Shown: positions 1 through 64,000 of the stretch, one piece after another
Layout of the letters: every line of letters begins with the position of its first letter
Numbering within the stretch: the first letter of the stretch is position 1
NCBI RefSeq assembly: GCF_023617305.1
Contig: NZ_CP081485.1
Span: forward strand, 1,230,501 to 1,294,500
DNA from: Methanobrevibacter sp. TLL-48-HuF1
GTDB lineage: Archaea > Methanobacteriota > Methanobacteria > Methanobacteriales > Methanobacteriaceae
DNA: 64,000 nucleotides
Direction of reading: 5' to 3'
The notes under the pieces: generated by a model
Databases searched by the model: none
Seen by the model: the letters and a program-made list of their open reading frames with translations, nothing else
Told to the model about the DNA's origin: nothing
Made by a program: the position numbers and the translations under genes

Positions 1-286
1 CAACATTAAACATTTCTAATGCATATCCGAATGCTAAAAGGATTATACCTATTGCAAATATTCCTAATGGTTTTTTTGACTGTTCTACATTTGCTTCTTT
101 ATCAATATTTTCTAATAAATCTGCTTCACATGCACATCCTGGACCATGATCATGTCCACAGCAGTCATCTCCGTCATGATGGTGGTGATGTTCGTGGTGG
201 TCGTGGCCACAGCAGTCATCTTCATCATGGTGATGATGATGTTCTTCTGAATGGTCATGTTTATGTGCAGCATGGTTAGTTTGCAT
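1..286 (-). CDS. His-rich N-terminus of a metal transporter (partial)
   Basis: The gene runs off the left edge, so only the first 95 residues are visible. They start MQTNHAAHKHDH and contain two dense His clusters, each followed by Asp-Asp-Cys-Cys-Gly-His-Asp-His, then a Cys-Ala-Cys, a short acidic linker and the first hydrophobic helix (about residues 72-95). This looks like a metal-binding tail before a membrane domain. The start codon at 284-286 overlaps the end of the upstream ArsR gene by 11 bases, so the two are one operon. A soft-metal P-type ATPase or another cation exporter fits this pairing, but the family-defining part lies outside the window. Inference: zinc, cadmium, nickel or copper export under ArsR control. 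Confidence 0.7.
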   Translation of the reverse strand, partial: MQTNHAAHKHDHSEEHHHHHDEDDCCGHDHHEHHHHHDGDDCCGHDHGPGCACEADLLENIDKEANVEQSKKPLGIFAIGIILLAFGYALEMFNV

Positions 287-626
287 ATTCTTCGCCTTCT
301 TTAAGGATATTGAGTATCTCTTCATCAATTAAAGAATAGAATATTTGTTTATTTTCTTTTCTAAATTTAACAATGTTACTATTTCTTAAGTGTCTTAATT
401 GATGTGATATACTAGATTGGCTCATATCAAGAAGTAATGATAGCTCACAAACACATAATTCATCATATTGGAGTGCTAAAATAATCTTTACTCTGTTAGC
501 ATCTCCTAATATTTTAAAAAGATTACATGTTTTTAGAACAATATCATCATCTTTCATTTTATGAGCAATATCATCAACAATATCTGTTCTGATACTTTTG
601 ATTTCACATACATCATTTGAACTCAT
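276..626 (-). CDS. ArsR/SmtB-family metal-sensing repressor
   Basis: A 116-residue winged-helix protein. The recognition region reads ELCVCELS (about residues 56-63), the Cys-x-Cys metal box of the ArsR/CadC branch, followed by the HTH around MSQSSISHQLRHLR. Additional Cys residues at positions 7 and 34 could join the metal site. Family knowledge: these proteins repress efflux genes and leave DNA when metal binds. It is the first gene of a two-gene operon with the His-rich transporter. A palindrome and a direct repeat overlap its start codon, and a TATA-like box lies about 28 bases upstream of the ATG. This suggests a leaderless, self-repressed transcript. The metal specificity cannot be read from the sequence. 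Confidence 0.92.
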   Translation of the reverse strand: MSSNDVCEIKSIRTDIVDDIAHKMKDDDIVLKTCNLFKILGDANRVKIILALQYDELCVCELSLLLDMSQSSISHQLRHLRNSNIVKFRKENKQIFYSLIDEEILNILKEGEEYAN

Positions 627-654
627 ATGAACATATATTCATATGAACATATAT
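625..654 (-). promoter_or_regulatory. Probable ArsR operator overlapping start codon
   Basis: The palindrome ATATGAA-N6-TTCATAT occupies 625-644. The same half-site is repeated directly, ATATGAACATATAT at 625-638 and again at 641-654, a 16-base period. A TATA-like stretch (CTTTATATATG on the minus strand, about 649-659) overlaps the second copy. Bound repressor would cover both the TATA box and the start codon. That it is the ArsR site is inferred from position and symmetry. Confidence 0.7.
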
Positions 655-733
655 AAAGTTTTTGTTTGCCTCAATAATTAATTTTTTTAAAGAAAGCTAT
701 CGCTAAATGATTGTAAATTAGTTAAAAAAAATA

Positions 734-807
734 CGGACTTGGAGGGATTTGAACCCTCGATCTTAAGATTAGGAGTCTTACGCCCTTCCAGACTAGGCTA
801 CAAGCCC
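734..807 (-). tRNA. tRNA-Arg (anticodon CCT)
   Basis: A full cloverleaf can be folded: acceptor GGGCTTG/CAAGTCC, D-stem GCC/GGC, anticodon stem TAAGA/TCTTA with loop CTCCTAA, T-arm GAGGG-TTCAAAT-CCCTC, discriminator G. The anticodon CCT reads AGG. No CCA is encoded. Position 3:70 of the acceptor stem is a G:U wobble. It is the second gene of a tandem pair with tRNA-Arg(TCT), 58 bases apart. Confidence 0.95.
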
Positions 808-865
808 ATGTTAAAATATTATTTAATAAGTTCTGTATTTTTAAAAAAAGATTTTATAAGAAATA

Positions 866-939
866 CGGACCCGCCGGGATTTGAACCCGGGGTCTTCGGA
901 TTAGAAGTCCGACGCCCTATCCAGCTAGGCTACGGGCCC
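866..939 (-). tRNA. tRNA-Arg (anticodon TCT)
   Basis: Cloverleaf: acceptor GGGCCCG/CGGGTCC, anticodon stem TCGGA/TCCGA with loop CTTCTAA, T-arm CCGGG-TTCAAAT-CCCGG, discriminator G. The anticodon TCT reads AGA. It shares the G3:U70 wobble pair with the neighbouring tRNA-Arg(CCT). It is promoter-proximal in the pair. Confidence 0.96.
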
Positions 940-986
940 TTATATACAACAATACTAAATTTTGTATGTTTTAGTATTTATAGTTA

Positions 987-999
987 ACTATATTTAAAG
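987..999 (-). promoter_or_regulatory. TATA box for the tRNA-Arg pair
   Basis: On the minus strand this reads CTTTAAATATAGT and lies about 54 bases before the mature 5' end of tRNA-Arg(TCT). The same spacing (52-58 bases) and a similar box precede the initiator tRNA and tRNA-Trp genes in this window, which supports the call. Confidence 0.55.
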
Positions 1000-1053
1000 C
1001 TATTATTTTAAAATTGAAAATTTTTAAAAAATAAAATAAGGAGGATAATTTAA

Positions 1054-1587
1054 TTATCCTCTTCCAATAACCGCACCAGTATTGGCATTTATTTCGATAC
1101 TGTCTACAGTTGCACCGTTTTGATCAAAAATTGGAACATACCAAACAGTTTTGTCTGCAGATAATGTTGGGGTTCCAGCATACCATCCAACTGCTTCAAT
1201 ATTTTGATTTGCTATTGATTTCGCTTCACCTGAAGTTATTTTTGGAGTGCTTGGGGTAGGTGAAGGTGTAGGATGATGACCTCTTCCAGATCCTGAGCCT
1301 GAGCCTGATCCAGAGCTTGAGCTTGAACCTGATCCAGAACCTGAACTAACACCACTTCCACTACCTGTTCCTGTTCCTCCATTTCCGCTTCCATGACTGT
1401 TGGTACTTTGGGAATCATGGTGTGTTGTGTTGTTTCCAATACCATTGCCAGAATCACCACTACCGGAGTCTACACTATTTAAATTACTGAAAACCGGATT
1501 TTCACTATTAGTTATTCCATAAGCAGCAACTCCAGCAGCAATACATATAACAATTATGATAGAAATTATTATATTTGATTTATCCAA
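1054..1587 (-). CDS. Membrane-anchored Gly/Ser-rich protein with PepSY-like domain
   Basis: A 177-residue protein with three parts. Residues about 6-24 form one hydrophobic helix (signal anchor or uncleaved signal). Residues about 40-105 are a low-complexity linker of Ser-Gly repeats. Residues about 115-177 resemble a PepSY domain, with the features ITSGEAKSIA, a central VWYVPIF and DSIEINANTGAVIGRG. PepSY domains are usually extracytoplasmic. The start is TTG at 1585-1587, behind a strong GGAGGT. The linker probably spans the cell wall. The gene stands alone between the tRNA-Arg pair and the divergent frh operon. Its exact role is unknown; a protease-inhibitor-like function is only a family-based guess. 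Confidence 0.8.
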   Translation of the reverse strand: MDKSNIIISIIIVICIAAGVAAYGITNSENPVFSNLNSVDSGSGDSGNGIGNNTTHHDSQSTNSHGSGNGGTGTGSGSGVSSGSGSGSSSSSGSGSGSGSGRGHHPTPSPTPSTPKITSGEAKSIANQNIEAVGWYAGTPTLSADKTVWYVPIFDQNGATVDSIEINANTGAVIGRG

Positions 1588-1851
1588 GGTATTACCTCCA
1601 TTTTTAATTAATAAAATTGTAATTAACTTTAAATAGAATGTACTATTTTTTTTACAATAATATATTATTAGGTTAATTTAACTTATAAATTTAATCCATA
1701 TTATTAATTATTTTACTTCATTTAATAAAAATTTATATTATAGTATATATACTTTTCTATTTATTATACAAACTATATTATATATATGAATATTGGTTAT
1801 AAATATTAAATGTTAGTTTCTAATTATTTTTTGAAAAGAGAGGTGACACAT

Positions 1852-3069
1852 TTGAAAGACAGAATAGTTATATCCCCAACATCTCGTCAAGAGGGTCATG
1901 CGGAACTTGTCATGGAAGTCGATGATGAAGGGATTGTTACAAAAGGTAGATATTTAAGTATCACTCCAGTTAGGGGTTTAGAAAAAATGGTTGCAGGTAA
2001 AAATCCTGAAACAGCTCCTGTTTTATGTCAAAGGATTTGTGGTGTCTGCCCAATACCACACACTTTAGCTTCTGTAGAAGCTGTCGACCATTCATTAGAT
2101 ATCGAAGTTCCTAAAGCAGGAAAATTATTAAGGGAAGCTACTTTGGCTGCTCACAGTGTTAACAGTGCTGCAATTCATCATTTTTTAATTGCACCTGATT
2201 TTGTACCTGAAGAAGATTTCACTACTGCAGTTAAAAGTGTATCTGCTGTTAGGAAAAATGTGCAATATGTAGTTGATATGCTTGCTGGTGAAGGTATTCA
2301 CCCATCTGATATTAGGATAGGTGGTATGGCTAGAAATATTACTTCAGCTACAAAAGACAAATTAATTGATAGATTAAAAGCTTTTAAACCTGATTTTGAA
2401 AAACATGTGGAATTAATGAAATCATTCATTGCTGCAAGAGAACTTCCTGAAGGTTTAGGTGTTGTTGATGTACCACTTTTAGCATCTAGTCCATCATATG
2501 GTAATCTTGATGAATTTGATTATGATAATTTCTCAGAAGTTTTACCAGAAGCTTGGTATGATGATCCTGAAATAGGTAAAAAAGCATGTACAACCATTCC
2601 TTTAATTAATGGTAAAAACGTTGAAACAGGTCCTAGAGCAAGAATGGAAAAATTCAACGGATTTAAAGACAAAGGTGTAGTTGCTCAACATGTAGCTAGA
2701 GCTGAGGAAATGTTAAATAATTATAATTTAACTATTGATCTTCTTGAACAAATTGATACTTCTGCTCCAGCTAGAGCTGATTATGATGATAGAGGAACTG
2801 GTAAATTAGGTATTGGTGTAATTGAAGGACCTAGGGGTACTAATGTACACATGGCTACTGTTAAAGATAGTAAAATCCAATTCTATTCAGCTATTGTACC
2901 AACTACCTGGAATATTCCAACAATGGGACCAGCTACTGAAGGTTTCCATCACGAATTTGGTGCAGATGTTATCAGAGCTTATGACCCATGTTTATCATGT
3001 GCAACTCATGTAATGGTAGTTGATGATGAGGATAAAAGCATACTTAAAAACGATATGGTGAGAATATAA
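1852..3069 (+). CDS. frhA: Coenzyme F420-reducing [NiFe] hydrogenase, large subunit
   Basis: FrhA carries the Ni-Fe site that oxidises H2 to reduce F420 for methanogenesis. The two Cys pairs that bind nickel are visible: RICGVCP (C63, C66) and DPCLSCATH (C380, C383). After the final His386 there is a 19-residue tail, which the family removes by endoproteolysis during maturation; the next gene, frhD, encodes the likely protease. An ATG at 1810 would add 14 residues, but TTG at 1852 has AGAGGTGA just upstream and gives a 405-residue protein, the usual FrhA length, so I use it. It is the first gene of frhADGB and has a long AT-rich upstream region. Confidence 0.95.
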
Positions 3070-3088
3070 GGAGCTAGGAGGAAATTAT

Positions 3089-3562
3089 ATGCCTTATCAT
3101 GCAGAGACAATCGTAGTGGGATGCGGAAATATTTTATTTAAAGATGATGGTTTTGGACCATTGGTGATTCATAAATTGGAAGAATATTTCGAAGACAAAG
3201 AAATGCCTGACGAAGTTATGTTTATTGATGCTGGAACAGGAGCAACACACTTTATTTTTTCTCTTCCTGATGAATATTGGAAAAAAGTTATTGTAATTGA
3301 TGTTGTTGAGTTTGATGCAGAACCTGGGACTGTTAAAGTATTTAGCCCTTATGACATGCCTAGAGGAAAATATGAAAATGTTCATTCCTGGCCTGTTGAA
3401 GAGCCTCTTCACGACCTTGCTAAAGATTGTGAAGTGATTATTGTTGGATGCAAACCTCAAGAGATTTCCTCTCCTGATGTTGAAATGGGTTTAACTGAAC
3501 CTGTTGAAAAGGCAATTCCTGAAGCTATGGATATTATTTTAAAAGAAATCGGGGTAAAATAA
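3089..3562 (+). CDS. frhD: F420-reducing hydrogenase maturation protease
   Basis: This 157-residue protein belongs to the HyaD/HycI family of hydrogenase endopeptidases, which bind the nickel of the precursor large subunit and cut its C-terminal tail. The N-terminal motif [16 protein letters not shown] and the acidic region [13 protein letters not shown] match the family; the acidic residues near D19-D20 and D50 are candidate nickel ligands. AGGAGG precedes the ATG. The stop codon overlaps the frhG start by one base (TAATG), so the two are probably translationally coupled. The substrate is almost certainly the adjacent FrhA. Confidence 0.94.
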
Positions 3563-4392
3563 TGTTTGATAAAATTAGAAAAGCTTTTGGTGGTTCTGAA
3601 AAACCTAAAGCAGAAACCAAACAAAAAATAGAATCTGCTCCTGAAGTTGAAGAAACAGCAGCTCCTGTAGCAGAAACCAAAAAAGAAACAGCAACCAACA
3701 AACCACGTATAGGTTACATTCACTTAAGTGGTTGTACTGGAGATGGTATGTCCTTAACTGAAAACTATGACATTTTAGATGTTGTACTTACAGATATGGT
3801 AGATATTGTTTATGGTCAAACTTTAGTTGACTTATGGGAAATGCCAGAAATGGACTTATGTTTAATTGAAGGTTCTGTATGTTTGCAAGATGAACACAGT
3901 GTACATGAGCTTTTAGAAGCTAGAGAAAAATCTAATCTGATTTGTGCATTTGGTTCTTGTGCTCTTAATGGTTGTTTTACAACTTATGCTCGTGGAGGAC
4001 AACAAGCTCAACCTAAACATGAATCTTTCTTACCAGTTAGTTCATTAGTAAAAGTAGATGTAGCACTTCCAGGTTGTCCAGTATCTCCTGAAATGATTGC
4101 AAAAACTGTTGTTGCATTATGTAATGGTGATATGGAATACTTACAACCAGCACTTGATTTAGCAACTTGTGCTACTGCATGCGGTTGTGATGTATTAAAT
4201 AACATTATCCGTCAAGGATTATGTAGCGGCTGTGGAAGTTGTGCTCTTGCATGTCAAACTAGAGCTATAGATATGGTTGAAGGCAGACCGACTATTAATA
4301 CTGACAGATGTATTAAATGTGGTTCTTGTTACACAATGTGTCCAAGATCATGGTTACCTTTAACACAAATTAAAAAGGATACAGGACTTTAG
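3562..4392 (+). CDS. frhG: F420-reducing hydrogenase, small subunit with ferredoxin domain
   Basis: FrhG (276 residues) relays electrons from the Ni-Fe site of FrhA to FrhB through iron-sulfur clusters. Residues about 1-47 are a Lys/Glu/Ala-rich, probably disordered extension. The hydrogenase small-subunit core then starts at [13 protein letters not shown]. Further cluster Cys residues are in [19 protein letters not shown] and [10 protein letters not shown]-terminal 2x[4Fe-4S] ferredoxin domain follows, with [11 protein letters not shown] and [12 protein letters not shown]. The gene sits between frhD and frhB and is co-transcribed. Confidence 0.95.
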
Positions 4393-4404
4393 GAGGAGTT
4401 GATT

Positions 4405-5262
4405 ATGGTATTAGGTACTTATAAAGAAGCTGTAGCAGCTAGATCCACTGATAAAAGAATTCAGGAAGTAGCTCAAGACGGTGGTATTGCTTCTGCATTA
4501 CTTATTTATGCATTAGAAAATAATATTATTGAAGGTGCTGTTGTAGCTGGAGACCCAGGTGATGACTGGGTTCCTGTTCCAGAAATAGCTACCACTGCTG
4601 ATGAAGTTCTTGCAGCTGCCGGAACTAAATATTCAATGTCTCCTAATGTATGGGGAATAAAAGAAGCAGCACGTCAATATGGTATTGAATCAATTGGAAC
4701 TGTTGTTACTCCTTGTCAAATGCAGGGTATTAGAAAAATGCAAGCATATCCATTTTCCACAAGATTTATTGCTGATAAAATTAACTTATTAATTGGTATC
4801 TTTTGTATGGAAAACTTCCCAATGGCTTCATTAGATACTTTTACTAAAGGTTTAATGGATGTTGATTTGGATAAAGTAACAAAAATGGATATTGGAAAAG
4901 GAAAATTCTGGATATACACCGAAGGTAGTGATGAACCTCAAGGTATTCCAATTAAATCCACTCATGGATATGAACAAGCAGGATGTAATGTCTGTAATGA
5001 TTATGTTTGTGAATTTGCAGATATTTCAACAGGATCTGTTGGTGCTCCAGATGGATGGTCTACTGTATTAACCAGAACTGGTGCAGGTGTAGATGTTTTT
5101 TCAGCTGCAGTAGATGCTGGTTTAATTGAAACAAAACCTATGGATGATGTAAAACCTGGTCTTGGTTTACTTGAAAAATTAGCTAAAGGTAAAAAAGACA
5201 AAGGTAAAAAAGAAATAGAAAGAAGAGCAAAAATGGGAGTTATGACTCCTACTTATTACTAA
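4405..5262 (+). CDS. frhB: F420-reducing hydrogenase, F420/FAD-binding beta subunit
   Basis: FrhB (285 residues) holds FAD and one [4Fe-4S] cluster and reduces F420. Recognisable family segments are the N-terminal [40 protein letters not shown], the Cys-containing GIFCMENFP, and [20 protein letters not shown] at 4399 is in frame, but it lies inside the GGAGGAG ribosome-binding site. ATG at 4405 is spaced correctly and is chosen. It is the last gene of frhADGB. A Lys-rich stretch near the C-terminus (about residues 259-270) is unremarkable. T-rich terminator sequence follows immediately. Confidence 0.95.
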
Positions 5263-5293
5263 ATCTTCTTTTTATTTTTTATTTTTTTTTATA
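5263..5293 (+). terminator. T-rich terminator after frhB
   Basis: Directly after the frhB stop there are runs of T (CTTCTTTTTATTTTTTATTTTTT), typical of archaeal oligo-T termination. The convergent map gene ends at 5289, so both operons end in the same short stretch. Confidence 0.65.
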
Positions 5294-6209
5294 AAGTTGT
5301 AACTGTACAACCTTCTTTTTCAACAATTACTGTGTGTTCTTTCTGACTTACAAGGCAGCCTGTTTTTTCTTTAAGTGGATGGTATGGATAAATGGCCATT
5401 GCTTCAGATAATTGTTTTAAAGATGCATTTAATCTGTTTTCTTTAAATTCTTCTGTTAACCATCTTCCGGAAAATGGTAAATACTGATAATTGTGTTTAA
5501 TATGAGTTAATACATTTTTTGTGTGTTTTAATCTAAACGGTTTGTTAGCTAAGAAAGAATAAATGTATGTTCCTGGAGCATCATTTACAAATCCTATTCC
5601 GTCAGTTGCAAATGGTTCAATAGCTACTGCCTGACCTTCTTCCAGGATTGTTTCATCATGGTTGTCTATATTCGGAACTGAAATTCCTGCATGTAGGTTG
5701 TATTGTTCTAAACTGTGTCCTGTAAGATTAGCTATTGGATTTAACTTATATTCGTTTATAGCTTCTTCAACAGCAGCACCAATTTCTCCAACACTTACTC
5801 CTGCTCTAACAGTACTTATGGCTGCATCCAGTCCTGCTGCAGATGCTTCAATAATGTCCTGCCTTAAATTTATTTCATCCTGGCTAAAACGTTCATCTAA
5901 ATTTTTACCCGGTGCCATTACTGTAATAGCTGAATCTGCAATATATCCGTCAATTTCAGTACCTAAATCTAATTTAACTAAATCTCCGGCATAAATCATT
6001 GTTTCATCATTTAATGGAGATGTATAATGTGCAGCTACTTCATTTATTGATACATTACATGGAAATGAAATACCTGCTCCCTGTTTAATAGTTTCATTTT
6101 CTACAAATTCAACTAAATCAAGTACTAATGTTCCTTCTTTAATCATTTTTGAGGCTTCTTTTCTTATTTTGGAAAGAATTTTACCTGCTTTTAAATAAGA
6201 ATCAATCAT
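5289..6209 (-). CDS. map: Methionine aminopeptidase, type II
   Basis: A 306-residue archaeal type 2 methionine aminopeptidase, which removes initiator Met when the second residue is small. The pita-bread fold landmarks are present: the His in AAHYTSPLND, the metal Asp residues in LDLGTEIDGYIADSAI, the His in NLTGHSLEQYNLHAG, the Glu in AIEPFATDGIG, and a final Glu near the C-terminus in HTVIVEKEG. It is a single gene, convergent with frhB and divergent from the coiled-coil membrane gene at 6301, with an AT-rich 90-bp gap that holds both promoters. Confidence 0.95.
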   Translation of the reverse strand: MIDSYLKAGKILSKIRKEASKMIKEGTLVLDLVEFVENETIKQGAGISFPCNVSINEVAAHYTSPLNDETMIYAGDLVKLDLGTEIDGYIADSAITVMAPGKNLDERFSQDEINLRQDIIEASAAGLDAAISTVRAGVSVGEIGAAVEEAINEYKLNPIANLTGHSLEQYNLHAGISVPNIDNHDETILEEGQAVAIEPFATDGIGFVNDAPGTYIYSFLANKPFRLKHTKNVLTHIKHNYQYLPFSGRWLTEEFKENRLNASLKQLSEAMAIYPYHPLKEKTGCLVSQKEHTVIVEKEGCTVTTL

Positions 6210-6300
6210 CTTAACAAACCTTTCTTTAATTATTATAATAATATTTATATACTTTATTTTATATTAATTATTAATATACTAAATTAATATGGAGGCAATT

Positions 6301-6702
6301 ATGGATATTCCAACAATACCTGACCAACTTTTTATTTTAATTATTTTAATTATAATAGCTTTTGTTGTGATTATTGTTGCTGCTCAATGGAAAAGTGTTG
6401 CTAAATCTAAAGCTTCTATAGTACTTCTTGAAAAAGAGATAGAACTTAAGAAGATGTCAATGGTTGAAAAAGATATTGAATCTAAACGTTTAATGGATAA
6501 TCCAATTCCATTACCGCAAGAGCAACAAGACAGCCTTTCAGCTATAAGACAATCAACAACACAAGTGAGAAGTGAAGTTGGTTACTTACACAGTGAAATT
6601 AATGAACGTTTAGCTCGCCTGGAAGCACAAACAGAACAGAAAAAACTAGAAAAAATGCTTAAAGAAATCGAAGTTAAAGAAGCTAAACTCAAAAAACAAT
6701 AA
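6301..6702 (+). CDS. Membrane-anchored coiled-coil protein, unknown function
   Basis: Residues about 10-29 form one hydrophobic helix (LFILIILIIIAFVVIIVAAQ), and the rest (about 35-133) is charged and predicted helical or coiled coil, ending in Lys/Glu heptads. An ATG at 6289 is in frame, but GGAGG at 6291-6295 makes ATG 6301 the likely start (133 residues). I do not recognise a family. The next gene (6712) has the same plan, a single N-terminal helix plus coiled coil, and starts 9 bases after this stop, so the two may form a membrane-tethered complex (inference). Confidence 0.75.
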   Translation: MDIPTIPDQLFILIILIIIAFVVIIVAAQWKSVAKSKASIVLLEKEIELKKMSMVEKDIESKRLMDNPIPLPQEQQDSLSAIRQSTTQVRSEVGYLHSEINERLARLEAQTEQKKLEKMLKEIEVKEAKLKKQ

Positions 6703-6711
6703 GGTGATATT

Positions 6712-7239
6712 ATGAGTCCTATTGATGTTGTTGCAATTGTAATTTTAATAGTAGCTATTTTAGTTTTAGTTTATTATTATCTGCAAAATAATCCAGCATC
6801 TGTTCAGAAGTTACGCACTTATGTTCCAACTACTGCAGATCCGCATATGGGTGAAATATTACAAAATGATTCTGACTATGATGATTTATCTAGGGAAAAA
6901 GACACTGTTGAAGAGTCTAAAGAGGAAGAATCAATGAGTAAAAGAATTAAAATTAAATTAAGTGATATTGATATGTCTGGATTAAATACTGATGCATTTT
7001 CTAATAAAATTGATGCTTTTTTAGATGAAAAAAGTGAAGAATTAATTCAAAGTTGGTCTTTAGCTACTACTAATGATTTAAAAGACCTTGAAGACAGATT
7101 TGATAAAACAACTCAATCTGTTGATGATTTGGAAAAAAGCTTTAAAAAATTTAAAAAATCTTCTAAAGCTTTTCAAAAAGAGACTGAGAAAAAATTAGAA
7201 GAAATTGACAAAAGAATTGAAAGTTTGGAAGATAATTAA
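6712..7239 (+). CDS. Membrane-anchored coiled-coil protein, unknown function
   Basis: A 175-residue protein: one N-terminal transmembrane helix (about residues 5-24), a proline- and Asp-rich linker (about 26-70), a Lys-rich patch, then long amphipathic helices (about 85-175) with coiled-coil-like heptads. The start ATG follows AAGGTGAT. It forms a two-gene operon with the gene at 6301. No enzymatic motif is visible. The plan resembles membrane-tethered scaffold proteins, but no function can be assigned. Confidence 0.75.
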   Translation: MSPIDVVAIVILIVAILVLVYYYLQNNPASVQKLRTYVPTTADPHMGEILQNDSDYDDLSREKDTVEESKEEESMSKRIKIKLSDIDMSGLNTDAFSNKIDAFLDEKSEELIQSWSLATTNDLKDLEDRFDKTTQSVDDLEKSFKKFKKSSKAFQKETEKKLEEIDKRIESLEDN

Positions 7240-7267
7240 TCATTATCTTCATCTTATTTTTATAGAA

Positions 7268-7280
7268 ACATTTATATAGT
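7268..7280 (+). promoter_or_regulatory. Promoter box of the initiator tRNA-RNase P RNA unit
   Basis: ACATTTATATAGT is identical to boxes before the tRNA cluster (57048-57060) and tRNA-Trp (58082-58094). It lies about 58 bases before the mature tRNA 5' end, which implies a leader of about 30 bases. Confidence 0.7.
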
Positions 7281-7332
7281 TTATTTCATAGACTATATAT
7301 TGTAGTTTTAAATTACTACCTTTTTATTATAT

Positions 7333-7407
<75 letters not shown>

Positions 7408-7419
7408 CTTTTTATAAAT

Positions 7420-7706
7420 ATGGCAAGTTAAAGACAGCTGTTGGTTTTTTAACTAAGGAAACTCCGCCCATCGTTACAGACTATGGCGTTGAAAAACGTA
7501 TACTGAGAGGTATGACTCTGGAGCAGAAACGACACGTCTTTTAATGGTTGACTATGATATTTAATTGAGGACATTGAAAGAATCGGTGAAACGGCCATTC
7601 CATAGGATGCAAGAACAAAAAATGCTGATGACTACTGTAAGAGGCAAAAGTAGTTCGCTAAGATGAATGCTGTTAAACAGAAGGTGGGTTACTCTTAACA
7701 TGCCAT
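7420..7706 (+). ncRNA. rnpB: RNase P RNA
   Basis: This is the catalytic RNA that removes tRNA 5' leaders. The two ends pair as helix P1 (ATGGCAAGTTAA with TTAACATGCCAT). Conserved elements appear in order: GGAAACTCCGCCC (7457-7469), GCAGAAACGAC, GGTGAAACGGCC, TTCGCTAAGATGAATG, and ACAGAAGGTGGGTTAC near the 3' end. The length of about 287 nt is slightly short for archaea but acceptable. The ends are set by P1 and may be off by a few bases. T-rich sequence follows. Confidence 0.92.
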
Positions 7707-7735
7707 TAATATTTATTTTTAGTTTTTTTTATTTG
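7707..7735 (+). terminator. T-rich terminator after RNase P RNA
   Basis: After P1 the sequence becomes T-rich (TATTTATTTTTAGTTTTTTTTATTT), an oligo-T archaeal terminator. From here to 7967 I see only AT-rich DNA that should hold the promoter of the next gene. Confidence 0.6.
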
Positions 7736-7967
7736 GATGAAATTTGATTTAATCTTTTTTTAGCTATTTTTTTATTTTATGTATGAATTATTAACATTTT
7801 TTAATAATCTTTAAGATAATTTATAAATTAATTTTCATTTTATTGTTTTTTAGTTATTCAAAATTTTAGCAAGTTTTATATATTGTAAAGTATTATTTAC
7901 AATTATAGTAATTTATAATAATATTGCTATACTTTTAAAATAATTAATTGGAACAGGGGGTGAAAAG

Positions 7968-10900
7968 ATTAAAAGGTTAAATAAAAGTGCATTTATTATT
8001 TTTTGTCTATTATTAATGTTTATTATGACGATGGGCATAGTATCTGCGCAGGATGTTTCTAACAACGAAACAATAGTTAGTAATGATGTTCTAGGGGATG
8101 TTATAGGTGTTAGTGTAGATGAAGTTAGCAATATTTATTATACTGATGTAATTTCTGCTAATGCTGGAGACAGTAGTATTGATATTCATACTAAGGATTC
8201 TTATAATCCAACTACAAAAACCTGGGTTGAAGACGGAGTGGATTTAGCAGGTGTTAATATTACGGTTTTGGATTCATCAAATAATCTAGTATTTGCTGGT
8301 AAAACTGGTGCTGGAGGTGCTTATTCAATTGGTAATTTAGCTGCCGGCAATTATAAAGTTCAACTTAGCTATTCTACTTATGAGACTCACACAGAAAATG
8401 TAAATATTGGAAGTCATTCTTCTGTTTTAGTTAATTACATGTTTGTTCCAGATATTATGCTTTTAGTATCTTATGAATCACACTCAGAAAAAGTAGACTA
8501 TTTAATGAGTTTATCTAAAAGGGTTGCATATATAAGTACAACTGACTATGACAAGACTAGAGAATGGTTATTAGAGTATGCTAACTTCGTGCATGTTGAT
8601 ATGTTTGCTGAAGGTTCATATAGTCTTTTTACTTCTCAGGTGTTAAAGAATTTGTTAAGCTCTTCACCAGCTAATGCAAAATATAATGTTGCTTATACTT
8701 TTGGTGTTTATAATGATGAAATAATTAAAAATATAGGTATTCATTTTGTAGGAGCAAGTGCAGCAGATAATTCTTACAATACTGTTGAAAATACATATAT
8801 AGGTTCTTATTTCCAGGCTCAGGATATTAATAATTCTGATGTTTTAAAATCAAACATGGAAAATTACTTGAAATATGTTTATTATTTAATTAATCCTCAA
8901 AAATACACAAATCCTACACTTCAGGAAGGTGGGGCTCCCCAATTAAGTCCTGAATGCGGTATTTACCATCCGGATTTTGGAATGTTTTCTGTAGTTCCAA
9001 AAGCCAGTGAAATTAATCAGTGGATTCTATCACATCCGGGATATAATGATGATAAAAAGGGAAGTTTAAATTGGATGACTGGAGAATATGAGCAGTGGAT
9101 GAAAACTGAATTGAATCCTGCAGAATTGTTCAGACAATTTGAAAACAAATATATGAATATGAAAAATCCAGAAACCAAATTTATAGCTATTGCTTCTTAC
9201 TACTGTGGTGGAAGTGTTGTGGATGCTTTGATTAGAACTTATGAAGCAAATGGTAGATCTGCTTTTAATATATTTAAAACAGGTATTACTCCATCAATGT
9301 CTTCAATTTTATTAACTCTTACTCAAACTTCTCAAATTGGTATATCAGCTATAGCTTCATTATACAGCTGGTCTCTAGATTATGGTAAAGGATCTGCTGA
9401 AGATGATTTGGTTAAAATTAATTTAACTGTTGTTAAAGGTTTGGTGGATATTTCTCAAACCAGTTTTGACAGTGAGCTTGGTGCTCAAATGGAGTGGACA
9501 TTTTCAGTTTCTATTCCTAGCTTTGAAGGAGTCTTTGGTCCTGTTATTTTATCATATAAAGATAATATGGGTAAAGTACATGTTGTGCAGTCAGGTATAG
9601 AAAAAATGGTCAAAATGACTACTGGATGGGCAGATTTGAAAGATATGGATAATTCTTCCAAAGTTGTGTCAGTTGTTTTGTACAATTATCCGCCGGGTAA
9701 AGCAGAAATTGGTGCATCTTATTTAGATGTTTTCCAAAGTGCTCATGATATACTTGAGCATTTAGCTGATGCGGGATATGATATTGGAATGGATAAGTCC
9801 GACATTCCGTCTGTTGATGATTTGTCTGATTTAATAATTGAAATGGGTAACAAAGGTACCTGGGCTCAAGGTTTGTTAAATCAGTATGTTGAAAAATATT
9901 GGAATCAGTTAATGGAACATCATCAGTTGATTACATTAGATGAGTTTTATAACTTGACTAAAGATATGAATCAAACATTGTATAAGCAAATGGTTGACCG
10001 TTGGGGTGCTGGTCTTGGAGAAATAATGGTATATAATAAGACATATATTGTAATTCCAGGAATGTGGTTTGGTAAGGTATTCATCACTTTCCAACCAAGT
10101 AGAGGTTGGGAGGAGATTCAAAATTATCACGATTTGACATTGCCACCTCATCAGCAATATGTTACCTTTTATAAATGGTTAGATAAGACTATTGGTTGTG
10201 ATGCAATTATTAATTTAGGTACTCACGGTACTGTAGAGTGGTTACCTGGTAGAAATATTGGTGTTCATGAAGGTGATTGGACATTTGAGTTAACATTAAC
10301 TCCTACTATATATCCATATATTGTATCAAACCCTGGGGAAGCTATGGTAGCTAGAGATAGGATAGGTTCTATGATGATCACTCATATGACTCCTGCAATG
10401 GTAATTTCAGAGTTATATGGTAATTATACTACATTATCCAATTACATCGACCACTATAATGAACAAGTAAAAAATAATGTTTCAGCTAATGCAGAGGCTT
10501 ATAAAAAGTTAATTTTAGAATTAGCTCCTACTTTAGGTTTTGACAAACCTGCTGATGGTCAAAAATTTGATGATTGGCTTGAAGGATTACATAATTACTT
10601 GGATAGTATGGCAGAAGATTTCAATACTTTCGGTTTACATACTCTTGGTAAAGTTTTAAATGGAACTGAACTTGTTGAAGAAGTTATTACAATAACAACT
10701 TCAAGAACTGATGTATATACTCAAATATTGCATCATATTTATCCAGAATTAAAAAATAAGGATTACTATGATGATATTAAAGGTGACCGTCAGTATGAAG
10801 GTCAAAAATTAGTTGTAATTAACTGGTTCAGGTCATTTGTTGAAAATCTTGTAAATGGTACAGCTAGTGTTGATAAATTAGCTGGAATGGATGAGTTTAA

Positions 10901-12794
10901 AGTTTATAACAAATCTTCTGGATTATATGAATCATTAGTATTTGCTTCAAAAGTAATTTCTCAAATACAAAACAATAATGAATGGGATGCATTGTTAGCA
11001 GCATTATCTGGTAGTTATACTACTGCAGGTTTGTTTGCAGATCCTGCTTATAGTGATTCAATACCTACTGGACATATTGGTCACAGTTCTGATGCTTCAA
11101 AAATGCCTTCTAAAGCAGCTTATGAGTCTGCAGTAAATGTTGTAGATTTGCTTCTTGCAAATTATTATGAAGAACATGGATGCTGGCCTGAACTTACTGC
11201 TTTAATATTGTGGGGTACTGAAATATTAAGGACTGAAGGTATTGGTGTTGCAGAATTTATGTACTTCCTCGGCTGTAAACCGACATGGTCCAGATCTGGA
11301 GACATTACTGGTGTTGAGTTAATTCCAATTAATAATTTAACTGTAAAATTAAGTAATGGTTCAGTGGTAAACAGACCTAGAGTTGATGTATTTGCAAGTA
11401 TGGTTACAAGTAATACTAATTGGATTAAATTAATGTTAACAGCTGTTAGTTTAGCTTTAAATTCCACTGATGATGATGTTTCAAACAACTTCCTGAAAAA
11501 GCATTATGCTGAAAATCCGATGACTGACAGGTTATTTGGTCTTCCGGGTGCTGTTTTGGAAGGTACTGGTATGAATTCTCTTATACCAAATACTGCAAAC
11601 TGGAATATCACTACAATTAATTCAGATTTAGCGGATATTTATCTTAGCAGAGTATCTTATTCCTGGACTCTTGATGAACATGGTAATATCGTAATTAACA
11701 ACGAAAGGAAAAACTATGAATACTTGCTTGGTAAAGTTGATTTGATTACTCAAAACTTTGATAGTACTTGGAGATTCTTCGATTCTGATGATTACTATGA
11801 TTGGTTTGGTGGTTTATACAATGCAGCTAAACAGTTAGGTGCTAAACCTGACACTGCATTTGTAGATATAAGGAATAAAAATGACTATATTAGTAGAACT
11901 TACGATGAAGAGCTTGAATTTGAAATTCGTAGTAAAATATTAAATCCATTATATTATAATGCATTATTCAGTACACGTGCAGGTTCATTATCCTATGCTG
12001 CTCAAATGCAAAATTTATATGGTGGTTTGATTGTAGCTAATAAGAATTTAAACACTCAATTAGGTAATGAAATAGCTAATACTTATTTGGGTCTTGCAAG
12101 TGGTGTAGGTAATGTTGCTCAAGCAGCTGCTTGGCAATCTATGGCTGCATGGATGATGTATTTAAATTATCAAGGTAAATGGGATGCTAGTCCAGACATG
12201 GTGACTAAATTAGCAGATAATATGATTCAAATGGCTATTCAGTATGGTGTTGCTTGTTGTCACCACACATGTAAGAATTTGGATTTCAACATGAAACTTA
12301 TACAGTCTAGTTCATTATCTTCTGCTGATAAAGCTAAGTATTCTCAAATATTGGCTCAAGCTACATTAACTGATCCTCTTTACAAAGATGACAGTAGCTC
12401 TGATAGTTCTAATCCTGATGATTCAAATGGAGATACTTCAGATACTGATGATAATAATAATGACCAAGTCTTGGTAAATGGAACTACTAATAATGATCAA
12501 AGTGGCAGTGGTGAAGCTGGTGGGGCAACTGCGGCTGGATTAGATACTTCTGTTGATCCGGCTGATGCAAAAATTGCATCACCTCAATCTAAAGATGCTT
12601 CTTCACAATCAGATTCATCTAAAGGTCAATCTGGAGCTACTGCTCATGAAATTTCTAAAAGTTCTGCATCTAAATCTGCAGCTGGTCAATCAAGTACTCC
12701 TGTTGTACTTATTATTGCAGTAATCTGTTTGATTGCAATATTTGTCGTCGGGTATGCTAGAAACAAACACGAAAACGATGAAGATGATTATTAA
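7968..12794 (+). CDS. Secreted, membrane-anchored CobN-like chelatase-family protein
   Basis: A protein of 1608 residues. An N-terminal signal peptide (IKRLNKSAF, then a hydrophobic core ending VSA-Q) is followed by a carboxypeptidase-regulatory-like beta domain (about 80-150). The CobN/Mg-chelatase H region covers about 160-1450; landmarks are PSRGWEE (about 705), LGTHGTVEWLPGRNIG (about 750) and YIVSNPGEAMVARDR (about 783). A Ser/Asp/Gly-rich linker (about 1470-1570) and one transmembrane helix with a short Arg/Lys tail (about 1576-1608) end it. The first ATG (8016) would cut into the signal peptide. The only codon with a fitting ribosome-binding site (GGGGGTG at 7956-7962) is ATT at 7968; no ATG, GTG or TTG lies between the upstream stop (7941) and 8016. 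Classic CobN is cytosolic and uses ATP-dependent partners, which are absent here. The exposed copy may bind a tetrapyrrole or metal; that is inference. Confidence 0.85.
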   Translation: MKRLNKSAFIIFCLLLMFIMTMGIVSAQDVSNNETIVSNDVLGDVIGVSVDEVSNIYYTDVISANAGDSSIDIHTKDSYNPTTKTWVEDGVDLAGVNITVLDSSNNLVFAGKTGAGGAYSIGNLAAGNYKVQLSYSTYETHTENVNIGSHSSVLVNYMFVPDIMLLVSYESHSEKVDYLMSLSKRVAYISTTDYDKTREWLLEYANFVHVDMFAEGSYSLFTSQVLKNLLSSSPANAKYNVAYTFGVYNDEIIKNIGIHFVGASAADNSYNTVENTYIGSYFQAQDINNSDVLKSNMENYLKYVYYLINPQKYTNPTLQEGGAPQLSPECGIYHPDFGMFSVVPKASEINQWILSHPGYNDDKKGSLNWMTGEYEQWMKTELNPAELFRQFENKYMNMKNPETKFIAIASYYCGGSVVDALIRTYEANGRSAFNIFKTGITPSMSSILLTLTQTSQIGISAIASLYSWSLDYGKGSAEDDLVKINLTVVKGLVDISQTSFDSELGAQMEWTFSVSIPSFEGVFGPVILSYKDNMGKVHVVQSGIEKMVKMTTGWADLKDMDNSSKVVSVVLYNYPPGKAEIGASYLDVFQSAHDILEHLADAGYDIGMDKSDIPSVDDLSDLIIEMGNKGTWAQGLLNQYVEKYWNQLMEHHQLITLDEFYNLTKDMNQTLYKQMVDRWGAGLGEIMVYNKTYIVIPGMWFGKVFITFQPSRGWEEIQNYHDLTLPPHQQYVTFYKWLDKTIGCDAIINLGTHGTVEWLPGRNIGVHEGDWTFELTLTPTIYPYIVSNPGEAMVARDRIGSMMITHMTPAMVISELYGNYTTLSNYIDHYNEQVKNNVSANAEAYKKLILELAPTLGFDKPADGQKFDDWLEGLHNYLDSMAEDFNTFGLHTLGKVLNGTELVEEVITITTSRTDVYTQILHHIYPELKNKDYYDDIKGDRQYEGQKLVVINWFRSFVENLVNGTASVDKLAGMDEFKVYNKSSGLYESLVFASKVISQIQNNNEWDALLAALSGSYTTAGLFADPAYSDSIPTGHIGHSSDASKMPSKAAYESAVNVVDLLLANYYEEHGCWPELTALILWGTEILRTEGIGVAEFMYFLGCKPTWSRSGDITGVELIPINNLTVKLSNGSVVNRPRVDVFASMVTSNTNWIKLMLTAVSLALNSTDDDVSNNFLKKHYAENPMTDRLFGLPGAVLEGTGMNSLIPNTANWNITTINSDLADIYLSRVSYSWTLDEHGNIVINNERKNYEYLLGKVDLITQNFDSTWRFFDSDDYYDWFGGLYNAAKQLGAKPDTAFVDIRNKNDYISRTYDEELEFEIRSKILNPLYYNALFSTRAGSLSYAAQMQNLYGGLIVANKNLNTQLGNEIANTYLGLASGVGNVAQAAAWQSMAAWMMYLNYQGKWDASPDMVTKLADNMIQMAIQYGVACCHHTCKNLDFNMKLIQSSSLSSADKAKYSQILAQATLTDPLYKDDSSSDSSNPDDSNGDTSDTDDNNNDQVLVNGTTNNDQSGSGEAGGATAAGLDTSVDPADAKIASPQSKDASSQSDSSKGQSGATAHEISKSSASKSAAGQSSTPVVLIIAVICLIAIFVVGYARNKHENDEDDY

Positions 12795-12940
12795 ATCATT
12801 CTTCATTTAATTTCTTTTTTTATAGTAATTTTTAAATATTTTCCCTTACCATATCTTTAATTATAATGTATTTTTTGCAAGGTATACTTTATTGAACTTT
12901 GCTTAAATTATATTTAATATAATTAATGATGTGATATAAA

Positions 12941-15900
12941 ATGGTAAAAAATATTAAATTTTCTTTAATTTTATTATTATTGATTTTTGTATCTCTCGGA
13001 GCAGTTAGTGCTGCTGAAGATGTTAATGCAACAGTTGATGATAATATAATTTCAGATAGTATGGTATCTTATGAGCCAGTTAGTTATAATTACTATTCTG
13101 ATAGTGGTGTTATAGCTGCACCTGCGTCTCATACAGTAAGTTCATCTAATTATGGTACTTATTTTGATGATGAAGGTAATCTTAAATCTTCTTCTGTTAA
13201 TTCTGGAGATACTATGAGTTTAGATGGAACTTTCGCTGATAAAAAATTTATTTTAAATAAACCTTTAAATGTTGTAGGTACATCAACTAATAAAATGCAG
13301 GATTGTACTGTGGTTCTTTTAAAAGAATCCTCTGGAAGTAGCGTATCTAACTTAAATATTGCAAATAAAGGTACTGATATTCAGGGAATATTCCTTAATG
13401 AGGCTACCAAATGTAATATTTTCAATAATAAAATAAACAATTCCGGTCCAAGTTCTTTCCCTATTACTTTAAATCCAGGTTCTAATTATAATAATATTAC
13501 AAACAATGTATTAGCTACTTATGGAGCAACTTATGGGCATGGTTCCAGGTCTACTTCTTTAATTGTACTTGGTGGTGCTCATTACAATTACATAGCTGAT
13601 AATTATTTATACACTGATGATGCAAATGGAATTTATTTGTCCAGTTATGGTGGGGGAGCTTTTGTTGGAGCTATATCTAATTATAATGTTATTTTCAACA
13701 ATACTATAAAAGCAACTGTTCTTCCAACTTCCTGGAATTATGCTATCCAGCTTATGGGAAATTATAACAATGCAAGTTCCAATACTATCATCGGTAATTA
13801 CAGATCCATTTCTTCTACTGGTGTAGGTACTATTGTAACTGATAATAAAATTATCAATGCTACAGGTAAAGATTTCAACACTAATGAAACTGTAGGTGGG
13901 GACTATGCAATTGCTGTAGGTAATTCCTCTTTAGTTTCCAATAATATAATTCAAAATGCATTACTTATTGGTGCTGGAATTCTTGCAGGAGATTATTCCA
14001 ATGTAACTGATAATGTTGTTGACGTTCATGGTAAAGGTTATGGAATTCAGGCAGAAGGTAATTATATTTCAATTAAAAATAATAATGTAACTACCAATAC
14101 TTCTGCAGGTATTTTTCAAATGGGTAAATATGATTATTTAACTGTTACAAATAATAATATAGTTTCCAATACTGGTGTTGGTGTTTTACTTAAAAAAGTG
14201 TCCAGCACTAAATTCCCTGCAAATATTGTTATTACAGGTAATGACATAACTACTACTAATAAATATGCAATTGATGCTGCTGAAGCAGATAAAGATACTT
14301 ACACAATTTCAAACAACAACTGTCATGGTTCTTTAATATTAACTCCTGAAGGGGCTGTAGATCCATCAAAACCGGTGTATGTTTTTAATGGTACAATTTA
14401 CACAGTTACGGAAAGTAATTATTCTAGTTTCTTTGATGAAAACGGTAATTTAAATTCAGCTATTAAAATGAGAGATACTTTAAACTTTGTTGGAAACTTT
14501 AACAATAAAATAATGCTTATTACTGAAGGTATTAAAATCCTTGGTAAAAATGCTGTTTTTACTGATTCAATGTTTAAAGTAACTACAAATCATGTATGGA
14601 TTGAAAATGTAACTATCATTAATAAAAACTCTTCTTCTTTAAATAGATGGGGAGTTAATGTAGTTGATACTAATCAGGTAATGATATTAAACAATAATAT
14701 TAGTGTTGTTGATCCGAATGCAGCATATGCTATTTATATTTACAGATCAGGTAATGTTGAAGTTGTAAATAACACTCTTTACTCTCACGGTAATTATTTA
14801 ACTTACACAGTTCTCGGATATGGTGCAGAAAATTGTGCTATTTCTGGAAACGTAATTAATACTTTAGGAACTGGTGAATTACATTTATATGAAGCTTCAA
14901 AATGTATTGACGGTAAAAATGATGTTAAAGAAATTTTCAGAACCTATGGTATTTTAATGATTTATTCTTCTGACAATGAAGTATTAAACAATAATGTAAC
15001 TGTTAAATCTTTAGTAAATCAACCTAGAGCTACTGTTAATGGTAATTTTTCCACTAATTCATTAGTAGGTATTGATTTCTACTTTGATTCAAGTAACAAT
15101 ATTATTTCTGGAAACAATATTCATGTTGAAGGAAAAGACAATTATTTATATGGTATGGGTGTAATCGGATCTGAAACCGGTTCAGGATCTTCTAAATATT
15201 CTTCAAATAATAAATTTGTTGACAATAATGTGGAAGTTATCGGAAATTATTTTGCAACCGGTATTATAGCAGGTTATAATTCAAAAAATAATTTAATTAA
15301 AGATAATGATGTAAAAATTTCAGCAGATAATGTAAATTATGGTATTACTTTAGAATTATCTCAATCTTCCACTATTGTAAACAATAAAGTTAATGCAGCT
15401 GCAGAAGTTATTTACGGAATGGAAGCTTATTCTTCCAACAACAATAAAATTTCCGGAAATATTATTTCTGGAACTGGAAATATGGTTTATGGATTTGCAG
15501 GTTATGCATCAAGTAATAATGTTATTTCCAATAATAAAATAACTTCCAATGGTAATGGTAAAGCAATTTCATTTAAAAATTATGATTCAATTAAAGAAGG
15601 AAATGCAGGAATTCGTTTTGTAGCTATTTCAACTGGTAATATAATAGATAATAATGAAATTGTATCTAATGTAGGTTATCCTGTAGATTTAGATACTAAA
15701 TCTGTTAACAATACTATTACTAACAATTACTTGGTTGGAAAAGAAGGCAGTGGAAATGACGGTGTAAATAATAGTAAAAACAATATTGTCAACAATAATT
15801 ACAAATATATCTTTGAAAATGTTGTATTTGCAGATGTAACTGTATCTTATTTAGACAATGCAACCATTAAAATAACTGCTAAACTTCCATACACCGGAGG

Positions 15901-17416
15901 TCTTGCAGCTCAAGCAGCATTCTACATAAACGGTGTAAAAATTGGAAGTGCTGTTTTCAATGATGGTGTTGCTACTTTAAAATATCAATTAAATGAGTCC
16001 TATGTTCCTGGATATTACTCAATTACTGCTGTTTTATCTAAAGTTAATTATAAATCAGTTAATGCAACTGCTAATTTAATTGTAACTAAAGGAAAATTAA
16101 ACATTAAAGTAGATGAAGTAATTGGAAAAGCAGGTAATAAAGTTTATTTCACAGCTACTGTTAAAAATGCTTTAGGCTATGGTGTAAGCGGAATTACTGT
16201 TGAATTCTTCACTGATGGAAGATATGCCGGAAAAGCTGTAAGTGATGAAAACGGAATAGCTAAATTTGTTTATGAAATACCTAAATCTTTCACAGGATCA
16301 CATCCAATATCTGCCAATGCTAGTGAAAATAATTACTTCTTAGGCAGTTCTGCTACTTCAAAATTAACTATCGGAGATATGGTTTATACTGTAATTTCAG
16401 CTAAAGATGTTGTAATGTATTATAAAAACGGAACCCGTTTAGAAGGAACTCTTAAAGATTTAAACGGTAATGCAATTGCCGGAGCTGATGTAAAAATAAC
16501 TATTAATGGTGTAACTTACACTAAAACCACTGATAAAGATGGTAAATTCTCAATGGGTCTTAATTTAGTAGCTGGCGAATATTCAGTTTACATCAAATTT
16601 GATTCCAATGCTAAACAGTGGGGCAGTGATGCTAAAGTAAATGTTTTAATAAAATCTACTATTTCAAGTAGGGATGTTACTAAAATGTTTAGAAACGACA
16701 CTCAATATTATGCTGTATTCTATGATGGGCATGGTAATTTATTAAAAAATACTGAAGTTAAATTTAATATTAATGGTGTATGGTATACTAAAAAAACCAA
16801 TGCAGTCGGTACTGCTGGTTTAAATATTCAGTTATATCCTGGCAAATACATTATTACAGCTGTTGGTCCTAATGGAGAACAGAAAGGTAACACAGTTACA
16901 GTTTTATCTTTACTTACTGAAAACCATGATCTTGTAAAATACTTTAAAAATGCATCTGCATATTCAGTTAAAGTAATTAAACAGGATGGTAGTGTTGCAG
17001 GAGCTGGTGAAAAAGTAACATTTAACATCAACGGTGTATTCTACACTAAAACAACTGATGCAAATGGTGTAGCTACTTTAGGAATTGGTTTACTTCCGGG
17101 AGACTACATTGTTACTGCAATATACAAGGACTGTATGGTTTCCAATAAAATTACAGTTAAAAATGTAATGTTTACTGATAATTTAGACATGAAGTATAAT
17201 GACGGCAGCAAATTCACAGCTACATTAATTGACGGTCAAGGTAAACCTTATGCAAATCAAAATATAACATTTAATGTTAATGGTGTATTCTATAATAAAG
17301 TAACTGACAGTAATGGTATTGCTTCTTTAGGTATCAGATTATTGTCCGGTAAATATATTATTACTTCTATCTGGGAGAATTTACAAATTGGAAACACTAT
17401 TACTATTAGACAATAA
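12941..17416 (+). CDS. Adhesin-like surface protein, beta-helix plus Ig-like repeats
   Basis: A 1491-residue secreted protein. It has a signal peptide (residues 1 to about 24, ending GAVSAAE), a long right-handed beta-helix of NosD type (about 65-960, many NNxIxxNxI turns), two Ig-like domains (about 964-1150), and four short repeats of about 85 residues (about 1151-1491). Each short repeat has a core like FNINGVFYTKTTDANG then LxPGxYIITA. There is no C-terminal transmembrane helix, so attachment may be through the last repeats. The gene has an ordinary ATG. It is one of five adhesin-like loci in the island. The ligand is unknown; binding to host glycans or partner microbes is the usual proposal for this group. 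Confidence 0.88.
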   Translation: MVKNIKFSLILLLLIFVSLGAVSAAEDVNATVDDNIISDSMVSYEPVSYNYYSDSGVIAAPASHTVSSSNYGTYFDDEGNLKSSSVNSGDTMSLDGTFADKKFILNKPLNVVGTSTNKMQDCTVVLLKESSGSSVSNLNIANKGTDIQGIFLNEATKCNIFNNKINNSGPSSFPITLNPGSNYNNITNNVLATYGATYGHGSRSTSLIVLGGAHYNYIADNYLYTDDANGIYLSSYGGGAFVGAISNYNVIFNNTIKATVLPTSWNYAIQLMGNYNNASSNTIIGNYRSISSTGVGTIVTDNKIINATGKDFNTNETVGGDYAIAVGNSSLVSNNIIQNALLIGAGILAGDYSNVTDNVVDVHGKGYGIQAEGNYISIKNNNVTTNTSAGIFQMGKYDYLTVTNNNIVSNTGVGVLLKKVSSTKFPANIVITGNDITTTNKYAIDAAEADKDTYTISNNNCHGSLILTPEGAVDPSKPVYVFNGTIYTVTESNYSSFFDENGNLNSAIKMRDTLNFVGNFNNKIMLITEGIKILGKNAVFTDSMFKVTTNHVWIENVTIINKNSSSLNRWGVNVVDTNQVMILNNNISVVDPNAAYAIYIYRSGNVEVVNNTLYSHGNYLTYTVLGYGAENCAISGNVINTLGTGELHLYEASKCIDGKNDVKEIFRTYGILMIYSSDNEVLNNNVTVKSLVNQPRATVNGNFSTNSLVGIDFYFDSSNNIISGNNIHVEGKDNYLYGMGVIGSETGSGSSKYSSNNKFVDNNVEVIGNYFATGIIAGYNSKNNLIKDNDVKISADNVNYGITLELSQSSTIVNNKVNAAAEVIYGMEAYSSNNNKISGNIISGTGNMVYGFAGYASSNNVISNNKITSNGNGKAISFKNYDSIKEGNAGIRFVAISTGNIIDNNEIVSNVGYPVDLDTKSVNNTITNNYLVGKEGSGNDGVNNSKNNIVNNNYKYIFENVVFADVTVSYLDNATIKITAKLPYTGGLAAQAAFYINGVKIGSAVFNDGVATLKYQLNESYVPGYYSITAVLSKVNYKSVNATANLIVTKGKLNIKVDEVIGKAGNKVYFTATVKNALGYGVSGITVEFFTDGRYAGKAVSDENGIAKFVYEIPKSFTGSHPISANASENNYFLGSSATSKLTIGDMVYTVISAKDVVMYYKNGTRLEGTLKDLNGNAIAGADVKITINGVTYTKTTDKDGKFSMGLNLVAGEYSVYIKFDSNAKQWGSDAKVNVLIKSTISSRDVTKMFRNDTQYYAVFYDGHGNLLKNTEVKFNINGVWYTKKTNAVGTAGLNIQLYPGKYIITAVGPNGEQKGNTVTVLSLLTENHDLVKYFKNASAYSVKVIKQDGSVAGAGEKVTFNINGVFYTKTTDANGVATLGIGLLPGDYIVTAIYKDCMVSNKITVKNVMFTDNLDMKYNDGSKFTATLIDGQGKPYANQNITFNVNGVFYNKVTDSNGIASLGIRLLSGKYIITSIWENLQIGNTITIRQ

Positions 17417-17662
17417 GTAAATAACTTTTATTTACTTACTTTTTTCTTTTTTTGAATATTATTAATATTTTTTAATTGTTTAATTAACTTTTCATCAAAT
17501 TTTTATATTATTTGTTTTTATTCAGATATGCTTTTTAAAAATTGTATAAAAATTTAAATATATATCATGTCAGATATTTATAACATAGTCAATTTAATAA
17601 TATTTTTATTCTATTTTGTTGGACTATGATTTTATTTAATTAATTTAAAGGGAGGTGAAAAT

Positions 17663-20600
17663 ATTAAAAAACAGGGTATGTTGATTTTGGTAATGATTTG
17701 TTGTTTTATTTTATCATTAAGTGCAGTTAGTGCAATAGATGATACTGATAATTCTACAATTGTTTTGGAACAAAATAACAATGTAATTATTAACCATGAA
17801 TCTAATAATTTGGATATTGGTAATCAGGATATTGTTTTAAGCCCAATTATTGGCGGCAAAACTATTGAAATTACTCAAAATAATTATGATAATTATTTCT
17901 ACAAATTCAATGGTCAAATCAAAAATGAATCAGGAATTGTAGCTGGAGATACTTTAAAAATAGGCAATATATCTGATAGGGGTTTTGTTATTGATCGTCA
18001 GTTAACTTTAATGCCTTTAGATAATACTTCTAAAATTTCAAATGGATTTATTCATTTAGTTAAAGGTAGTGACGGATCTACAGTTTCAGGACTTACAATT
18101 AACAATACTAAAGGTGCATTATCTATTAATGGAATATATGTAGGTCAGTTACACGGTATTTGGATAACTAAATCTAACAATAATACAATTGTTAACAATA
18201 CAATTAGAATAGCTAATGCTGCAGGTGTTTATGCAATGCCTATGGGATGGTCTAGCTATAATAGAATTATTGGTAATGATATGAGTACTTACATTACCTG
18301 TGTAATGGTTATGGGTCAATGTCATTATAATATAATTTCTAAAAATAAATTGGAAACTCTGGATTATAATGATTTGATAGTCAGTAATCTGATTTACTTT
18401 AATCCCTTTGGACATGCAGATTATGGTGGATCTCCGTTATGTTTGGGTAACGTTATTTCAGATAATTACCTTAAAGCATTTTGTAATGGGGCAATGTCTA
18501 TTGTTTTACAGTTAGTTTATGAAAACCATATCAACACAACTATTGCTAATAATACTATTATTCGCGGTAGTTATGGTATTAGCTTATATTCAGATAATGC
18601 TACAGTATATAATAATACTATTATAGAAAGCAGTATTTCAGTTTCTGCAATGGGTAAGAATATATCTGTTACCTATAATAACGTAACTGGAACTAGTCAG
18701 GGTAATGGTATTTTAGTTAATGGTGAAAAAGGATATTCTGCTATTGTTGCACATAATAATGTAACATTTACAGATATTTATTGTGCTATCGGTTTAAGTA
18801 ATTATACTGAAGCTTTTAACAATACTGTTAATATTAAGAATTATGGTGTAGGTATTAGTATCACTGATAATTGTTCTTATGTTCATGATAATAAAATTAA
18901 AGTTAATCATGATAATGCTATTACATTTATTGGATGTAACAATACTATTTCAAATAATATGATTGATACTCATGCTGTAGGTATATCTGTAACTTCCACA
19001 TCAAATGTCATGAGATATTATTATAATAATATTTTAAACAATGTTATTCGCAGTGAAAGTTATGGTATTTCTATTAAAGGTTTAATCTATAAAACTACCA
19101 TATCAGGTAATGTAATTGAAACTAATGCTAGTGTTGGTATCTACAAAGAGATTACTGATGAACTTGCAGACAATAACTCTGACAACATGATTAATGGGGT
19201 TATTTATGATGCAACAGCTTTAGTTATTAATGATGACAATTTCTACAAATACTTTGATGAAAGAGGTTATTTGAATTATACTTTTGAAGCAAATAAGACT
19301 AAAGTAATCTTCTTTACATTCTTATCTAACAAGGATGTATTCATAACAGAAAAAATCAATATTATTAGTAATAAACAAAGCAATCTTTTATTTAATGTTA
19401 CTATTTCATTAAGTGGAGATGCTAGCGGATCATTAATTCGTGATTTTAATTTCTATAATATGAATAAAGAAGCTATAGTCTTAAATGGTGTAGATGATGT
19501 TTCGTTATCTAACAATAATATTACATTAATGTTGAAGGATAAAAGTCCTGCTAATTCAGCTATTTCAGTTGTTGATGTATGCAATGGCATAATTCTAAAA
19601 AATAATAATATTTATATTAATTCAAAAGCTGCTTATGCTTATGGTATTAGTATGCCTGCTTATAATCCTATAAGATTAACTTATAATAAAGTAATGTCTT
19701 CAGGATTTAGAATTTCCGGAAATACTATTATCATGATTGGTACTGGTGTAACTGAAGCTATTTATGCTGATGTTTTAACTGAAAGTGAAATTATGGGAAA
19801 TAATATTAACATTATTTCTGATGGTGCAGCTTACGGTATAGCAAGCTGTAATGTTATTGGCAGCCCCCATGATTTGAATATTTCTAATAATAATATTGTT
19901 ATTCATTCTAAGGATATGGCATATCTCATCGAGTTGCATAAAAATTATAATGTCACTTTTGTGAATAATTATCTTTATGGTAATTCTAACGGTGTTTATG
20001 GTATTGGCACATATATGTCAGACAACATTTCTATTATAAACAACACTTTCAATATCTTTGGCGGTAATTTATCTAAAATTACTGAAATTCATGATATATT
20101 AGGTATTGGACAAGGGGCTATTGGATTAATTAAATTTACAAATAATACAAATATTACTGGTAATTTAATTTATGCTAATGTAACAAATCCAATATTTGTT
20201 GAGAATAATACTTCTATTGTTGAGTTAGGTGTTACTTATTATGTTATTGATGATAATAATTGCGGAATATACTTTAATGATACTATAAACTCTAAAATTA
20301 TTAAAAACAATGATGTGTTGCTACTTAATAATTTAACTAAAGGTCAAACTTTAAGTATTGATATTCCAGTTAATATCACATATTATAAAGAAAATGTAAG
20401 TTCAATTGTTAACCTGATTCTTAATAGTGGTGCTTCATCAGTTAATATTACTAATTTAACTTTAATTAACTCTACATTAACATTAAACAATGTTTCTAAA
20501 GTTTATATTAAAAATAATAATTTAACAAACTCTAGTGTAATTGTTGTTGGCGATATGGGTAATTATGTAATTAATAATAGTTTATCCGGTGGAAAAAGTA

Positions 20601-23317
20601 ATGTAATGATTAAATTACTTGATACTTCTTCAAATCATATAATTTCTAATAATATGACTTTCAGCAATCTTGAAAATGTTGTAATTATTAAAAATTCTAA
20701 AGACAATGAAATTGCTCATAATAATATGTCCGGAATAGCTGATAAGGTTGTTTATTCTATTGATTCAGGATATACTAACTTTAATCATAATAATTTAACT
20801 ATTAGTGGCTTTTCCATATTTGGATATTATGCTTATAATTCTGCATATGATTCAATAAAATACAATGATATAATCATTACTGGAAATTCAAGCGTTACTA
20901 ATCAATCAGCTGTCTTCTTTACTGGCAAATCAGTAAGTAATACTGTAGCTCATAATAACATATTTTCTTATTCATTGAAAGGAGATGATTATGCAGTTAT
21001 GATTATAACTAATGAGAATTTGTTTAATAAAGTCATAAACAATTATCTTATTAGTGGTAATGGATCTAAACGTGCAAATGCAGCTGTTTATGCATTGCAT
21101 GATTTGGTTATAGATAATACTCCATTTGCACTTTATGTTGCAATTGGCGGTAGTGATACTGCAGGTGATGGTAGTAAAGAGCGTCCTTATGCTTCTCTGG
21201 CTTTTGCTTTAGGTAAATCTTTAAATCATTGTGTAATTTATTTACTTGATGGAACCTTTAAAGATTCTAATCTTGTTATTGATAAAAATATTACTATTTT
21301 AGCTATTAATCCGGGTAAAGTATTTATTGATGCAAATAATAGTCAGTTATTTACTATTTTAACTAATGGTACTTTAACAATAAATGGATTAATTGTATCT
21401 AATGGACATAATGTTAATGGAGGTTCATTATTTGTTAATAATGGTACATTATACATTAATAATTCAATAATTTGCAACTCTTCTGCTTACTTTGATAATA
21501 GTAATCCTGATTTCATAAATAAAACTGTAGATGACAGAGGCAAGGAGTACTGGTATACTGTTGACTGTAAAAATACGGGATTAGGTGGAGCTATATTAAA
21601 TTACGGTAATTTATTTATTAATTTGACTGAATTATCTGGAAATTATGCTCATAGAGGTGGAGCTATAGCGGACTTTGGTAAAACTACTATTGTTTCATCA
21701 GTAATTCGTGATAATAAAGGTGTTCATGGTGGGGCTATTTACACAGATTCATCTAAATCTTTTACAATTAATAATACTGTATTTTACATGAATGTTGCAG
21801 TTCTTAATTTGGATCATTGTATGCTTGAAAGGTATTCTACCGGATGGTCTATTGATGAAGGTGTTCGTTATGAACACAGATCAGTATGTGAAGTTCCTTT
21901 AGGTACTGGTGGAGCAATATTTAACAAAAATACTGTTTTAGAAGTTGCTAATTCAATATTTGATCATAATAATGCTTATAAAGGGGGAGCTATTGGAACT
22001 ATTTCAAATTATGGTGAATATTCAACATATAAACCAAAAGCTTCATTGAACTTAACTAACTGTTCTTTTACAAATAATGTGGCTAATTCCACTATTGAAG
22101 GTAATAATTCTAACTTGAATTCTTATGTTTATAGAAATTATGGTGATGGTGGAGCAATTTACGGAACATTTGATAAATTCACTCTTAAAGATTCTATTGT
22201 CCGTTATAATAAGGCAGTAGTTAATGGTGGAGCATTATCTGTTCAGGCAAATGATGGACGTATTGATGGTTGTATAATTACTGATAATCGTGCAGGAAGT
22301 AAAGGTGGTGCTTTAGACATATCTAATAACTTCCTAATTACTAATACAATTATAAGCAATAATTCTGCAAGTTATGGTGGAGCTATCAGTTACGGTTCAT
22401 ATGTTTACTATGGCCACACTCAGAATAATTTGAATATCTTTAATTCAACTATCTCTAATAATCTTGGTTTGGAATCAGGTGGAGCATTTTATTTAGGATC
22501 TGCTAATATGGTTATACACAATTCTAATATTGTAAATAACAAAGCACCTAAAGCTGAAAGTTTCAGTGTATATGACAGTTCACATTTATATGTTGATGCA
22601 AGGTATAATTACTGGGAATCTAATGGTAAAAAAGGAGTCCCAGATGATTCTCCTTTTAATTTAGGTGATAAAATTGTATTTAAGCCATTAGTTAGGTCAA
22701 TTATTAATTGGGCTCCTACTGTAGTACCAGACAAGCCAAATGGAAACGGAACTGTTACTCCTGGAGGTAATGATAAGCCTGCTTCCGGCCCTACAGTGAT
22801 TACTAAGACAAATCCTATTTGGCATACTGGTCCTCAAATTGGAGGTCAAGGTAAACCTGGTGGAAATACCGGTCCTGGTCCTTCCGGTCCGGGTGGTGGA
22901 ATTCCTGGTCCTGGAAGTAATTTAGGTCCTGGTGGTGGTGGCCAATATGGTCCTAATGGCGGACCTGCTCAAGGTGGAAATCCTACTTCAAATCAGGGAG
23001 TTAATGGCAGTTCTAATGCTAATAGCTTAAGCCAAATAGATGGTGGTAATGCTAATGAAAACTTACTTACTGTAGGTTTGACTGCAAATGCAGCTTCTTC
23101 AGCTAGTGCTGGAGGATCTAGTTCATCTGATGCTGGAGAGTCTAGTTCATCCAGTTCCAGCAGTGATGATGTTAAAGCATATGAGATTGATGAAGAGGAT
23201 GTGACTAAGCAATTAGATAATCCAAAAACAATATTTACATTTATTGGTTTAATCATTATTCTTATAATCTGTCTGTTTATAGGTTATAAACGCAGAAAAG
23301 ATAGGGAAAATGAATAA
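17663..23317 (+). CDS. Adhesin-like surface protein with C-terminal membrane anchor
   Basis: 1884 residues if translation starts at ATT 17663. The sequence IKKQGMLILVMICCFILSL then gives a normal signal peptide, and AAGGGAGGTG ends 5 bases upstream. The first ATG (17678) would drop the positive KK. No ATG, GTG or TTG lies between the upstream stop (17627) and 17678. Beta-helix repeats fill about 70-1150. A module starting GGSDTAGDGSKERPYASL (about 1158) follows, then Chlamydia-Pmp-like GGAI/N repeats (about 1295-1670), a Gly/Pro-rich stretch (about 1690-1775), a Ser-rich acidic linker, and a transmembrane helix with a basic tail (about 1855-1884). Unlike its neighbours it lacks the four C-terminal repeats. 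Confidence 0.86.
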   Translation: MKKQGMLILVMICCFILSLSAVSAIDDTDNSTIVLEQNNNVIINHESNNLDIGNQDIVLSPIIGGKTIEITQNNYDNYFYKFNGQIKNESGIVAGDTLKIGNISDRGFVIDRQLTLMPLDNTSKISNGFIHLVKGSDGSTVSGLTINNTKGALSINGIYVGQLHGIWITKSNNNTIVNNTIRIANAAGVYAMPMGWSSYNRIIGNDMSTYITCVMVMGQCHYNIISKNKLETLDYNDLIVSNLIYFNPFGHADYGGSPLCLGNVISDNYLKAFCNGAMSIVLQLVYENHINTTIANNTIIRGSYGISLYSDNATVYNNTIIESSISVSAMGKNISVTYNNVTGTSQGNGILVNGEKGYSAIVAHNNVTFTDIYCAIGLSNYTEAFNNTVNIKNYGVGISITDNCSYVHDNKIKVNHDNAITFIGCNNTISNNMIDTHAVGISVTSTSNVMRYYYNNILNNVIRSESYGISIKGLIYKTTISGNVIETNASVGIYKEITDELADNNSDNMINGVIYDATALVINDDNFYKYFDERGYLNYTFEANKTKVIFFTFLSNKDVFITEKINIISNKQSNLLFNVTISLSGDASGSLIRDFNFYNMNKEAIVLNGVDDVSLSNNNITLMLKDKSPANSAISVVDVCNGIILKNNNIYINSKAAYAYGISMPAYNPIRLTYNKVMSSGFRISGNTIIMIGTGVTEAIYADVLTESEIMGNNINIISDGAAYGIASCNVIGSPHDLNISNNNIVIHSKDMAYLIELHKNYNVTFVNNYLYGNSNGVYGIGTYMSDNISIINNTFNIFGGNLSKITEIHDILGIGQGAIGLIKFTNNTNITGNLIYANVTNPIFVENNTSIVELGVTYYVIDDNNCGIYFNDTINSKIIKNNDVLLLNNLTKGQTLSIDIPVNITYYKENVSSIVNLILNSGASSVNITNLTLINSTLTLNNVSKVYIKNNNLTNSSVIVVGDMGNYVINNSLSGGKSNVMIKLLDTSSNHIISNNMTFSNLENVVIIKNSKDNEIAHNNMSGIADKVVYSIDSGYTNFNHNNLTISGFSIFGYYAYNSAYDSIKYNDIIITGNSSVTNQSAVFFTGKSVSNTVAHNNIFSYSLKGDDYAVMIITNENLFNKVINNYLISGNGSKRANAAVYALHDLVIDNTPFALYVAIGGSDTAGDGSKERPYASLAFALGKSLNHCVIYLLDGTFKDSNLVIDKNITILAINPGKVFIDANNSQLFTILTNGTLTINGLIVSNGHNVNGGSLFVNNGTLYINNSIICNSSAYFDNSNPDFINKTVDDRGKEYWYTVDCKNTGLGGAILNYGNLFINLTELSGNYAHRGGAIADFGKTTIVSSVIRDNKGVHGGAIYTDSSKSFTINNTVFYMNVAVLNLDHCMLERYSTGWSIDEGVRYEHRSVCEVPLGTGGAIFNKNTVLEVANSIFDHNNAYKGGAIGTISNYGEYSTYKPKASLNLTNCSFTNNVANSTIEGNNSNLNSYVYRNYGDGGAIYGTFDKFTLKDSIVRYNKAVVNGGALSVQANDGRIDGCIITDNRAGSKGGALDISNNFLITNTIISNNSASYGGAISYGSYVYYGHTQNNLNIFNSTISNNLGLESGGAFYLGSANMVIHNSNIVNNKAPKAESFSVYDSSHLYVDARYNYWESNGKKGVPDDSPFNLGDKIVFKPLVRSIINWAPTVVPDKPNGNGTVTPGGNDKPASGPTVITKTNPIWHTGPQIGGQGKPGGNTGPGPSGPGGGIPGPGSNLGPGGGGQYGPNGGPAQGGNPTSNQGVNGSSNANSLSQIDGGNANENLLTVGLTANAASSASAGGSSSSDAGESSSSSSSSDDVKAYEIDEEDVTKQLDNPKTIFTFIGLIIILIICLFIGYKRRKDRENE

Positions 23318-23439
23318 TTAAACCTTCTTTTTTTCTTTTTTCTAATATTTTAGAAAGTTTTTTATACTTCTTTTTATTAAAAGTAATAACATTATGGTTG
23401 ATTTATAACCAAGTATAATTTAATTAAGAGGTGTTAATT

Positions 23440-26400
23440 ATTTCTGTTAAAAAGAATGCATTTATATTCATGTTATTTTTGATTATATTGTCTTCAATAA
23501 GTTTAGCTAGTGCTAGTGATGATTTTAACAGTACTAATGTTGATGATAATGTAATTGTTGAAAATAACTATGATACAGACTCTATTATTGGAGATAATGG
23601 GGATAACTATGTTTATGTAAATCCTTCTGCAAATTTATCTATAGTGCCGGATGGTAGTCAGGATAAACCGTATGCTTCAATTGGTGAAGCAGTTAATATG
23701 GCTAGTGATAATTCTACTGTTATTCTTATGGATGGAATTTATAGCAGTCCAGGTGATTTAAACATTGAAATAAATAAAAATTTGGTAATTAAATCATTAA
23801 CGGGCAATGTAACAGTTAATGGTAATGGACAAAGTACATTTTTTAATATTTTCGAGTCCAAATCATTAATTTTGGAAAATATTAACTTTGTCAATGGAAA
23901 AACAACTGAATATTCTAGTTATTATGGTGTTATTTACAATAAAGGATTTTTAACATTGTCAAATGTGGAATTTAAGAATATTAATTCTTTTATGGGAGTT
24001 ATTTACAATGAAGGCGACTTAAAAGTTTATGATTCTAAATTTTCTAATTGTGTTGGTTCTAATTATGCGGATATGATTTTTAATTTGGGAGGCTGTAGTG
24101 TTGTTAATAGTAAATTGATTATAAGCTATTCAAATAAGAATCCTGCAATTTATAATTTTCATAATTTATTTGTGAATAATTCTCAAACTTTTGGAATTTC
24201 TTCAAACCCTAATTTTGATGTTGATATTTTTAAAAGCATTACCATGACTGTTATTAACTCAAAAGTAGGGCAATTAGCATGTAATAATGGTACATTGGTA
24301 GTTAAAAATACAACTGCTGATGCGGGTTTTAGAGCAGAAAACTCTGTAGTTAATATAAGTGATGTGTACTTTAGAACTTCCGGTTATTCAGGTTTATCTT
24401 CTCTATTTAATTCTGATGCAACTATTAAATCATCATATTTTGATAGCAGTATTAATATTGGTAATTCTAATCTTAATATAACTTATTCTGTTGTATTAGG
24501 CGAAATTTATGGTAATGGTGCTTATGCAAATAATGTTTCAGCAAATTATAATTGGTGGGGGGTAAATAAAGGACCTTCTCTTAAGTATGTTAAATCAGAC
24601 ACTAAATATTGGGTTGTAATGACTTTTGAATGTGATGAGTCTCCGATTAAAGTAGGTACTAATGCGGAGTTTAGGGCAACTTTAAATAAATATACTGATG
24701 GGGATTCCATGAAATATTTGGATAATCCTTCTTTACTTCCTCAAATGAGTGTTAAATTCGAGTCTCAAAATGGTAAATTTGATTATAGTAGTGGAACTTT
24801 AGTTAATGGTACATTTTCTAATTATTTAAGAAACAATAATGAAAGTTCAATTGTTTATGCTGTAATTAATTCTCAAAGATTAAGACTTATTGTCGGTACA
24901 GGATTAACTGATTATGATTGGTATGTTTCACCAACAGGACACAACGGGTTTGGTGATGGAAGTCATGATAATCCATATAAAACTTTGGATCATACAATAG
25001 CTAAAGCATTAAATGGAAATACTATTTATTTGTTAAATGGTACTTATACAAATAATTGGAATTCAAATTTGGAAATTGTTAAAAATTTAACTATTGTTGG
25101 TGTTGGTAATGTAATTTTAAGTAGAGAAAATGACCGTAATATATTCATAGTTAAAGAATGGGGTTGTTTGACTCTTAAAAATTTAAATTTTACAGTTAAT
25201 TTAAAACAGTATTCTAATGAATTGATTCTTGTTAAAGGAGGAAATTTAACAGTTTTAAATTCCAATTTCTATGATATCCGTTCTGTTGGTATTGTTTCAA
25301 CAAGTAATGGTGTTCAAAATAACGGTAATGTATATGTGGACAACATCACTTTTAAAAACATTGTAGGTCCATTAATTAGAGGCGGAGCCAATATTACTAT
25401 TAATAATATATCTGCTGAAAAATGCAGCAATATTTACACTTATAGGGGTATGGAAGCATACAATGTTTGTTTCCCTGTCTGGAATTATATTTCTATTTCC
25501 AATTCAGTATTTAGAAGCAATACTGTTGGCATTGTTAATTTAAATCCTACTATTTATTCTTCTTCATCTCCATTAGGTAAAAATATAGTTGGGGATTTAT
25601 CTAAAAGTACTGTATTTGCATACATTACTAATTGTTCTTTTGTAGAGAATAATTTCATACCTAGTGATTATTATGCAAGTAATCGCATAGGACTTGGATT
25701 AGGACGCAGTGTTTATGGAACCTGTCATGGAGAAGTAAACAATTGTTCTTTTATTAAAAATAATGGTAGGTTAATTGGAGGGGCTGTTGTAAATAATTCT
25801 TTCTTTGATTCCAATACTGTTTGTTATGTAAGTGCTGATTTAATCAATAATTCTTATTTCTATAAAAATGACAATTCAGGTATAGGTAATCTGGATTCTA
25901 CCTATTCATATAGGGGAATAGCTACTGCTAATGAAGTTTATTATTCTGTTTTTATTGGAAATAAAGCTGCTTATGGTGGTGCTCTTGCAGGTACTAAGAT
26001 TGTTCATTATTCTGTATTTTTGAATAATTCTGCTACTTACGGAGGTAATGATATTTTTGTTTATGATGGCGAAGTTGATTATTCAAGTAACTGGTGGGGT
26101 TCTAATCAAAAACCTGATGGTAATAGGATTTTTGTACATATCGGATCTTTAACTCTTGATAATTGGGTAATCATGTCTTTAGATGCTGTTACAAACACTC
26201 ATATTATTGCTGCTTTAAATAAATTAATTGATAATAATGGAAATATTAGTGGTTTGGATAAGGTTCTTCCAACTAGAGATGTTTATTTCTCATCAGATTA
26301 TGGAATAATATCTCCACTTAACACGTCTCTTGTAAATAATAAAGCTGATGCATATGTTGTTCAAAATGAAACTACTGCTGACTTTAATGTTTATGCAAGG

Positions 26401-29400
26401 ATTGATAATCAACTTTTAGACTTAACACTTAGAAATAATAACACTCAACTGGTAATGGATGATGTAGTATTTTATGGAAACAATAACAACTATGAAATTA
26501 CTTTAATTAATGTAAACGGTCATAGAATTTTCAATCAGACTTTAACTGTTGTTATTACAACTCCAAAAGGTGAAAAAGAGTATTTCACTTTAGTAACTGA
26601 TGAAAAAGGATATGCCAAGTTTGAAGTAACTTATCCTGTAGGGGTATATAACATATCTGTTTATTATGATGGTAATGGTTATTTTGAAGGGTGTAATAAA
26701 TCTGCTCAGATTACTATTAGTCCATCTGTTACTTATTTGATTAGTTATAATTACACTTTTTATGGTAAAAATGTTAATTTTTATGCAGTTTTAACAAATG
26801 GGCAGGTAGGAATTGTTAATCAAAGTATAACAATCACTATTATTGATTCTAAAGGAGGAACAAGGACAGCTGTTATTACTACTGATTCTACTGGGCGTGC
26901 TGATGCACTATTAAGTTTGGATGTTGGAAAATATACTATTAAATGCGAGTATAAAGGTGACGGCTGGTATCTGCCAAGCTCTTCTGTATCTTATGTTGAA
27001 ATCCGTCCGGTTAATTCAACAATTGAAGTGCCTGATGTTGTTTTCTATGGTGTTGGAAATGACTATAACATCACTTTAAGGGATGAACACGGTACATTAA
27101 TTAGAGGCGAGTATATTAATGTTGTTATAACTCAGGGCAATTTGTCTGATACTTTTACTTTGCAAACTGGTGATGATGGAGTAGCTAGATTAACTATTAA
27201 TTATCTTCCGGGTACTTATCAGATAACTGCCAGCTATGCAGGTGATGATGTTTACGGTTCTGCAAAAGGCAGTGGAACTATCACAGTTAATAAGGTTTTA
27301 ACAGTTATTTCAGGTTTCCATTATAGTAAAATTCCATTAAATGGTGTTTATACTATTGTTTTAACTGATATGTTTGGTCACAGAGTAACTAATGCAACTA
27401 TAAAATTAAATCTGTACAAAGGAGTTTTATTAAAAACTTATACTGGTGTAACTGATGGTAATGGAGAAGTAACTTTCCGTATTGCTCAAGGTGAAGGTAC
27501 TTATTTAGCTACTTTTGATTTTGATGGTGATATATGGTATATTGATTCAACTGGTGCTGCTACTATTGTTGTTGATAGTCAAACTGCACCTGGTCAGGTT
27601 TCTATTAATGCAAGTGATTTTGTCCAGTATTATGGTGAAAATAGGTATTTTGTAATTTCTTTCAATGATACTAATGCATATAGTTTGTATGGTAAGAATA
27701 TTGCTGTTACAATTTCTTCCGGTGATTGGCAGCAAACTTACAATGTTGTTACTGACATTTATGGGTATGGCCGTTTGCAGATTACTTTAAATCCTGGTAT
27801 TTATAATATTACTTACCAATACACTAACCCATATTATGGTTTGTTTGCTAAAAATTTAAGTACCGTGTCTGTTTATCGTATGCCGACTACAATTCTTGCA
27901 TCTGATGTTATTATGAATGTTGGTGAAGCTAAGTATTATGTGATAAAACTACTTGATAGCAGGAATGCAGCTGTTAAAAATATGCAAATCATGATTGATA
28001 TAAATGGAACAAACTACACAGCCACTACAAATAATGATGGTGTAGCTCGTTTACTCTTAAGTCTTGGTGTTGGCAAGTATCTGATTAGTTATCATATAGA
28101 TAATCCAAATTATATTCCATCATCCGGTTCATCTTATATATTGGTGGTTGATTCTAACAGGACTTCTACTAACATTGAATCTGGTGATGTTAATGGTTAT
28201 GATAATGAGTCTATGAATTTCACTGTTGTTTTAAGTGATGTTTTAGGTAATCCTATTAATTATGCTACTATTTTAGCTAATATTTCTACAATTGATGGTG
28301 ATTTTGTCGGATCTTACAAAGGAGTAACTGCAAAAGATGGTAAGGTAATATTTAGCTTTGATTTAGATTATGGCAGATATATTATTTCCACTTATTATTT
28401 AGGCAGTAATTCCTATCTTGGAAGTTATGGAGTTAACTATGTGAATGTGGAATCTGTAGGCAATACTACTAAAACAGTTTTAATTGCTGGAGATTCTGAA
28501 TTAAGTGGTAGCAGTAATTACTATGTTGTTTTAATTGATGAAAACGGAACATATATCAAAGGCAAGGAAATTAAATTTGCAGTTGGTAATCAAAGTTATT
28601 ATGCTATTACAGATTCTGAAGGTAAGGCATTTTTGGATACTGTTTTATCTCCTGGATTCTATGATATTAAGGCAACTTTTGGCGGTGACGATACCTATAA
28701 AAAATCATCTGTAAAAACTACTTTGGTTGTTTCAGGAAATTCAACATATCTGTTTGCCTTAAACTGCACTAAAAATTATCGTAATGGAACACAATTTTAT
28801 GTACAATTATTGGATTCCTATTCAAATCCATTGGTAAATCGTACAATAGCTATAACTATTAATGGAAAAACTTATAATCGCACAACTGATGAAAATGGTT
28901 GGGCAACTATGAATATTAACCTTAGACCTGGCGAATATGAAGTTTTATGTGCATATTATGGCCCTACTGAATCAGACAATGCATTTGCAAAAGCTATTGT
29001 GAAAGTTTTACCGACAATATTGGGGGACAATCTGGTTAAATATTATCTTAATGAGTCTCAGTTCCATGTTAAAGTAATTGATGGTGCAGGTAATCCAATA
29101 GCTAATACTAATGTGTCAATGAATATTAATGGTGTATTCTATGTTCGCAAAACTAATGATGAGGGCATAGATACATTAGGTATTAAATTATGGGCTGGAA
29201 AATATGTTTTAACAGTACATAATCCTTATGATGGTTTATTAATGTCATTTAATGTTACAGTTCTGCCAACAGTAGAAGCTAACGATTTGGTCAAATATTA
29301 TCGCAATGACTCTCAGTTCTATGCTAAATTTTTAGACGGTCAGGGTAATCCATTAGCTAATGCTAAAGTTAAGTTTAACATTAATGGTGTTTTATATACT

Positions 29401-29775
29401 CGTGAAACTGGTGGGGATGGTGTAGCTATGTTAAATATTAATTTAAATCCTGGGGAATATATTTTAACAGCTATTCATCCTGACGGTCTTCAAGTTGGTA
29501 AAAAAGTAACTGTTTTACCTACTTTGGAAGGTAGTGATCTGACTATGAATTATAGGGATGGCAGTCAGTTTAAGGCTCGTTTAGTTGACGGTACTGGTCG
29601 TGCATTAGCTAATGAGACTGTGACTTTCAACATTAATGGGGTATTTTATAACAAGATTACTGATGTTAATGGTGTTGCCAGCTTAAATATTAATTTGATG
29701 GCTGGTAAATACATTATTACATCTGTCTATGGTAGTTATGCTACTTCTAATACTATTTTAGTGAACAAATTATAA
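23440..29775 (+). CDS. Giant adhesin-like surface protein with Ig-like repeat stalk
   Basis: About 2111 residues, the longest protein here. It has a signal peptide (core FIFMLFLIILSSISLASAS), then two beta-helix modules that each open with a GDGS..NPY-type motif (about residues 60 and 497). A stalk of Ig-like domains follows (about 1000-1765), and four C-terminal repeats of about 85 residues with the NGVFY core (about 1768-2111). There is no transmembrane anchor. Start choice: GTG at 23431 is in frame but is itself the end of the ribosome-binding site AGAGGTG. ATT at 23440, six bases after GGTG, fits the pattern of two other genes in the island; ATT 23437 is possible too. The insertion sequence at 29814 lies just after its terminator region. 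Confidence 0.85.
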   Translation: MSVKKNAFIFMLFLIILSSISLASASDDFNSTNVDDNVIVENNYDTDSIIGDNGDNYVYVNPSANLSIVPDGSQDKPYASIGEAVNMASDNSTVILMDGIYSSPGDLNIEINKNLVIKSLTGNVTVNGNGQSTFFNIFESKSLILENINFVNGKTTEYSSYYGVIYNKGFLTLSNVEFKNINSFMGVIYNEGDLKVYDSKFSNCVGSNYADMIFNLGGCSVVNSKLIISYSNKNPAIYNFHNLFVNNSQTFGISSNPNFDVDIFKSITMTVINSKVGQLACNNGTLVVKNTTADAGFRAENSVVNISDVYFRTSGYSGLSSLFNSDATIKSSYFDSSINIGNSNLNITYSVVLGEIYGNGAYANNVSANYNWWGVNKGPSLKYVKSDTKYWVVMTFECDESPIKVGTNAEFRATLNKYTDGDSMKYLDNPSLLPQMSVKFESQNGKFDYSSGTLVNGTFSNYLRNNNESSIVYAVINSQRLRLIVGTGLTDYDWYVSPTGHNGFGDGSHDNPYKTLDHTIAKALNGNTIYLLNGTYTNNWNSNLEIVKNLTIVGVGNVILSRENDRNIFIVKEWGCLTLKNLNFTVNLKQYSNELILVKGGNLTVLNSNFYDIRSVGIVSTSNGVQNNGNVYVDNITFKNIVGPLIRGGANITINNISAEKCSNIYTYRGMEAYNVCFPVWNYISISNSVFRSNTVGIVNLNPTIYSSSSPLGKNIVGDLSKSTVFAYITNCSFVENNFIPSDYYASNRIGLGLGRSVYGTCHGEVNNCSFIKNNGRLIGGAVVNNSFFDSNTVCYVSADLINNSYFYKNDNSGIGNLDSTYSYRGIATANEVYYSVFIGNKAAYGGALAGTKIVHYSVFLNNSATYGGNDIFVYDGEVDYSSNWWGSNQKPDGNRIFVHIGSLTLDNWVIMSLDAVTNTHIIAALNKLIDNNGNISGLDKVLPTRDVYFSSDYGIISPLNTSLVNNKADAYVVQNETTADFNVYARIDNQLLDLTLRNNNTQLVMDDVVFYGNNNNYEITLINVNGHRIFNQTLTVVITTPKGEKEYFTLVTDEKGYAKFEVTYPVGVYNISVYYDGNGYFEGCNKSAQITISPSVTYLISYNYTFYGKNVNFYAVLTNGQVGIVNQSITITIIDSKGGTRTAVITTDSTGRADALLSLDVGKYTIKCEYKGDGWYLPSSSVSYVEIRPVNSTIEVPDVVFYGVGNDYNITLRDEHGTLIRGEYINVVITQGNLSDTFTLQTGDDGVARLTINYLPGTYQITASYAGDDVYGSAKGSGTITVNKVLTVISGFHYSKIPLNGVYTIVLTDMFGHRVTNATIKLNLYKGVLLKTYTGVTDGNGEVTFRIAQGEGTYLATFDFDGDIWYIDSTGAATIVVDSQTAPGQVSINASDFVQYYGENRYFVISFNDTNAYSLYGKNIAVTISSGDWQQTYNVVTDIYGYGRLQITLNPGIYNITYQYTNPYYGLFAKNLSTVSVYRMPTTILASDVIMNVGEAKYYVIKLLDSRNAAVKNMQIMIDINGTNYTATTNNDGVARLLLSLGVGKYLISYHIDNPNYIPSSGSSYILVVDSNRTSTNIESGDVNGYDNESMNFTVVLSDVLGNPINYATILANISTIDGDFVGSYKGVTAKDGKVIFSFDLDYGRYIISTYYLGSNSYLGSYGVNYVNVESVGNTTKTVLIAGDSELSGSSNYYVVLIDENGTYIKGKEIKFAVGNQSYYAITDSEGKAFLDTVLSPGFYDIKATFGGDDTYKKSSVKTTLVVSGNSTYLFALNCTKNYRNGTQFYVQLLDSYSNPLVNRTIAITINGKTYNRTTDENGWATMNINLRPGEYEVLCAYYGPTESDNAFAKAIVKVLPTILGDNLVKYYLNESQFHVKVIDGAGNPIANTNVSMNINGVFYVRKTNDEGIDTLGIKLWAGKYVLTVHNPYDGLLMSFNVTVLPTVEANDLVKYYRNDSQFYAKFLDGQGNPLANAKVKFNINGVLYTRETGGDGVAMLNINLNPGEYILTAIHPDGLQVGKKVTVLPTLEGSDLTMNYRDGSQFKARLVDGTGRALANETVTFNINGVFYNKITDVNGVASLNINLMAGKYIITSVYGSYATSNTILVNKL

Positions 29776-29805
29776 TAATTTATTCACATTTTTTTTATTT
29801 TTTTT

Positions 29806-29813
29806 AATTTTTC
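29806..29813. repeat. Target site duplication, left copy
   Basis: AATTTTTC lies directly before the left inverted repeat of the insertion sequence and is repeated exactly at 31172-31179. Confidence 0.85.
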
Positions 29814-29837
29814 GGCTCTGTCAAGGACTTTGGTGAT
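29814..29837 (+). repeat. Left terminal inverted repeat of the insertion sequence
   Basis: Begins GGCTCTGTCAAGGACTTTGG. It matches the reverse complement of 31148-31171 with mismatches at positions 4, 12 and 13. Confidence 0.85.
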
Positions 29838-29946
29838 TTGAATTTTTAATTTTTAATTTCAAAAAATTTTTTAAATGCTTTTTTGGGTTTTATTTTTTAA
29901 AATAAGATAGTAAATTTAATATATTAAGTGGAGCTAATATATTAAT

Positions 29947-31164
29947 ATGAATAAAGACAATACAAAAGCTCCATGTTCTATATTGGAGGATAAACAACTT
30001 AAACTTTTCGATTTTTTTGAAGAATTTTCTGAATATGAATCTTATGGGGAGAAATTAAGCAATGGATGTTTAAATTCGGATGATAATTTAATTAGGCTTA
30101 CTAAACATGGTAATTTTTATTTTAAATATAAATATGCATTTTGTCCTGATTGTTATTCCTCAAATGTTGTTAAAAATGGGAATTATGTTCGTAAATTGTA
30201 TTTTTTAAATGTTGGAGAACAAAAATGTATTATTCAGAAATATAAATGTAAAAAATGTGGTAAAATTTTTTATACTGATATTAAATCTATTGTTGATGAA
30301 AATTGCAATATTACAAAGCCTGTAATAGAATATATCAATGAAATATACTCTGTTTCTGGAAATAGTATTTATAAAATTCAGTATATGCTCAAAAGATTCT
30401 TCAATGTAGATATTTCACATCAAAGTATTGAATCTTGCATAATATCTGATGAAAATGATGATATAAGTGTGAATGAATCTTATTCTGGATATTATTTGTT
30501 TGATAGTCTTTGGACTAAAATTAACGGTGTTTGGAACTATTTTTTAGTCTTATTTGATGTTAAATTGAATTCTGTTGTTTCTATGGATCTGGTGGAATCA
30601 GAGGATATTGGAACTATATATAAGTTTTTAGATGATTCCCTACGTAATCAGCCTAAGATTTGTATTGTATCTGATTTAAAAGATGAGTATCATCCAGCAA
30701 TTGAAAAAGTTGGGGTTAGACATCAATTCTGTATGTTTCACACAAAACAAAAGATAAACAGGAACATTAGAGAGGATAAAAAAAGAAATAATTATTCTGA
30801 TGAAGAATTGGAATACTTAAATTATTGTAAACAATTAGTTTTTGATGTTTTAGATGCTAATGATTTAGAATCTGCTAAAAAAGGTAGAGATTATCTTATT
30901 AGTATACAAAACAATTTGCCGAAAGTTATTTTTAATTTATTGTGGTTTTTCATCATTCCTTACTTTAAAACAATAACATTTCATCTTGAAAATAGTAATG
31001 TTCCAACTACAAGTAATAAAATTGAAAATTTCTTTCAAAAAGTTTTCCCTAAGCATATTAAAAAAACATTAAGAACTTTTGAAGGAGCTAGGACAAGATT
31101 TTCTCTCAAAACCAAATACTGGGTGCAGAGAAACTTCCGAGGCATTCATCACCAAAGTTATTGA
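29947..31164 (+). CDS. Transposase of the ISM1-like element
   Basis: A 405-residue transposase. A zinc ribbon is near the N-terminus (CPDCYSS at about 65 and CKKCGKIF at about 101), then a helix-turn-helix-like segment (about 140-165, FFNVDISHQSIES), then the catalytic core. Candidate catalytic acids are the Asp in YYLFDSLW (about 186), the Asp in CIVSDLKDEYHP (about 241) and the Glu in SNKIENFFQKVF (about 359), a DDE arrangement. The frame is complete, with no stop or frameshift, so the element may still be active. The last codons read into the right inverted repeat. The AT-rich leader inside the element may carry its promoter. Confidence 0.88.
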   Translation: MNKDNTKAPCSILEDKQLKLFDFFEEFSEYESYGEKLSNGCLNSDDNLIRLTKHGNFYFKYKYAFCPDCYSSNVVKNGNYVRKLYFLNVGEQKCIIQKYKCKKCGKIFYTDIKSIVDENCNITKPVIEYINEIYSVSGNSIYKIQYMLKRFFNVDISHQSIESCIISDENDDISVNESYSGYYLFDSLWTKINGVWNYFLVLFDVKLNSVVSMDLVESEDIGTIYKFLDDSLRNQPKICIVSDLKDEYHPAIEKVGVRHQFCMFHTKQKINRNIREDKKRNNYSDEELEYLNYCKQLVFDVLDANDLESAKKGRDYLISIQNNLPKVIFNLLWFFIIPYFKTITFHLENSNVPTTSNKIENFFQKVFPKHIKKTLRTFEGARTRFSLKTKYWVQRNFRGIHHQSY

Positions 31165-31171
31165 CAGTGCC
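31148..31171 (-). repeat. Right terminal inverted repeat of the insertion sequence
   Basis: Read on the minus strand it begins GGCACTGTCAATAACTTTGG. It pairs with the left repeat and overlaps the transposase stop codon. Confidence 0.85.
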
Positions 31172-31179
31172 AATTTTTC
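31172..31179. repeat. Target site duplication, right copy
   Basis: AATTTTTC, identical to 29806-29813 on the other side of the element. Confidence 0.85.
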
Positions 31180-31211
31180 ATGATAACTATTAAATATGAG
31201 ATTAAATATAG

Positions 31212-31278
31212 TTATTTTTTAATTATGCTTGATGTTTTTTAAGTATAATTTTAAATTTTTTTTGGTGAAATTTTAATG
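31212..31278 (+). repeat. Duplicated adhesin promoter region, copy 1
   Basis: This stretch, with TTTTTTAAGTATAA as likely TATA region and GGTGAAATTTTAATG at the start codon, is nearly identical to 37106-37169 before the next adhesin. The promoter and ribosome-binding site were duplicated with the gene. Confidence 0.75.
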
Positions 31279-34200
31279 AGATTAAATAAAGTGATGTTAG
31301 TTGGTATTTTTTTACTGGCTATTTTGACTCTTGGCGCTGTTAGTGCTCAGGAGGGTTCTTCTGCTGATGTTTTGGCAGTTGATAGTGCTTCATCTCCTGT
31401 TTTAGGTGATGGGGTAAGTTATGATAAGACGATTTATGTGAATACTACTGGTGATGATTCAAATTCTGGTAGTCAGACTAGTCCTTATGCTACAATAAAT
31501 AAGGGTATTTCAAGTGTTAATGCTTCTGATAATGCTGTTATTTATTTAAGTGAGGGAACATTCACTGGGGATAATAATACTGATTTAAGTATTAATTTGG
31601 CTCATAAAAATTATAATGGGTCTTTGACTTTTATTGGTCAGGGATATGATAAGACATTTATTGATGGGGAGCAGATGGCTCCTATTTTTAAATCAATGAG
31701 TGGGGATTCTATAATTGTTTTTAAAAATATTGCATTTATTAATGGTAAATCCAATACTGGTGGTGCTATTACAAGTAATGCTGTTTTAACTATTGATAAT
31801 TGTTTGTTTGAGGATAATTATGCAACAGGTTCTAATGGTGGTGCAATTTATCAACGATCTAATGATTTTAAAGTAACTAATTCTATTTTTAGGAATAATA
31901 GTGTTAATAGTTATGGTGGATCAATTTTTGCAAGTAGTATGCAAAATGCACAACTTATGAATTGTGTATTTGAAAATTCTATTGCTAGAAGCACTTATTG
32001 TACTGGTGCAGGTGCATATATTGATGCATCTAATAGTACTATAATTAAGAATAATAGGTTTGTTAATATATCCACTTCAGGTAATGCATATGATGCTGCA
32101 TTATATGCTAATTCCGGATATAATGGAAATGGTATTATTGTAAACAATACTTTTATCAACTGTAACAATAATGGGAAAAATGGTGCTGTAATTAATATTA
32201 ATGGTAAGAATTTTGTTAAAGGTAATGCTTTTGTTAATTCTACTTCTGCAAGTAAAGGTCAAATATTTAATGGTGGAAGTATGAATGTAATTATTACTTT
32301 TTTAAATAATTCTACAACTTCTCCTACTTTTAAAGTTTCATGTAGAGTAACTGATGTAGACGGAAACAATGTTTCAGGTCAAACTCAGGCATATAATGGT
32401 GTTACTTTTTATATTAATGGTGAACAGGTAGGTCAGGCAGCAGTTACTAATGGTTTAGCTGTTTTATCTCTAACTAAGTTAGTTCCTAATGGTGATTTGG
32501 TTATTAATGGTACTTGGGGCAGTAATAATGTTTCTATGACTCCGGGTATTTTATCTGTTAATATTGATCAAACTCCTATTGATTTATGGGTTGACGGTGC
32601 ACGTGGTAGTGATTTAACTGGTGACGGTTCTAAACTTAATCCGTTTAAAACTATTGGTAATGCTATAACTTATGGTTTTGGAAAATCTTTATATCCAACT
32701 ATTCATATAATGGGTGGAGTTTATAGTGGTGTTAATAATACTAATTTAACTTTTTCTAATCTTGGTAACTTAACTTTGGTAGGTGAAGGATATAATAAAG
32801 TATTAATTGATGGTCAAAATAGAAATTGGTTTTTAAAAACTGGTAGTTACACAAATGTTGTATTAAAAAATTTAACTTATAAAAATGGGTCTATAACAAA
32901 ATATATTAGTGGATTATATTCATTAATAACTACTAATGCACCTTCTGTTATTGAAGATTGTATAATTTCTGACAATGTTAACACTTATGGTGGTAAGATT
33001 ATAGATGGAAGTTCTACTATTGATAATTTGACATTTTGCAATAATACAGGTATGATTACTGGTGTTTCATCTATTGATAAATCTTATTTAGCTAATAATA
33101 AAATAAATAATGCATATAATCTTTATTTCCTTGAAGGAGGTTATATTAATATAACTAATTCTGTATTTGAAAATAATTTTGGTTTAGTTAGGGCTACTCA
33201 GCAAGGTATTTCTATTAATAATAAGTTTATAAATAACACTGGTTCATTACTTTCTTTTATTTTATCTAAAAATGATTATTTCAAGAAAAATAATGGAACT
33301 GCATTTATAGGATTTTCAAATACTTATAATAATTATAAAATGCTTTGTGATGTGATTAATTCTACTTTTATTGATTGTTTTGGTGATAAAGGTGGAGCAA
33401 TTCAAACTGTTATGGGTTCTATTGTTGATTGTACTTTTATAAACAATTCTGCAAATTATGGTGGTGCAATTTACTTAGCTCCTCATTATACTTCTGATTA
33501 TTATTCTGTAGATTCTAATATTACATTAACTGGCTGTATTTTCAAAGATAACACAGCTGTAATTAATGGTAAGGATATTTACATAGAACATTCTGACAAT
33601 AAGCAATATGTTGATGCTAAGTTAACTAATCTTACTATAACTTTCAATAATTTAACTACTCAATTTTTAGCAGATACTGTGTCTATGTCTGTATCTCATA
33701 TTTCTGGTGCTGTAATTGGTGGAGGTTCTGTTAAGTTCTATTTGAATGGTACTTATATGGGAACTTCTGAGGTTGTTAATGGTATTGCATCACTAGATTA
33801 TCTTGGATTTAAAAATGGAACTTATACTTTGTCTGGTGATTATGTATTTGCAGATGCAAGTGATAAAATCATTAATGGAACTGTTAAAGTAGCTTTAAAA
33901 CCATTAAAAAATAATGTAACTGTTTATGTTTCTGATAAATTAGGTGATGATGTAAATGGTGATGGCAGTTTAGCTAAACCATTTAAAACAATTAAAAAAG
34001 CATTAAACTACGGATATTCTCAAAGTTCTGTGTTATTTATTCATGTTTTGGAAGGTATTTATTCAGGTGAAGGTAATACAAATATTGAGCTTTCATCTAC
34101 TGTAAGCGTAACAATTACTGGTGCTGGAGTTAATAAAACTATTTTATGCGGTAATCAAACTAATGATTTCTTTACAATAGCTAAAGGCAGTAATATAATT

Positions 34201-37008
34201 ACTATTGAAAATATGAGTATGGTTAATGGTTCTAAAGCAGATGCTAGTGCAGTATATCCATATCAAAATGTAAAAAATATTCATTCTCCTATTATTGCTT
34301 TGCCAGGTTCAAATGTTCATTTAAATAATATTTACTTTGAAAATAATAAAGGAACTCTTGGGGGAGCAGTATTAAACTCTGGAAATATGATTATTAACAA
34401 CTGTTCATTTGTAAGAAATGGTTTTTCATCATATGGTGGAGGATTAACTAACAATGGTACTTTAATAGTTAATAATTCTTACTTCTTTGCAAATTATGCA
34501 TACAGGGGATCAAATATTTTTGTAATTAAAGACATGACTTTACAGAATTCATTAGTTGAAGAAGCTTACTGGTGGAGTGGATCTCACTATGGAAACATTG
34601 TAGGAATTGATGCTGGTATAACTTTAATTAATACTACAATTCAAGACCTTGGAAGAACTTCAACTGATGCTGGAAGAACAGATATTCAAAATAAAAAAGG
34701 TTACATATATTTAGCTGGTTTAAATAGAGTTGAATCATATGGATGTATTTTCAGATACAATGAATCAATAGCTGCTGGAGATATATTTGGATCATATTAT
34801 GGTTCTTCTGCAGAGTATAACTGGCAAAATATTATTAAATTTGATAATTGTACTTTTATAAACATCAATAACATTAACAATGTTGGTTTTAGACCTAATT
34901 TAAACAGATCTGGTAATGTATCTTTAAATAATTGTATTATTGATATTAAAGGTAAAGTTTTAACAACTAATGCATTTGGCATACTTAACATTACTAATTG
35001 TTATATTGTAAATCCAAATGCTGTTTCATGGACTAATTTAGGCAGTCCAACTACTGGAATCATTGATTTAAATAACAATTGGTGGGGTAACAATACTCAA
35101 CCAGTATTTACTGTTGTTGATGCAAACAGAACCCTTGTTAATATGACTCCTGATACCTGGTTGGTTTTAACTTTAGATGTTACTAATAACACCGGTTTGT
35201 TGCAGGATGCTGTTTTAGCATTTAAAGTCTTTAATGGAACTAATTTAACTGATTATAATGGTTCTTTACCATTACGTAACTTCAATATGTCCATGGTTAA
35301 TGGTACTTTAAGTATTGCTAATGGTACAATAGCTAATAATGTTGTTAATGGTTTTGAAGCTAAAGAAGGTAATTATACTATTTCTGCTACTGTTGACGGT
35401 CAGAGTGTAACTTATAATGGTGTTGCAAGTATTGGTAAAGGTATTATTGAAGTTAATGATGTTGTTGCTGATTATGGTGATGTTGTAATTGCTAATGCTA
35501 CTTTAATGGATGCTAAAGATAATCCATTAGCTAATGTTAATGTGACCTTGAAAGTCAACGGTAAAACTTATACTTTAGTTACTGATGAAAATGGTACTGT
35601 CAGTTTTGTAATTGGACAGTTAAATGCCGGAAAATACACTTTAGTTTACTCTGTAAGTGGCAGTAAAGTTATTTCTGATGTAACTAATTCTTCAACTTTA
35701 ACTGTTAATAAAGCTAAAGATTCCTTGAAAGTAGATGTTAATGCTAGTGTTGCTGGTGAGGATAGTGTAATTAATGTTGTTGGTCCTAAAGATGCAACAG
35801 GCAATGTAACTGTATTGGTAAATGGCAAATCTTATAATGTAGTTCTTGTTAATGGATCTGCAAAATTAACCATTAAAGATTTAGTTGCAGGAAACTATAA
35901 TGTGACTGTTACTTATTCTGGTGATAAAAACTATGAAAAACAAGTAATCAGGACTAATTTCACTGTAGATATTAATAAAAAAGTTAATTTAAACATTTCT
36001 GACATTGTGATGATTTACAAAGACGGTACCAGAATGGTTGCTGTTTTAACTGATTATTTAGGCAATCCTATTGCTAATGCTACTGTGTACTTTACTATTA
36101 ATGGTCAAACTTATGCTAAAACCACTGATGCTAACGGTACTGCTTCCATGGGATTAAACTTAGTATCTAACATCTATAATGCTGCTGTTTCATATAATAG
36201 TTCAGATATGTATAATGCAGTTTCTAAAAACATTACTGTAACTATTAATCCGACTATTGTAGCTGATGATTTGGTTAAAATGTATCAGAACGCTACTAGA
36301 TTCTATGCTAAGTTTACTGACAGTACAGGAAAAGCACTGGCTAACACTGAAGTTAAATTTAACATTCATGGTGTTTTCTATACTAAAAAGACTGATAAAG
36401 ATGGTATGGCTGATTTAGGTATTATGTTAAGACCGGGATCTTACATTTTAACTGCTTACAACCCTGTAACTGGTGAAGAAAAAGGATTTAACATAACTGT
36501 AAAATCATTAATCGTTCAAAATGATTTAACTAAATATTACTTAAATGCTTCCAGATTTGAAGCAACTGTCTACAACAAAGACGGATCTTTAGCAGTAAAC
36601 AAGAATGTAACCTTTAACATCAACGGTGTATTCTATACTAAAACTACTGATAAAAACGGTGTTGCAAGCTTAGGAATCAGCTTAAGACCAGGAAACTATA
36701 CTATTACAACAATGTATGACGGTTTAGATATTGGAAACAAAGTCACTGTCATGCCAACTTTAGTAACAAAAGATCTCTCCATGAAACACTTAGACGGCAG
36801 TAATTTTACTGCTTTAACTTTAGACGGTCAAGGTAAGCCATTAGCTAACCAAAACGTATCATTTAATGTAAATGGTGTCTTCTATCACAAAGTTACTAAT
36901 AAAGACGGTATTGCAAGCTTAGGAATCAGATTAATGAGTGGGGAATACATTATAACTTCCTACTGGAATGACTTCCAAACAGGAAACACAATAAAAATAA
37001 GTCCTTAA
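31276..37008 (+). CDS. Adhesin-like surface protein, three-module beta-helix
   Basis: A 1910-residue secreted protein. It has a signal peptide (ending LGAVSAQE), then three beta-helix modules. Each module opens with a similar motif: GDDSNSGSQTSPYATI (about 56), GSDLTGDGSKLNPFKTI (about 441) and GDDVNGDGSLAKPFKTI (about 892). Two Ig-like domains follow (about 1390-1570), and four C-terminal repeats (about 1572-1910) ending in GNTIKISP. There is no transmembrane anchor. The gene is the intact paralogue of the frameshifted adhesin downstream. The two are near identical at the 5' end and over the last 1.8 kb, but differ in the middle. A hairpin terminator follows the stop. Confidence 0.9.
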   Translation: MRLNKVMLVGIFLLAILTLGAVSAQEGSSADVLAVDSASSPVLGDGVSYDKTIYVNTTGDDSNSGSQTSPYATINKGISSVNASDNAVIYLSEGTFTGDNNTDLSINLAHKNYNGSLTFIGQGYDKTFIDGEQMAPIFKSMSGDSIIVFKNIAFINGKSNTGGAITSNAVLTIDNCLFEDNYATGSNGGAIYQRSNDFKVTNSIFRNNSVNSYGGSIFASSMQNAQLMNCVFENSIARSTYCTGAGAYIDASNSTIIKNNRFVNISTSGNAYDAALYANSGYNGNGIIVNNTFINCNNNGKNGAVININGKNFVKGNAFVNSTSASKGQIFNGGSMNVIITFLNNSTTSPTFKVSCRVTDVDGNNVSGQTQAYNGVTFYINGEQVGQAAVTNGLAVLSLTKLVPNGDLVINGTWGSNNVSMTPGILSVNIDQTPIDLWVDGARGSDLTGDGSKLNPFKTIGNAITYGFGKSLYPTIHIMGGVYSGVNNTNLTFSNLGNLTLVGEGYNKVLIDGQNRNWFLKTGSYTNVVLKNLTYKNGSITKYISGLYSLITTNAPSVIEDCIISDNVNTYGGKIIDGSSTIDNLTFCNNTGMITGVSSIDKSYLANNKINNAYNLYFLEGGYINITNSVFENNFGLVRATQQGISINNKFINNTGSLLSFILSKNDYFKKNNGTAFIGFSNTYNNYKMLCDVINSTFIDCFGDKGGAIQTVMGSIVDCTFINNSANYGGAIYLAPHYTSDYYSVDSNITLTGCIFKDNTAVINGKDIYIEHSDNKQYVDAKLTNLTITFNNLTTQFLADTVSMSVSHISGAVIGGGSVKFYLNGTYMGTSEVVNGIASLDYLGFKNGTYTLSGDYVFADASDKIINGTVKVALKPLKNNVTVYVSDKLGDDVNGDGSLAKPFKTIKKALNYGYSQSSVLFIHVLEGIYSGEGNTNIELSSTVSVTITGAGVNKTILCGNQTNDFFTIAKGSNIITIENMSMVNGSKADASAVYPYQNVKNIHSPIIALPGSNVHLNNIYFENNKGTLGGAVLNSGNMIINNCSFVRNGFSSYGGGLTNNGTLIVNNSYFFANYAYRGSNIFVIKDMTLQNSLVEEAYWWSGSHYGNIVGIDAGITLINTTIQDLGRTSTDAGRTDIQNKKGYIYLAGLNRVESYGCIFRYNESIAAGDIFGSYYGSSAEYNWQNIIKFDNCTFININNINNVGFRPNLNRSGNVSLNNCIIDIKGKVLTTNAFGILNITNCYIVNPNAVSWTNLGSPTTGIIDLNNNWWGNNTQPVFTVVDANRTLVNMTPDTWLVLTLDVTNNTGLLQDAVLAFKVFNGTNLTDYNGSLPLRNFNMSMVNGTLSIANGTIANNVVNGFEAKEGNYTISATVDGQSVTYNGVASIGKGIIEVNDVVADYGDVVIANATLMDAKDNPLANVNVTLKVNGKTYTLVTDENGTVSFVIGQLNAGKYTLVYSVSGSKVISDVTNSSTLTVNKAKDSLKVDVNASVAGEDSVINVVGPKDATGNVTVLVNGKSYNVVLVNGSAKLTIKDLVAGNYNVTVTYSGDKNYEKQVIRTNFTVDINKKVNLNISDIVMIYKDGTRMVAVLTDYLGNPIANATVYFTINGQTYAKTTDANGTASMGLNLVSNIYNAAVSYNSSDMYNAVSKNITVTINPTIVADDLVKMYQNATRFYAKFTDSTGKALANTEVKFNIHGVFYTKKTDKDGMADLGIMLRPGSYILTAYNPVTGEEKGFNITVKSLIVQNDLTKYYLNASRFEATVYNKDGSLAVNKNVTFNINGVFYTKTTDKNGVASLGISLRPGNYTITTMYDGLDIGNKVTVMPTLVTKDLSMKHLDGSNFTALTLDGQGKPLANQNVSFNVNGVFYHKVTNKDGIASLGIRLMSGEYIITSYWNDFQTGNTIKISP

Positions 37009-37050
37009 AGAGAATTTCTATTATTCTCTTACTTTTTTTTCTTTTTTTAA
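37009..37050 (+). terminator. Hairpin plus oligo-T terminator
   Basis: AGAGAAT (37009-37015) pairs with ATTCTCT (37023-37029), and a long T tract follows. The paralogue at 42982 ends with the same stem, so the terminator was duplicated with the gene. Confidence 0.75.
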
Positions 37051-37105
37051 CATATTTCAAAAGCAATTTATTTTAATAAATTTTAAATATTATTTTAAAT
37101 ATACT

Positions 37106-37169
37106 TATATTTTAATTATACTTGATATTTTTTAAGTATAATTTAAATTTTTTTGGTGAAATTTTAATG
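37106..37169 (+). repeat. Duplicated adhesin promoter region, copy 2
   Basis: Second copy of 31212-31278, with a few changes and shorter T runs. It ends in GGTGAAATTTTAATG, which fixes the adhesin start at 37167. Confidence 0.75.
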
Positions 37170-40100
37170 AAATTGAATAAACTGATGTTAGTTGGTATGT
37201 TGTTACTGGCTATTTTGACTCTTGGTGCTGTTAGTGCTCAGGAGGATTCTTCTGCTGATGTTTTGGCAGTTGATAGTGCTTCATCTCATGTAGGTGATGG
37301 GATAAGTTATGATAAGACGATTTATGTGAATACTACTGGTGATGATTCAAATTCCGGTAGTCAGACTAGTCCTTATGCTACAATAAATAAGGGTATTTCA
37401 AGTGTCAATGCTTCTGATAATGCAGTTATTTATTTAAGTAAAGGAACATTCACTGGAGGTAATAATACTGATTTAAATATTAATTTAGCTCATGAAAAAT
37501 ATGGCGGTTCTTTAACTATTGTTGGTCAGGGAAATGATAAAACATTCATTGATGGTGGAAGTGTAAGTCCATTTCTTAAATCTGTTAGTGGAGATACTGC
37601 TTTAACTTTGATAAATATTTCTTTTATTAATGGAAAAGCTAATACTGGAAGTATGATTAATTGTGGAGGTAATTTAACTGTTGATAATTGTGTATTTGAA
37701 AACAATTATGCAACTAGCTCTCAAGGAGCTCTTGTTTCTAAAGGTATGGATTTAAAAGTAATTAATTCTATATTTAAAAACAACACTGCTTCAAATCAAG
37801 GTCCAGACATATGTTTTAATAACAATAATGGTAATGTTTATATAGGTAATTCTTCTTTTTACAATGCTATTAATAAAGGATATTCCTGCGGGGCATCTGT
37901 ATTCATATATAATTCTAAAAATGCTAAAATAATCGGAAATACTTTTAAAGATATTGTTGGGAATTACAATGATGCCGCTCTTCAAATTTCCAGTGATAAT
38001 GGTCAAATAATGAATAATGTATTTATTAATTGTACTAATTCCAATACTGGTACAAGTAATTATGGAGTAATCTATTTAGCAGGTAATAACATATTAAAAC
38101 AAAACAAATTTATAAATTCTTCCTCTAAAATGGGATTAATTTATAATAATGGTTTTATGAATGCTGTTATTACATTTAATGATGTATTCACTGATAAAAC
38201 TACTTTTACTTTAAGTGCTACTATAACTGATGATGTAGGAAATACTATTTCTTCTGTTAGAACTATTAAATTTAATATAGATGGTATGAAAGTAGGTGAA
38301 AGTGGTTCAGATAATGGTTTTGCATCAGTTTCTGTTTCCAAATTATTTGACAATGGTAAACATGAAATAAACGGTAATTATAATGGAGAAAATAATACTT
38401 TCAATCCAGCTACATTAACTGTCAATATTGACAGAACCCCTGCGGAATTCTGGGTTTCTACAAAAGGTAATGATACAACTGGTGACGGAAGTAAAAATAA
38501 TCCGTTCAACACAATTAATCATGCAATAACTGCAGGATTAGATAAATCAATCAACATTACTATTCATATTATGGATGGTACTTATTTAGGTACTGGCAAT
38601 GTTAATTTAAAATATAATAGAATAGCTGTTTTAAATTTAATTGGTGAAAATTATGGTAAAACAATTATTGATGGTCAGGATAAAGATTATTTCTTCTATT
38701 TTGATAAAGGATTAGATGTATCTCTTACTAATTTAACATTTACTAATGGAAAAGCAACTTTTGTTAATTGGAATTGGGGAATAATTTACGGATCTTCATT
38801 AACTATGAATGATTGTATTATTAAAAATTCCACATCTAATAGTAATTTATTATATGATATAGATACTCAAAACTCAAAATTAGTATTTAATAATTTAACT
38901 TATATTAACAATAAAGGAAATATGTGGTTAGGTTATGCAACAATAAACAATTCCTATTTTGCAGATAATGTAGGTGCTACTCTTGGTGGAGTTATAAGAG
39001 GAACTAACAATTTAACTGTTACTAATTCTAAATTCATAAATAATACTAATCCTAAAAATAGCAATGCTGAAGGTGGAGCTGTTTATGCCCAAAATATTAT
39101 AAGTATAAATAATATTTATGATTCAAATTATGCTGGAACTAAAGGTGGAGCTGTTTATGTATCTGGTGGTGCAAAAGCAACATTTATAAATGATACTTTT
39201 ATAAACAACCGTGCTGCTGGTGATGGTGGTGCTGTATATGCTTACATAAGTAGTAGCAGTTTTGTTCCTGTTGCAACTTTTGAAAATGTCAAATTTATAA
39301 ATAACTCAGGAGCTAATGGTGGAGCAGCTACTGTTTCAGGAGCTACCTTTAACAATGTTACTTTTAAAGATAACACTGCTAACACTATGGGTGGAGCTAT
39401 TTATTTATTTTCTGTAACAAATGGTAAAACCAGCAATATTCCAGATTTAACTATTTCTAATGATTCTTTATTTGAAAATAATAATGCTCCTGAAGGTAAG
39501 GATATTTATATTTCCACACCTGTTGCTAATAATGGTGTTGCAAATGTAACTGGACTTACAATTACTTTCAATGATTTAAATGTTGCAGAATTAGCAGGTA
39601 AATTAACTGCACAAGTAACACATCCTAGTGGAGCAGTTATTAGTGGAAACACTGTTACATTTTTAATTGATGGAAATTATGCAGGAATTGCTGATGTAGT
39701 TAATGGCATAGCTACTTATAATTATGTCGGATTTGAAGACGGTAAATATAGTTTAAGCGGAACTTATGATGCAAATGGTAAAAATTACATATATAAAAAT
39801 GGAACTATAACTGTTAAAATTAATACTATTTTAGATAATATCACAGTTTATGTGTCTGATGCTAAAGGTAATGACAGTACTGCAGATGGATCTTTAGCTA
39901 AACCGTTTAAAACCATTAAAAATGCATTAGAATATGCTCAATCTAAATCTAGGACAGTTACTGTTCATGTATTGGAAGGTACTTATACTGGAAATCTTAA
40001 TGCTGATTTGGATATTCAGGTAAATACGGATATTTCAATTGTTGGTGATGGAGAAAACAAAACAATAATTTTTAATCCTGATGCCAAATACTTTATCACA

Positions 40101-40832
40101 GCTTTACAAGGTAAAGGTTCTCTTAAAATAGCTAATATGACTATTAATAGAGTTGGAAAAGATACACAATCTGCATTATATGTTGAGAAAAATGTTCATG
40201 TAATGATTGATACAGTGGAATTTATTAATGGAAAAGGTAATTATGGTGGAGCTATTAACTCTGCAGGTATTCTAACTATTAAAAATTCATATTTCTTTAA
40301 TAATGGTCATGCAGACCCAGTAAAACGTCAAAATGCATATGCTGGTGGAGCAATTTACAATGATGGTTATTTAACAATTGATAATACAACTTTTGTAGCA
40401 AATCATGCAACTAGAGCTTCAACAATTGCAAATCAGGGTAATTTATACATGAATAATTCTCAGATTATTGACAGTATATCTGCTTCTTCTTTGAACATGG
40501 ATTATAGGGTTATTGCTTCTTTTAATGTAGGTCAAATTGGTAATATAACTCTTGAAAACACTAAAATTTCAGTAACTGGAAAAACTCCTTTGGAACTTGT
40601 TAATTCAAGTAATATCTATCAGGGAGATAGATCTGTAACCTGTCTTGGTTTTGGAAGTTCTGAAAAAATAGTCTTTAATAATGTAACTGTTGACGGAAAT
40701 GGATCCTCTACTATGGGATCTTATGTATTTGGTGGATTTAACAGTTGGAATACTGTTGGAGGAGGTAGAAGTCAAAAACTCCTAAAGATATTTATGTATA
40801 TAATTCAACATTTTCCAATTTGCTATCTGTAA
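37167..40832 (+). CDS. Adhesin-like surface protein, N-terminal part of a frameshifted gene
   Basis: 1221 residues as read. It has a signal peptide (core LMLVGMLLLAILTLGAVSA) and three beta-helix modules like those of the neighbour at 31276 (motifs GDDSNSGSQTSPYATI, GNDTTGDGSKNNPFNTI and GNDSTADGSLAKPFKTI). ATG 37122 is in frame, but the ribosome-binding site GGTGAAA sits before ATG 37167, as in the paralogue. The frame is lost at A5 (40774-40778), and the last 18 residues are out-of-frame sequence. Adding one A would join it to the reading frame that continues to 42982, giving a protein close in size to the intact copy. As it stands the product would be secreted without its C-terminal repeats. 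It could be a pseudogene, a phase-off allele or a sequencing error. Confidence 0.85.
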   Translation: MKLNKLMLVGMLLLAILTLGAVSAQEDSSADVLAVDSASSHVGDGISYDKTIYVNTTGDDSNSGSQTSPYATINKGISSVNASDNAVIYLSKGTFTGGNNTDLNINLAHEKYGGSLTIVGQGNDKTFIDGGSVSPFLKSVSGDTALTLINISFINGKANTGSMINCGGNLTVDNCVFENNYATSSQGALVSKGMDLKVINSIFKNNTASNQGPDICFNNNNGNVYIGNSSFYNAINKGYSCGASVFIYNSKNAKIIGNTFKDIVGNYNDAALQISSDNGQIMNNVFINCTNSNTGTSNYGVIYLAGNNILKQNKFINSSSKMGLIYNNGFMNAVITFNDVFTDKTTFTLSATITDDVGNTISSVRTIKFNIDGMKVGESGSDNGFASVSVSKLFDNGKHEINGNYNGENNTFNPATLTVNIDRTPAEFWVSTKGNDTTGDGSKNNPFNTINHAITAGLDKSINITIHIMDGTYLGTGNVNLKYNRIAVLNLIGENYGKTIIDGQDKDYFFYFDKGLDVSLTNLTFTNGKATFVNWNWGIIYGSSLTMNDCIIKNSTSNSNLLYDIDTQNSKLVFNNLTYINNKGNMWLGYATINNSYFADNVGATLGGVIRGTNNLTVTNSKFINNTNPKNSNAEGGAVYAQNIISINNIYDSNYAGTKGGAVYVSGGAKATFINDTFINNRAAGDGGAVYAYISSSSFVPVATFENVKFINNSGANGGAATVSGATFNNVTFKDNTANTMGGAIYLFSVTNGKTSNIPDLTISNDSLFENNNAPEGKDIYISTPVANNGVANVTGLTITFNDLNVAELAGKLTAQVTHPSGAVISGNTVTFLIDGNYAGIADVVNGIATYNYVGFEDGKYSLSGTYDANGKNYIYKNGTITVKINTILDNITVYVSDAKGNDSTADGSLAKPFKTIKNALEYAQSKSRTVTVHVLEGTYTGNLNADLDIQVNTDISIVGDGENKTIIFNPDAKYFITALQGKGSLKIANMTINRVGKDTQSALYVEKNVHVMIDTVEFINGKGNYGGAINSAGILTIKNSYFFNNGHADPVKRQNAYAGGAIYNDGYLTIDNTTFVANHATRASTIANQGNLYMNNSQIIDSISASSLNMDYRVIASFNVGQIGNITLENTKISVTGKTPLELVNSSNIYQGDRSVTCLGFGSSEKIVFNNVTVDGNGSSTMGSYVFGGFNSWNTVGGGRSQKLLKIFMYIIQHFPICYL
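40774..40778 (+). other. Frameshift point in an A5 tract
   Basis: In the first frame the codons are AGT-CAA-AAA-CTC-CTA. One added A, or a -1 slip on AAA, gives AGT-CAA-AAA-ACT-CCT-AAA-GAT, which continues smoothly into the second frame. Confidence 0.8.
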
Positions 40833-42982
40833 ATATATTTTATGAAAAAATTAACTCTACAAGAATATTTGACGGATGTATTTTTGATAATGTTGAATAT
40901 TTAGTAGAGGTTACTTCCTCAACTATAAATGATGCTATTATAATTAAAAATTCTGTTATTTATGGTGATGTAAAAGTTGGTAAAGTTAATGGTGTTAATA
41001 TAACTCTTAATTTAGATAATAATTGGTGGGGAAGCAATAATGCAACTTATTACAATGCAGTTATACGTCTTTCATCTGGATATAATAGTGTAATAACTGA
41101 ATTAAGTAAAGAGATTGCTACTCCAGATAATTATTTGGTTTTAACTTTAGATGTTACCAACAAAACAGGTTTATTGCAGGATGCTGTTTTAGCTTTCAAA
41201 GTATTTAATGGAACCAATTTTACTGATTATAATGGTTCTTTACCAGTACGTAACTTCAACATGTCTGCAGCAAATGCTACTTTAAGCATGACTAATGGTA
41301 CAATAGCTAATAATATTATTAATGGTTTTGAAGCAAAAGAAGGTAATTATACTATTTCTGCTACTGTTGACGGTCAGAGTGTAACTTATAATGGTGGTGC
41401 TTCTTTAGGAAAAGGAATCCTTGATGTTAAGGATATTTCTCTTGATTATGGTGAAGTTATAATAGCTAATGCTACTTTAAGGGATACTAAAGGCAATTTA
41501 TTATCTAATATAAATGTAACCTTGAAAGTTAATGGTAAAACTTATTACATGGTTACTGATGAAAATGGTGTAGCTAGTTTTGTCATTGGACAATTAAATG
41601 CTGGAAAATACACTTTAGTTTACTCTGTCGATGACTCAAAAGTTATTGTTCCAACTACAAATTCATCTACTTTAACTGTTAATAAAGCTAAAGACTCTTT
41701 AAAAGTAGATATTGATGCGGGTGTAGCTGGTGAAGATGTTGTAATTACTGTTAATGGTCCTAAAGATCTTAAAGAAAACATTACTGTAACTGTAGATAAA
41801 AATGTTTATAATGTAGTTCTTGTTAACGGATCTGCAAAATTAACCATTAAAGATTTAACTGCAGGAAACTATAATGTGACTGTTACTTATCCTGGAGACA
41901 GTAATTATGATAAACAGGTAATCAGGACTAATTTCACTGTAGATATTAATAAAAAAGTTAATTTAAACATTTCTGACATTGTGATGATTTACAAAGACGG
42001 TACAAGAATGGTTGCTGTTTTAACTGATTATTTAGGTAATCCTATAGCTAATGCAACAGTGTACTTTACTATTAATGGTCAAACTTATGCTAAAACCACT
42101 GATGCTAACGGTACTGCTTCAATGGGGCTTAACTTAGTATCTAATGTTTATCAGGCTACTGTTTCATATAATGGCTCAGATATGTATAATAAAATAAGTA
42201 AGAATATTACTGTAACTATTAATCCTACTCTTATAAGTAAAGATTTAGTTAAAATGTATCAGAACGCTACCAGATTCTATGCTAAATTCACTGACAGTAC
42301 TGGAAAAGCATTAGCTAACACAGAAGTTAAATTTAACATTCATGGTGTTTTCTACACCAAAAAGACTAATAAGGATGGTGTAGCTGATTTAGGTATTATG
42401 TTAAGACCTGGATCATACATTTTAACTGCTTACAACCCAGTAACTGGTGAAGAAAAAGGATTTAACATAACTGTAAAATCATTAATTGTTCAAAATGATT
42501 TAACCAAATACTACTTAAATGCTTCCAGATTTGAAGCAACTGTCTACAATAAAGACGGATCTTTAGCAGTAAATAAAGAAGTAACATTTAACATCAATGG
42601 TGTGTTCTATCACAAAAAAACAGATGAAAATGGTGTTGCAAGCTTAGGAATAGCTTTAAGACCAGGAAACTATACTATTACAACAATGTATGACGGATTG
42701 GATATTGGAAACAAAGTCACTGTATTGCCAACTTTAGTAACTAAAGATCTCTCTATGAAGTACCTTGACGGCAGCAATTTCACTGCTTTAACTTTAGACG
42801 GTCAAGGTAAGCCATTAGCTAACCAAAATGTATCATTTAATGTAAATGGTGTATTCTATCACAAAGTTACTAATAAAGATGGTATTGCAAGCTTAGGAAT
42901 CAGATTAATGAGCGGCGAATACATCATAACTTCCTACTGGAACGACTTCCAAACTGGAAACACAATAAAAATCAGTCCTTAA
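40820..42982 (+). CDS. Adhesin-like surface protein, C-terminal part of a frameshifted gene
   Basis: The second half of the split adhesin, up to 720 residues in this frame. The coding signal in this frame actually begins near 40770, upstream of the nominal TTG at 40820. It has no ribosome-binding site or signal peptide of its own, so it would not be made or exported as a separate protein. It holds the end of the beta-helix (with a NNWWGSNN turn), two Ig-like domains and the four C-terminal repeats, which are nearly identical to the end of the protein at 31276. The high similarity to the paralogue suggests recent duplication or gene conversion. Confidence 0.82.
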   Translation: MLSVNIFYEKINSTRIFDGCIFDNVEYLVEVTSSTINDAIIIKNSVIYGDVKVGKVNGVNITLNLDNNWWGSNNATYYNAVIRLSSGYNSVITELSKEIATPDNYLVLTLDVTNKTGLLQDAVLAFKVFNGTNFTDYNGSLPVRNFNMSAANATLSMTNGTIANNIINGFEAKEGNYTISATVDGQSVTYNGGASLGKGILDVKDISLDYGEVIIANATLRDTKGNLLSNINVTLKVNGKTYYMVTDENGVASFVIGQLNAGKYTLVYSVDDSKVIVPTTNSSTLTVNKAKDSLKVDIDAGVAGEDVVITVNGPKDLKENITVTVDKNVYNVVLVNGSAKLTIKDLTAGNYNVTVTYPGDSNYDKQVIRTNFTVDINKKVNLNISDIVMIYKDGTRMVAVLTDYLGNPIANATVYFTINGQTYAKTTDANGTASMGLNLVSNVYQATVSYNGSDMYNKISKNITVTINPTLISKDLVKMYQNATRFYAKFTDSTGKALANTEVKFNIHGVFYTKKTNKDGVADLGIMLRPGSYILTAYNPVTGEEKGFNITVKSLIVQNDLTKYYLNASRFEATVYNKDGSLAVNKEVTFNINGVFYHKKTDENGVASLGIALRPGNYTITTMYDGLDIGNKVTVLPTLVTKDLSMKYLDGSNFTALTLDGQGKPLANQNVSFNVNGVFYHKVTNKDGIASLGIRLMSGEYIITSYWNDFQTGNTIKISP

Positions 42983-43020
42983 AGAGAATTCATAATTCTC
43001 TTACTTTTTTCTTTTTTTAC
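42983..43020 (+). terminator. Hairpin plus oligo-T terminator
   Basis: AGAGAATT (42983-42990), loop CAT, AATTCTCT (42994-43001), then TACTTTTTTCTTTTTTT. It is the counterpart of the stem after the paralogue at 37008. Confidence 0.78.
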
Positions 43021-43156
43021 ATATACATTATTTAATTTAAATATCTAGTTTTTTATAATAGCTAGTATTATAATCAAATCATCATTATAAATTTTTAAAA
43101 AAGTAGTTTAAATTATTATTTAATTGATTACAAATTCAATAATTTTGTAGGAAAAA

Positions 43157-43166
43157 AGAGAGGTGA
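43157..43166 (+). other. Orphan ribosome-binding-site-like sequence
   Basis: AGAGAGGTGA is as strong as the sites before the adhesins but is followed by an ATT codon and then a stop within three codons. It points into the 3' end of the oppositely directed dnaJ. It may be the leftover start region of a lost surface-protein gene; that is inference. Confidence 0.35.
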
Positions 43167-43187
43167 TAATTAGTTAAAATTAATTAA

Positions 43188-44336
43188 CTAACTATTGATA
43201 ACTTCTTTGACTTTGTCAAAAAGTCCTTTTTCAACGTGGTGGATTTCATTTCCACTTATTTCGTCAAATTCTTTTAATAATTTTTTCTGTTTGTGGTTTA
43301 ATTTTTTAGGAACAACAACTTTTACAGTAACATAGAGATTTCCTCTACCTTTATGTCTTACTGAAGTCATTCCTTGATCTTTAAGTTTAAATACAGTTCC
43401 GCTTTGAGTTCCGGGAGTTACTTTAAATTCAACAGTTTTCCCTTCAATAGTTGGGATTTGAATTACATCTCCCAGTGCTGCCTGTGGGAAACTTATTTGC
43501 TGTTCGTAGTAAAGGTGGTCTCCTTCACGTTGGAATTCTTTATTTCTGCTAATGTGAACACTAGCTATAAGATCTCCTTCGTATCCAGGTTGGTCTCCAC
43601 AGTTACCTTCGCCAGATACTCTTAAACGGTCACCTTCATCAACACCTGCAGGAATTTCAATTTTAATAGTTTTACTTTCCCTAACATTACCTTTTCCATG
43701 ACATTCTTCACATGGGTCAGTAATGATTTTACCTGTACCGCCACAGTCTCTACAAGGTCTTACATTCATCATTTGACCAAGTATTGTGTTACTTACCTGT
43801 TTTACTTGTCCTGTTCCGTTACATGTTGGACAGGTTTTTGGTTCAACACCAGGTTTTGATTTATTTCCGTTACATGTTGGACAGATTTTACTTCTTCGTA
43901 TTTTAACTTCTTTTTCTACACCATTAAAAGCTTCTTCTAAGGTTATTTTGACTTCGGTGTATATGTCTGATCCTCTTTGAGGTCCCGCTTGTCTGCCCCT
44001 TCTGTTTGAACCTCCTCCAAATCCGAACATATCAAATATGTTTCCTATATCGAAGCCCTGGAATATGTCCTCGAAGTTTACATTTTGATAGAAATCTTCT
44101 GCACTAAATCCATCCATACCAGCATGACCAAATTGATCATATCTTTGACGTTTTTCATCATCAGATAAGACGGCATAAGCTTCACTTACTTCTTTGAATT
44201 TTTCTTCAGCTCCCTCTTCCTCACTTACGTCTGGATGGTATTTCATAGCTAGTTTACGATAAGCTTTTTTGATGTCCTTTTCTGAAGCATTTTTATCAAC
44301 TCCAAGAACTTCATAATAATCTCGCTTTTCTGCCAT
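43188..44336 (-). CDS. dnaJ: Chaperone DnaJ (Hsp40)
   Basis: A 382-residue class I J-protein that delivers substrates to DnaK and stimulates its ATPase. The J-domain (residues 1 to about 70) has the HPD motif in [12 protein letters not shown] Gly/Phe-rich stretch follows (about 75-125), then four zinc-binding repeats (CPTCNGN, CPTCNGT, CRDCGGT, CEECHGK; about 150-215) and C-terminal substrate-binding domains. GGTGA precedes the ATG. It is the last gene of the grpE-dnaK-dnaJ set, with 139 bases between dnaK and dnaJ, so it may also have its own promoter. Family knowledge: these genes came to some archaea from bacteria. Confidence 0.97.
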
Positions 44337-44475
44337 TTAGTCACCTTATAAGTATTATCTTAAAAAATATAAAAAATAGAATAAATAATTTGTTTTATAT
44401 TTCGTAGTCAGTTAGTTTTTTGATTCTGATTTTTATATAACCTACTTGGAAATAATAAAACAGTTATTATTTAAT

Positions 44476-46356
44476 CTAATCATCTTTTACTTCGTAATCT
44501 GCATCGATTGTGTCGTCATCATCATCTGAGGAATTAGATTGAGCACCTGCATTTGGGTCAGCTTGTTGTTGTGCTTGAGCTTGAGCTTGTGCTTCTTGAT
44601 AGATTTTAGCACTAATTCCTTGAACTACTTCAGATAATTCATCAGATTTTTCTTTAATAGCAGCAATGTCATCGCCAGCTACAAGATCTCTTAATTCACC
44701 AACAAGTTTTTCAACTTTTTCTTTTTCATCGTCACTTACTTTGTCTTTTAATTCTTCTAAAGCTTTTTCGGATGTGTAAATTAAGGAATCTGCATTGTTT
44801 CTAACTTCAATTTCTTCTTGTTTTTGTTTATCTGCTTCAGCGTTCATTTCAGCTTCTTTAATTTTTTGTTCGATTTCTTCGTCAGATAATTTGGTTGAAG
44901 AAGTAATTGTAATAGCTTGTTCCTTACCTGTACCTTTGTCTTTTGCAGATACATTGATTATACCGTTTGCATCAATATCAAAGGTAACTTCAATTTGAGG
45001 AACTCCTCTTGGTGCAGGTGGGATACCTACAAGTTGGAATCTTCCAAGTGAAGTGTTGTCTGCAGCCATTTTCCTTTCTCCTTGAAGAACATTAATATCT
45101 ACAGATGGTTGGTTGTCTGCAGCTGTAGAAAAGATTTGGCTTTTTTTGGTAGGGATTGTTGTGTTCCTTTCAATTAAAGTGGTTGATACTCCACCTAAGG
45201 TTTCAATACCTAATGATAATGGAGTTACATCTAAAAGAACTAAATCTTTAATTTCTCCAGCTAATACTCCACCTTGGATAGCTGCTCCCATTGATACACA
45301 TTCCATAGGGTCAATACCACGTTCGATTGATTTGCCGATGAATTTTTCTACATATTTTTGTACAATTGGCATTCTGGTAGGTCCACCAACAAGAATGATT
45401 TTATCAATGTCGGATTTGCTCATTTTAGCATCATCTAATGCTTGTTGCATTGGTTTTCCGGATTTTTTAACAATGTCATCTACTAATTCTTCTAATTTAG
45501 CTCTTGTAAGAGTTACGATTAAGTTTTTAGGAGATCCGTCTTTACCCATTGTAATAAATGGTAAGTTTACTTCAGTGGTTAATGTAGTGGATAATTCGAT
45601 TTTTGCTTTTTCAGCAGCTTCTCTTAACCTTTGTACAGCTTGATCATCATCCATAAGGTTAATTCCGTTTTCTTTTTCGAATTCATCAGATAAGTATTTT
45701 AAAAGAACATTATCCATATCGGTACCACCTAACTGGGTGTCCCCACTAGTGGATTTTACTTCAAATATTCCTCCACCGAATTCCATGATGGTTACATCTA
45801 AGGTACCTCCACCTAAATCGTATACCATGATATTTACATCATCATCTTCCTGTTTATCGATACCATAAGCTAAACTTGCAGCGGTAGGTTCGTTTACAAG
45901 TCTTACAACATCTAATCCTGCAATAGTTCCAGCATCTTTTGTTGCAGTCCTTTGGTTGTCGTCAAAGTAAGCAGGTACGGTAATAACAGCTTTTTCAACT
46001 TTTTCATCTAAGAAAGATTCTGCATCTTTTTTAATTTTTTGCAAGATGAATGCAGAGATTTCTTGTGGTGAATATTGTTTGCCGTGGATTGTAACTTTGT
46101 AATCAGTTCCCATACTTCTTTTGATTGCACTGATAGTGTTTTCAGGGTTGGTTACAGCTTGTCTTCTAGCAGGTTCTCCTACTAACATTTGACCGTCATC
46201 AGTAAATGCAACATAACTTGGGAATGCTTTACCGTATTGGCTTGCACCTTCTGCAGATGGTACTACAGTTGGTTTACCTCCAACAAGTACAGATGCTGCA
46301 GAGTTACTTGTTCCTAAATCAATACCTATAATTTTTTCTTTTTTAGTATCAGACAT
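44476..46356 (-). CDS. dnaK: Chaperone DnaK (Hsp70)
   Basis: A 626-residue Hsp70. The ATPase domain (about 1-385) shows the phosphate loops [12 protein letters not shown] and [13 protein letters not shown] and the adenosine motif [12 protein letters not shown]. The substrate-binding domain and helical lid follow. The tail is Gln/Ala-rich, then acidic ([16 protein letters not shown]), as in bacterial DnaK. AGGTGATT precedes the ATG. It is 45 bases downstream of grpE in the same direction. Expression is probably heat-responsive, controlled at the grpE upstream region. Confidence 0.97.
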
Positions 46357-46401
46357 AATTAATCACCTTTATTTTTTGATTGTATAATAATTTAATAAAC
46401 A

Positions 46402-46959
46402 TTATTTTTTACAGACTCTAACTTTAGAGTATTTGATAACTTTACCTTTTAAGGTATATCCTTTCATCAGTTCATCAATAATATATCCATTTTCCACATT
46501 TTCATCATTTGCAACCATAAGTGCTTCATGTTTAAATGGATCGAATTTTTCCCCTTTTGCAGGGATTTCTTCTAAACCTTCTTTAGTTAAAACATCTTTA
46601 ATTTTAGAATATATTAATTCAACACCGTCTCTCAATTCTTTTTCAGTTTTAGAATTTTCAAGTGCTCTTCCTAAATCTTCATAACTGTCTAAGATATTTT
46701 TGATAAGTGGTTCATTGGCAAATTTGATGATATCTTTACTTTTTTTCTCATTGATTTTTTTGAAGTTTTCGAAATCAGCCTGAAGTCTTTGAGATAGTGA
46801 AATATACTCCTGAGTTTCTTCTTTCTGTTTTTCAAGGTCTTCATTTATTTTAGCTAACTCTTTATTTTTAGAATCTAATTCTTCAAGAACTTCATCATAT
46901 TTTTCCTGAAGAGTTTTAGTTTCTTCTTCTTTTTGGTCTTCATTGTTGTCATTAGCCAT
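46402..46959 (-). CDS. grpE: Nucleotide exchange factor GrpE
   Basis: A 185-residue GrpE, which exchanges ADP for ATP on DnaK. Residues about 8-65 are a long Lys/Glu-rich coiled coil. The conserved middle includes [10 protein letters not shown], and the beta domain near the C-terminus includes [11 protein letters not shown] and [25 protein letters not shown] precedes the ATG. It is the first gene of the chaperone operon. The upstream 240 bp is shared with a divergent winged-helix regulator and contains repeated elements. Confidence 0.95.
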
Positions 46960-46979
46960 TCAGTCACCTTTTCAAATTT

Positions 46980-47105
46980 TTAAAACTCTTTAAATAACCC
47001 TTGTGTAGAGAATTTTTATTTTTGATACTTAATATTGGCATATTTTGGAATTTATGGACATATAGGAAAATGGTTCAAAAAACAAGGGTTATTAATAAGA
47101 GTTTT
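46980..47105. promoter_or_regulatory. Inverted promoter-like elements between grpE and the regulator
   Basis: ACAAGGGTTATT occurs at 47082-47093 on the plus strand and, on the minus strand, at 46993-47004. The match continues for about 24 bases on each side (to AGAGTTTT) with one inserted base. On the minus strand the element contains TTATTTAAAG, about 30 bases before the grpE start, so it is the likely grpE TATA region. Confidence 0.6.
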
Positions 47106-47121
47106 TTGCACCAAATATTAA

Positions 47122-47172
47122 AGTAACAAAAAGTTATCTTTCTCGTATGTTATTATAGTAACAAAAAGTTAT
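47122..47172 (+). promoter_or_regulatory. Two operator-like repeats before the chaperone-linked regulator
   Basis: AGTAACAAAAAGTTAT occurs exactly at 47122-47137 and 47157-47172, 35 bases apart. Each contains the inverted repeat TAAC-A5-GTTA. The second copy runs into the TATA-like TTATATAAAG (47169-47178), about 25 bases before the regulator ATG. Self-repression is the simplest reading. Confidence 0.65.
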
Positions 47173-47199
47173 ATAAAGGTTTCGGTATAATCTATATTT

Positions 47200-47772
47200 A
47201 TGAAAGATACAAACGAAATTGAAGAAAATAAAAAAGCTAATCCTCACACCAATTCAGTTTCTATAATTGAAATCAATGGTAATTATGGAAATTCTGAATG
47301 TGGAATTGATAAAGAGGATATACTTGATGTAATGGGCTGTAAAACAAGAAGGGAGATTATAAATCTCTTAAGGGAAGAACCAATGTTTGTAAGTGAAATT
47401 TCAAATGAACTTAACATTGGTCAAAAAGCAATCATAGAACACTTGCGGGCTATGGAAAACGTTGGAATATTAAGTTCTTCTTATAAAAAGATTGTTAGAG
47501 GTAGACCTCGTAAATATTATGATTTGGATCATGAAGTTAATATTCATATTACCATTAATAAGAACACGTTTAATGTAAACTTCAGTGAAGATATGTTAAA
47601 TACGCCCCAATTACCTTCTGGTGATGAATGGTCTAAATTATTGGATATTGAAAAAAGAATTGATAATGGTCAAACAGAAGCTATTTCAGAACTTATGAAT
47701 CAAATAAGGTTATATGATAATCTTAAAAACAGAGCAGAATATATTTTAGAGCGAACTCTTAAAAATAAATAA
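47200..47772 (+). CDS. ArsR-like winged-helix regulator next to grpE-dnaK-dnaJ
   Basis: A 190-residue protein. Residues about 1-38 are polar and probably flexible. A winged-helix domain (about 42-115) follows, with the segments MGCKTRREIINLLREEP, FVSEISNELNIGQKAIIEHL and GRPRKYYDL. The C-terminal part (about 115-190) is predicted helical and could serve for dimerisation. Archaeal heat-shock repressors such as Phr have a similar plan, and the divergent position next to grpE suggests control of the chaperones; this is inference. The start ATG is about 25 bases from the TATA box, so the mRNA is probably leaderless and the two upstream repeats are likely binding sites. Confidence 0.8.
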   Translation: MKDTNEIEENKKANPHTNSVSIIEINGNYGNSECGIDKEDILDVMGCKTRREIINLLREEPMFVSEISNELNIGQKAIIEHLRAMENVGILSSSYKKIVRGRPRKYYDLDHEVNIHITINKNTFNVNFSEDMLNTPQLPSGDEWSKLLDIEKRIDNGQTEAISELMNQIRLYDNLKNRAEYILERTLKNK

Positions 47773-48007
47773 ATTAGCTGTTGTTTGTATCTATTCTTTT
47801 TTTATTTTTTGACCTTAAAAAATATTTTATTTAAATCTGTAAGTTAATTGCAGTCAAATTTTTTGTTAAAAGAATGTATAACTTTTAGAATTATTCGAGA
47901 TAAAGAATTATAATGTTTTTATCAGATTTGAAAAGAAGATTATTGGCTATTTTTTGTGGTGTTTAAGCAGGTATGAATATTTTTGCAGGGTTAGTTTTTT
48001 GTGTTGT

Positions 48008-48154
48008 TTATTTTTCCATTTCTTTCCATCGTTTTTCAAATTCTATTTCTTTCATTAATTCTTCGTGTCTTTGTTCATTTACTTTTTCTAAATATTCTTT
48101 GTCAATACCGATGCCTCTTGTTCTCCATTCTCGTGAGAGTCTTTTAAGATTCAT
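48008..48154 (-). CDS. 48-residue charged protein, unknown function
   Basis: A short gene behind a strong ribosome-binding site (GAGGTG, 6 bases before the ATG). The product starts MNLKRLSREWRTRGIG, then is Lys/Glu-rich and probably one long helix, ending KRWKEMEK. It starts 37 bases after the stop of the proteasome-like gene in the same direction, so they are probably one operon. There is no signal peptide or metal site, and I do not recognise it. The ribosome-binding site and complete frame argue that it is real. The 235 bp from 47773 to 48007 show nothing else I can support. Confidence 0.6.
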   Translation of the reverse strand: MNLKRLSREWRTRGIGIDKEYLEKVNEQRHEELMKEIEFEKRWKEMEK

Positions 48155-48191
48155 TTTTTCACCTCATATATTAATTCATTTTTTTATTTAT

Positions 48192-49343
48192 TTAAAAATT
48201 TTTATTCATTTTTTCATCAAAAAATTGGGGATTTATCTTTGGATCAAAATAGGGATTTCTTTTTTTCCAAATAAATCCATCACCTTTGGAAATAAGGGCA
48301 ACATCAATATTTCCACCTACACTTTCTAAATTTGAATCTATTTTTCTTTTTAATGAAGTAATTTGTATCAGAGATTCTGCTAAATTTCCTATTTCTTCCC
48401 TAGGCAAAAAATCTAATGATTCAAGTATTGGAGAATAAAAATCTTTTTTTAAAGAATTAATATTATTTTTAAAGTTTTTAGTCAGCTGGTTTTTAATTTC
48501 GTTTATTTTTTCTAATTTTTCAACATTTATGTGGTCATACATATTGCAAATATAATTTTCCATAATGTTCACGAAATATTTTTTAATTTCATCTTCTAAA
48601 TTAGCATCAATTCCAGATAAATAAGTTTCAATGACATCTGTTTGGGCAAATGGAATTATTAATGTTCCAGAATAATTTAATTTTGTATCCATGTTTTGAT
48701 AAAGTAGTGTATTATTAACATTTGCGATTATATTAAATGAAACATATGATGGAAACATATCTTCTTTATTAAATCCTGCAATTAATATTCCTGTTGATAT
48801 ATTAAATATATAGGAACAAAAACATTTTTTTAAATTATTTAAATTAATTTTAGATTCATCATACTCTTTTATTATCTCTTTAAACTTTTCATTGTATTTT
48901 TCAGTTTCAAAAATATCTTTTAAAAATTCGAATATTTCTACATTAGAAAATGTTTCTATAAATTGATAAAACTCTAATTCATTACATGAGTTTCTCTGCT
49001 GATTTATCATTTGCTTAAAATTTTTCAAATGTGAATCTAGAAAGATGTTTATGTTTGTTGCTTGAGTTACTTCTGTTAGATACCTTAAAAAATCGTTTTT
49101 AATATTTATTATATTTTTTAGCTTTTTAAAGTCAGTTTTCTTAGAATATTCTTTGATTAAAGTTTCTATGGAGATATTTTCAAATTTTCCTAATCCAAAT
49201 ACCATAATTCCCATTGGGGGATCATTTGAAAGCATAAATATTTTATTAACTCCATTATATGTTTTTTTATCATTTATTGTAATTGTACTGTCCGCAGCCA
49301 GTGCTATTACATCAGTATTCATAATTATTATTTCGGATGTCAT
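48192..49343 (-). CDS. Proteasome-like Ntn-hydrolase, uncharacterised
   Basis: A 383-residue protein whose first 60 residues look like a proteasome beta subunit: M-TSEIIIMNT, then ALAADSTIT and NKIFMLS. If the initiator Met is removed, Thr2 becomes residue 1, Asp18 becomes 17 and Lys34 becomes 33, the exact catalytic Thr1/Asp17/Lys33 numbering of proteasomes. The next segment (PPMGIMVFGLG) also fits. The middle and C-terminal 250 residues are not proteasomal; they are largely helical, and the end reads GGNIDVALISKGDGFIWKK. A TATA-like TTTAAATATT about 27 bases upstream suggests a leaderless message. It is followed by the 48-residue gene. The substrate is unknown. Confidence 0.72.
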   Translation of the reverse strand: MTSEIIIMNTDVIALAADSTITINDKKTYNGVNKIFMLSNDPPMGIMVFGLGKFENISIETLIKEYSKKTDFKKLKNIINIKNDFLRYLTEVTQATNINIFLDSHLKNFKQMINQQRNSCNELEFYQFIETFSNVEIFEFLKDIFETEKYNEKFKEIIKEYDESKINLNNLKKCFCSYIFNISTGILIAGFNKEDMFPSYVSFNIIANVNNTLLYQNMDTKLNYSGTLIIPFAQTDVIETYLSGIDANLEDEIKKYFVNIMENYICNMYDHINVEKLEKINEIKNQLTKNFKNNINSLKKDFYSPILESLDFLPREEIGNLAESLIQITSLKRKIDSNLESVGGNIDVALISKGDGFIWKKRNPYFDPKINPQFFDEKMNKNF

Positions 49344-49428
49344 ATTTGAACATATAATCTGAATAATATTTAAAGTTTGTTTAAGTTATTTTGAAAAAAT
49401 TAGTTAATCATGTAAAAATTACATGAAA

Positions 49429-51678
49429 TTATAAAATTGTTTTAGCTACAATAGCCTGACCTAATGAAACAGATCCGTCACCGGCACATGTGTTCTTATG
49501 CTGAATAAAGTTATATCCGTTTTTCTCAATGTAATTTTTACAGGTATTGGTTATTGCTTCATTGTAAAAGACACCTCCGGTAGCCCCAATGTCGAAAATA
49601 CCTTTTTTATCTGCACTTTCAATAGCTATTTGGGACAGTCCTTTTGCTATTGCATTTTGAGCAGCATTTGCAATATCTGCTTTATTTTCTCCTTTTTGAT
49701 ATAATCTGACAACTTCACGGAGGATTTCACGGGTATTTAATACATTATCTTTGATTTCAAATGGAATTTCGAGATCATTTTTGGAGTAATATGCAACAGA
49801 TTCCAATTTCATTGAACATTCTCCTTCATATGTTCTGGTATTGCATATTTTCAGAGCTGCTGAAACAGAGTCCAATACTCTTCCGGTACTTGTTGTTAAT
49901 CCGACGTTGATTTCTGCTTCCAATTGCTTGTAAATATTTTTGATTTCCATTTCTCCGTATTTGAAGTAATCAACATAATTGCCAATTAATTCTTCATCAT
50001 CTAAAATACTTAAAAGCATTCTTATTGGGTGTTTGGTTGCCATATCTCCACCAGGCATTTTATGTGGCTGCAGGTGACCTAATCTTTCAAAATTGTTAAT
50101 GTCGGTGTATAATATTTCTCCGCCCCAGCTTGTGTTGTCACTTCCATAGCCTACACCGTCTGCAGCTATTACAATCATTTCATCAAGACCGTAATCATTA
50201 GCCAGTGCAACACTATGTGCATGATGGTGCTGCACACCTATTACATCACACTCAAATTCATCACCGAATTCATGAGCTAGTTTTGTTGTAAAGAAATGTG
50301 GATGCAAATCACATGCAATTGCATCAAAGTCCTTTATTTTAGTGATTCTTTCCATATTTTCAATAGCTTCTTTCATGAAGTTTAAAGTTTTTAATTTGTT
50401 TGTATTTCCTATATGCTGGGAAGGATAGCACATATTGTCTTTAGCTATTGCAAATGTAACATCAAGCTCGGGGCCTAAGGCAAGTACATTTAAATCATTT
50501 ACTTCATAATTGATTTTATAGGGCTCAGGAGTATAACCTCTGGATCTGCGAATAAATGAAAGAGCATCATTTCTAAATCGGATAACTGAATCATCACATC
50601 TGTTTAAAATTCTGCGGTTATGGATTAAAGAATAGTCTGAAATTCCGTCTAAATTCAGAATTTCTGTATTTGTAATCATCATAGGCTCCCCGGGAGTATT
50701 GGCTGAGGTCATTATATATGTATCAATGTCTCCTTCATCAAAAAGCAGATAATGCATTGGAGAGTAGGGTAACATAACTCCGATATTGTGCAAACCGGGA
50801 GCTAATGACTCTGGGAAGTTATAATTATTGTTTTTCTTTAAAACTACAATAGGTCTTTTATTTGAAGTTATTGTAGCTATTTCATTATCAGTTAATCTGG
50901 CATAATTTTTAACACAGGATAAATCTTCACTCATAACAGCAAAAGCCTGATTTGGACGATTCAGGCGTTTTCTTAATTCTTTAATGGTTTTGTCATTATA
51001 TGCATCAGCTGCTAAATGAGTTCCGCCGATTCCTTTAATGGATATAATTTTACCTTCTTTCAGTTTATCTGTAGCTATTTTAATGGGGTTATCACTGTCT
51101 ATTTCTTCTGATCCTTTATATATCTTCATTTGAGGTCCGCAGTCACTGCAGCAAATGGCTTCACCGTGATAACGTCTGTTTAAAGGTTCGCTATATTCCT
51201 TAAGGCAGCTGTTGCATAATGGAAATTCATCCATTGAAGTTCTAACTCTGTCATAAGGAACACTGTCAATAACTGTAAATCTGGGACCGCAGTCAGTACA
51301 TGCATTAAAAGGATATTTATAACGTCTGTCTTTCGGATTTCTTATTTCATTAAGACAGCTGTCACAGATAGCTATATCTGGAGGTATTACAGATACTCCT
51401 GAAAATTCATCTGAACTTTCAATTATTGTAAAATCATCAAAACCTTCAACAGCAATATCTTCTGTTTTCATTGAGTCTATTTTAGCTATTGGGGGCAATT
51501 CTTTAGGTAATCTCTCAATAAATAAGTCAATATTTTCTCCTTCAAGAATTATCTCAACTACATTTCCTAAATTTCTTACATGTCCGTTTAAATTCAAATC
51601 TTTTGCAAGTCTGTAAATATAAGGTCTGAATCCTACACCCTGAACAATTCCCTGAGTTAAAATCTTTTTTGCCATCAT
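49429..51678 (-). CDS. hypF: Carbamoyltransferase HypF ([NiFe] hydrogenase maturation)
   Basis: HypF makes the carbamoyl-thiol on HypE from which the cyanide ligands of [NiFe] hydrogenases derive. All domains are present in order: acylphosphatase (about 1-90, GIVQGVGFRPYIYRLA), paired zinc fingers (CDSCLNEI/CTDCGPRF and CNSCLKEY/CCSDCGP, about 105-185), a YrdC-like domain (about 195-385) and the Kae1/HypF C-terminal domain with GVQHHHAHSVAL. A TTG at 51684 is possible; I chose ATG 51678 (ATG 51675 is equally likely). It is divergent from larB. The frh hydrogenase in this window is one expected client. Confidence 0.96.
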   Translation of the reverse strand: MMAKKILTQGIVQGVGFRPYIYRLAKDLNLNGHVRNLGNVVEIILEGENIDLFIERLPKELPPIAKIDSMKTEDIAVEGFDDFTIIESSDEFSGVSVIPPDIAICDSCLNEIRNPKDRRYKYPFNACTDCGPRFTVIDSVPYDRVRTSMDEFPLCNSCLKEYSEPLNRRYHGEAICCSDCGPQMKIYKGSEEIDSDNPIKIATDKLKEGKIISIKGIGGTHLAADAYNDKTIKELRKRLNRPNQAFAVMSEDLSCVKNYARLTDNEIATITSNKRPIVVLKKNNNYNFPESLAPGLHNIGVMLPYSPMHYLLFDEGDIDTYIMTSANTPGEPMMITNTEILNLDGISDYSLIHNRRILNRCDDSVIRFRNDALSFIRRSRGYTPEPYKINYEVNDLNVLALGPELDVTFAIAKDNMCYPSQHIGNTNKLKTLNFMKEAIENMERITKIKDFDAIACDLHPHFFTTKLAHEFGDEFECDVIGVQHHHAHSVALANDYGLDEMIVIAADGVGYGSDNTSWGGEILYTDINNFERLGHLQPHKMPGGDMATKHPIRMLLSILDDEELIGNYVDYFKYGEMEIKNIYKQLEAEINVGLTTSTGRVLDSVSAALKICNTRTYEGECSMKLESVAYYSKNDLEIPFEIKDNVLNTREILREVVRLYQKGENKADIANAAQNAIAKGLSQIAIESADKKGIFDIGATGGVFYNEAITNTCKNYIEKNGYNFIQHKNTCAGDGSVSLGQAIVAKTIL

Positions 51679-51727
51679 AGTCAATATATATTTAAATATA
51701 ATTATTGTATAAAATAGTTATGATAAT

Positions 51728-52489
51728 ATGAGAGAAATTCTTGAAAAGTTAATCAATGAAGAAATTGGTATTGAAGAATGTGAAAGACTTTTAAAGGCAG
51801 ATACTATTTTAGAATTTGATGAAGTTGCTAAATTTGACAAATCACGCTCTTCAAGAACAGGCTTTCCAGAAGCAGTTTTTTCTCCAAGTAAAGATTACGG
51901 AGATCTCTTATTGATACTCAAAAATTATTTGGATAGTGAAAATCCTGAAAATCTGATTGTAACTAAATTATCTTCAGAAAGATATGAAAAATTAGCTAAT
52001 GATTTGGATTTGGACGGGTTTAAATTAAACTATAATAAAAGAGCTCAGATACTGGTAATCAGAAATAAAGAGGTTCCTAAAACATTAGGAAAAGTAGGTA
52101 TTATAACTGCAGGAACATCAGATATAAATATTGCAGAAGAAGCACGGGTAATAGTTGAAGAAGGAGGATGTGAAGCAATAACTTCTTATGATATTGGTGT
52201 AGCCGGGATTCACAGATTATTTCCCCAAATAGCACACATGATTAAAGAAGGTGTGGAAGTATTAATTGTCTGTGCAGGAATGGAAGGTGCTTTGCCTTCT
52301 GTTGTAGCTGGTTTGGTTGATATTCCGGTTATTGGCGTTCCAACATCTGTTGGCTATGGCGTAGGTGAAGGGGGAGTTGTTGCTTTAAACGCGATGCTTC
52401 AGTCATGTGCTCCGGGAATAGCAGTTGTAAACATTGATAATGGATTTGGTGCAGGTGTATTTGCTCTAACTATAATAAAAGGTAGATAA
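51728..52489 (+). CDS. larB: LarB-type carboxylase (nickel-pincer cofactor family)
   Basis: A 253-residue protein with a PurE-like C-terminal domain (about 115-253: GIITAGTSDINIAEEARVI, CAGMEGALPSVVAGL, GVPTSVGYGVGEGG). Characterised LarB carboxylates and hydrolyses nicotinic acid adenine dinucleotide at the first step of nickel-pincer nucleotide synthesis. The family is widespread in archaea. The ATG is about 25 bases after a TATA-like sequence, so the transcript may be leaderless. The GNAT gene begins directly after its stop. No larC or larE is visible in this window, so the role here is family-based. Confidence 0.88.
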   Translation: MREILEKLINEEIGIEECERLLKADTILEFDEVAKFDKSRSSRTGFPEAVFSPSKDYGDLLLILKNYLDSENPENLIVTKLSSERYEKLANDLDLDGFKLNYNKRAQILVIRNKEVPKTLGKVGIITAGTSDINIAEEARVIVEEGGCEAITSYDIGVAGIHRLFPQIAHMIKEGVEVLIVCAGMEGALPSVVAGLVDIPVIGVPTSVGYGVGEGGVVALNAMLQSCAPGIAVVNIDNGFGAGVFALTIIKGR

Positions 52490-52490
52490 A

Positions 52491-53060
52491 TTGATTTATG
52501 AAACATTCAATCCCTCTAAACATGATTCCAGAAAAGTAGCTAAACTGATTTATGATGTTGATTTCAGAACATTTGATTTGCTTTTTAAAAGTTCTGACAA
52601 AGCTATTTCAACAATTGAAAAACAGTTAAAAAAGGAAGAATCATTTGATGATACTAAAGTTGTTTTGGATGAGAATAATAATGTTATTGGTTTATTGATA
52701 TTTTGGATTTCTAAAAAACCAGCATTTTATCATAGTTTGAAGACAGTCAGTTTAAAATTGCTTATTGTTGATATTTTAGACTATTTTGTATTGTGTGATG
52801 TAGAAAAAGGAGATTTTCATGTTGCAGAGCTAGCTATTGATGAGTCTCAAAGAGGAAAAGGTTTAGGCAGTAAAGTTTTAAATGATGTAATTGACTATGC
52901 TAAAAAAAATAATCTAAAAAGAGTAACCCTTGATGCAGATTTTAGAAACACAGGTGCCAAATCATTATATGAAAGAATGGGATTTAGAGAATTCAATAAA
53001 AAAAGAGTTAAAATAGGAAGTTTTGAACGTGGAATGCATAATATGGAACTTAAATTATAA
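52491..53060 (+). CDS. GNAT-family N-acetyltransferase
   Basis: A 189-residue GNAT protein. The acetyl-CoA-binding P-loop reads RGKGLGSKVL (about 123-132), preceded by the beta-strand VAELAID and followed by LYERMGFREF. It starts with TTG one base after the larB stop, so it is translationally coupled to larB. The N-terminal half is divergent and gives no substrate clue. It ends two bases before the convergent hisE. Confidence 0.88.
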   Translation: MIYETFNPSKHDSRKVAKLIYDVDFRTFDLLFKSSDKAISTIEKQLKKEESFDDTKVVLDENNNVIGLLIFWISKKPAFYHSLKTVSLKLLIVDILDYFVLCDVEKGDFHVAELAIDESQRGKGLGSKVLNDVIDYAKKNNLKRVTLDADFRNTGAKSLYERMGFREFNKKRVKIGSFERGMHNMELKL

Positions 53061-53062
53061 GT

Positions 53063-53353
53063 TCAATGCCTTCTACGTGCAAATTCTTCAAAAATTTCAT
53101 CTATTTCTATTCCTTTGTAAACAAGGATAAGCAAAGTGTGGAATATTAAATCAACAGATTCATAAACTAAATTTTCATCATTTTTAGCAGCAAGCAGTAC
53201 TTCACCACATTCTTCTGCTACTTTTTCAAGTATTTTATCTTCTGCTTTTTTATCACTGTCTTGCATTATTTTAGAAGTGTATGAATCAATAGGATTGTCT
53301 CTTCTTTCTTCTAAAACTTTATAAACTTCTCTAATAATTTCATCTGATGCCAT
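53063..53353 (-). CDS. hisE: Phosphoribosyl-ATP pyrophosphatase
   Basis: HisE (96 residues) hydrolyses phosphoribosyl-ATP to phosphoribosyl-AMP at step 2 of histidine synthesis. The all-alpha NTP-pyrophosphohydrolase signature is clear: a positive Arg pair in LEERRDNP, then [12 protein letters not shown] with metal-binding Glu residues and [13 protein letters not shown]. It is a stand-alone domain, not fused to HisI. Its ATG abuts the stop of the CBS-ParB gene, so the two genes share a transcript. The functional link between them is not obvious. Confidence 0.94.
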
Positions 53354-54154
53354 TTAATCACTTTTCTCGTTATCTTGTATACTTTCTGTAATAGCTATTA
53401 ATGGATGTTTGTCGTCATCAATAATCTCAATATCGTCAAATGTTGTTATTCCAGCTTTATCTGCTGTTTTTTCTAAGCCTAAACGAATATCTTTACCTAA
53501 ATCAATAACATATGCATCGATTGTTTTACAGCCTAACTGTTTTGCAGCTACTGTTCTGTGATGTCCGTCTACTAAAATCCATCTGTCTCCAGTTTTAACA
53601 ACAATTGCAGGTTCAGCTAATCCCATTTTAAGTTCATATGTTCTTCCTTCAAGTTCATCAGCATAAACTCTGTCCTGAGTAGGCCTTATTTTATCAGTGT
53701 CAACTTGCATATGTTTCAAAGTACTTTTGATACCATATAATTGATCCATAGTACTTTTAAAGTAATCTACTTTATTCGGGGTGGAACGTTCAATATGTGA
53801 ACGAACCATATCTGTGTTTGTAATAATGCCTACAATTTCACCTTTTTCATTAATGACTGGCATTCTGGAGATTCCTCGTCTGAACATTACTCTGGAAGCA
53901 TCATTTATACTTAAATTTTCATTAGCTACTACTAATTTTGTACTCATTAGTTCTGAGACATGGTCTGCCCAGTCTTTTACTACAATATCAAAAGAGGTTA
54001 CCATTCCGACCAGTTTGTTGTTTTCTACTACCGGATAGCTATTGTGATCGCTTTCTTTCATTAATTTAATAACTTCTGATGTTGTTGTTTGCGGTGATAC
54101 AGTAACAACATTTTTAGTCATATAATCTTTAACTAATGACTTGCTTTTAGCCAT
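53354..54154 (-). CDS. CBS-domain protein with ParB-like C-terminal domain
   Basis: A 266-residue protein. Two CBS repeats fill residues about 8-120 (MTKNVVTVSPQTTTSEVI and MSTKLVVANENLSINDAS mark the repeats). A ParB/sulfiredoxin-like domain (about 140-230) then contains VDGHHRTVAAKQLG, the typical nucleotide-handling loop. CBS pairs usually sense adenosine nucleotides. The enzymatic role of the ParB-like part is unknown; related domains use nucleoside triphosphates for kinase or nuclease reactions. AGGAGGT precedes the ATG. It lies between gatB and hisE, all on the minus strand. Confidence 0.85.
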   Translation of the reverse strand: MAKSKSLVKDYMTKNVVTVSPQTTTSEVIKLMKESDHNSYPVVENNKLVGMVTSFDIVVKDWADHVSELMSTKLVVANENLSINDASRVMFRRGISRMPVINEKGEIVGIITNTDMVRSHIERSTPNKVDYFKSTMDQLYGIKSTLKHMQVDTDKIRPTQDRVYADELEGRTYELKMGLAEPAIVVKTGDRWILVDGHHRTVAAKQLGCKTIDAYVIDLGKDIRLGLEKTADKAGITTFDDIEIIDDDKHPLIAITESIQDNEKSD

Positions 54155-54168
54155 AGTTTACCTCCTGT

Positions 54169-55521
54169 TTATTCTATGTTTTCTTTTAAGATTTTAACAG
54201 TTTCTCCAGGGTCTGCTTTTCCTCTTGTTAATTTCATAACTTGTCCAACAAGGAAATTAAGTGAAGCTTTTTGTCCTTCTAAATAATCATTTACTGCTTT
54301 TGGATTTTCATCAATAGCCTGTTTTGCTGCAGCTATTACTTCATCATCTTTTACAACACCCAATAAACCTAATTCTTCAGCTATTGCTTTTGGAGTTTGT
54401 TTATTGTTTGGCATATGCTCAATGATTCTTTGCCCTGCTTTTGTGGTTATTTCTTTGTTTTGAAGCATTTTTAAAAGTTCTACAATGTCTTCAACCAATA
54501 TTCCACTATCTGCAAAATCAAGTTTGTTGTAGGATAATACTCTTTTAAGTTCATCTCTCATCCACATTGAAGCAAATTTGGAATCAATTTGTTTAGCTAC
54601 TTCTTCATAAGCTATAGCTAAGTCAAGTTCGGAAGTTAATACTTTAGCAGATTCTGCATCAATTCCATATTCTTCAGTAAATCTTTTTACTTTATTATGT
54701 GGTGCTTCAGGCATTATTTCTAAAACATTTTCAATTTGAGCATCGGAGATTTCCATTGGTGGTAAATCGGGATCAGGAATGAATCTGTAATCATCAGCAT
54801 CTTCTTTTAACCTCATACCTACTGTAATCATTTGAGATTCAAGGTATGCACGTGTTTCTTGTTTGATTTCGACACCTCTCTTCATAAGGTTTTTTTGTCT
54901 AACAAGCTCAAATTTCAATGCTTTATAAGCTCCTTTAATGGAGTTGATGTTTTTCATTTCTACTCTGTTTCCACCTTCTATAGAGATGTTTACATCAGCA
55001 CGCATAGTACCTTCTCCACGAGCCCCTCCACTATATTGCAATACACGAATAAGCTCTTTTAAAAAGGTTCTTGCTTCTTCAGGAGATTTTATATCTGGTT
55101 CTGTAACAATTTCAATTAATGGAATTCCGGAACGGTTAAAATCAACAGTACCTCTGTCAGGTTTGTATTGACCCGGATCTTCTTCCATATGGATTTCTCT
55201 AATTCTAACTCCATTTAATTCTCCTTCATAACCGATAGGTACTGAAGTTCTTTGGTATCCTGAAGGTAAATCAGGATAATCATAATGTTTTCTCATAAAG
55301 TAGGTAAAACCTTTATCGATTTTACAGTTAAGCATTAAAGAAATCATTAATGCATTTTCAATTGCTTTTTCATTTGTTGGATATGGTTTGGCACCTGGTT
55401 GATTTAAACAAACCGGACAAATGTTTGAGTTTGCTGGTGCTTCCTTATAATTTGTTGGACAATCACAAAATAATTTTGATTCAGTTTCTAATTGTACGTG
55501 GATTTCAAGTCCACACATCAT
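54169..55521 (-). CDS. gatB: Aspartyl/glutamyl-tRNA amidotransferase subunit B
   Basis: GatB activates misacylated Glu-tRNA(Gln) or Asp-tRNA(Asn) for amidation. The kinase-like cradle begins MMCGLEIHVQLETESKLFC, followed by the Cys-rich CPTNYKEA..NSNICPVC and RKHYDYPDLPSGYQ. A helical tail domain forms the last 150 residues (YqeY-like). Start choice is uncertain. ATG 55521 gives the expected N-terminus but has no well-placed ribosome-binding site. The GGAGGA at 55540-55545 is spaced 6 bases from an ATT at 55533 and 18 bases from the ATG. An upstream ATG at 55563 would put the ribosome-binding site inside the gene. Confidence 0.93.
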   Translation of the reverse strand: MMCGLEIHVQLETESKLFCDCPTNYKEAPANSNICPVCLNQPGAKPYPTNEKAIENALMISLMLNCKIDKGFTYFMRKHYDYPDLPSGYQRTSVPIGYEGELNGVRIREIHMEEDPGQYKPDRGTVDFNRSGIPLIEIVTEPDIKSPEEARTFLKELIRVLQYSGGARGEGTMRADVNISIEGGNRVEMKNINSIKGAYKALKFELVRQKNLMKRGVEIKQETRAYLESQMITVGMRLKEDADDYRFIPDPDLPPMEISDAQIENVLEIMPEAPHNKVKRFTEEYGIDAESAKVLTSELDLAIAYEEVAKQIDSKFASMWMRDELKRVLSYNKLDFADSGILVEDIVELLKMLQNKEITTKAGQRIIEHMPNNKQTPKAIAEELGLLGVVKDDEVIAAAKQAIDENPKAVNDYLEGQKASLNFLVGQVMKLTRGKADPGETVKILKENIE

Positions 55522-55622
55522 ATTGACACTAATAATAATTCCTCCAATTTTTTGGAAAATCAAAATAGATTTATATTATGTAAGTATTTATAATAATAGA
55601 TTAATAAATATTTGTGATTTTT

Positions 55623-55955
55623 ATGTCTGATGAAGTTTTATTTACACAAAAATTAGTATCAAAAGATAATGATAATAAAGTAAATATTGAGTGGATTGTT
55701 GAAAACAATACTGGTGAATTAATAGAAGATGTGTTGGCATTATCTCAATGTTATACTCATGATTTTGGAAACTTTGAGGATGGTGAAGTTAAATCAATCA
55801 GTTTTGATGTAGAACTTCCATCTACGGAAAGTTTAAAAATGGATTTTGGTGATGATGCAGTAATTCCGGATAAAATTACATTTGGTGGTGCTTCTTTAAC
55901 TTATTTAGCTAATGGAGTTTCTTTTAAAACAAAATCTAACATATTAGAAATTTAA
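55623..55955 (+). CDS. Small hypothetical protein, beta-rich
   Basis: About 110 residues starting MSDEVLFTQKLVSKDND. GTG at 55614 is in frame, but ATG 55623 is the better start. The sequence alternates hydrophobic and polar residues as expected for a beta-sandwich and is acidic, with no signal peptide, Cys motif or catalytic signature. It is divergent from gatB and its end overlaps the convergent radical SAM gene by 4 bases. I do not recognise the family. Confidence 0.65.
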   Translation: MSDEVLFTQKLVSKDNDNKVNIEWIVENNTGELIEDVLALSQCYTHDFGNFEDGEVKSISFDVELPSTESLKMDFGDDAVIPDKITFGGASLTYLANGVSFKTKSNILEI

Positions 55956-56941
55956 TATTTGTTTTTCAAAGATTCCTTTATATATCTTTTAATAAATTTG
56001 TCCAGTTCGGAATTAACATCACTTTTTGGATTTCCCAGTTGTTTTTTATCAGTAAATGTTCCTTTAAGTTGGCGTCCGGACCATTTAACTTCTTCTTCTA
56101 CTCTTTTTCCATATTTTGTTCCAAACATTTTAAATAATGGGAATTTAGTTATTCCATTGGCTCCGCTTAAAATAAGAATTCCAATATTTGCTAAATTATC
56201 AATCCATGTTCCGCAGATTATTGTAATGTCCGGAAATGTTAATCTAACTTTAGCTACCACTTGGGCATAATAAAGTGAAGCTGGCTGTGAGCTATTTGCA
56301 TATACAGTTTCTTTATGAGGATTCAATGAGTAAAAAATTACTCTGTCAATTTTGTGATCTTTAATATAATCAATTAAATAATCAACATCGTCTAATGTTT
56401 CTCCAAGACCTAAAATTACAGTAATAGCTTTTTCAAATCCTAAATCTCCAGCTACATCTAACATATTGCTTATTTTATCTAATGATTTACTTGGACATAC
56501 TTTCTGATGTAGTTTAGGATTGGCTACTTCAACAGCTCCAGTAATTCCTTTTATTTCTGAGCCATATTCTTCCAACTCCTCTGTAATCCCCGTATTTAAC
56601 CAAACACTGTCTCCTGTAATGTTTTTAATGGTGGTTGCTATTTCTTTAATTTCTGCAGTTGTAAATGACTTATAACCTCCTGAAAGGAATTCAATATTCC
56701 AATTTAAACGCTTACACATTTCTGCTTCGGCATAGATGTTATGTACATTACGTCTAGCTTTGGTTGGGTCTTTAATTTTATCTTTTTGAGTAGACATGTA
56801 ACAAAAAGCACAATCTCCTTTATCACACCACCAGGAAAGGAATATTGCTCTTTCAAGACTGATTTCATTTCCATGTTTTTTTAGTGTGGTTTCATTTGCC
56901 TTTTTTATTAAATCAAATATGTTAGAATCCATTTTAATCAT
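55952..56941 (-). CDS. Radical SAM protein with unusual CX4CX2C cluster motif
   Basis: A 329-residue radical SAM/BioB-like barrel. The cluster Cys residues are C39, C44 and C47 in WWCDKGDCAFCYMS, a CX4CX2C spacing instead of the standard CX3CX2C. Other SAM-site elements fit: FLSGGYKSF (GGE-like), ITVILGLGETLDDV, and ANPKLHQKVCPSK. The C-terminal 60 residues are basic. HmdB, which helps build the FeGP cofactor of Hmd hydrogenase, is a known family with non-standard spacing (CX5CX2C), but no hmd genes are in this window. The substrate is unknown. It stands alone upstream of the tRNA cluster. Confidence 0.82.
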   Translation of the reverse strand: MIKMDSNIFDLIKKANETTLKKHGNEISLERAIFLSWWCDKGDCAFCYMSTQKDKIKDPTKARRNVHNIYAEAEMCKRLNWNIEFLSGGYKSFTTAEIKEIATTIKNITGDSVWLNTGITEELEEYGSEIKGITGAVEVANPKLHQKVCPSKSLDKISNMLDVAGDLGFEKAITVILGLGETLDDVDYLIDYIKDHKIDRVIFYSLNPHKETVYANSSQPASLYYAQVVAKVRLTFPDITIICGTWIDNLANIGILILSGANGITKFPLFKMFGTKYGKRVEEEVKWSGRQLKGTFTDKKQLGNPKSDVNSELDKFIKRYIKESLKNKY

Positions 56942-57047
56942 TATTCTTTATTGTTTGTTTTAATATTAATAGTTAAAGTTATATATTAGTTTATCCAAAC
57001 TATATTATAGTTTGCTTCTAATTTTATTTAGATGTAATTTAATCAAA

Positions 57048-57060
57048 ACATTTATATAGT
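57048..57060 (+). promoter_or_regulatory. Promoter box of the tRNA cluster
   Basis: ACATTTATATAGT, the same 13 bases as before the initiator tRNA and tRNA-Trp. It is about 88 bases before the first tRNA of the cluster, so the primary transcript has a longer leader. Confidence 0.68.
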
Positions 57061-57142
57061 ATTAAATTCAAACTAATTAATACTGTTTGAAGTCTTTTGA
57101 TTTGAATGGGTTTATTTGGTTAAGACTGGTGGGTACTCATAT

Positions 57143-57215
<73 letters not shown>

Positions 57216-57220
57216 CTTTT

Positions 57221-57297
<77 letters not shown>

Positions 57298-57319
57298 CAA
57301 TTAAATTATGTCATTTATT

Positions 57320-57397
<78 letters not shown>

Positions 57398-57450
57398 TAA
57401 AAACTTGTTAAGATTTTTAATGGTTTCTATGTATCCTTTCTTTTGTATAA

Positions 57451-57533
57451 GCGGGGGTGCCCGAGAGGCCAAAGGGGACAGGCTTAGGACCTGTTGACGC
57501 AGGTCTACCAGGGTTCAAATCCCTGCTCCCGCA
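57451..57533 (+). tRNA. tRNA-Leu (TAG)
   Basis: A class II tRNA of 83 nt. Acceptor GCGGGGG/CTCCCGC, anticodon stem ACAGG/CCTGT with loop CTTAGGA, a long variable arm (about 13 bases), T-loop TTCAAAT, discriminator A. Confidence 0.95.
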
Positions 57534-57561
57534 TTCTAACAATTTTTTATTTATTTCTTAT

Positions 57562-57634
57562 GCCGGGGTAGGGTAGGCGGTCATCCTACGGGACTGTGGA
57601 TCCTGTGACTCGGGTTCAAATCTCGGCCCCGGCC
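57562..57634 (+). tRNA. tRNA-His (GTG)
   Basis: Acceptor GCCGGGG/CCCCGGC, anticodon stem CGGGA/TCCTG with loop CTGTGGA, T-loop TTCAAAT, discriminator C. The base before G1 is T, so the extra G(-1) of tRNA-His is not encoded. The bases after the discriminator are CCA (57635-57637), the only tRNA here with this at the gene level. Confidence 0.93.
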
Positions 57635-57668
57635 CCATTATTAAACTATTTTTTATGAGATTATTCTT

Positions 57669-58076
57669 ATGGCTAAAAAAGGGTCTGCTGAAGAAAGGGA
57701 TTTAGTGCATAAACTTTGGGAAAGAGATTTTGCAGCTATGAGAGCTCCAGCTTCTGGAGGTGCAACTAAGAAACCTTTGCCTGATGTTGTAGCTGGAAAC
57801 GGTAAATTATATTTGGCTATTGAAGTCAAAACTACAACTAAAGATAAAATTTACATAGATTTTCCTCAAATTGATGCATTATGTGAGTTTTCTGAAAAAT
57901 TTGGTGCTAAACCATATATTGGAGTTAAATTCAAGTATACAAAATGGTTATTTTTAGAACCTGAGAAAACTCCACGCACTAAAAGTGATAATTATAAAAT
58001 TGAAAAAGATTTTGCCCTTGAAAAAGCCCTGGAAATTGATGAAATTACAGGTATTGACAGGCAAATGAAATTCTGA
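57669..58076 (+). CDS. hjc: Archaeal Holliday junction resolvase Hjc
   Basis: A 135-residue nuclease that cuts four-way DNA junctions during recombination. The PD-(D/E)xK core is visible: Glu8/Glu9 in SAEERDLV, the RAPASGG loop, Asp39 in LPDVVAG, and Glu52-x-Lys54 in AIEVKTT; a conserved Gln lies in FPQIDAL. The ATG has no strong ribosome-binding site. It lies between the tRNA cluster and tRNA-Trp, in the same direction, and may be read from the tRNA cluster transcript. Confidence 0.95.
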   Translation: MAKKGSAEERDLVHKLWERDFAAMRAPASGGATKKPLPDVVAGNGKLYLAIEVKTTTKDKIYIDFPQIDALCEFSEKFGAKPYIGVKFKYTKWLFLEPEKTPRTKSDNYKIEKDFALEKALEIDEITGIDRQMKF

Positions 58077-58081
58077 TAATA

Positions 58082-58094
58082 ACATTTATATAGT
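58082..58094 (+). promoter_or_regulatory. Promoter box of tRNA-Trp
   Basis: ACATTTATATAGT directly after the hjc stop, about 52 bases before the mature tRNA-Trp 5' end. Confidence 0.7.
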
Positions 58095-58139
58095 AATTAA
58101 ATCATACTAATAATAGTATGTTATTATAACATATCTGTT

Positions 58140-58288
58140 GGGGTTATAGTGTAACCTGGCATCATCTGGGACTCCAGTTGTCTTTGAAGAAAATATACGC
58201 GTAACTGAACAGTATCCGTTGTGATGATCAATTGGAGTACTGAGGCAAGAGACATCCCAGGATCGGGGTTCAAATCCCTGTGACCCCA
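58140..58288 (+). tRNA. tRNA-Trp (CCA) with intron
   Basis: Exon 1 is 58140-58177 and exon 2 is 58254-58288. Acceptor GGGGTTA/TGACCCC, anticodon stem TGGGA/TCCCA, T-loop TTCAAAT, discriminator A. After removal of the 76-nt intron the loop is CTCCAGA with anticodon CCA. The intron sits after position 37, the usual archaeal site. The second exon boundary is inferred from loop length. Confidence 0.94.
58178..58253 (+). ncRNA. Box C/D guide RNA in the tRNA-Trp intron
   Basis: Boxes in order: C-like TTGAAGA (about 58182), D' CTGA (58205-58208), C' GTGATGA (58221-58227) and D CTGA (58240-58243). The guide before D, TTGGAGT (58232-58238), pairs with ACTCCAG of exon 1. The fifth base before box D (58235) then faces the first anticodon base C34, predicting 2'-O-methyl-C34, as known for archaeal tRNA-Trp introns. 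The guide before D' does not match the tRNA. Confidence 0.8.
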
Positions 58289-58336
58289 TTTTTATAAAAA
58301 ACTACTTTTAAATATTATAATTTCAATACTATTTTT

Positions 58337-58945
58337 ATGAATTCTGAAGATATTATATGGATTCCAGGTTATAATTTAGATTCTAATTGTTATCTGATTG
58401 ATGATATGTTAGTTGACACTGGAGCTGGAGATAATAAAGAATACCTTTTTTCTAAACTTAAAGAACATGGTGTCAATCCTGAAGATATTAAATTAATTGT
58501 TAACACCCATTGTCATTTTGATCATGTTAATGGTAATTGTTTTTTCCCTAATGCTAAAATAGCTATTCATAAAATTGATGCAATAGCTTTAAGGGAAGAA
58601 GATAATCCTGATACTGTAGCTAGCCATTTCGGATCCAAAATTAACTGTCATAAAGTGGATATTGAATTGGAAGAGGGAGATAAAATAAAAGATTTTGAAG
58701 TGATTCATACTCCCGGCCATTCTAAAGGAGCTATCTGTTTATGGGATGGTGAAAATCTGATTAGTGGAGATACAGTATTTGGTCAGGGTGGCGTTGGCAG
58801 AACTGATATTGGCGGCAGCTGGGCTGATTTAAAAGAATCTGTAGAAAAACTGAAAAAATTAGATGTTAAAACAATCTATCCCGGACATGGGATGATTGAC
58901 AATAATGGGAAAAAGAGTATTGAAATGTCTTATTCTCATTTTTAA
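58337..58945 (+). CDS. Metallo-beta-lactamase-fold hydrolase
   Basis: A 202-residue protein with the metal-binding THCHFDH motif (about 56-62), a distal His in IHTPGHSKGAIC, an Asp in LISGDTVFG and a final His in YPGHG. It is in the glyoxalase II-like branch of the superfamily, usually thioester or other small-ester hydrolases. There is no rhodanese or flavodoxin domain. The ATG is close to a TATA-like region, so the mRNA may be leaderless. It is convergent with trkA; the two stop codons are one base apart. The substrate is unknown. Confidence 0.88.
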   Translation: MNSEDIIWIPGYNLDSNCYLIDDMLVDTGAGDNKEYLFSKLKEHGVNPEDIKLIVNTHCHFDHVNGNCFFPNAKIAIHKIDAIALREEDNPDTVASHFGSKINCHKVDIELEEGDKIKDFEVIHTPGHSKGAICLWDGENLISGDTVFGQGGVGRTDIGGSWADLKESVEKLKKLDVKTIYPGHGMIDNNGKKSIEMSYSHF

Positions 58946-58946
58946 A

Positions 58947-59597
58947 TTATTTTTCTAATTTTTTAGCTGCTTTTTTAAATGCCCCTCTTTTTACAAGAAC
59001 AGTGACTTTTTCTCCACGGCTTATAACACTGTCTGTTTGAGGTATCACTAATTTGCCTTTTTGGTATGTAGCTATTATTATATAATCTTTTGTTGGTGAT
59101 ATTTCTCCTATTTTTTTCCCAACAACCTTATTGTTGGTTATTGTCATATCGAAGATTTCAGCATCTCCTTCACCAAGGGTGATTAGGTCTGCAACATTAG
59201 GTCTTGTTACAAGTTTTTCTAAAAGTCCTGCAGCTGTAACTTCAGGGCTGATTACATTGTCTATTCCAACTTCCATAAATGCCTCTTCATGATCAGGATT
59301 ACTTACTCTGGCAATAATTGTCGGAACATTATATTTTTTAACTAAAATACAGGATAATAAGTTTGCTTCATCATTTCCGGTTGTAGCTATGAAAAAGTCA
59401 GCATCTTCAATATTGGTTTCTTCCAATAGTTTTGAACTAGTTCCGTTTCCACAAATTACAAGTGCATCAAGTTCTGCAGCTACTTCTGAACATAATGATT
59501 CGTCACTTTCAATTAAAGTAATGTCATGTCCGTCTTCTATTAATAAATTTGCAAGGTTAAGGCCTACACGACCTCCACCCATTATTATAATATACAT
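58947..59597 (-). CDS. trkA: Potassium-uptake regulator TrkA
   Basis: A 216-residue protein with an RCK N-terminal Rossmann domain (about 1-130, [13 protein letters not shown] and the Asp-rich binding loop) and a TrkA-C domain (about 140-216). It is the NAD(H)/ATP-sensing cytosolic subunit that gates TrkH. GGGAGAG precedes the ATG. It lies 57 bases downstream of trkH on the same strand, the usual archaeal pair. Confidence 0.94.
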
Positions 59598-59654
59598 TTC
59601 AACTCTCCCTCTTTAATAATACATTAAATTTATTTTTGAATATTATAAATATTT

Positions 59655-61091
59655 TCATTTTTTAAATATTTCAAAAATACCTCTAAATAAGACTAATATT
59701 GGGTAAATTTCCAATCTTCCTACCCACATATCTAAAATAGACACTGCTTTTAAAACAGGGTGGAGAGTATTGTTCAATACTCCAACATCCAATCCGTTGT
59801 TTCCTTGAAGAGATATTATACTAAATAAGCTGTCAAATGGAGGATATCCGTAAAAACAAAATATGAGCCAGGTTATTGCAATAATAATTAAATATAATGT
59901 TATAAAGTTTCCAGTTTTTCCTATTTCCTTTTCAGATATTCTTCTTCCGGATATTTTAATAGGGATTATTCTGCCGTCTGGTGAAAGAATTTCTTTTATG
60001 TGTCTGTAAATGGTTTTGACATAAGTTATTATTCTGAAAAGTTTAATTGCACCTACAGTAGATCCGCTGGAACCTCCAATTAACATTAAAATCATTAAAC
60101 TAAGTAATACAAATGACGGCCATCCTGCCATAGTGGAAGCCAGTTGGACATTAGCTCCTGTTGTGGTAATTGCTGAGGTAACTGTAAATAAAATGTCAAT
60201 CGGTATAATATGTGATGCCAGATAAAGAATTATTGTAACAAAAGTGATTATGCAGATTAATGTTTTAAATTGTAAATCTTGGATTAATGACCTTCCTTTT
60301 GTTTTAATGATTTTATAATGTGCTAAAAAGCTTGTAGCTCCTAAAACCATCAGCATAATTGAAATTAGATAAATCAGATCATTGTGATAATATCCAATAT
60401 TTGCATTTTTAATACTCATTCCTCCGGTTGCAATCATACAGAATGTAGTACAGACAGAATCAAAAGCAGGCATTCCAGCTAAAAGATATAATATTATTCC
60501 AATTATTGTATAAATTAAATAGATTTCAATAGTTTTTTTAAGTGTGGTTTTGACACTTGGTTTTAAGCGTTCTTCACGAGCTTCAGATTGGTATAATTTA
60601 GCAGATGCTGTACCGGGTCTTGTTAAAATACCAATCATCATCACCACTACTCCTAATCCTCCAACCCATTGTTCAAATGCTCTAAAATATAATATGCTGT
60701 GAGGCAATATTTCAACATTATCAAACATTGTGATTCCAGTACCGGTTAATGCTGAAGTACTTTCAAAGATACCATTTAAAAAATCAGTCCCTGTTGCAAG
60801 TGAAATTACAACACCGCCGATGACACTTGCCCACATCCAGGCAATTGATGAAATCATCATCCCGTGTTTTAATCTCATTTTGCTGTTGGAGTATTTATCA
60901 AGAGCTTTCATACATATGTATCCTAAAATAACTGAAAAAACTCCCGGAATAATAAAACAGGCATAGTTAAATTCAAAATAGATTAAATCGATTAATAATG
61001 GAAACAAGCACATTAATCCCACACAAATCATTACTACTCCTGAATATCGGCTAACTATGTATAAATCTGTTTTAGTTATATATTTCATCAT
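59655..61091 (-). CDS. trkH: TrkH-type potassium transporter
   Basis: A 478-residue integral membrane protein with about 10 transmembrane segments and the four P-loop filters of the family: SALTGTGITMF, CMIATGGMS, SAITTTGANV and SLQGNNGLDVG. The central Gly of each sits in the potassium filter. ATG-ATG at the start leaves one-codon uncertainty. It pairs with trkA downstream and takes up potassium, the main compatible cation in methanogens. Confidence 0.94.
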   Translation of the reverse strand: MMKYITKTDLYIVSRYSGVVMICVGLMCLFPLLIDLIYFEFNYACFIIPGVFSVILGYICMKALDKYSNSKMRLKHGMMISSIAWMWASVIGGVVISLATGTDFLNGIFESTSALTGTGITMFDNVEILPHSILYFRAFEQWVGGLGVVVMMIGILTRPGTASAKLYQSEAREERLKPSVKTTLKKTIEIYLIYTIIGIILYLLAGMPAFDSVCTTFCMIATGGMSIKNANIGYYHNDLIYLISIMLMVLGATSFLAHYKIIKTKGRSLIQDLQFKTLICIITFVTIILYLASHIIPIDILFTVTSAITTTGANVQLASTMAGWPSFVLLSLMILMLIGGSSGSTVGAIKLFRIITYVKTIYRHIKEILSPDGRIIPIKISGRRISEKEIGKTGNFITLYLIIIAITWLIFCFYGYPPFDSLFSIISLQGNNGLDVGVLNNTLHPVLKAVSILDMWVGRLEIYPILVLFRGIFEIFKK

Positions 61092-61173
61092 TTAATGTTT
61101 TTGAATAAATAGCTATATAAATATTAACTAGCAAATTTAAAATAAGTATATTCTATATTAGTTGTGTGAAATC

Positions 61174-62226
61174 ATGAAACATAAATCATTAATATTTCTA
61201 TTTATCAGTTTTCTTATTTTGGGCATTATGCTTTGGTTTGTAGGGATAGGTGATATATTAGGTGCTTTAAAAATAGCTAATTTATGGTTTATCGCATTAG
61301 CTGTTTTAATTCAGGTTGTTACTTATTATTTATACACTTTGCGTTGGCAAATCATTAACAAGATGGACGGTATTGAAATATCCATCAAGGAATTATTTCC
61401 TATTGTTATGGTTGGTTTAGCTGCAAATAACATTACTCCTGCTGGAAGGGGTGGTGGAGAACCTGTAAGGGCATATATATTGTCTAGAGATAAAGGTTAT
61501 CCAATGGAAGAAACATTTGCAACTGTAGTAGCTGATAAAGCTTTAGATACTTTTCCATTTGTTTTCTTGGCTATTTTGACAATTATTGGAATAACTTTCT
61601 ACTTTAAGCTGGATTTATGGATTTTAATATTGATGGTTGTTGCAGTAATAGCTATTGTAGCATGTTTAATTTTACTTATATATATGTCTGTAAATCCAAA
61701 ATTCGGTAAAAAAGTTGATAATTGGATTATTGGATTAATTAGAAGATTTTATAAGAAAAATTCAATGGAATTGGAACAAAAAGTACATACTGTAATTAAT
61801 GGATTTCAGGATACCATGAAACTTGTAATTTCTGATAAAAGGATTTTACATCATGCTCTGCCTTTATCTTTTGTCATATGGGTATTTGAGATTTTAAGAG
61901 TTTATATTGTGTTTTTAGCCTTTGGAGCTCATGTAAGTCCGGTTATCATTGGTGAAGTATTTATTATGGCATCTTTAATTGGTATGATTCCACTTTTGCC
62001 TGGTGGACTTGGTGCTGTAGATGGGGTAATGATTTTATTTTACTCAACGGCAGGAATAACTCCGTCATTAAGTGCAGCTGCTACTGTAATTGAAAGATTA
62101 ATTTCATTCTGGTTAGCTACTGTAATAGGAATGCTGATTTTACCTCATTATGGTTCTTCAGTTCTTGATAAAATTTCATTTAATTCAAACTCTGATGATA
62201 AATCTGATGATGAACTGCTGGAATGA
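61174..62226 (+). CDS. Flippase-like integral membrane protein (UPF0104/LPG-synthase TM family)
   Basis: About 350 residues with roughly 8 transmembrane helices. The family motif AGRGGGEPVRAY lies near residue 88, and a conserved region includes LPGGLGAVDG. Bacterial relatives are the membrane half of lysylphosphatidylglycerol synthase/flippases; archaeal members may move lipid-linked sugars, but this is not proven. ATG 61174 is favoured over the in-frame GTG at 61162. The charged C-terminal tail (SNSDDKSDDELLE) is cytosolic by the positive-inside rule. It is divergent from trkH. Confidence 0.85.
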   Translation: MKHKSLIFLFISFLILGIMLWFVGIGDILGALKIANLWFIALAVLIQVVTYYLYTLRWQIINKMDGIEISIKELFPIVMVGLAANNITPAGRGGGEPVRAYILSRDKGYPMEETFATVVADKALDTFPFVFLAILTIIGITFYFKLDLWILILMVVAVIAIVACLILLIYMSVNPKFGKKVDNWIIGLIRRFYKKNSMELEQKVHTVINGFQDTMKLVISDKRILHHALPLSFVIWVFEILRVYIVFLAFGAHVSPVIIGEVFIMASLIGMIPLLPGGLGAVDGVMILFYSTAGITPSLSAAATVIERLISFWLATVIGMLILPHYGSSVLDKISFNSNSDDKSDDELLE

Positions 62227-62311
62227 ATTAAATAGAAAACTTTATTTTATTTACTTTCTATATTTTTTAGTATAGCAAAAATTGATTTTTTGTAAAATAT
62301 TTGGTGAAAAT

Positions 62312-63202
62312 ATGGAAATTAATGGCGTAGAAATTAAAGATAATTATGCAGAAGGTTTTGGAATTAAAGTAACTAGAATTTTAGTTACAGCAGCTACTAA
62401 AAGATTAGCTAAAATTGCAGCTACTGAAGCTACTGGATACGGAACTTCTGTTATTGGATGTCCTGCAGAAGCAGGTATTGACTGTTACGTACCACCAACT
62501 GAAACTCCTGACGGAAGGCCAGGTTATGTTATCATGCTCTGTCAAGGATCTAAAAAACAGTTAGACCATGAACTTCTTGAAAGAATTGGTATGTGTATTT
62601 TAACTGCACCTACTACTGCAGCATTCAATGTTCTTGATGACGCTGATGAAGAACTTAAAACCGGTTTTAAATTAAAATTCTTCGGTGACGGATTTGAAGA
62701 TGAATTAGAAATTGACGGTAGAAAAATGCATTCTATCCCAATTATGTCTGGTGATTTCTTAGTGGAATCTACTTTTGGTTTCAAAGCTGGTGTAGCTGGT
62801 GGAAACTTCTTTATCTTAGCTGAAAATCAAATGGCTGGAGTAATGGCTGCTGAAGCTGCTGTTGATGCTATTTCAGCTGTTGAAGGTGTAATCACTCCTT
62901 TCCCTGGAGGTATGGTTGCTTCCGGTTCTAAAGTAGGTTGTAACAATTACAAATTCTTAAATGCATCTACCAACGAAAAAATGTGTGTAACTTTAAAAGA
63001 CAAAGTTGACTCTGACATTAGGGAAGATGCTGATGGAGTATTTGAAATTGTTATTGATGGTATTGATGAAGAATCAGTACGTGCTGCAATGAAAGCAGGT
63101 ATTGAAGCAGCATGTAATGTTCCTGGAGTGTTAGAAATCGATGCAGGTAACTTCGGTGGAAACTTAGGAGCTTACAAAATCAACTTGCAAGATTTATTCT
63201 AA
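62312..63202 (+). CDS. ftr: Formylmethanofuran-tetrahydromethanopterin formyltransferase
   Basis: Ftr moves the formyl group from formylmethanofuran to H4MPT, the second step of methanogenesis from CO2. The sequence starts [20 protein letters not shown] and contains family segments such as [20 protein letters not shown] and [16 protein letters not shown] 62312 follows GGTGAAAAT and gives 296 residues, the usual length; the upstream in-frame start at 62282 has no ribosome-binding site. It is monocistronic, with a hairpin and T-tract immediately after the stop. Confidence 0.97.
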
Positions 63203-63232
63203 GGGTATTGTCCCTTTTTCCCTTTTTTTTAT
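63201..63232 (+). terminator. Hairpin plus oligo-T terminator of ftr
   Basis: AAGGG (63201-63205) can pair with CCCTT (63212-63216); TTTCCCTTTTTTTT follows. The stem uses two bases of the stop codon. Confidence 0.7.
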
Positions 63233-63344
63233 TTTAATTTTTTCATTCTTGAATTTTTACTCGTTTTTTAAAAATTGCTTTCACTTCGAAATATTGTTTT
63301 CAAATCCAAGTGAAATTATATATTTAACATGGGATATAAGATAT

Positions 63345-63560
63345 TTTGGAGCATGTAATGGTGTTATTGCATGCTCTGTGTTTGCAGATATATGGTATGA
63401 ATATTGATGCAAATTCGTCTGGTTAGTTTTTTGTGATACAAAAAGAGTCCAGTTAGGCATTAACTAGCTGGACATACTTTTTGTATTTGGTTAAATATAT
63501 AACTGGATATTTTAACACTTTAAATTGGTTATGTGTCCATTTTACATGGACACTACTTCT
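63345..63560 (+). ncRNA. Candidate structured RNA with four successive hairpins
   Basis: Most of the 430-bp gap (63203-63631) has no open frame, but it holds four stems in a row. They are GAGCATGTAAT/ATTGCATGCTC (63349-63376), TTTGCA/TGCAAA (63381-63413), a two-part stem ATACAAAAAG..CTTTTTGTAT plus GTCCAGTTAG/CTAGCTGGAC (63436-63486), and GTGTCCAT/ATGGACAC (63533-63553), which is followed by T-rich DNA. A TATA-like TTATATATTTAA (63316-63327) would start RNA near 63347, the foot of the first stem. I do not recognise a family. It could also be the leader of the gene at 63632. Confidence 0.5.
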
Positions 63561-63631
63561 ATTTTTAAATTTTAAAATTAAAAAGAATTATTAAATACAA
63601 TTTTTAAATGTATATCTGACTGGTGATTTTT

Positions 63632-64000
63632 ATGGATCCTATAGATATGACTGTTACAGATTTAAATTGTGAATATTTAGGTTTATCAAGACTTTGTTTA
63701 ATGGAATCTGCCGGAAAATCTCTTGCAGAAGAAGTAGGTAAAATAGCTGTTTATACATTCTCAAAACCTGTTAAAATAATTATTTTTACAGGCTCTGGAG
63801 GAAACGGTGGAGACGGTTTTGTAGCGGCAAGATATCTTTTAAACAGAGGATATGACGTTGATATTTACATGTTAAAAGATAAAAACGGAATTCATTCACT
63901 TGAAGCTAAAACTAACTATGAAATACTTGAAAACATGAAACCAAGATTTTCCCGTTTGACAGTTCATAATCTAAACACAATTGATGATATAAATAACTGT
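63632..64000 (+). CDS. NAD(P)HX epimerase/dehydratase Nnr (partial)
   Basis: The first 123 residues of a YjeF-N protein, cut by the window edge. It starts MDPIDMTVTDLNCEYLG and contains the NAD(P)HX-epimerase loop FTGSGGNGGDGFVAARYL (about 52-69). In archaea this domain is usually fused to the dehydratase that repairs hydrated NAD(P)H; that half would be outside the window. TGGTGA precedes the ATG. An AT-rich stretch around 63590-63605 may hold its promoter. Confidence 0.9.
   Translation, partial: MDPIDMTVTDLNCEYLGLSRLCLMESAGKSLAEEVGKIAVYTFSKPVKIIIFTGSGGNGGDGFVAARYLLNRGYDVDIYMLKDKNGIHSLEAKTNYEILENMKPRFSRLTVHNLNTIDDINNC

What the first reader, a model, noticed from the sequence alone, without database searches (positions are those of the whole stretch)
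48192..49343. Proteasome-like protein with perfect Thr1/Asp17/Lys33 spacing and no propeptide
After removal of Met1, the residues Thr2, Asp18 and Lys34 fall exactly on the proteasome catalytic numbering 1, 17 and 33. The context (ALAADS, NKIF, GIMVFG) also matches. The remaining 250 residues are not proteasomal and are longer than any beta subunit. A methionine aminopeptidase of the type present here would expose the Thr, so self-cleavage is not needed. This could be an uncharacterised Ntn-hydrolase with its own partner (the 48-residue gene).
Basis: partly seen in the sequence, partly recalled or inferred. Interest (0 to 1): 0.64.

Follow-up and report, generated by a model that had tools for sequence, protein, structure and literature searches.

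The report
Mobile proteasome-like protein with tiny partner
This archaeal gene encodes a relative of the proteasome's cutting subunit with its active-site residues intact, and it travels across microbes and phages as a two-gene unit with a tiny, previously overlooked partner protein that in some relatives is replaced by a toxin-antitoxin pair, giving this poorly understood protein family its first concrete functional lead.

Summary
The 383-aa ORF starts MT; after Met removal Thr, Asp and Lys sit at 1, 17 and 33. In an 85-sequence alignment these three residues plus two glycines are the only invariant columns. AlphaFold2 plus Foldseek gives a proteasome-like fold. The family is known: PMI homologues, probably PMI-4 (Fuchs et al. 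2021), for which no genomic context was found.

What appears new is context. A same-strand small partner gene (mostly 34-83 aa) follows it in 158 of 159 sampled loci from archaea, bacteria and phages, far above control genes (p<1e-30), under purifying selection (omega about 0.12), usually unannotated or hypothetical. The window's 48-aa ORF sits in that slot. The pair fills a 1.66-kb gap between hypF and a regulator that is short in 12 of 13 relatives. In seven genomes of the same genus the partner slot holds an antitoxin-like gene followed by a ParE/RelE toxin.

Best reading: a self-contained mobile switch in which a dedicated Thr-type Ntn hydrolase acts on, or is held by, its small partner, in toxin-antitoxin or phage-exclusion style. 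Identity is secure; mechanism is inferred. A tethered AF2 model did not dock the partner.

The parts
48192..49343 (-). Proteasome-like Ntn hydrolase, PMI-4-like, 383 aa, no propeptide
   Evidence: AF2 pLDDT 83.9, pTM 0.79; Foldseek top 50 all 20S proteasome subunits
49338..49340 (-). Codon of Thr2 (Thr1 after Met removal), predicted nucleophile
   Evidence: invariant in 85 of 85
49290..49292 (-). Codon of Asp18 (proteasome Asp17)
   Evidence: invariant in 85 of 85
49242..49244 (-). Codon of Lys34 (proteasome Lys33)
   Evidence: invariant in 85 of 85
48801..49052 (-). Helical insertion 1, residues 98-181, after the first helix pair (H1/H2)
   Evidence: model secondary structure; absent from short relatives L010, L011, L019
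48414..48605 (-). Long helices, residues 247-310, insertion in the H3/H4 region
   Evidence: model secondary structure; mostly gapped in L010, L011, L019
48276..48326 (-). Proteasome-like C-terminal motif, residues 340-356, ESVGGNIDVALISKGDG
   Evidence: in register with T. acidophilum proteasome beta
48008..48154 (-). Small partner gene, 48 aa, 37 nt downstream, same strand
   Evidence: same-slot partner in 158 of 159 sampled loci
47773..49428 (.). Inserted segment between hypF (49429-51684) and a regulator (47200-47772) that holds only these two genes
   Evidence: gap of under about 100 bp in 12 of 13 relatives, a different ORF in the 13th; GC of the large gene 0.23 against 0.31 for the window

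Best explanation
A PMI-type proteasome homologue and a dedicated tiny partner form a self-contained, horizontally moving two-gene module. SHOWN by computation: proteasome-like fold, invariant Thr1/Asp17/Lys33, no propeptide, near-universal partner gene in the downstream slot, partner under purifying selection, clean two-gene insertion at this locus, prophage, satellite and plasmid carriage, and in a genus subset an antitoxin-like gene plus a ParE/RelE toxin in the partner slot. INFERRED: Met removal exposes Thr1; the enzyme makes a specific cut in (or is held inactive by) the partner, through the partner's short aromatic-Pro motif and C-terminal helix; a trigger such as phage infection tips the balance. 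In the three-gene form the enzyme would destroy the antitoxin and free the ParE/RelE toxin; in the two-gene form the enzyme itself, or its cleavage product, would be the effector. The module would serve as a phage-exclusion or addiction device of its carrier.
For: Fold and residues. Partner in the downstream slot: 69/79 genome loci against 82/414 control genes, 69/78 viral loci against 64/341, p about 1e-31 each; after allowing earlier starts only L087 lacks one. Partner family: 42 homologous members across archaeal and bacterial phyla, consensus Y.S..E..K..FP...DP...G..LA...L; aromatic-x-Pro motif in 76/132 against 21 shuffled; median omega about 0.12. Mobility: empty site, patchy presence in 24-27 of 67 genus genomes, 13 phage and satellite and 10 plasmid records. 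Prophage positions typical of lysogen-expressed cargo: beside a repressor-like gene or opposite to Q in E. coli, at satellite ends. TA link: 6 of 40 ParE hits in 67 genomes lie directly downstream of this gene, about 0.006 expected, in two subfamilies.
Against: No biochemical data. The tethered AF2 model gave the partner only pLDDT 46-66, so no docking is supported. The two-gene form has no known toxin. The TA link is seen in one genus only; no recurrent third gene appears in the 160 wider loci. Similarity of the TA-linked antitoxins to the partner family is suggestive only (best E 0.047, overlapping shuffles). No PADLOC hit for either protein. Residues at the positions of proteasome Asp166/Ser169 are not conserved as such.
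Confidence: 0.45

Rival explanations
1. The partner is an activator or assembly cofactor, as HslU C-terminal tails are for HslV: it docks by its aromatic motif, switches the Ntn hydrolase on or orders its oligomer, and the substrate lies elsewhere (phage or host proteins).
For: Near-universal pairing with one partner per enzyme; conserved short motif and C-terminal helix; C-terminal aromatic ending in the enterobacterial phage cluster.
Against: Does not explain why an antitoxin-like gene plus ParE/RelE toxin sits in the partner slot of some relatives; no confident docking.
Confidence: 0.25
2. A plain two-gene toxin-antitoxin pair: the Ntn hydrolase is the toxin and the partner its inhibitor, which is not a substrate.
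For: Size, mobility and slot; toxin-first order occurs in known TA families such as higBA (own knowledge).
Against: The 42-member partner group is conserved across archaea and bacteria, unlike most stand-alone antitoxins (own knowledge); in three-gene loci a separate toxin is present.
Confidence: 0.15
3. A connectase-like transpeptidase that joins the partner, or a segment of it, to another protein through a Thr1 acyl intermediate.
For: Connectase is a proteasome homologue of methanogens that acts as a specific protein ligase and has a helical insertion (PMC8665760).
Against: Connectase lacks the first helix pair and its insertion lies between S3 and S4; here the insertions are at other sites.
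Confidence: 0.08
4. A generic protein-quality-control protease of the cell; the partner is incidental.
For: Proteasome-like fold.
Against: Normal proteasome genes are elsewhere in the genome; patchy distribution, phage and satellite carriage, and a partner in 158 of 159 loci.
Confidence: 0.05

Closest known systems
PMI class of proteasome-like homologues, most likely PMI-4 (Fuchs, Alva and Lupas 2021, PMC8665760)
   Same: Proteasome-like core, Thr1/Asp17/Lys33, no propeptide, insertions after H1/H2 and between H3/H4, found in bacteria, Euryarchaeota and phages
   Different: Their paper reports no informative genomic context; here a conserved partner gene and, in one genus, a TA link are found. 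Their alignments could not be fetched, so the exact subgroup rests on architecture and distribution
HslV
   Same: Thr1/Asp17/Lys33 spacing; E. coli HslV also exposes its Thr by Met removal (own knowledge)
   Different: HslV works with the AAA+ unfoldase HslU; here no ATPase is linked, and there are about 150 extra helical residues
Connectase
   Same: Methanogen proteasome homologue with a helical insertion
   Different: Lacks H1/H2, insertion at S3/S4, acts as a ligase
Anbu
   Same: Foldseek matches the second family model
   Different: No comparable insertions; no small partner reported in the papers read
PHROG phrog_5990
   Same: Window protein matches at E 3e-71
   Different: Only a cluster of phage proteins, no function assigned
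ParE/RelE type II toxin-antitoxin modules
   Same: Present directly downstream in seven relatives
   Different: Absent at the window locus

Membership tests
Ntn hydrolase / proteasome-like superfamily | Proteasome-like fold | tested here: met
   AF2 pLDDT 83.9; Foldseek top 50 all proteasome subunits, prob 1.00; second model also proteasome and Anbu
Ntn hydrolase / proteasome-like superfamily | N-terminal nucleophile Thr1 with Asp17 and Lys33 | tested here: met
   Invariant in 85 of 85
Ntn hydrolase / proteasome-like superfamily | Oxyanion Gly47 equivalent | tested here: inconclusive
   Gly50 is G in 71 of 85, N in 9
Ntn hydrolase / proteasome-like superfamily | Processed N-terminus and hydrolase activity | not testable with these tools
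   needs mass spectrometry and an assay
PMI-4 | Insertions after H1/H2 and between H3/H4 | tested here: met
   Helices 98-181 and 247-310 in the model; criteria from PMC8665760; PMI-3 shares them
PMI-4 | Distribution: bacteria, Euryarchaeota, phages | tested here: met
PMI-4 | Sequence clustering with the PMI-4 reference set | not tested
   reference alignments are not in the databases at hand
PF00227 Proteasome (Pfam) | Match above the curated score | tested here: not met
   no PF00227 match for the window protein up to E 1; sub-threshold for the short relative L010
Connectase | Lacks H1/H2; insertion between S3 and S4 | tested here: not met
   secondary structure of the model
Type II toxin-antitoxin system | Adjacent toxin of a known family | tested here: not met
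   no PF05016 match in the window's genome; present next to this gene in relatives
Type II toxin-antitoxin system | Toxicity of one gene, rescue by the other | not testable with these tools
   experiment needed

The most novel reading that the evidence does not exclude
PMI proteasome homologues are the protease arm of a new kind of mobile toxin-antitoxin or phage-exclusion system: a dedicated threonine protease without a linked ATPase that reads a cognate tiny protein and, in three-gene versions, releases a ParE/RelE toxin by destroying its antitoxin.
Probability: 0.3. Interest if true: 0.85.

Novelty: new variant of a known kind. Interest (0 to 1): 0.62.

Why it matters
Twenty-two proteasome-homologue subfamilies were catalogued in 2021 without functional context. 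Showing that this PMI group, found across many phyla and in phages, is tied to a tiny partner gene and moves as a two-gene unit gives a direct handle: clone two genes, mutate one Thr, and ask what happens to the partner. If the TA reading holds, proteasome relatives would join the mobile-element arsenal, and antitoxin turnover would have a dedicated protease instead of Lon or Clp.

Tried and rejected
Single-protein genome-contig scan found nothing and the full alignment was too divergent to scan with; a closer subset worked. phmmer of the single sequence against PDB gave only chance hits. hhalign against narrow proteasome alpha and beta alignments was weak, though Thr1 aligned to Thr1; the enlarged profile A5 was no better against PDB than A1. 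An alignment that mixed partner-only rows misaligned and was dropped. The tethered AF2 model of enzyme plus partner was negative for docking. Partner profile against the TA-linked antitoxins: suggestive, not significant one by one. Search for a recurrent neighbour or third gene in the wider loci: none. A phrogs scan of partners failed on a coordinate slip and was not repeated. Paper searches found nothing on a PMI partner (TA surveys and the DefensePredictor paper checked).

Full report
OBSERVATION. The ORF 48192-49343 (-) is 383 aa from ATG and starts MTSEIIIM; Thr2, Asp18 and Lys34 are as reported. It matches no Pfam, NCBIfam or PADLOC model convincingly but matches phrog_5990, a phage family of unknown function, at E 3e-71. 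Homologues are in 13 phage or satellite records, 10 plasmids, 24-27 of 67 genomes of the window's genus, at least 480 genome-contig stretches from many phyla, archaea included, and 153 viral-contig stretches.

IDENTITY. In 85 aligned sequences, 22-41% identical to the window protein, only T2, D18, K34, G185 and G190 are invariant. 155 of 159 resolved homologues start M/V/L-T at the same position, so there is no propeptide. The family profile finds proteasome beta of Thermoplasma as its best PDB match (E 6e-4), Thr1 on Thr1, and the C-terminal GG-x-IDVAxIT-KxDG segment in register. The AF2 model (pLDDT 83.9, pTM 0.79) matches only 20S proteasome subunits in the top 50 Foldseek hits, probability about 1.00; a second member gives proteasome and Anbu. 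TM-scores are modest (0.4-0.6 by target) because of helical insertions at residues 98-181 and 247-310. The genome has ordinary proteasome genes elsewhere.

KNOWN FAMILY. Fuchs, Alva and Lupas (PMC8665760) described 22 proteasome-homologue subfamilies. PMI-3 and PMI-4 carry insertions after H1/H2 and between H3/H4; PMI-4 occurs in bacteria, Euryarchaeota and phages. The window protein fits PMI-4 by architecture and distribution; the reference sequences could not be compared. The paper states that no genomic context suggestive of function was found and that propeptides are absent outside proteasome beta and HslV.

PARTNER GENE. In 69 of 79 genome loci and 69 of 78 viral loci a same-strand ORF of 40-95 aa starts within -20 to +45 nt of the stop, against 82 of 414 and 64 of 341 control genes from the same loci (Fisher p 7e-31 and 1.5e-31). 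Viral loci include near-identical copies, so the genome set is the better test. With relaxed limits (30 aa and more, starts from -110 to +60 nt) all but one (L087) of the resolved loci have one, though two broken copies (L115, L162) and the partial L191 were judged by their relatives only. 126 non-redundant partners include a homologous group of 42 from archaea and many bacterial phyla, consensus Y.S..E..K..FP...DP...G..LA...L, and a phage group with EWQKKFNP. An aromatic-x-Pro motif occurs in 76 of 132 against 21 expected from shuffles. Close pairs show a median omega of about 0.12, so this is a protein under purifying selection. It is typically unannotated or 'hypothetical'. The window's 48-aa ORF, 37 nt downstream, occupies this slot; its sequence is too diverged to join the 42-member group, so its assignment rests on position.

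MOBILITY. In 12 of 13 related genomes hypF and the regulator are separated by under about 100 bp; the 13th has another ORF there. The window has 1656 bp that hold only the two genes; the large gene is 23% GC against 31% for the window. In E. coli (22 of 5426 genomes) the gene lies opposite to Q in a lambdoid prophage or directly after a repressor-like gene in an immunity region, positions that suit lysogen-expressed cargo. In streptococcal satellites it lies at the element's end.

TOXIN-ANTITOXIN LINK. In seven genomes of the genus the partner slot holds a 67-83 aa gene followed by an overlapping or adjacent ParE/RelE-family toxin, in both full-size (L003, L263, L268) and short 266-aa (L235, L234/L011, L019, L012/L236) members (the toxin of L011 is below the Pfam cut-off). 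Genus-wide there are 40 ParE hits in 67 genomes and six lie directly downstream of this gene; about 0.006 expected. Some loci are near-identical (G015 and G026), so independent events are perhaps four; the probability for four is 7e-11. The N-termini of three of these antitoxins show G-x3-A-x3-L spacing like the partner family, but a profile search does not separate them from shuffles individually. No such third gene recurs in the 160 wider loci.

MECHANISM. Shown by computation: fold, catalytic residues, partner, mobility, TA link in one genus. Inferred: Met removal exposes Thr1; the partner is the cognate substrate or inhibitor; the module acts as a switch. The tethered enzyme-partner AF2 model, made by reading through the intervening stop at L092, left the partner at pLDDT 46-66 and neither supports nor excludes binding.

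VERDICT. Real, and more interesting for its partner than for its Thr/Asp/Lys spacing. Known protein family, apparently undescribed operon. The literature search covered open-licence full texts only, so prior description elsewhere cannot be excluded.

Noticed in passing
L029, L032, L035 (Rhizobiales plasmids): The homologue lies a few genes from a multiubiquitin plus ThiF-family E1 operon (with a ClpP-like gene in two of them).
   Followed up: no
L264 (+66 and +391 after the large gene), L273: Two tandem copies of the partner gene behind one enzyme gene.
   Followed up: no
G017 and other genus genomes: Many fragmentary or stop-interrupted copies, up to 10 matches in one genome, which suggests rapid gain and decay.
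   Followed up: partly
L222 (G006) and L221 (G013): The same hypF-regulator gap holds a different 297-aa ORF in G006, and a transposase-like ORF lies between the regulator and grpE in G013: a possible insertion hotspot.
   Followed up: no
L233 / L010 (G005): A short-type enzyme is followed by an unrelated 142-aa gene instead of antitoxin plus toxin; its N-terminus resembles that of the TA-linked small proteins.
   Followed up: no
L295 4787-6190: RefSeq start of the E. coli homologue is upstream of the family-wide MTAEI start; probably mis-annotated.
   Followed up: no
window 49343-49380 (-): A TTTAAATA box close upstream of the ATG and no clear ribosome-binding site: possibly a leaderless archaeal transcript.
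   Followed up: no
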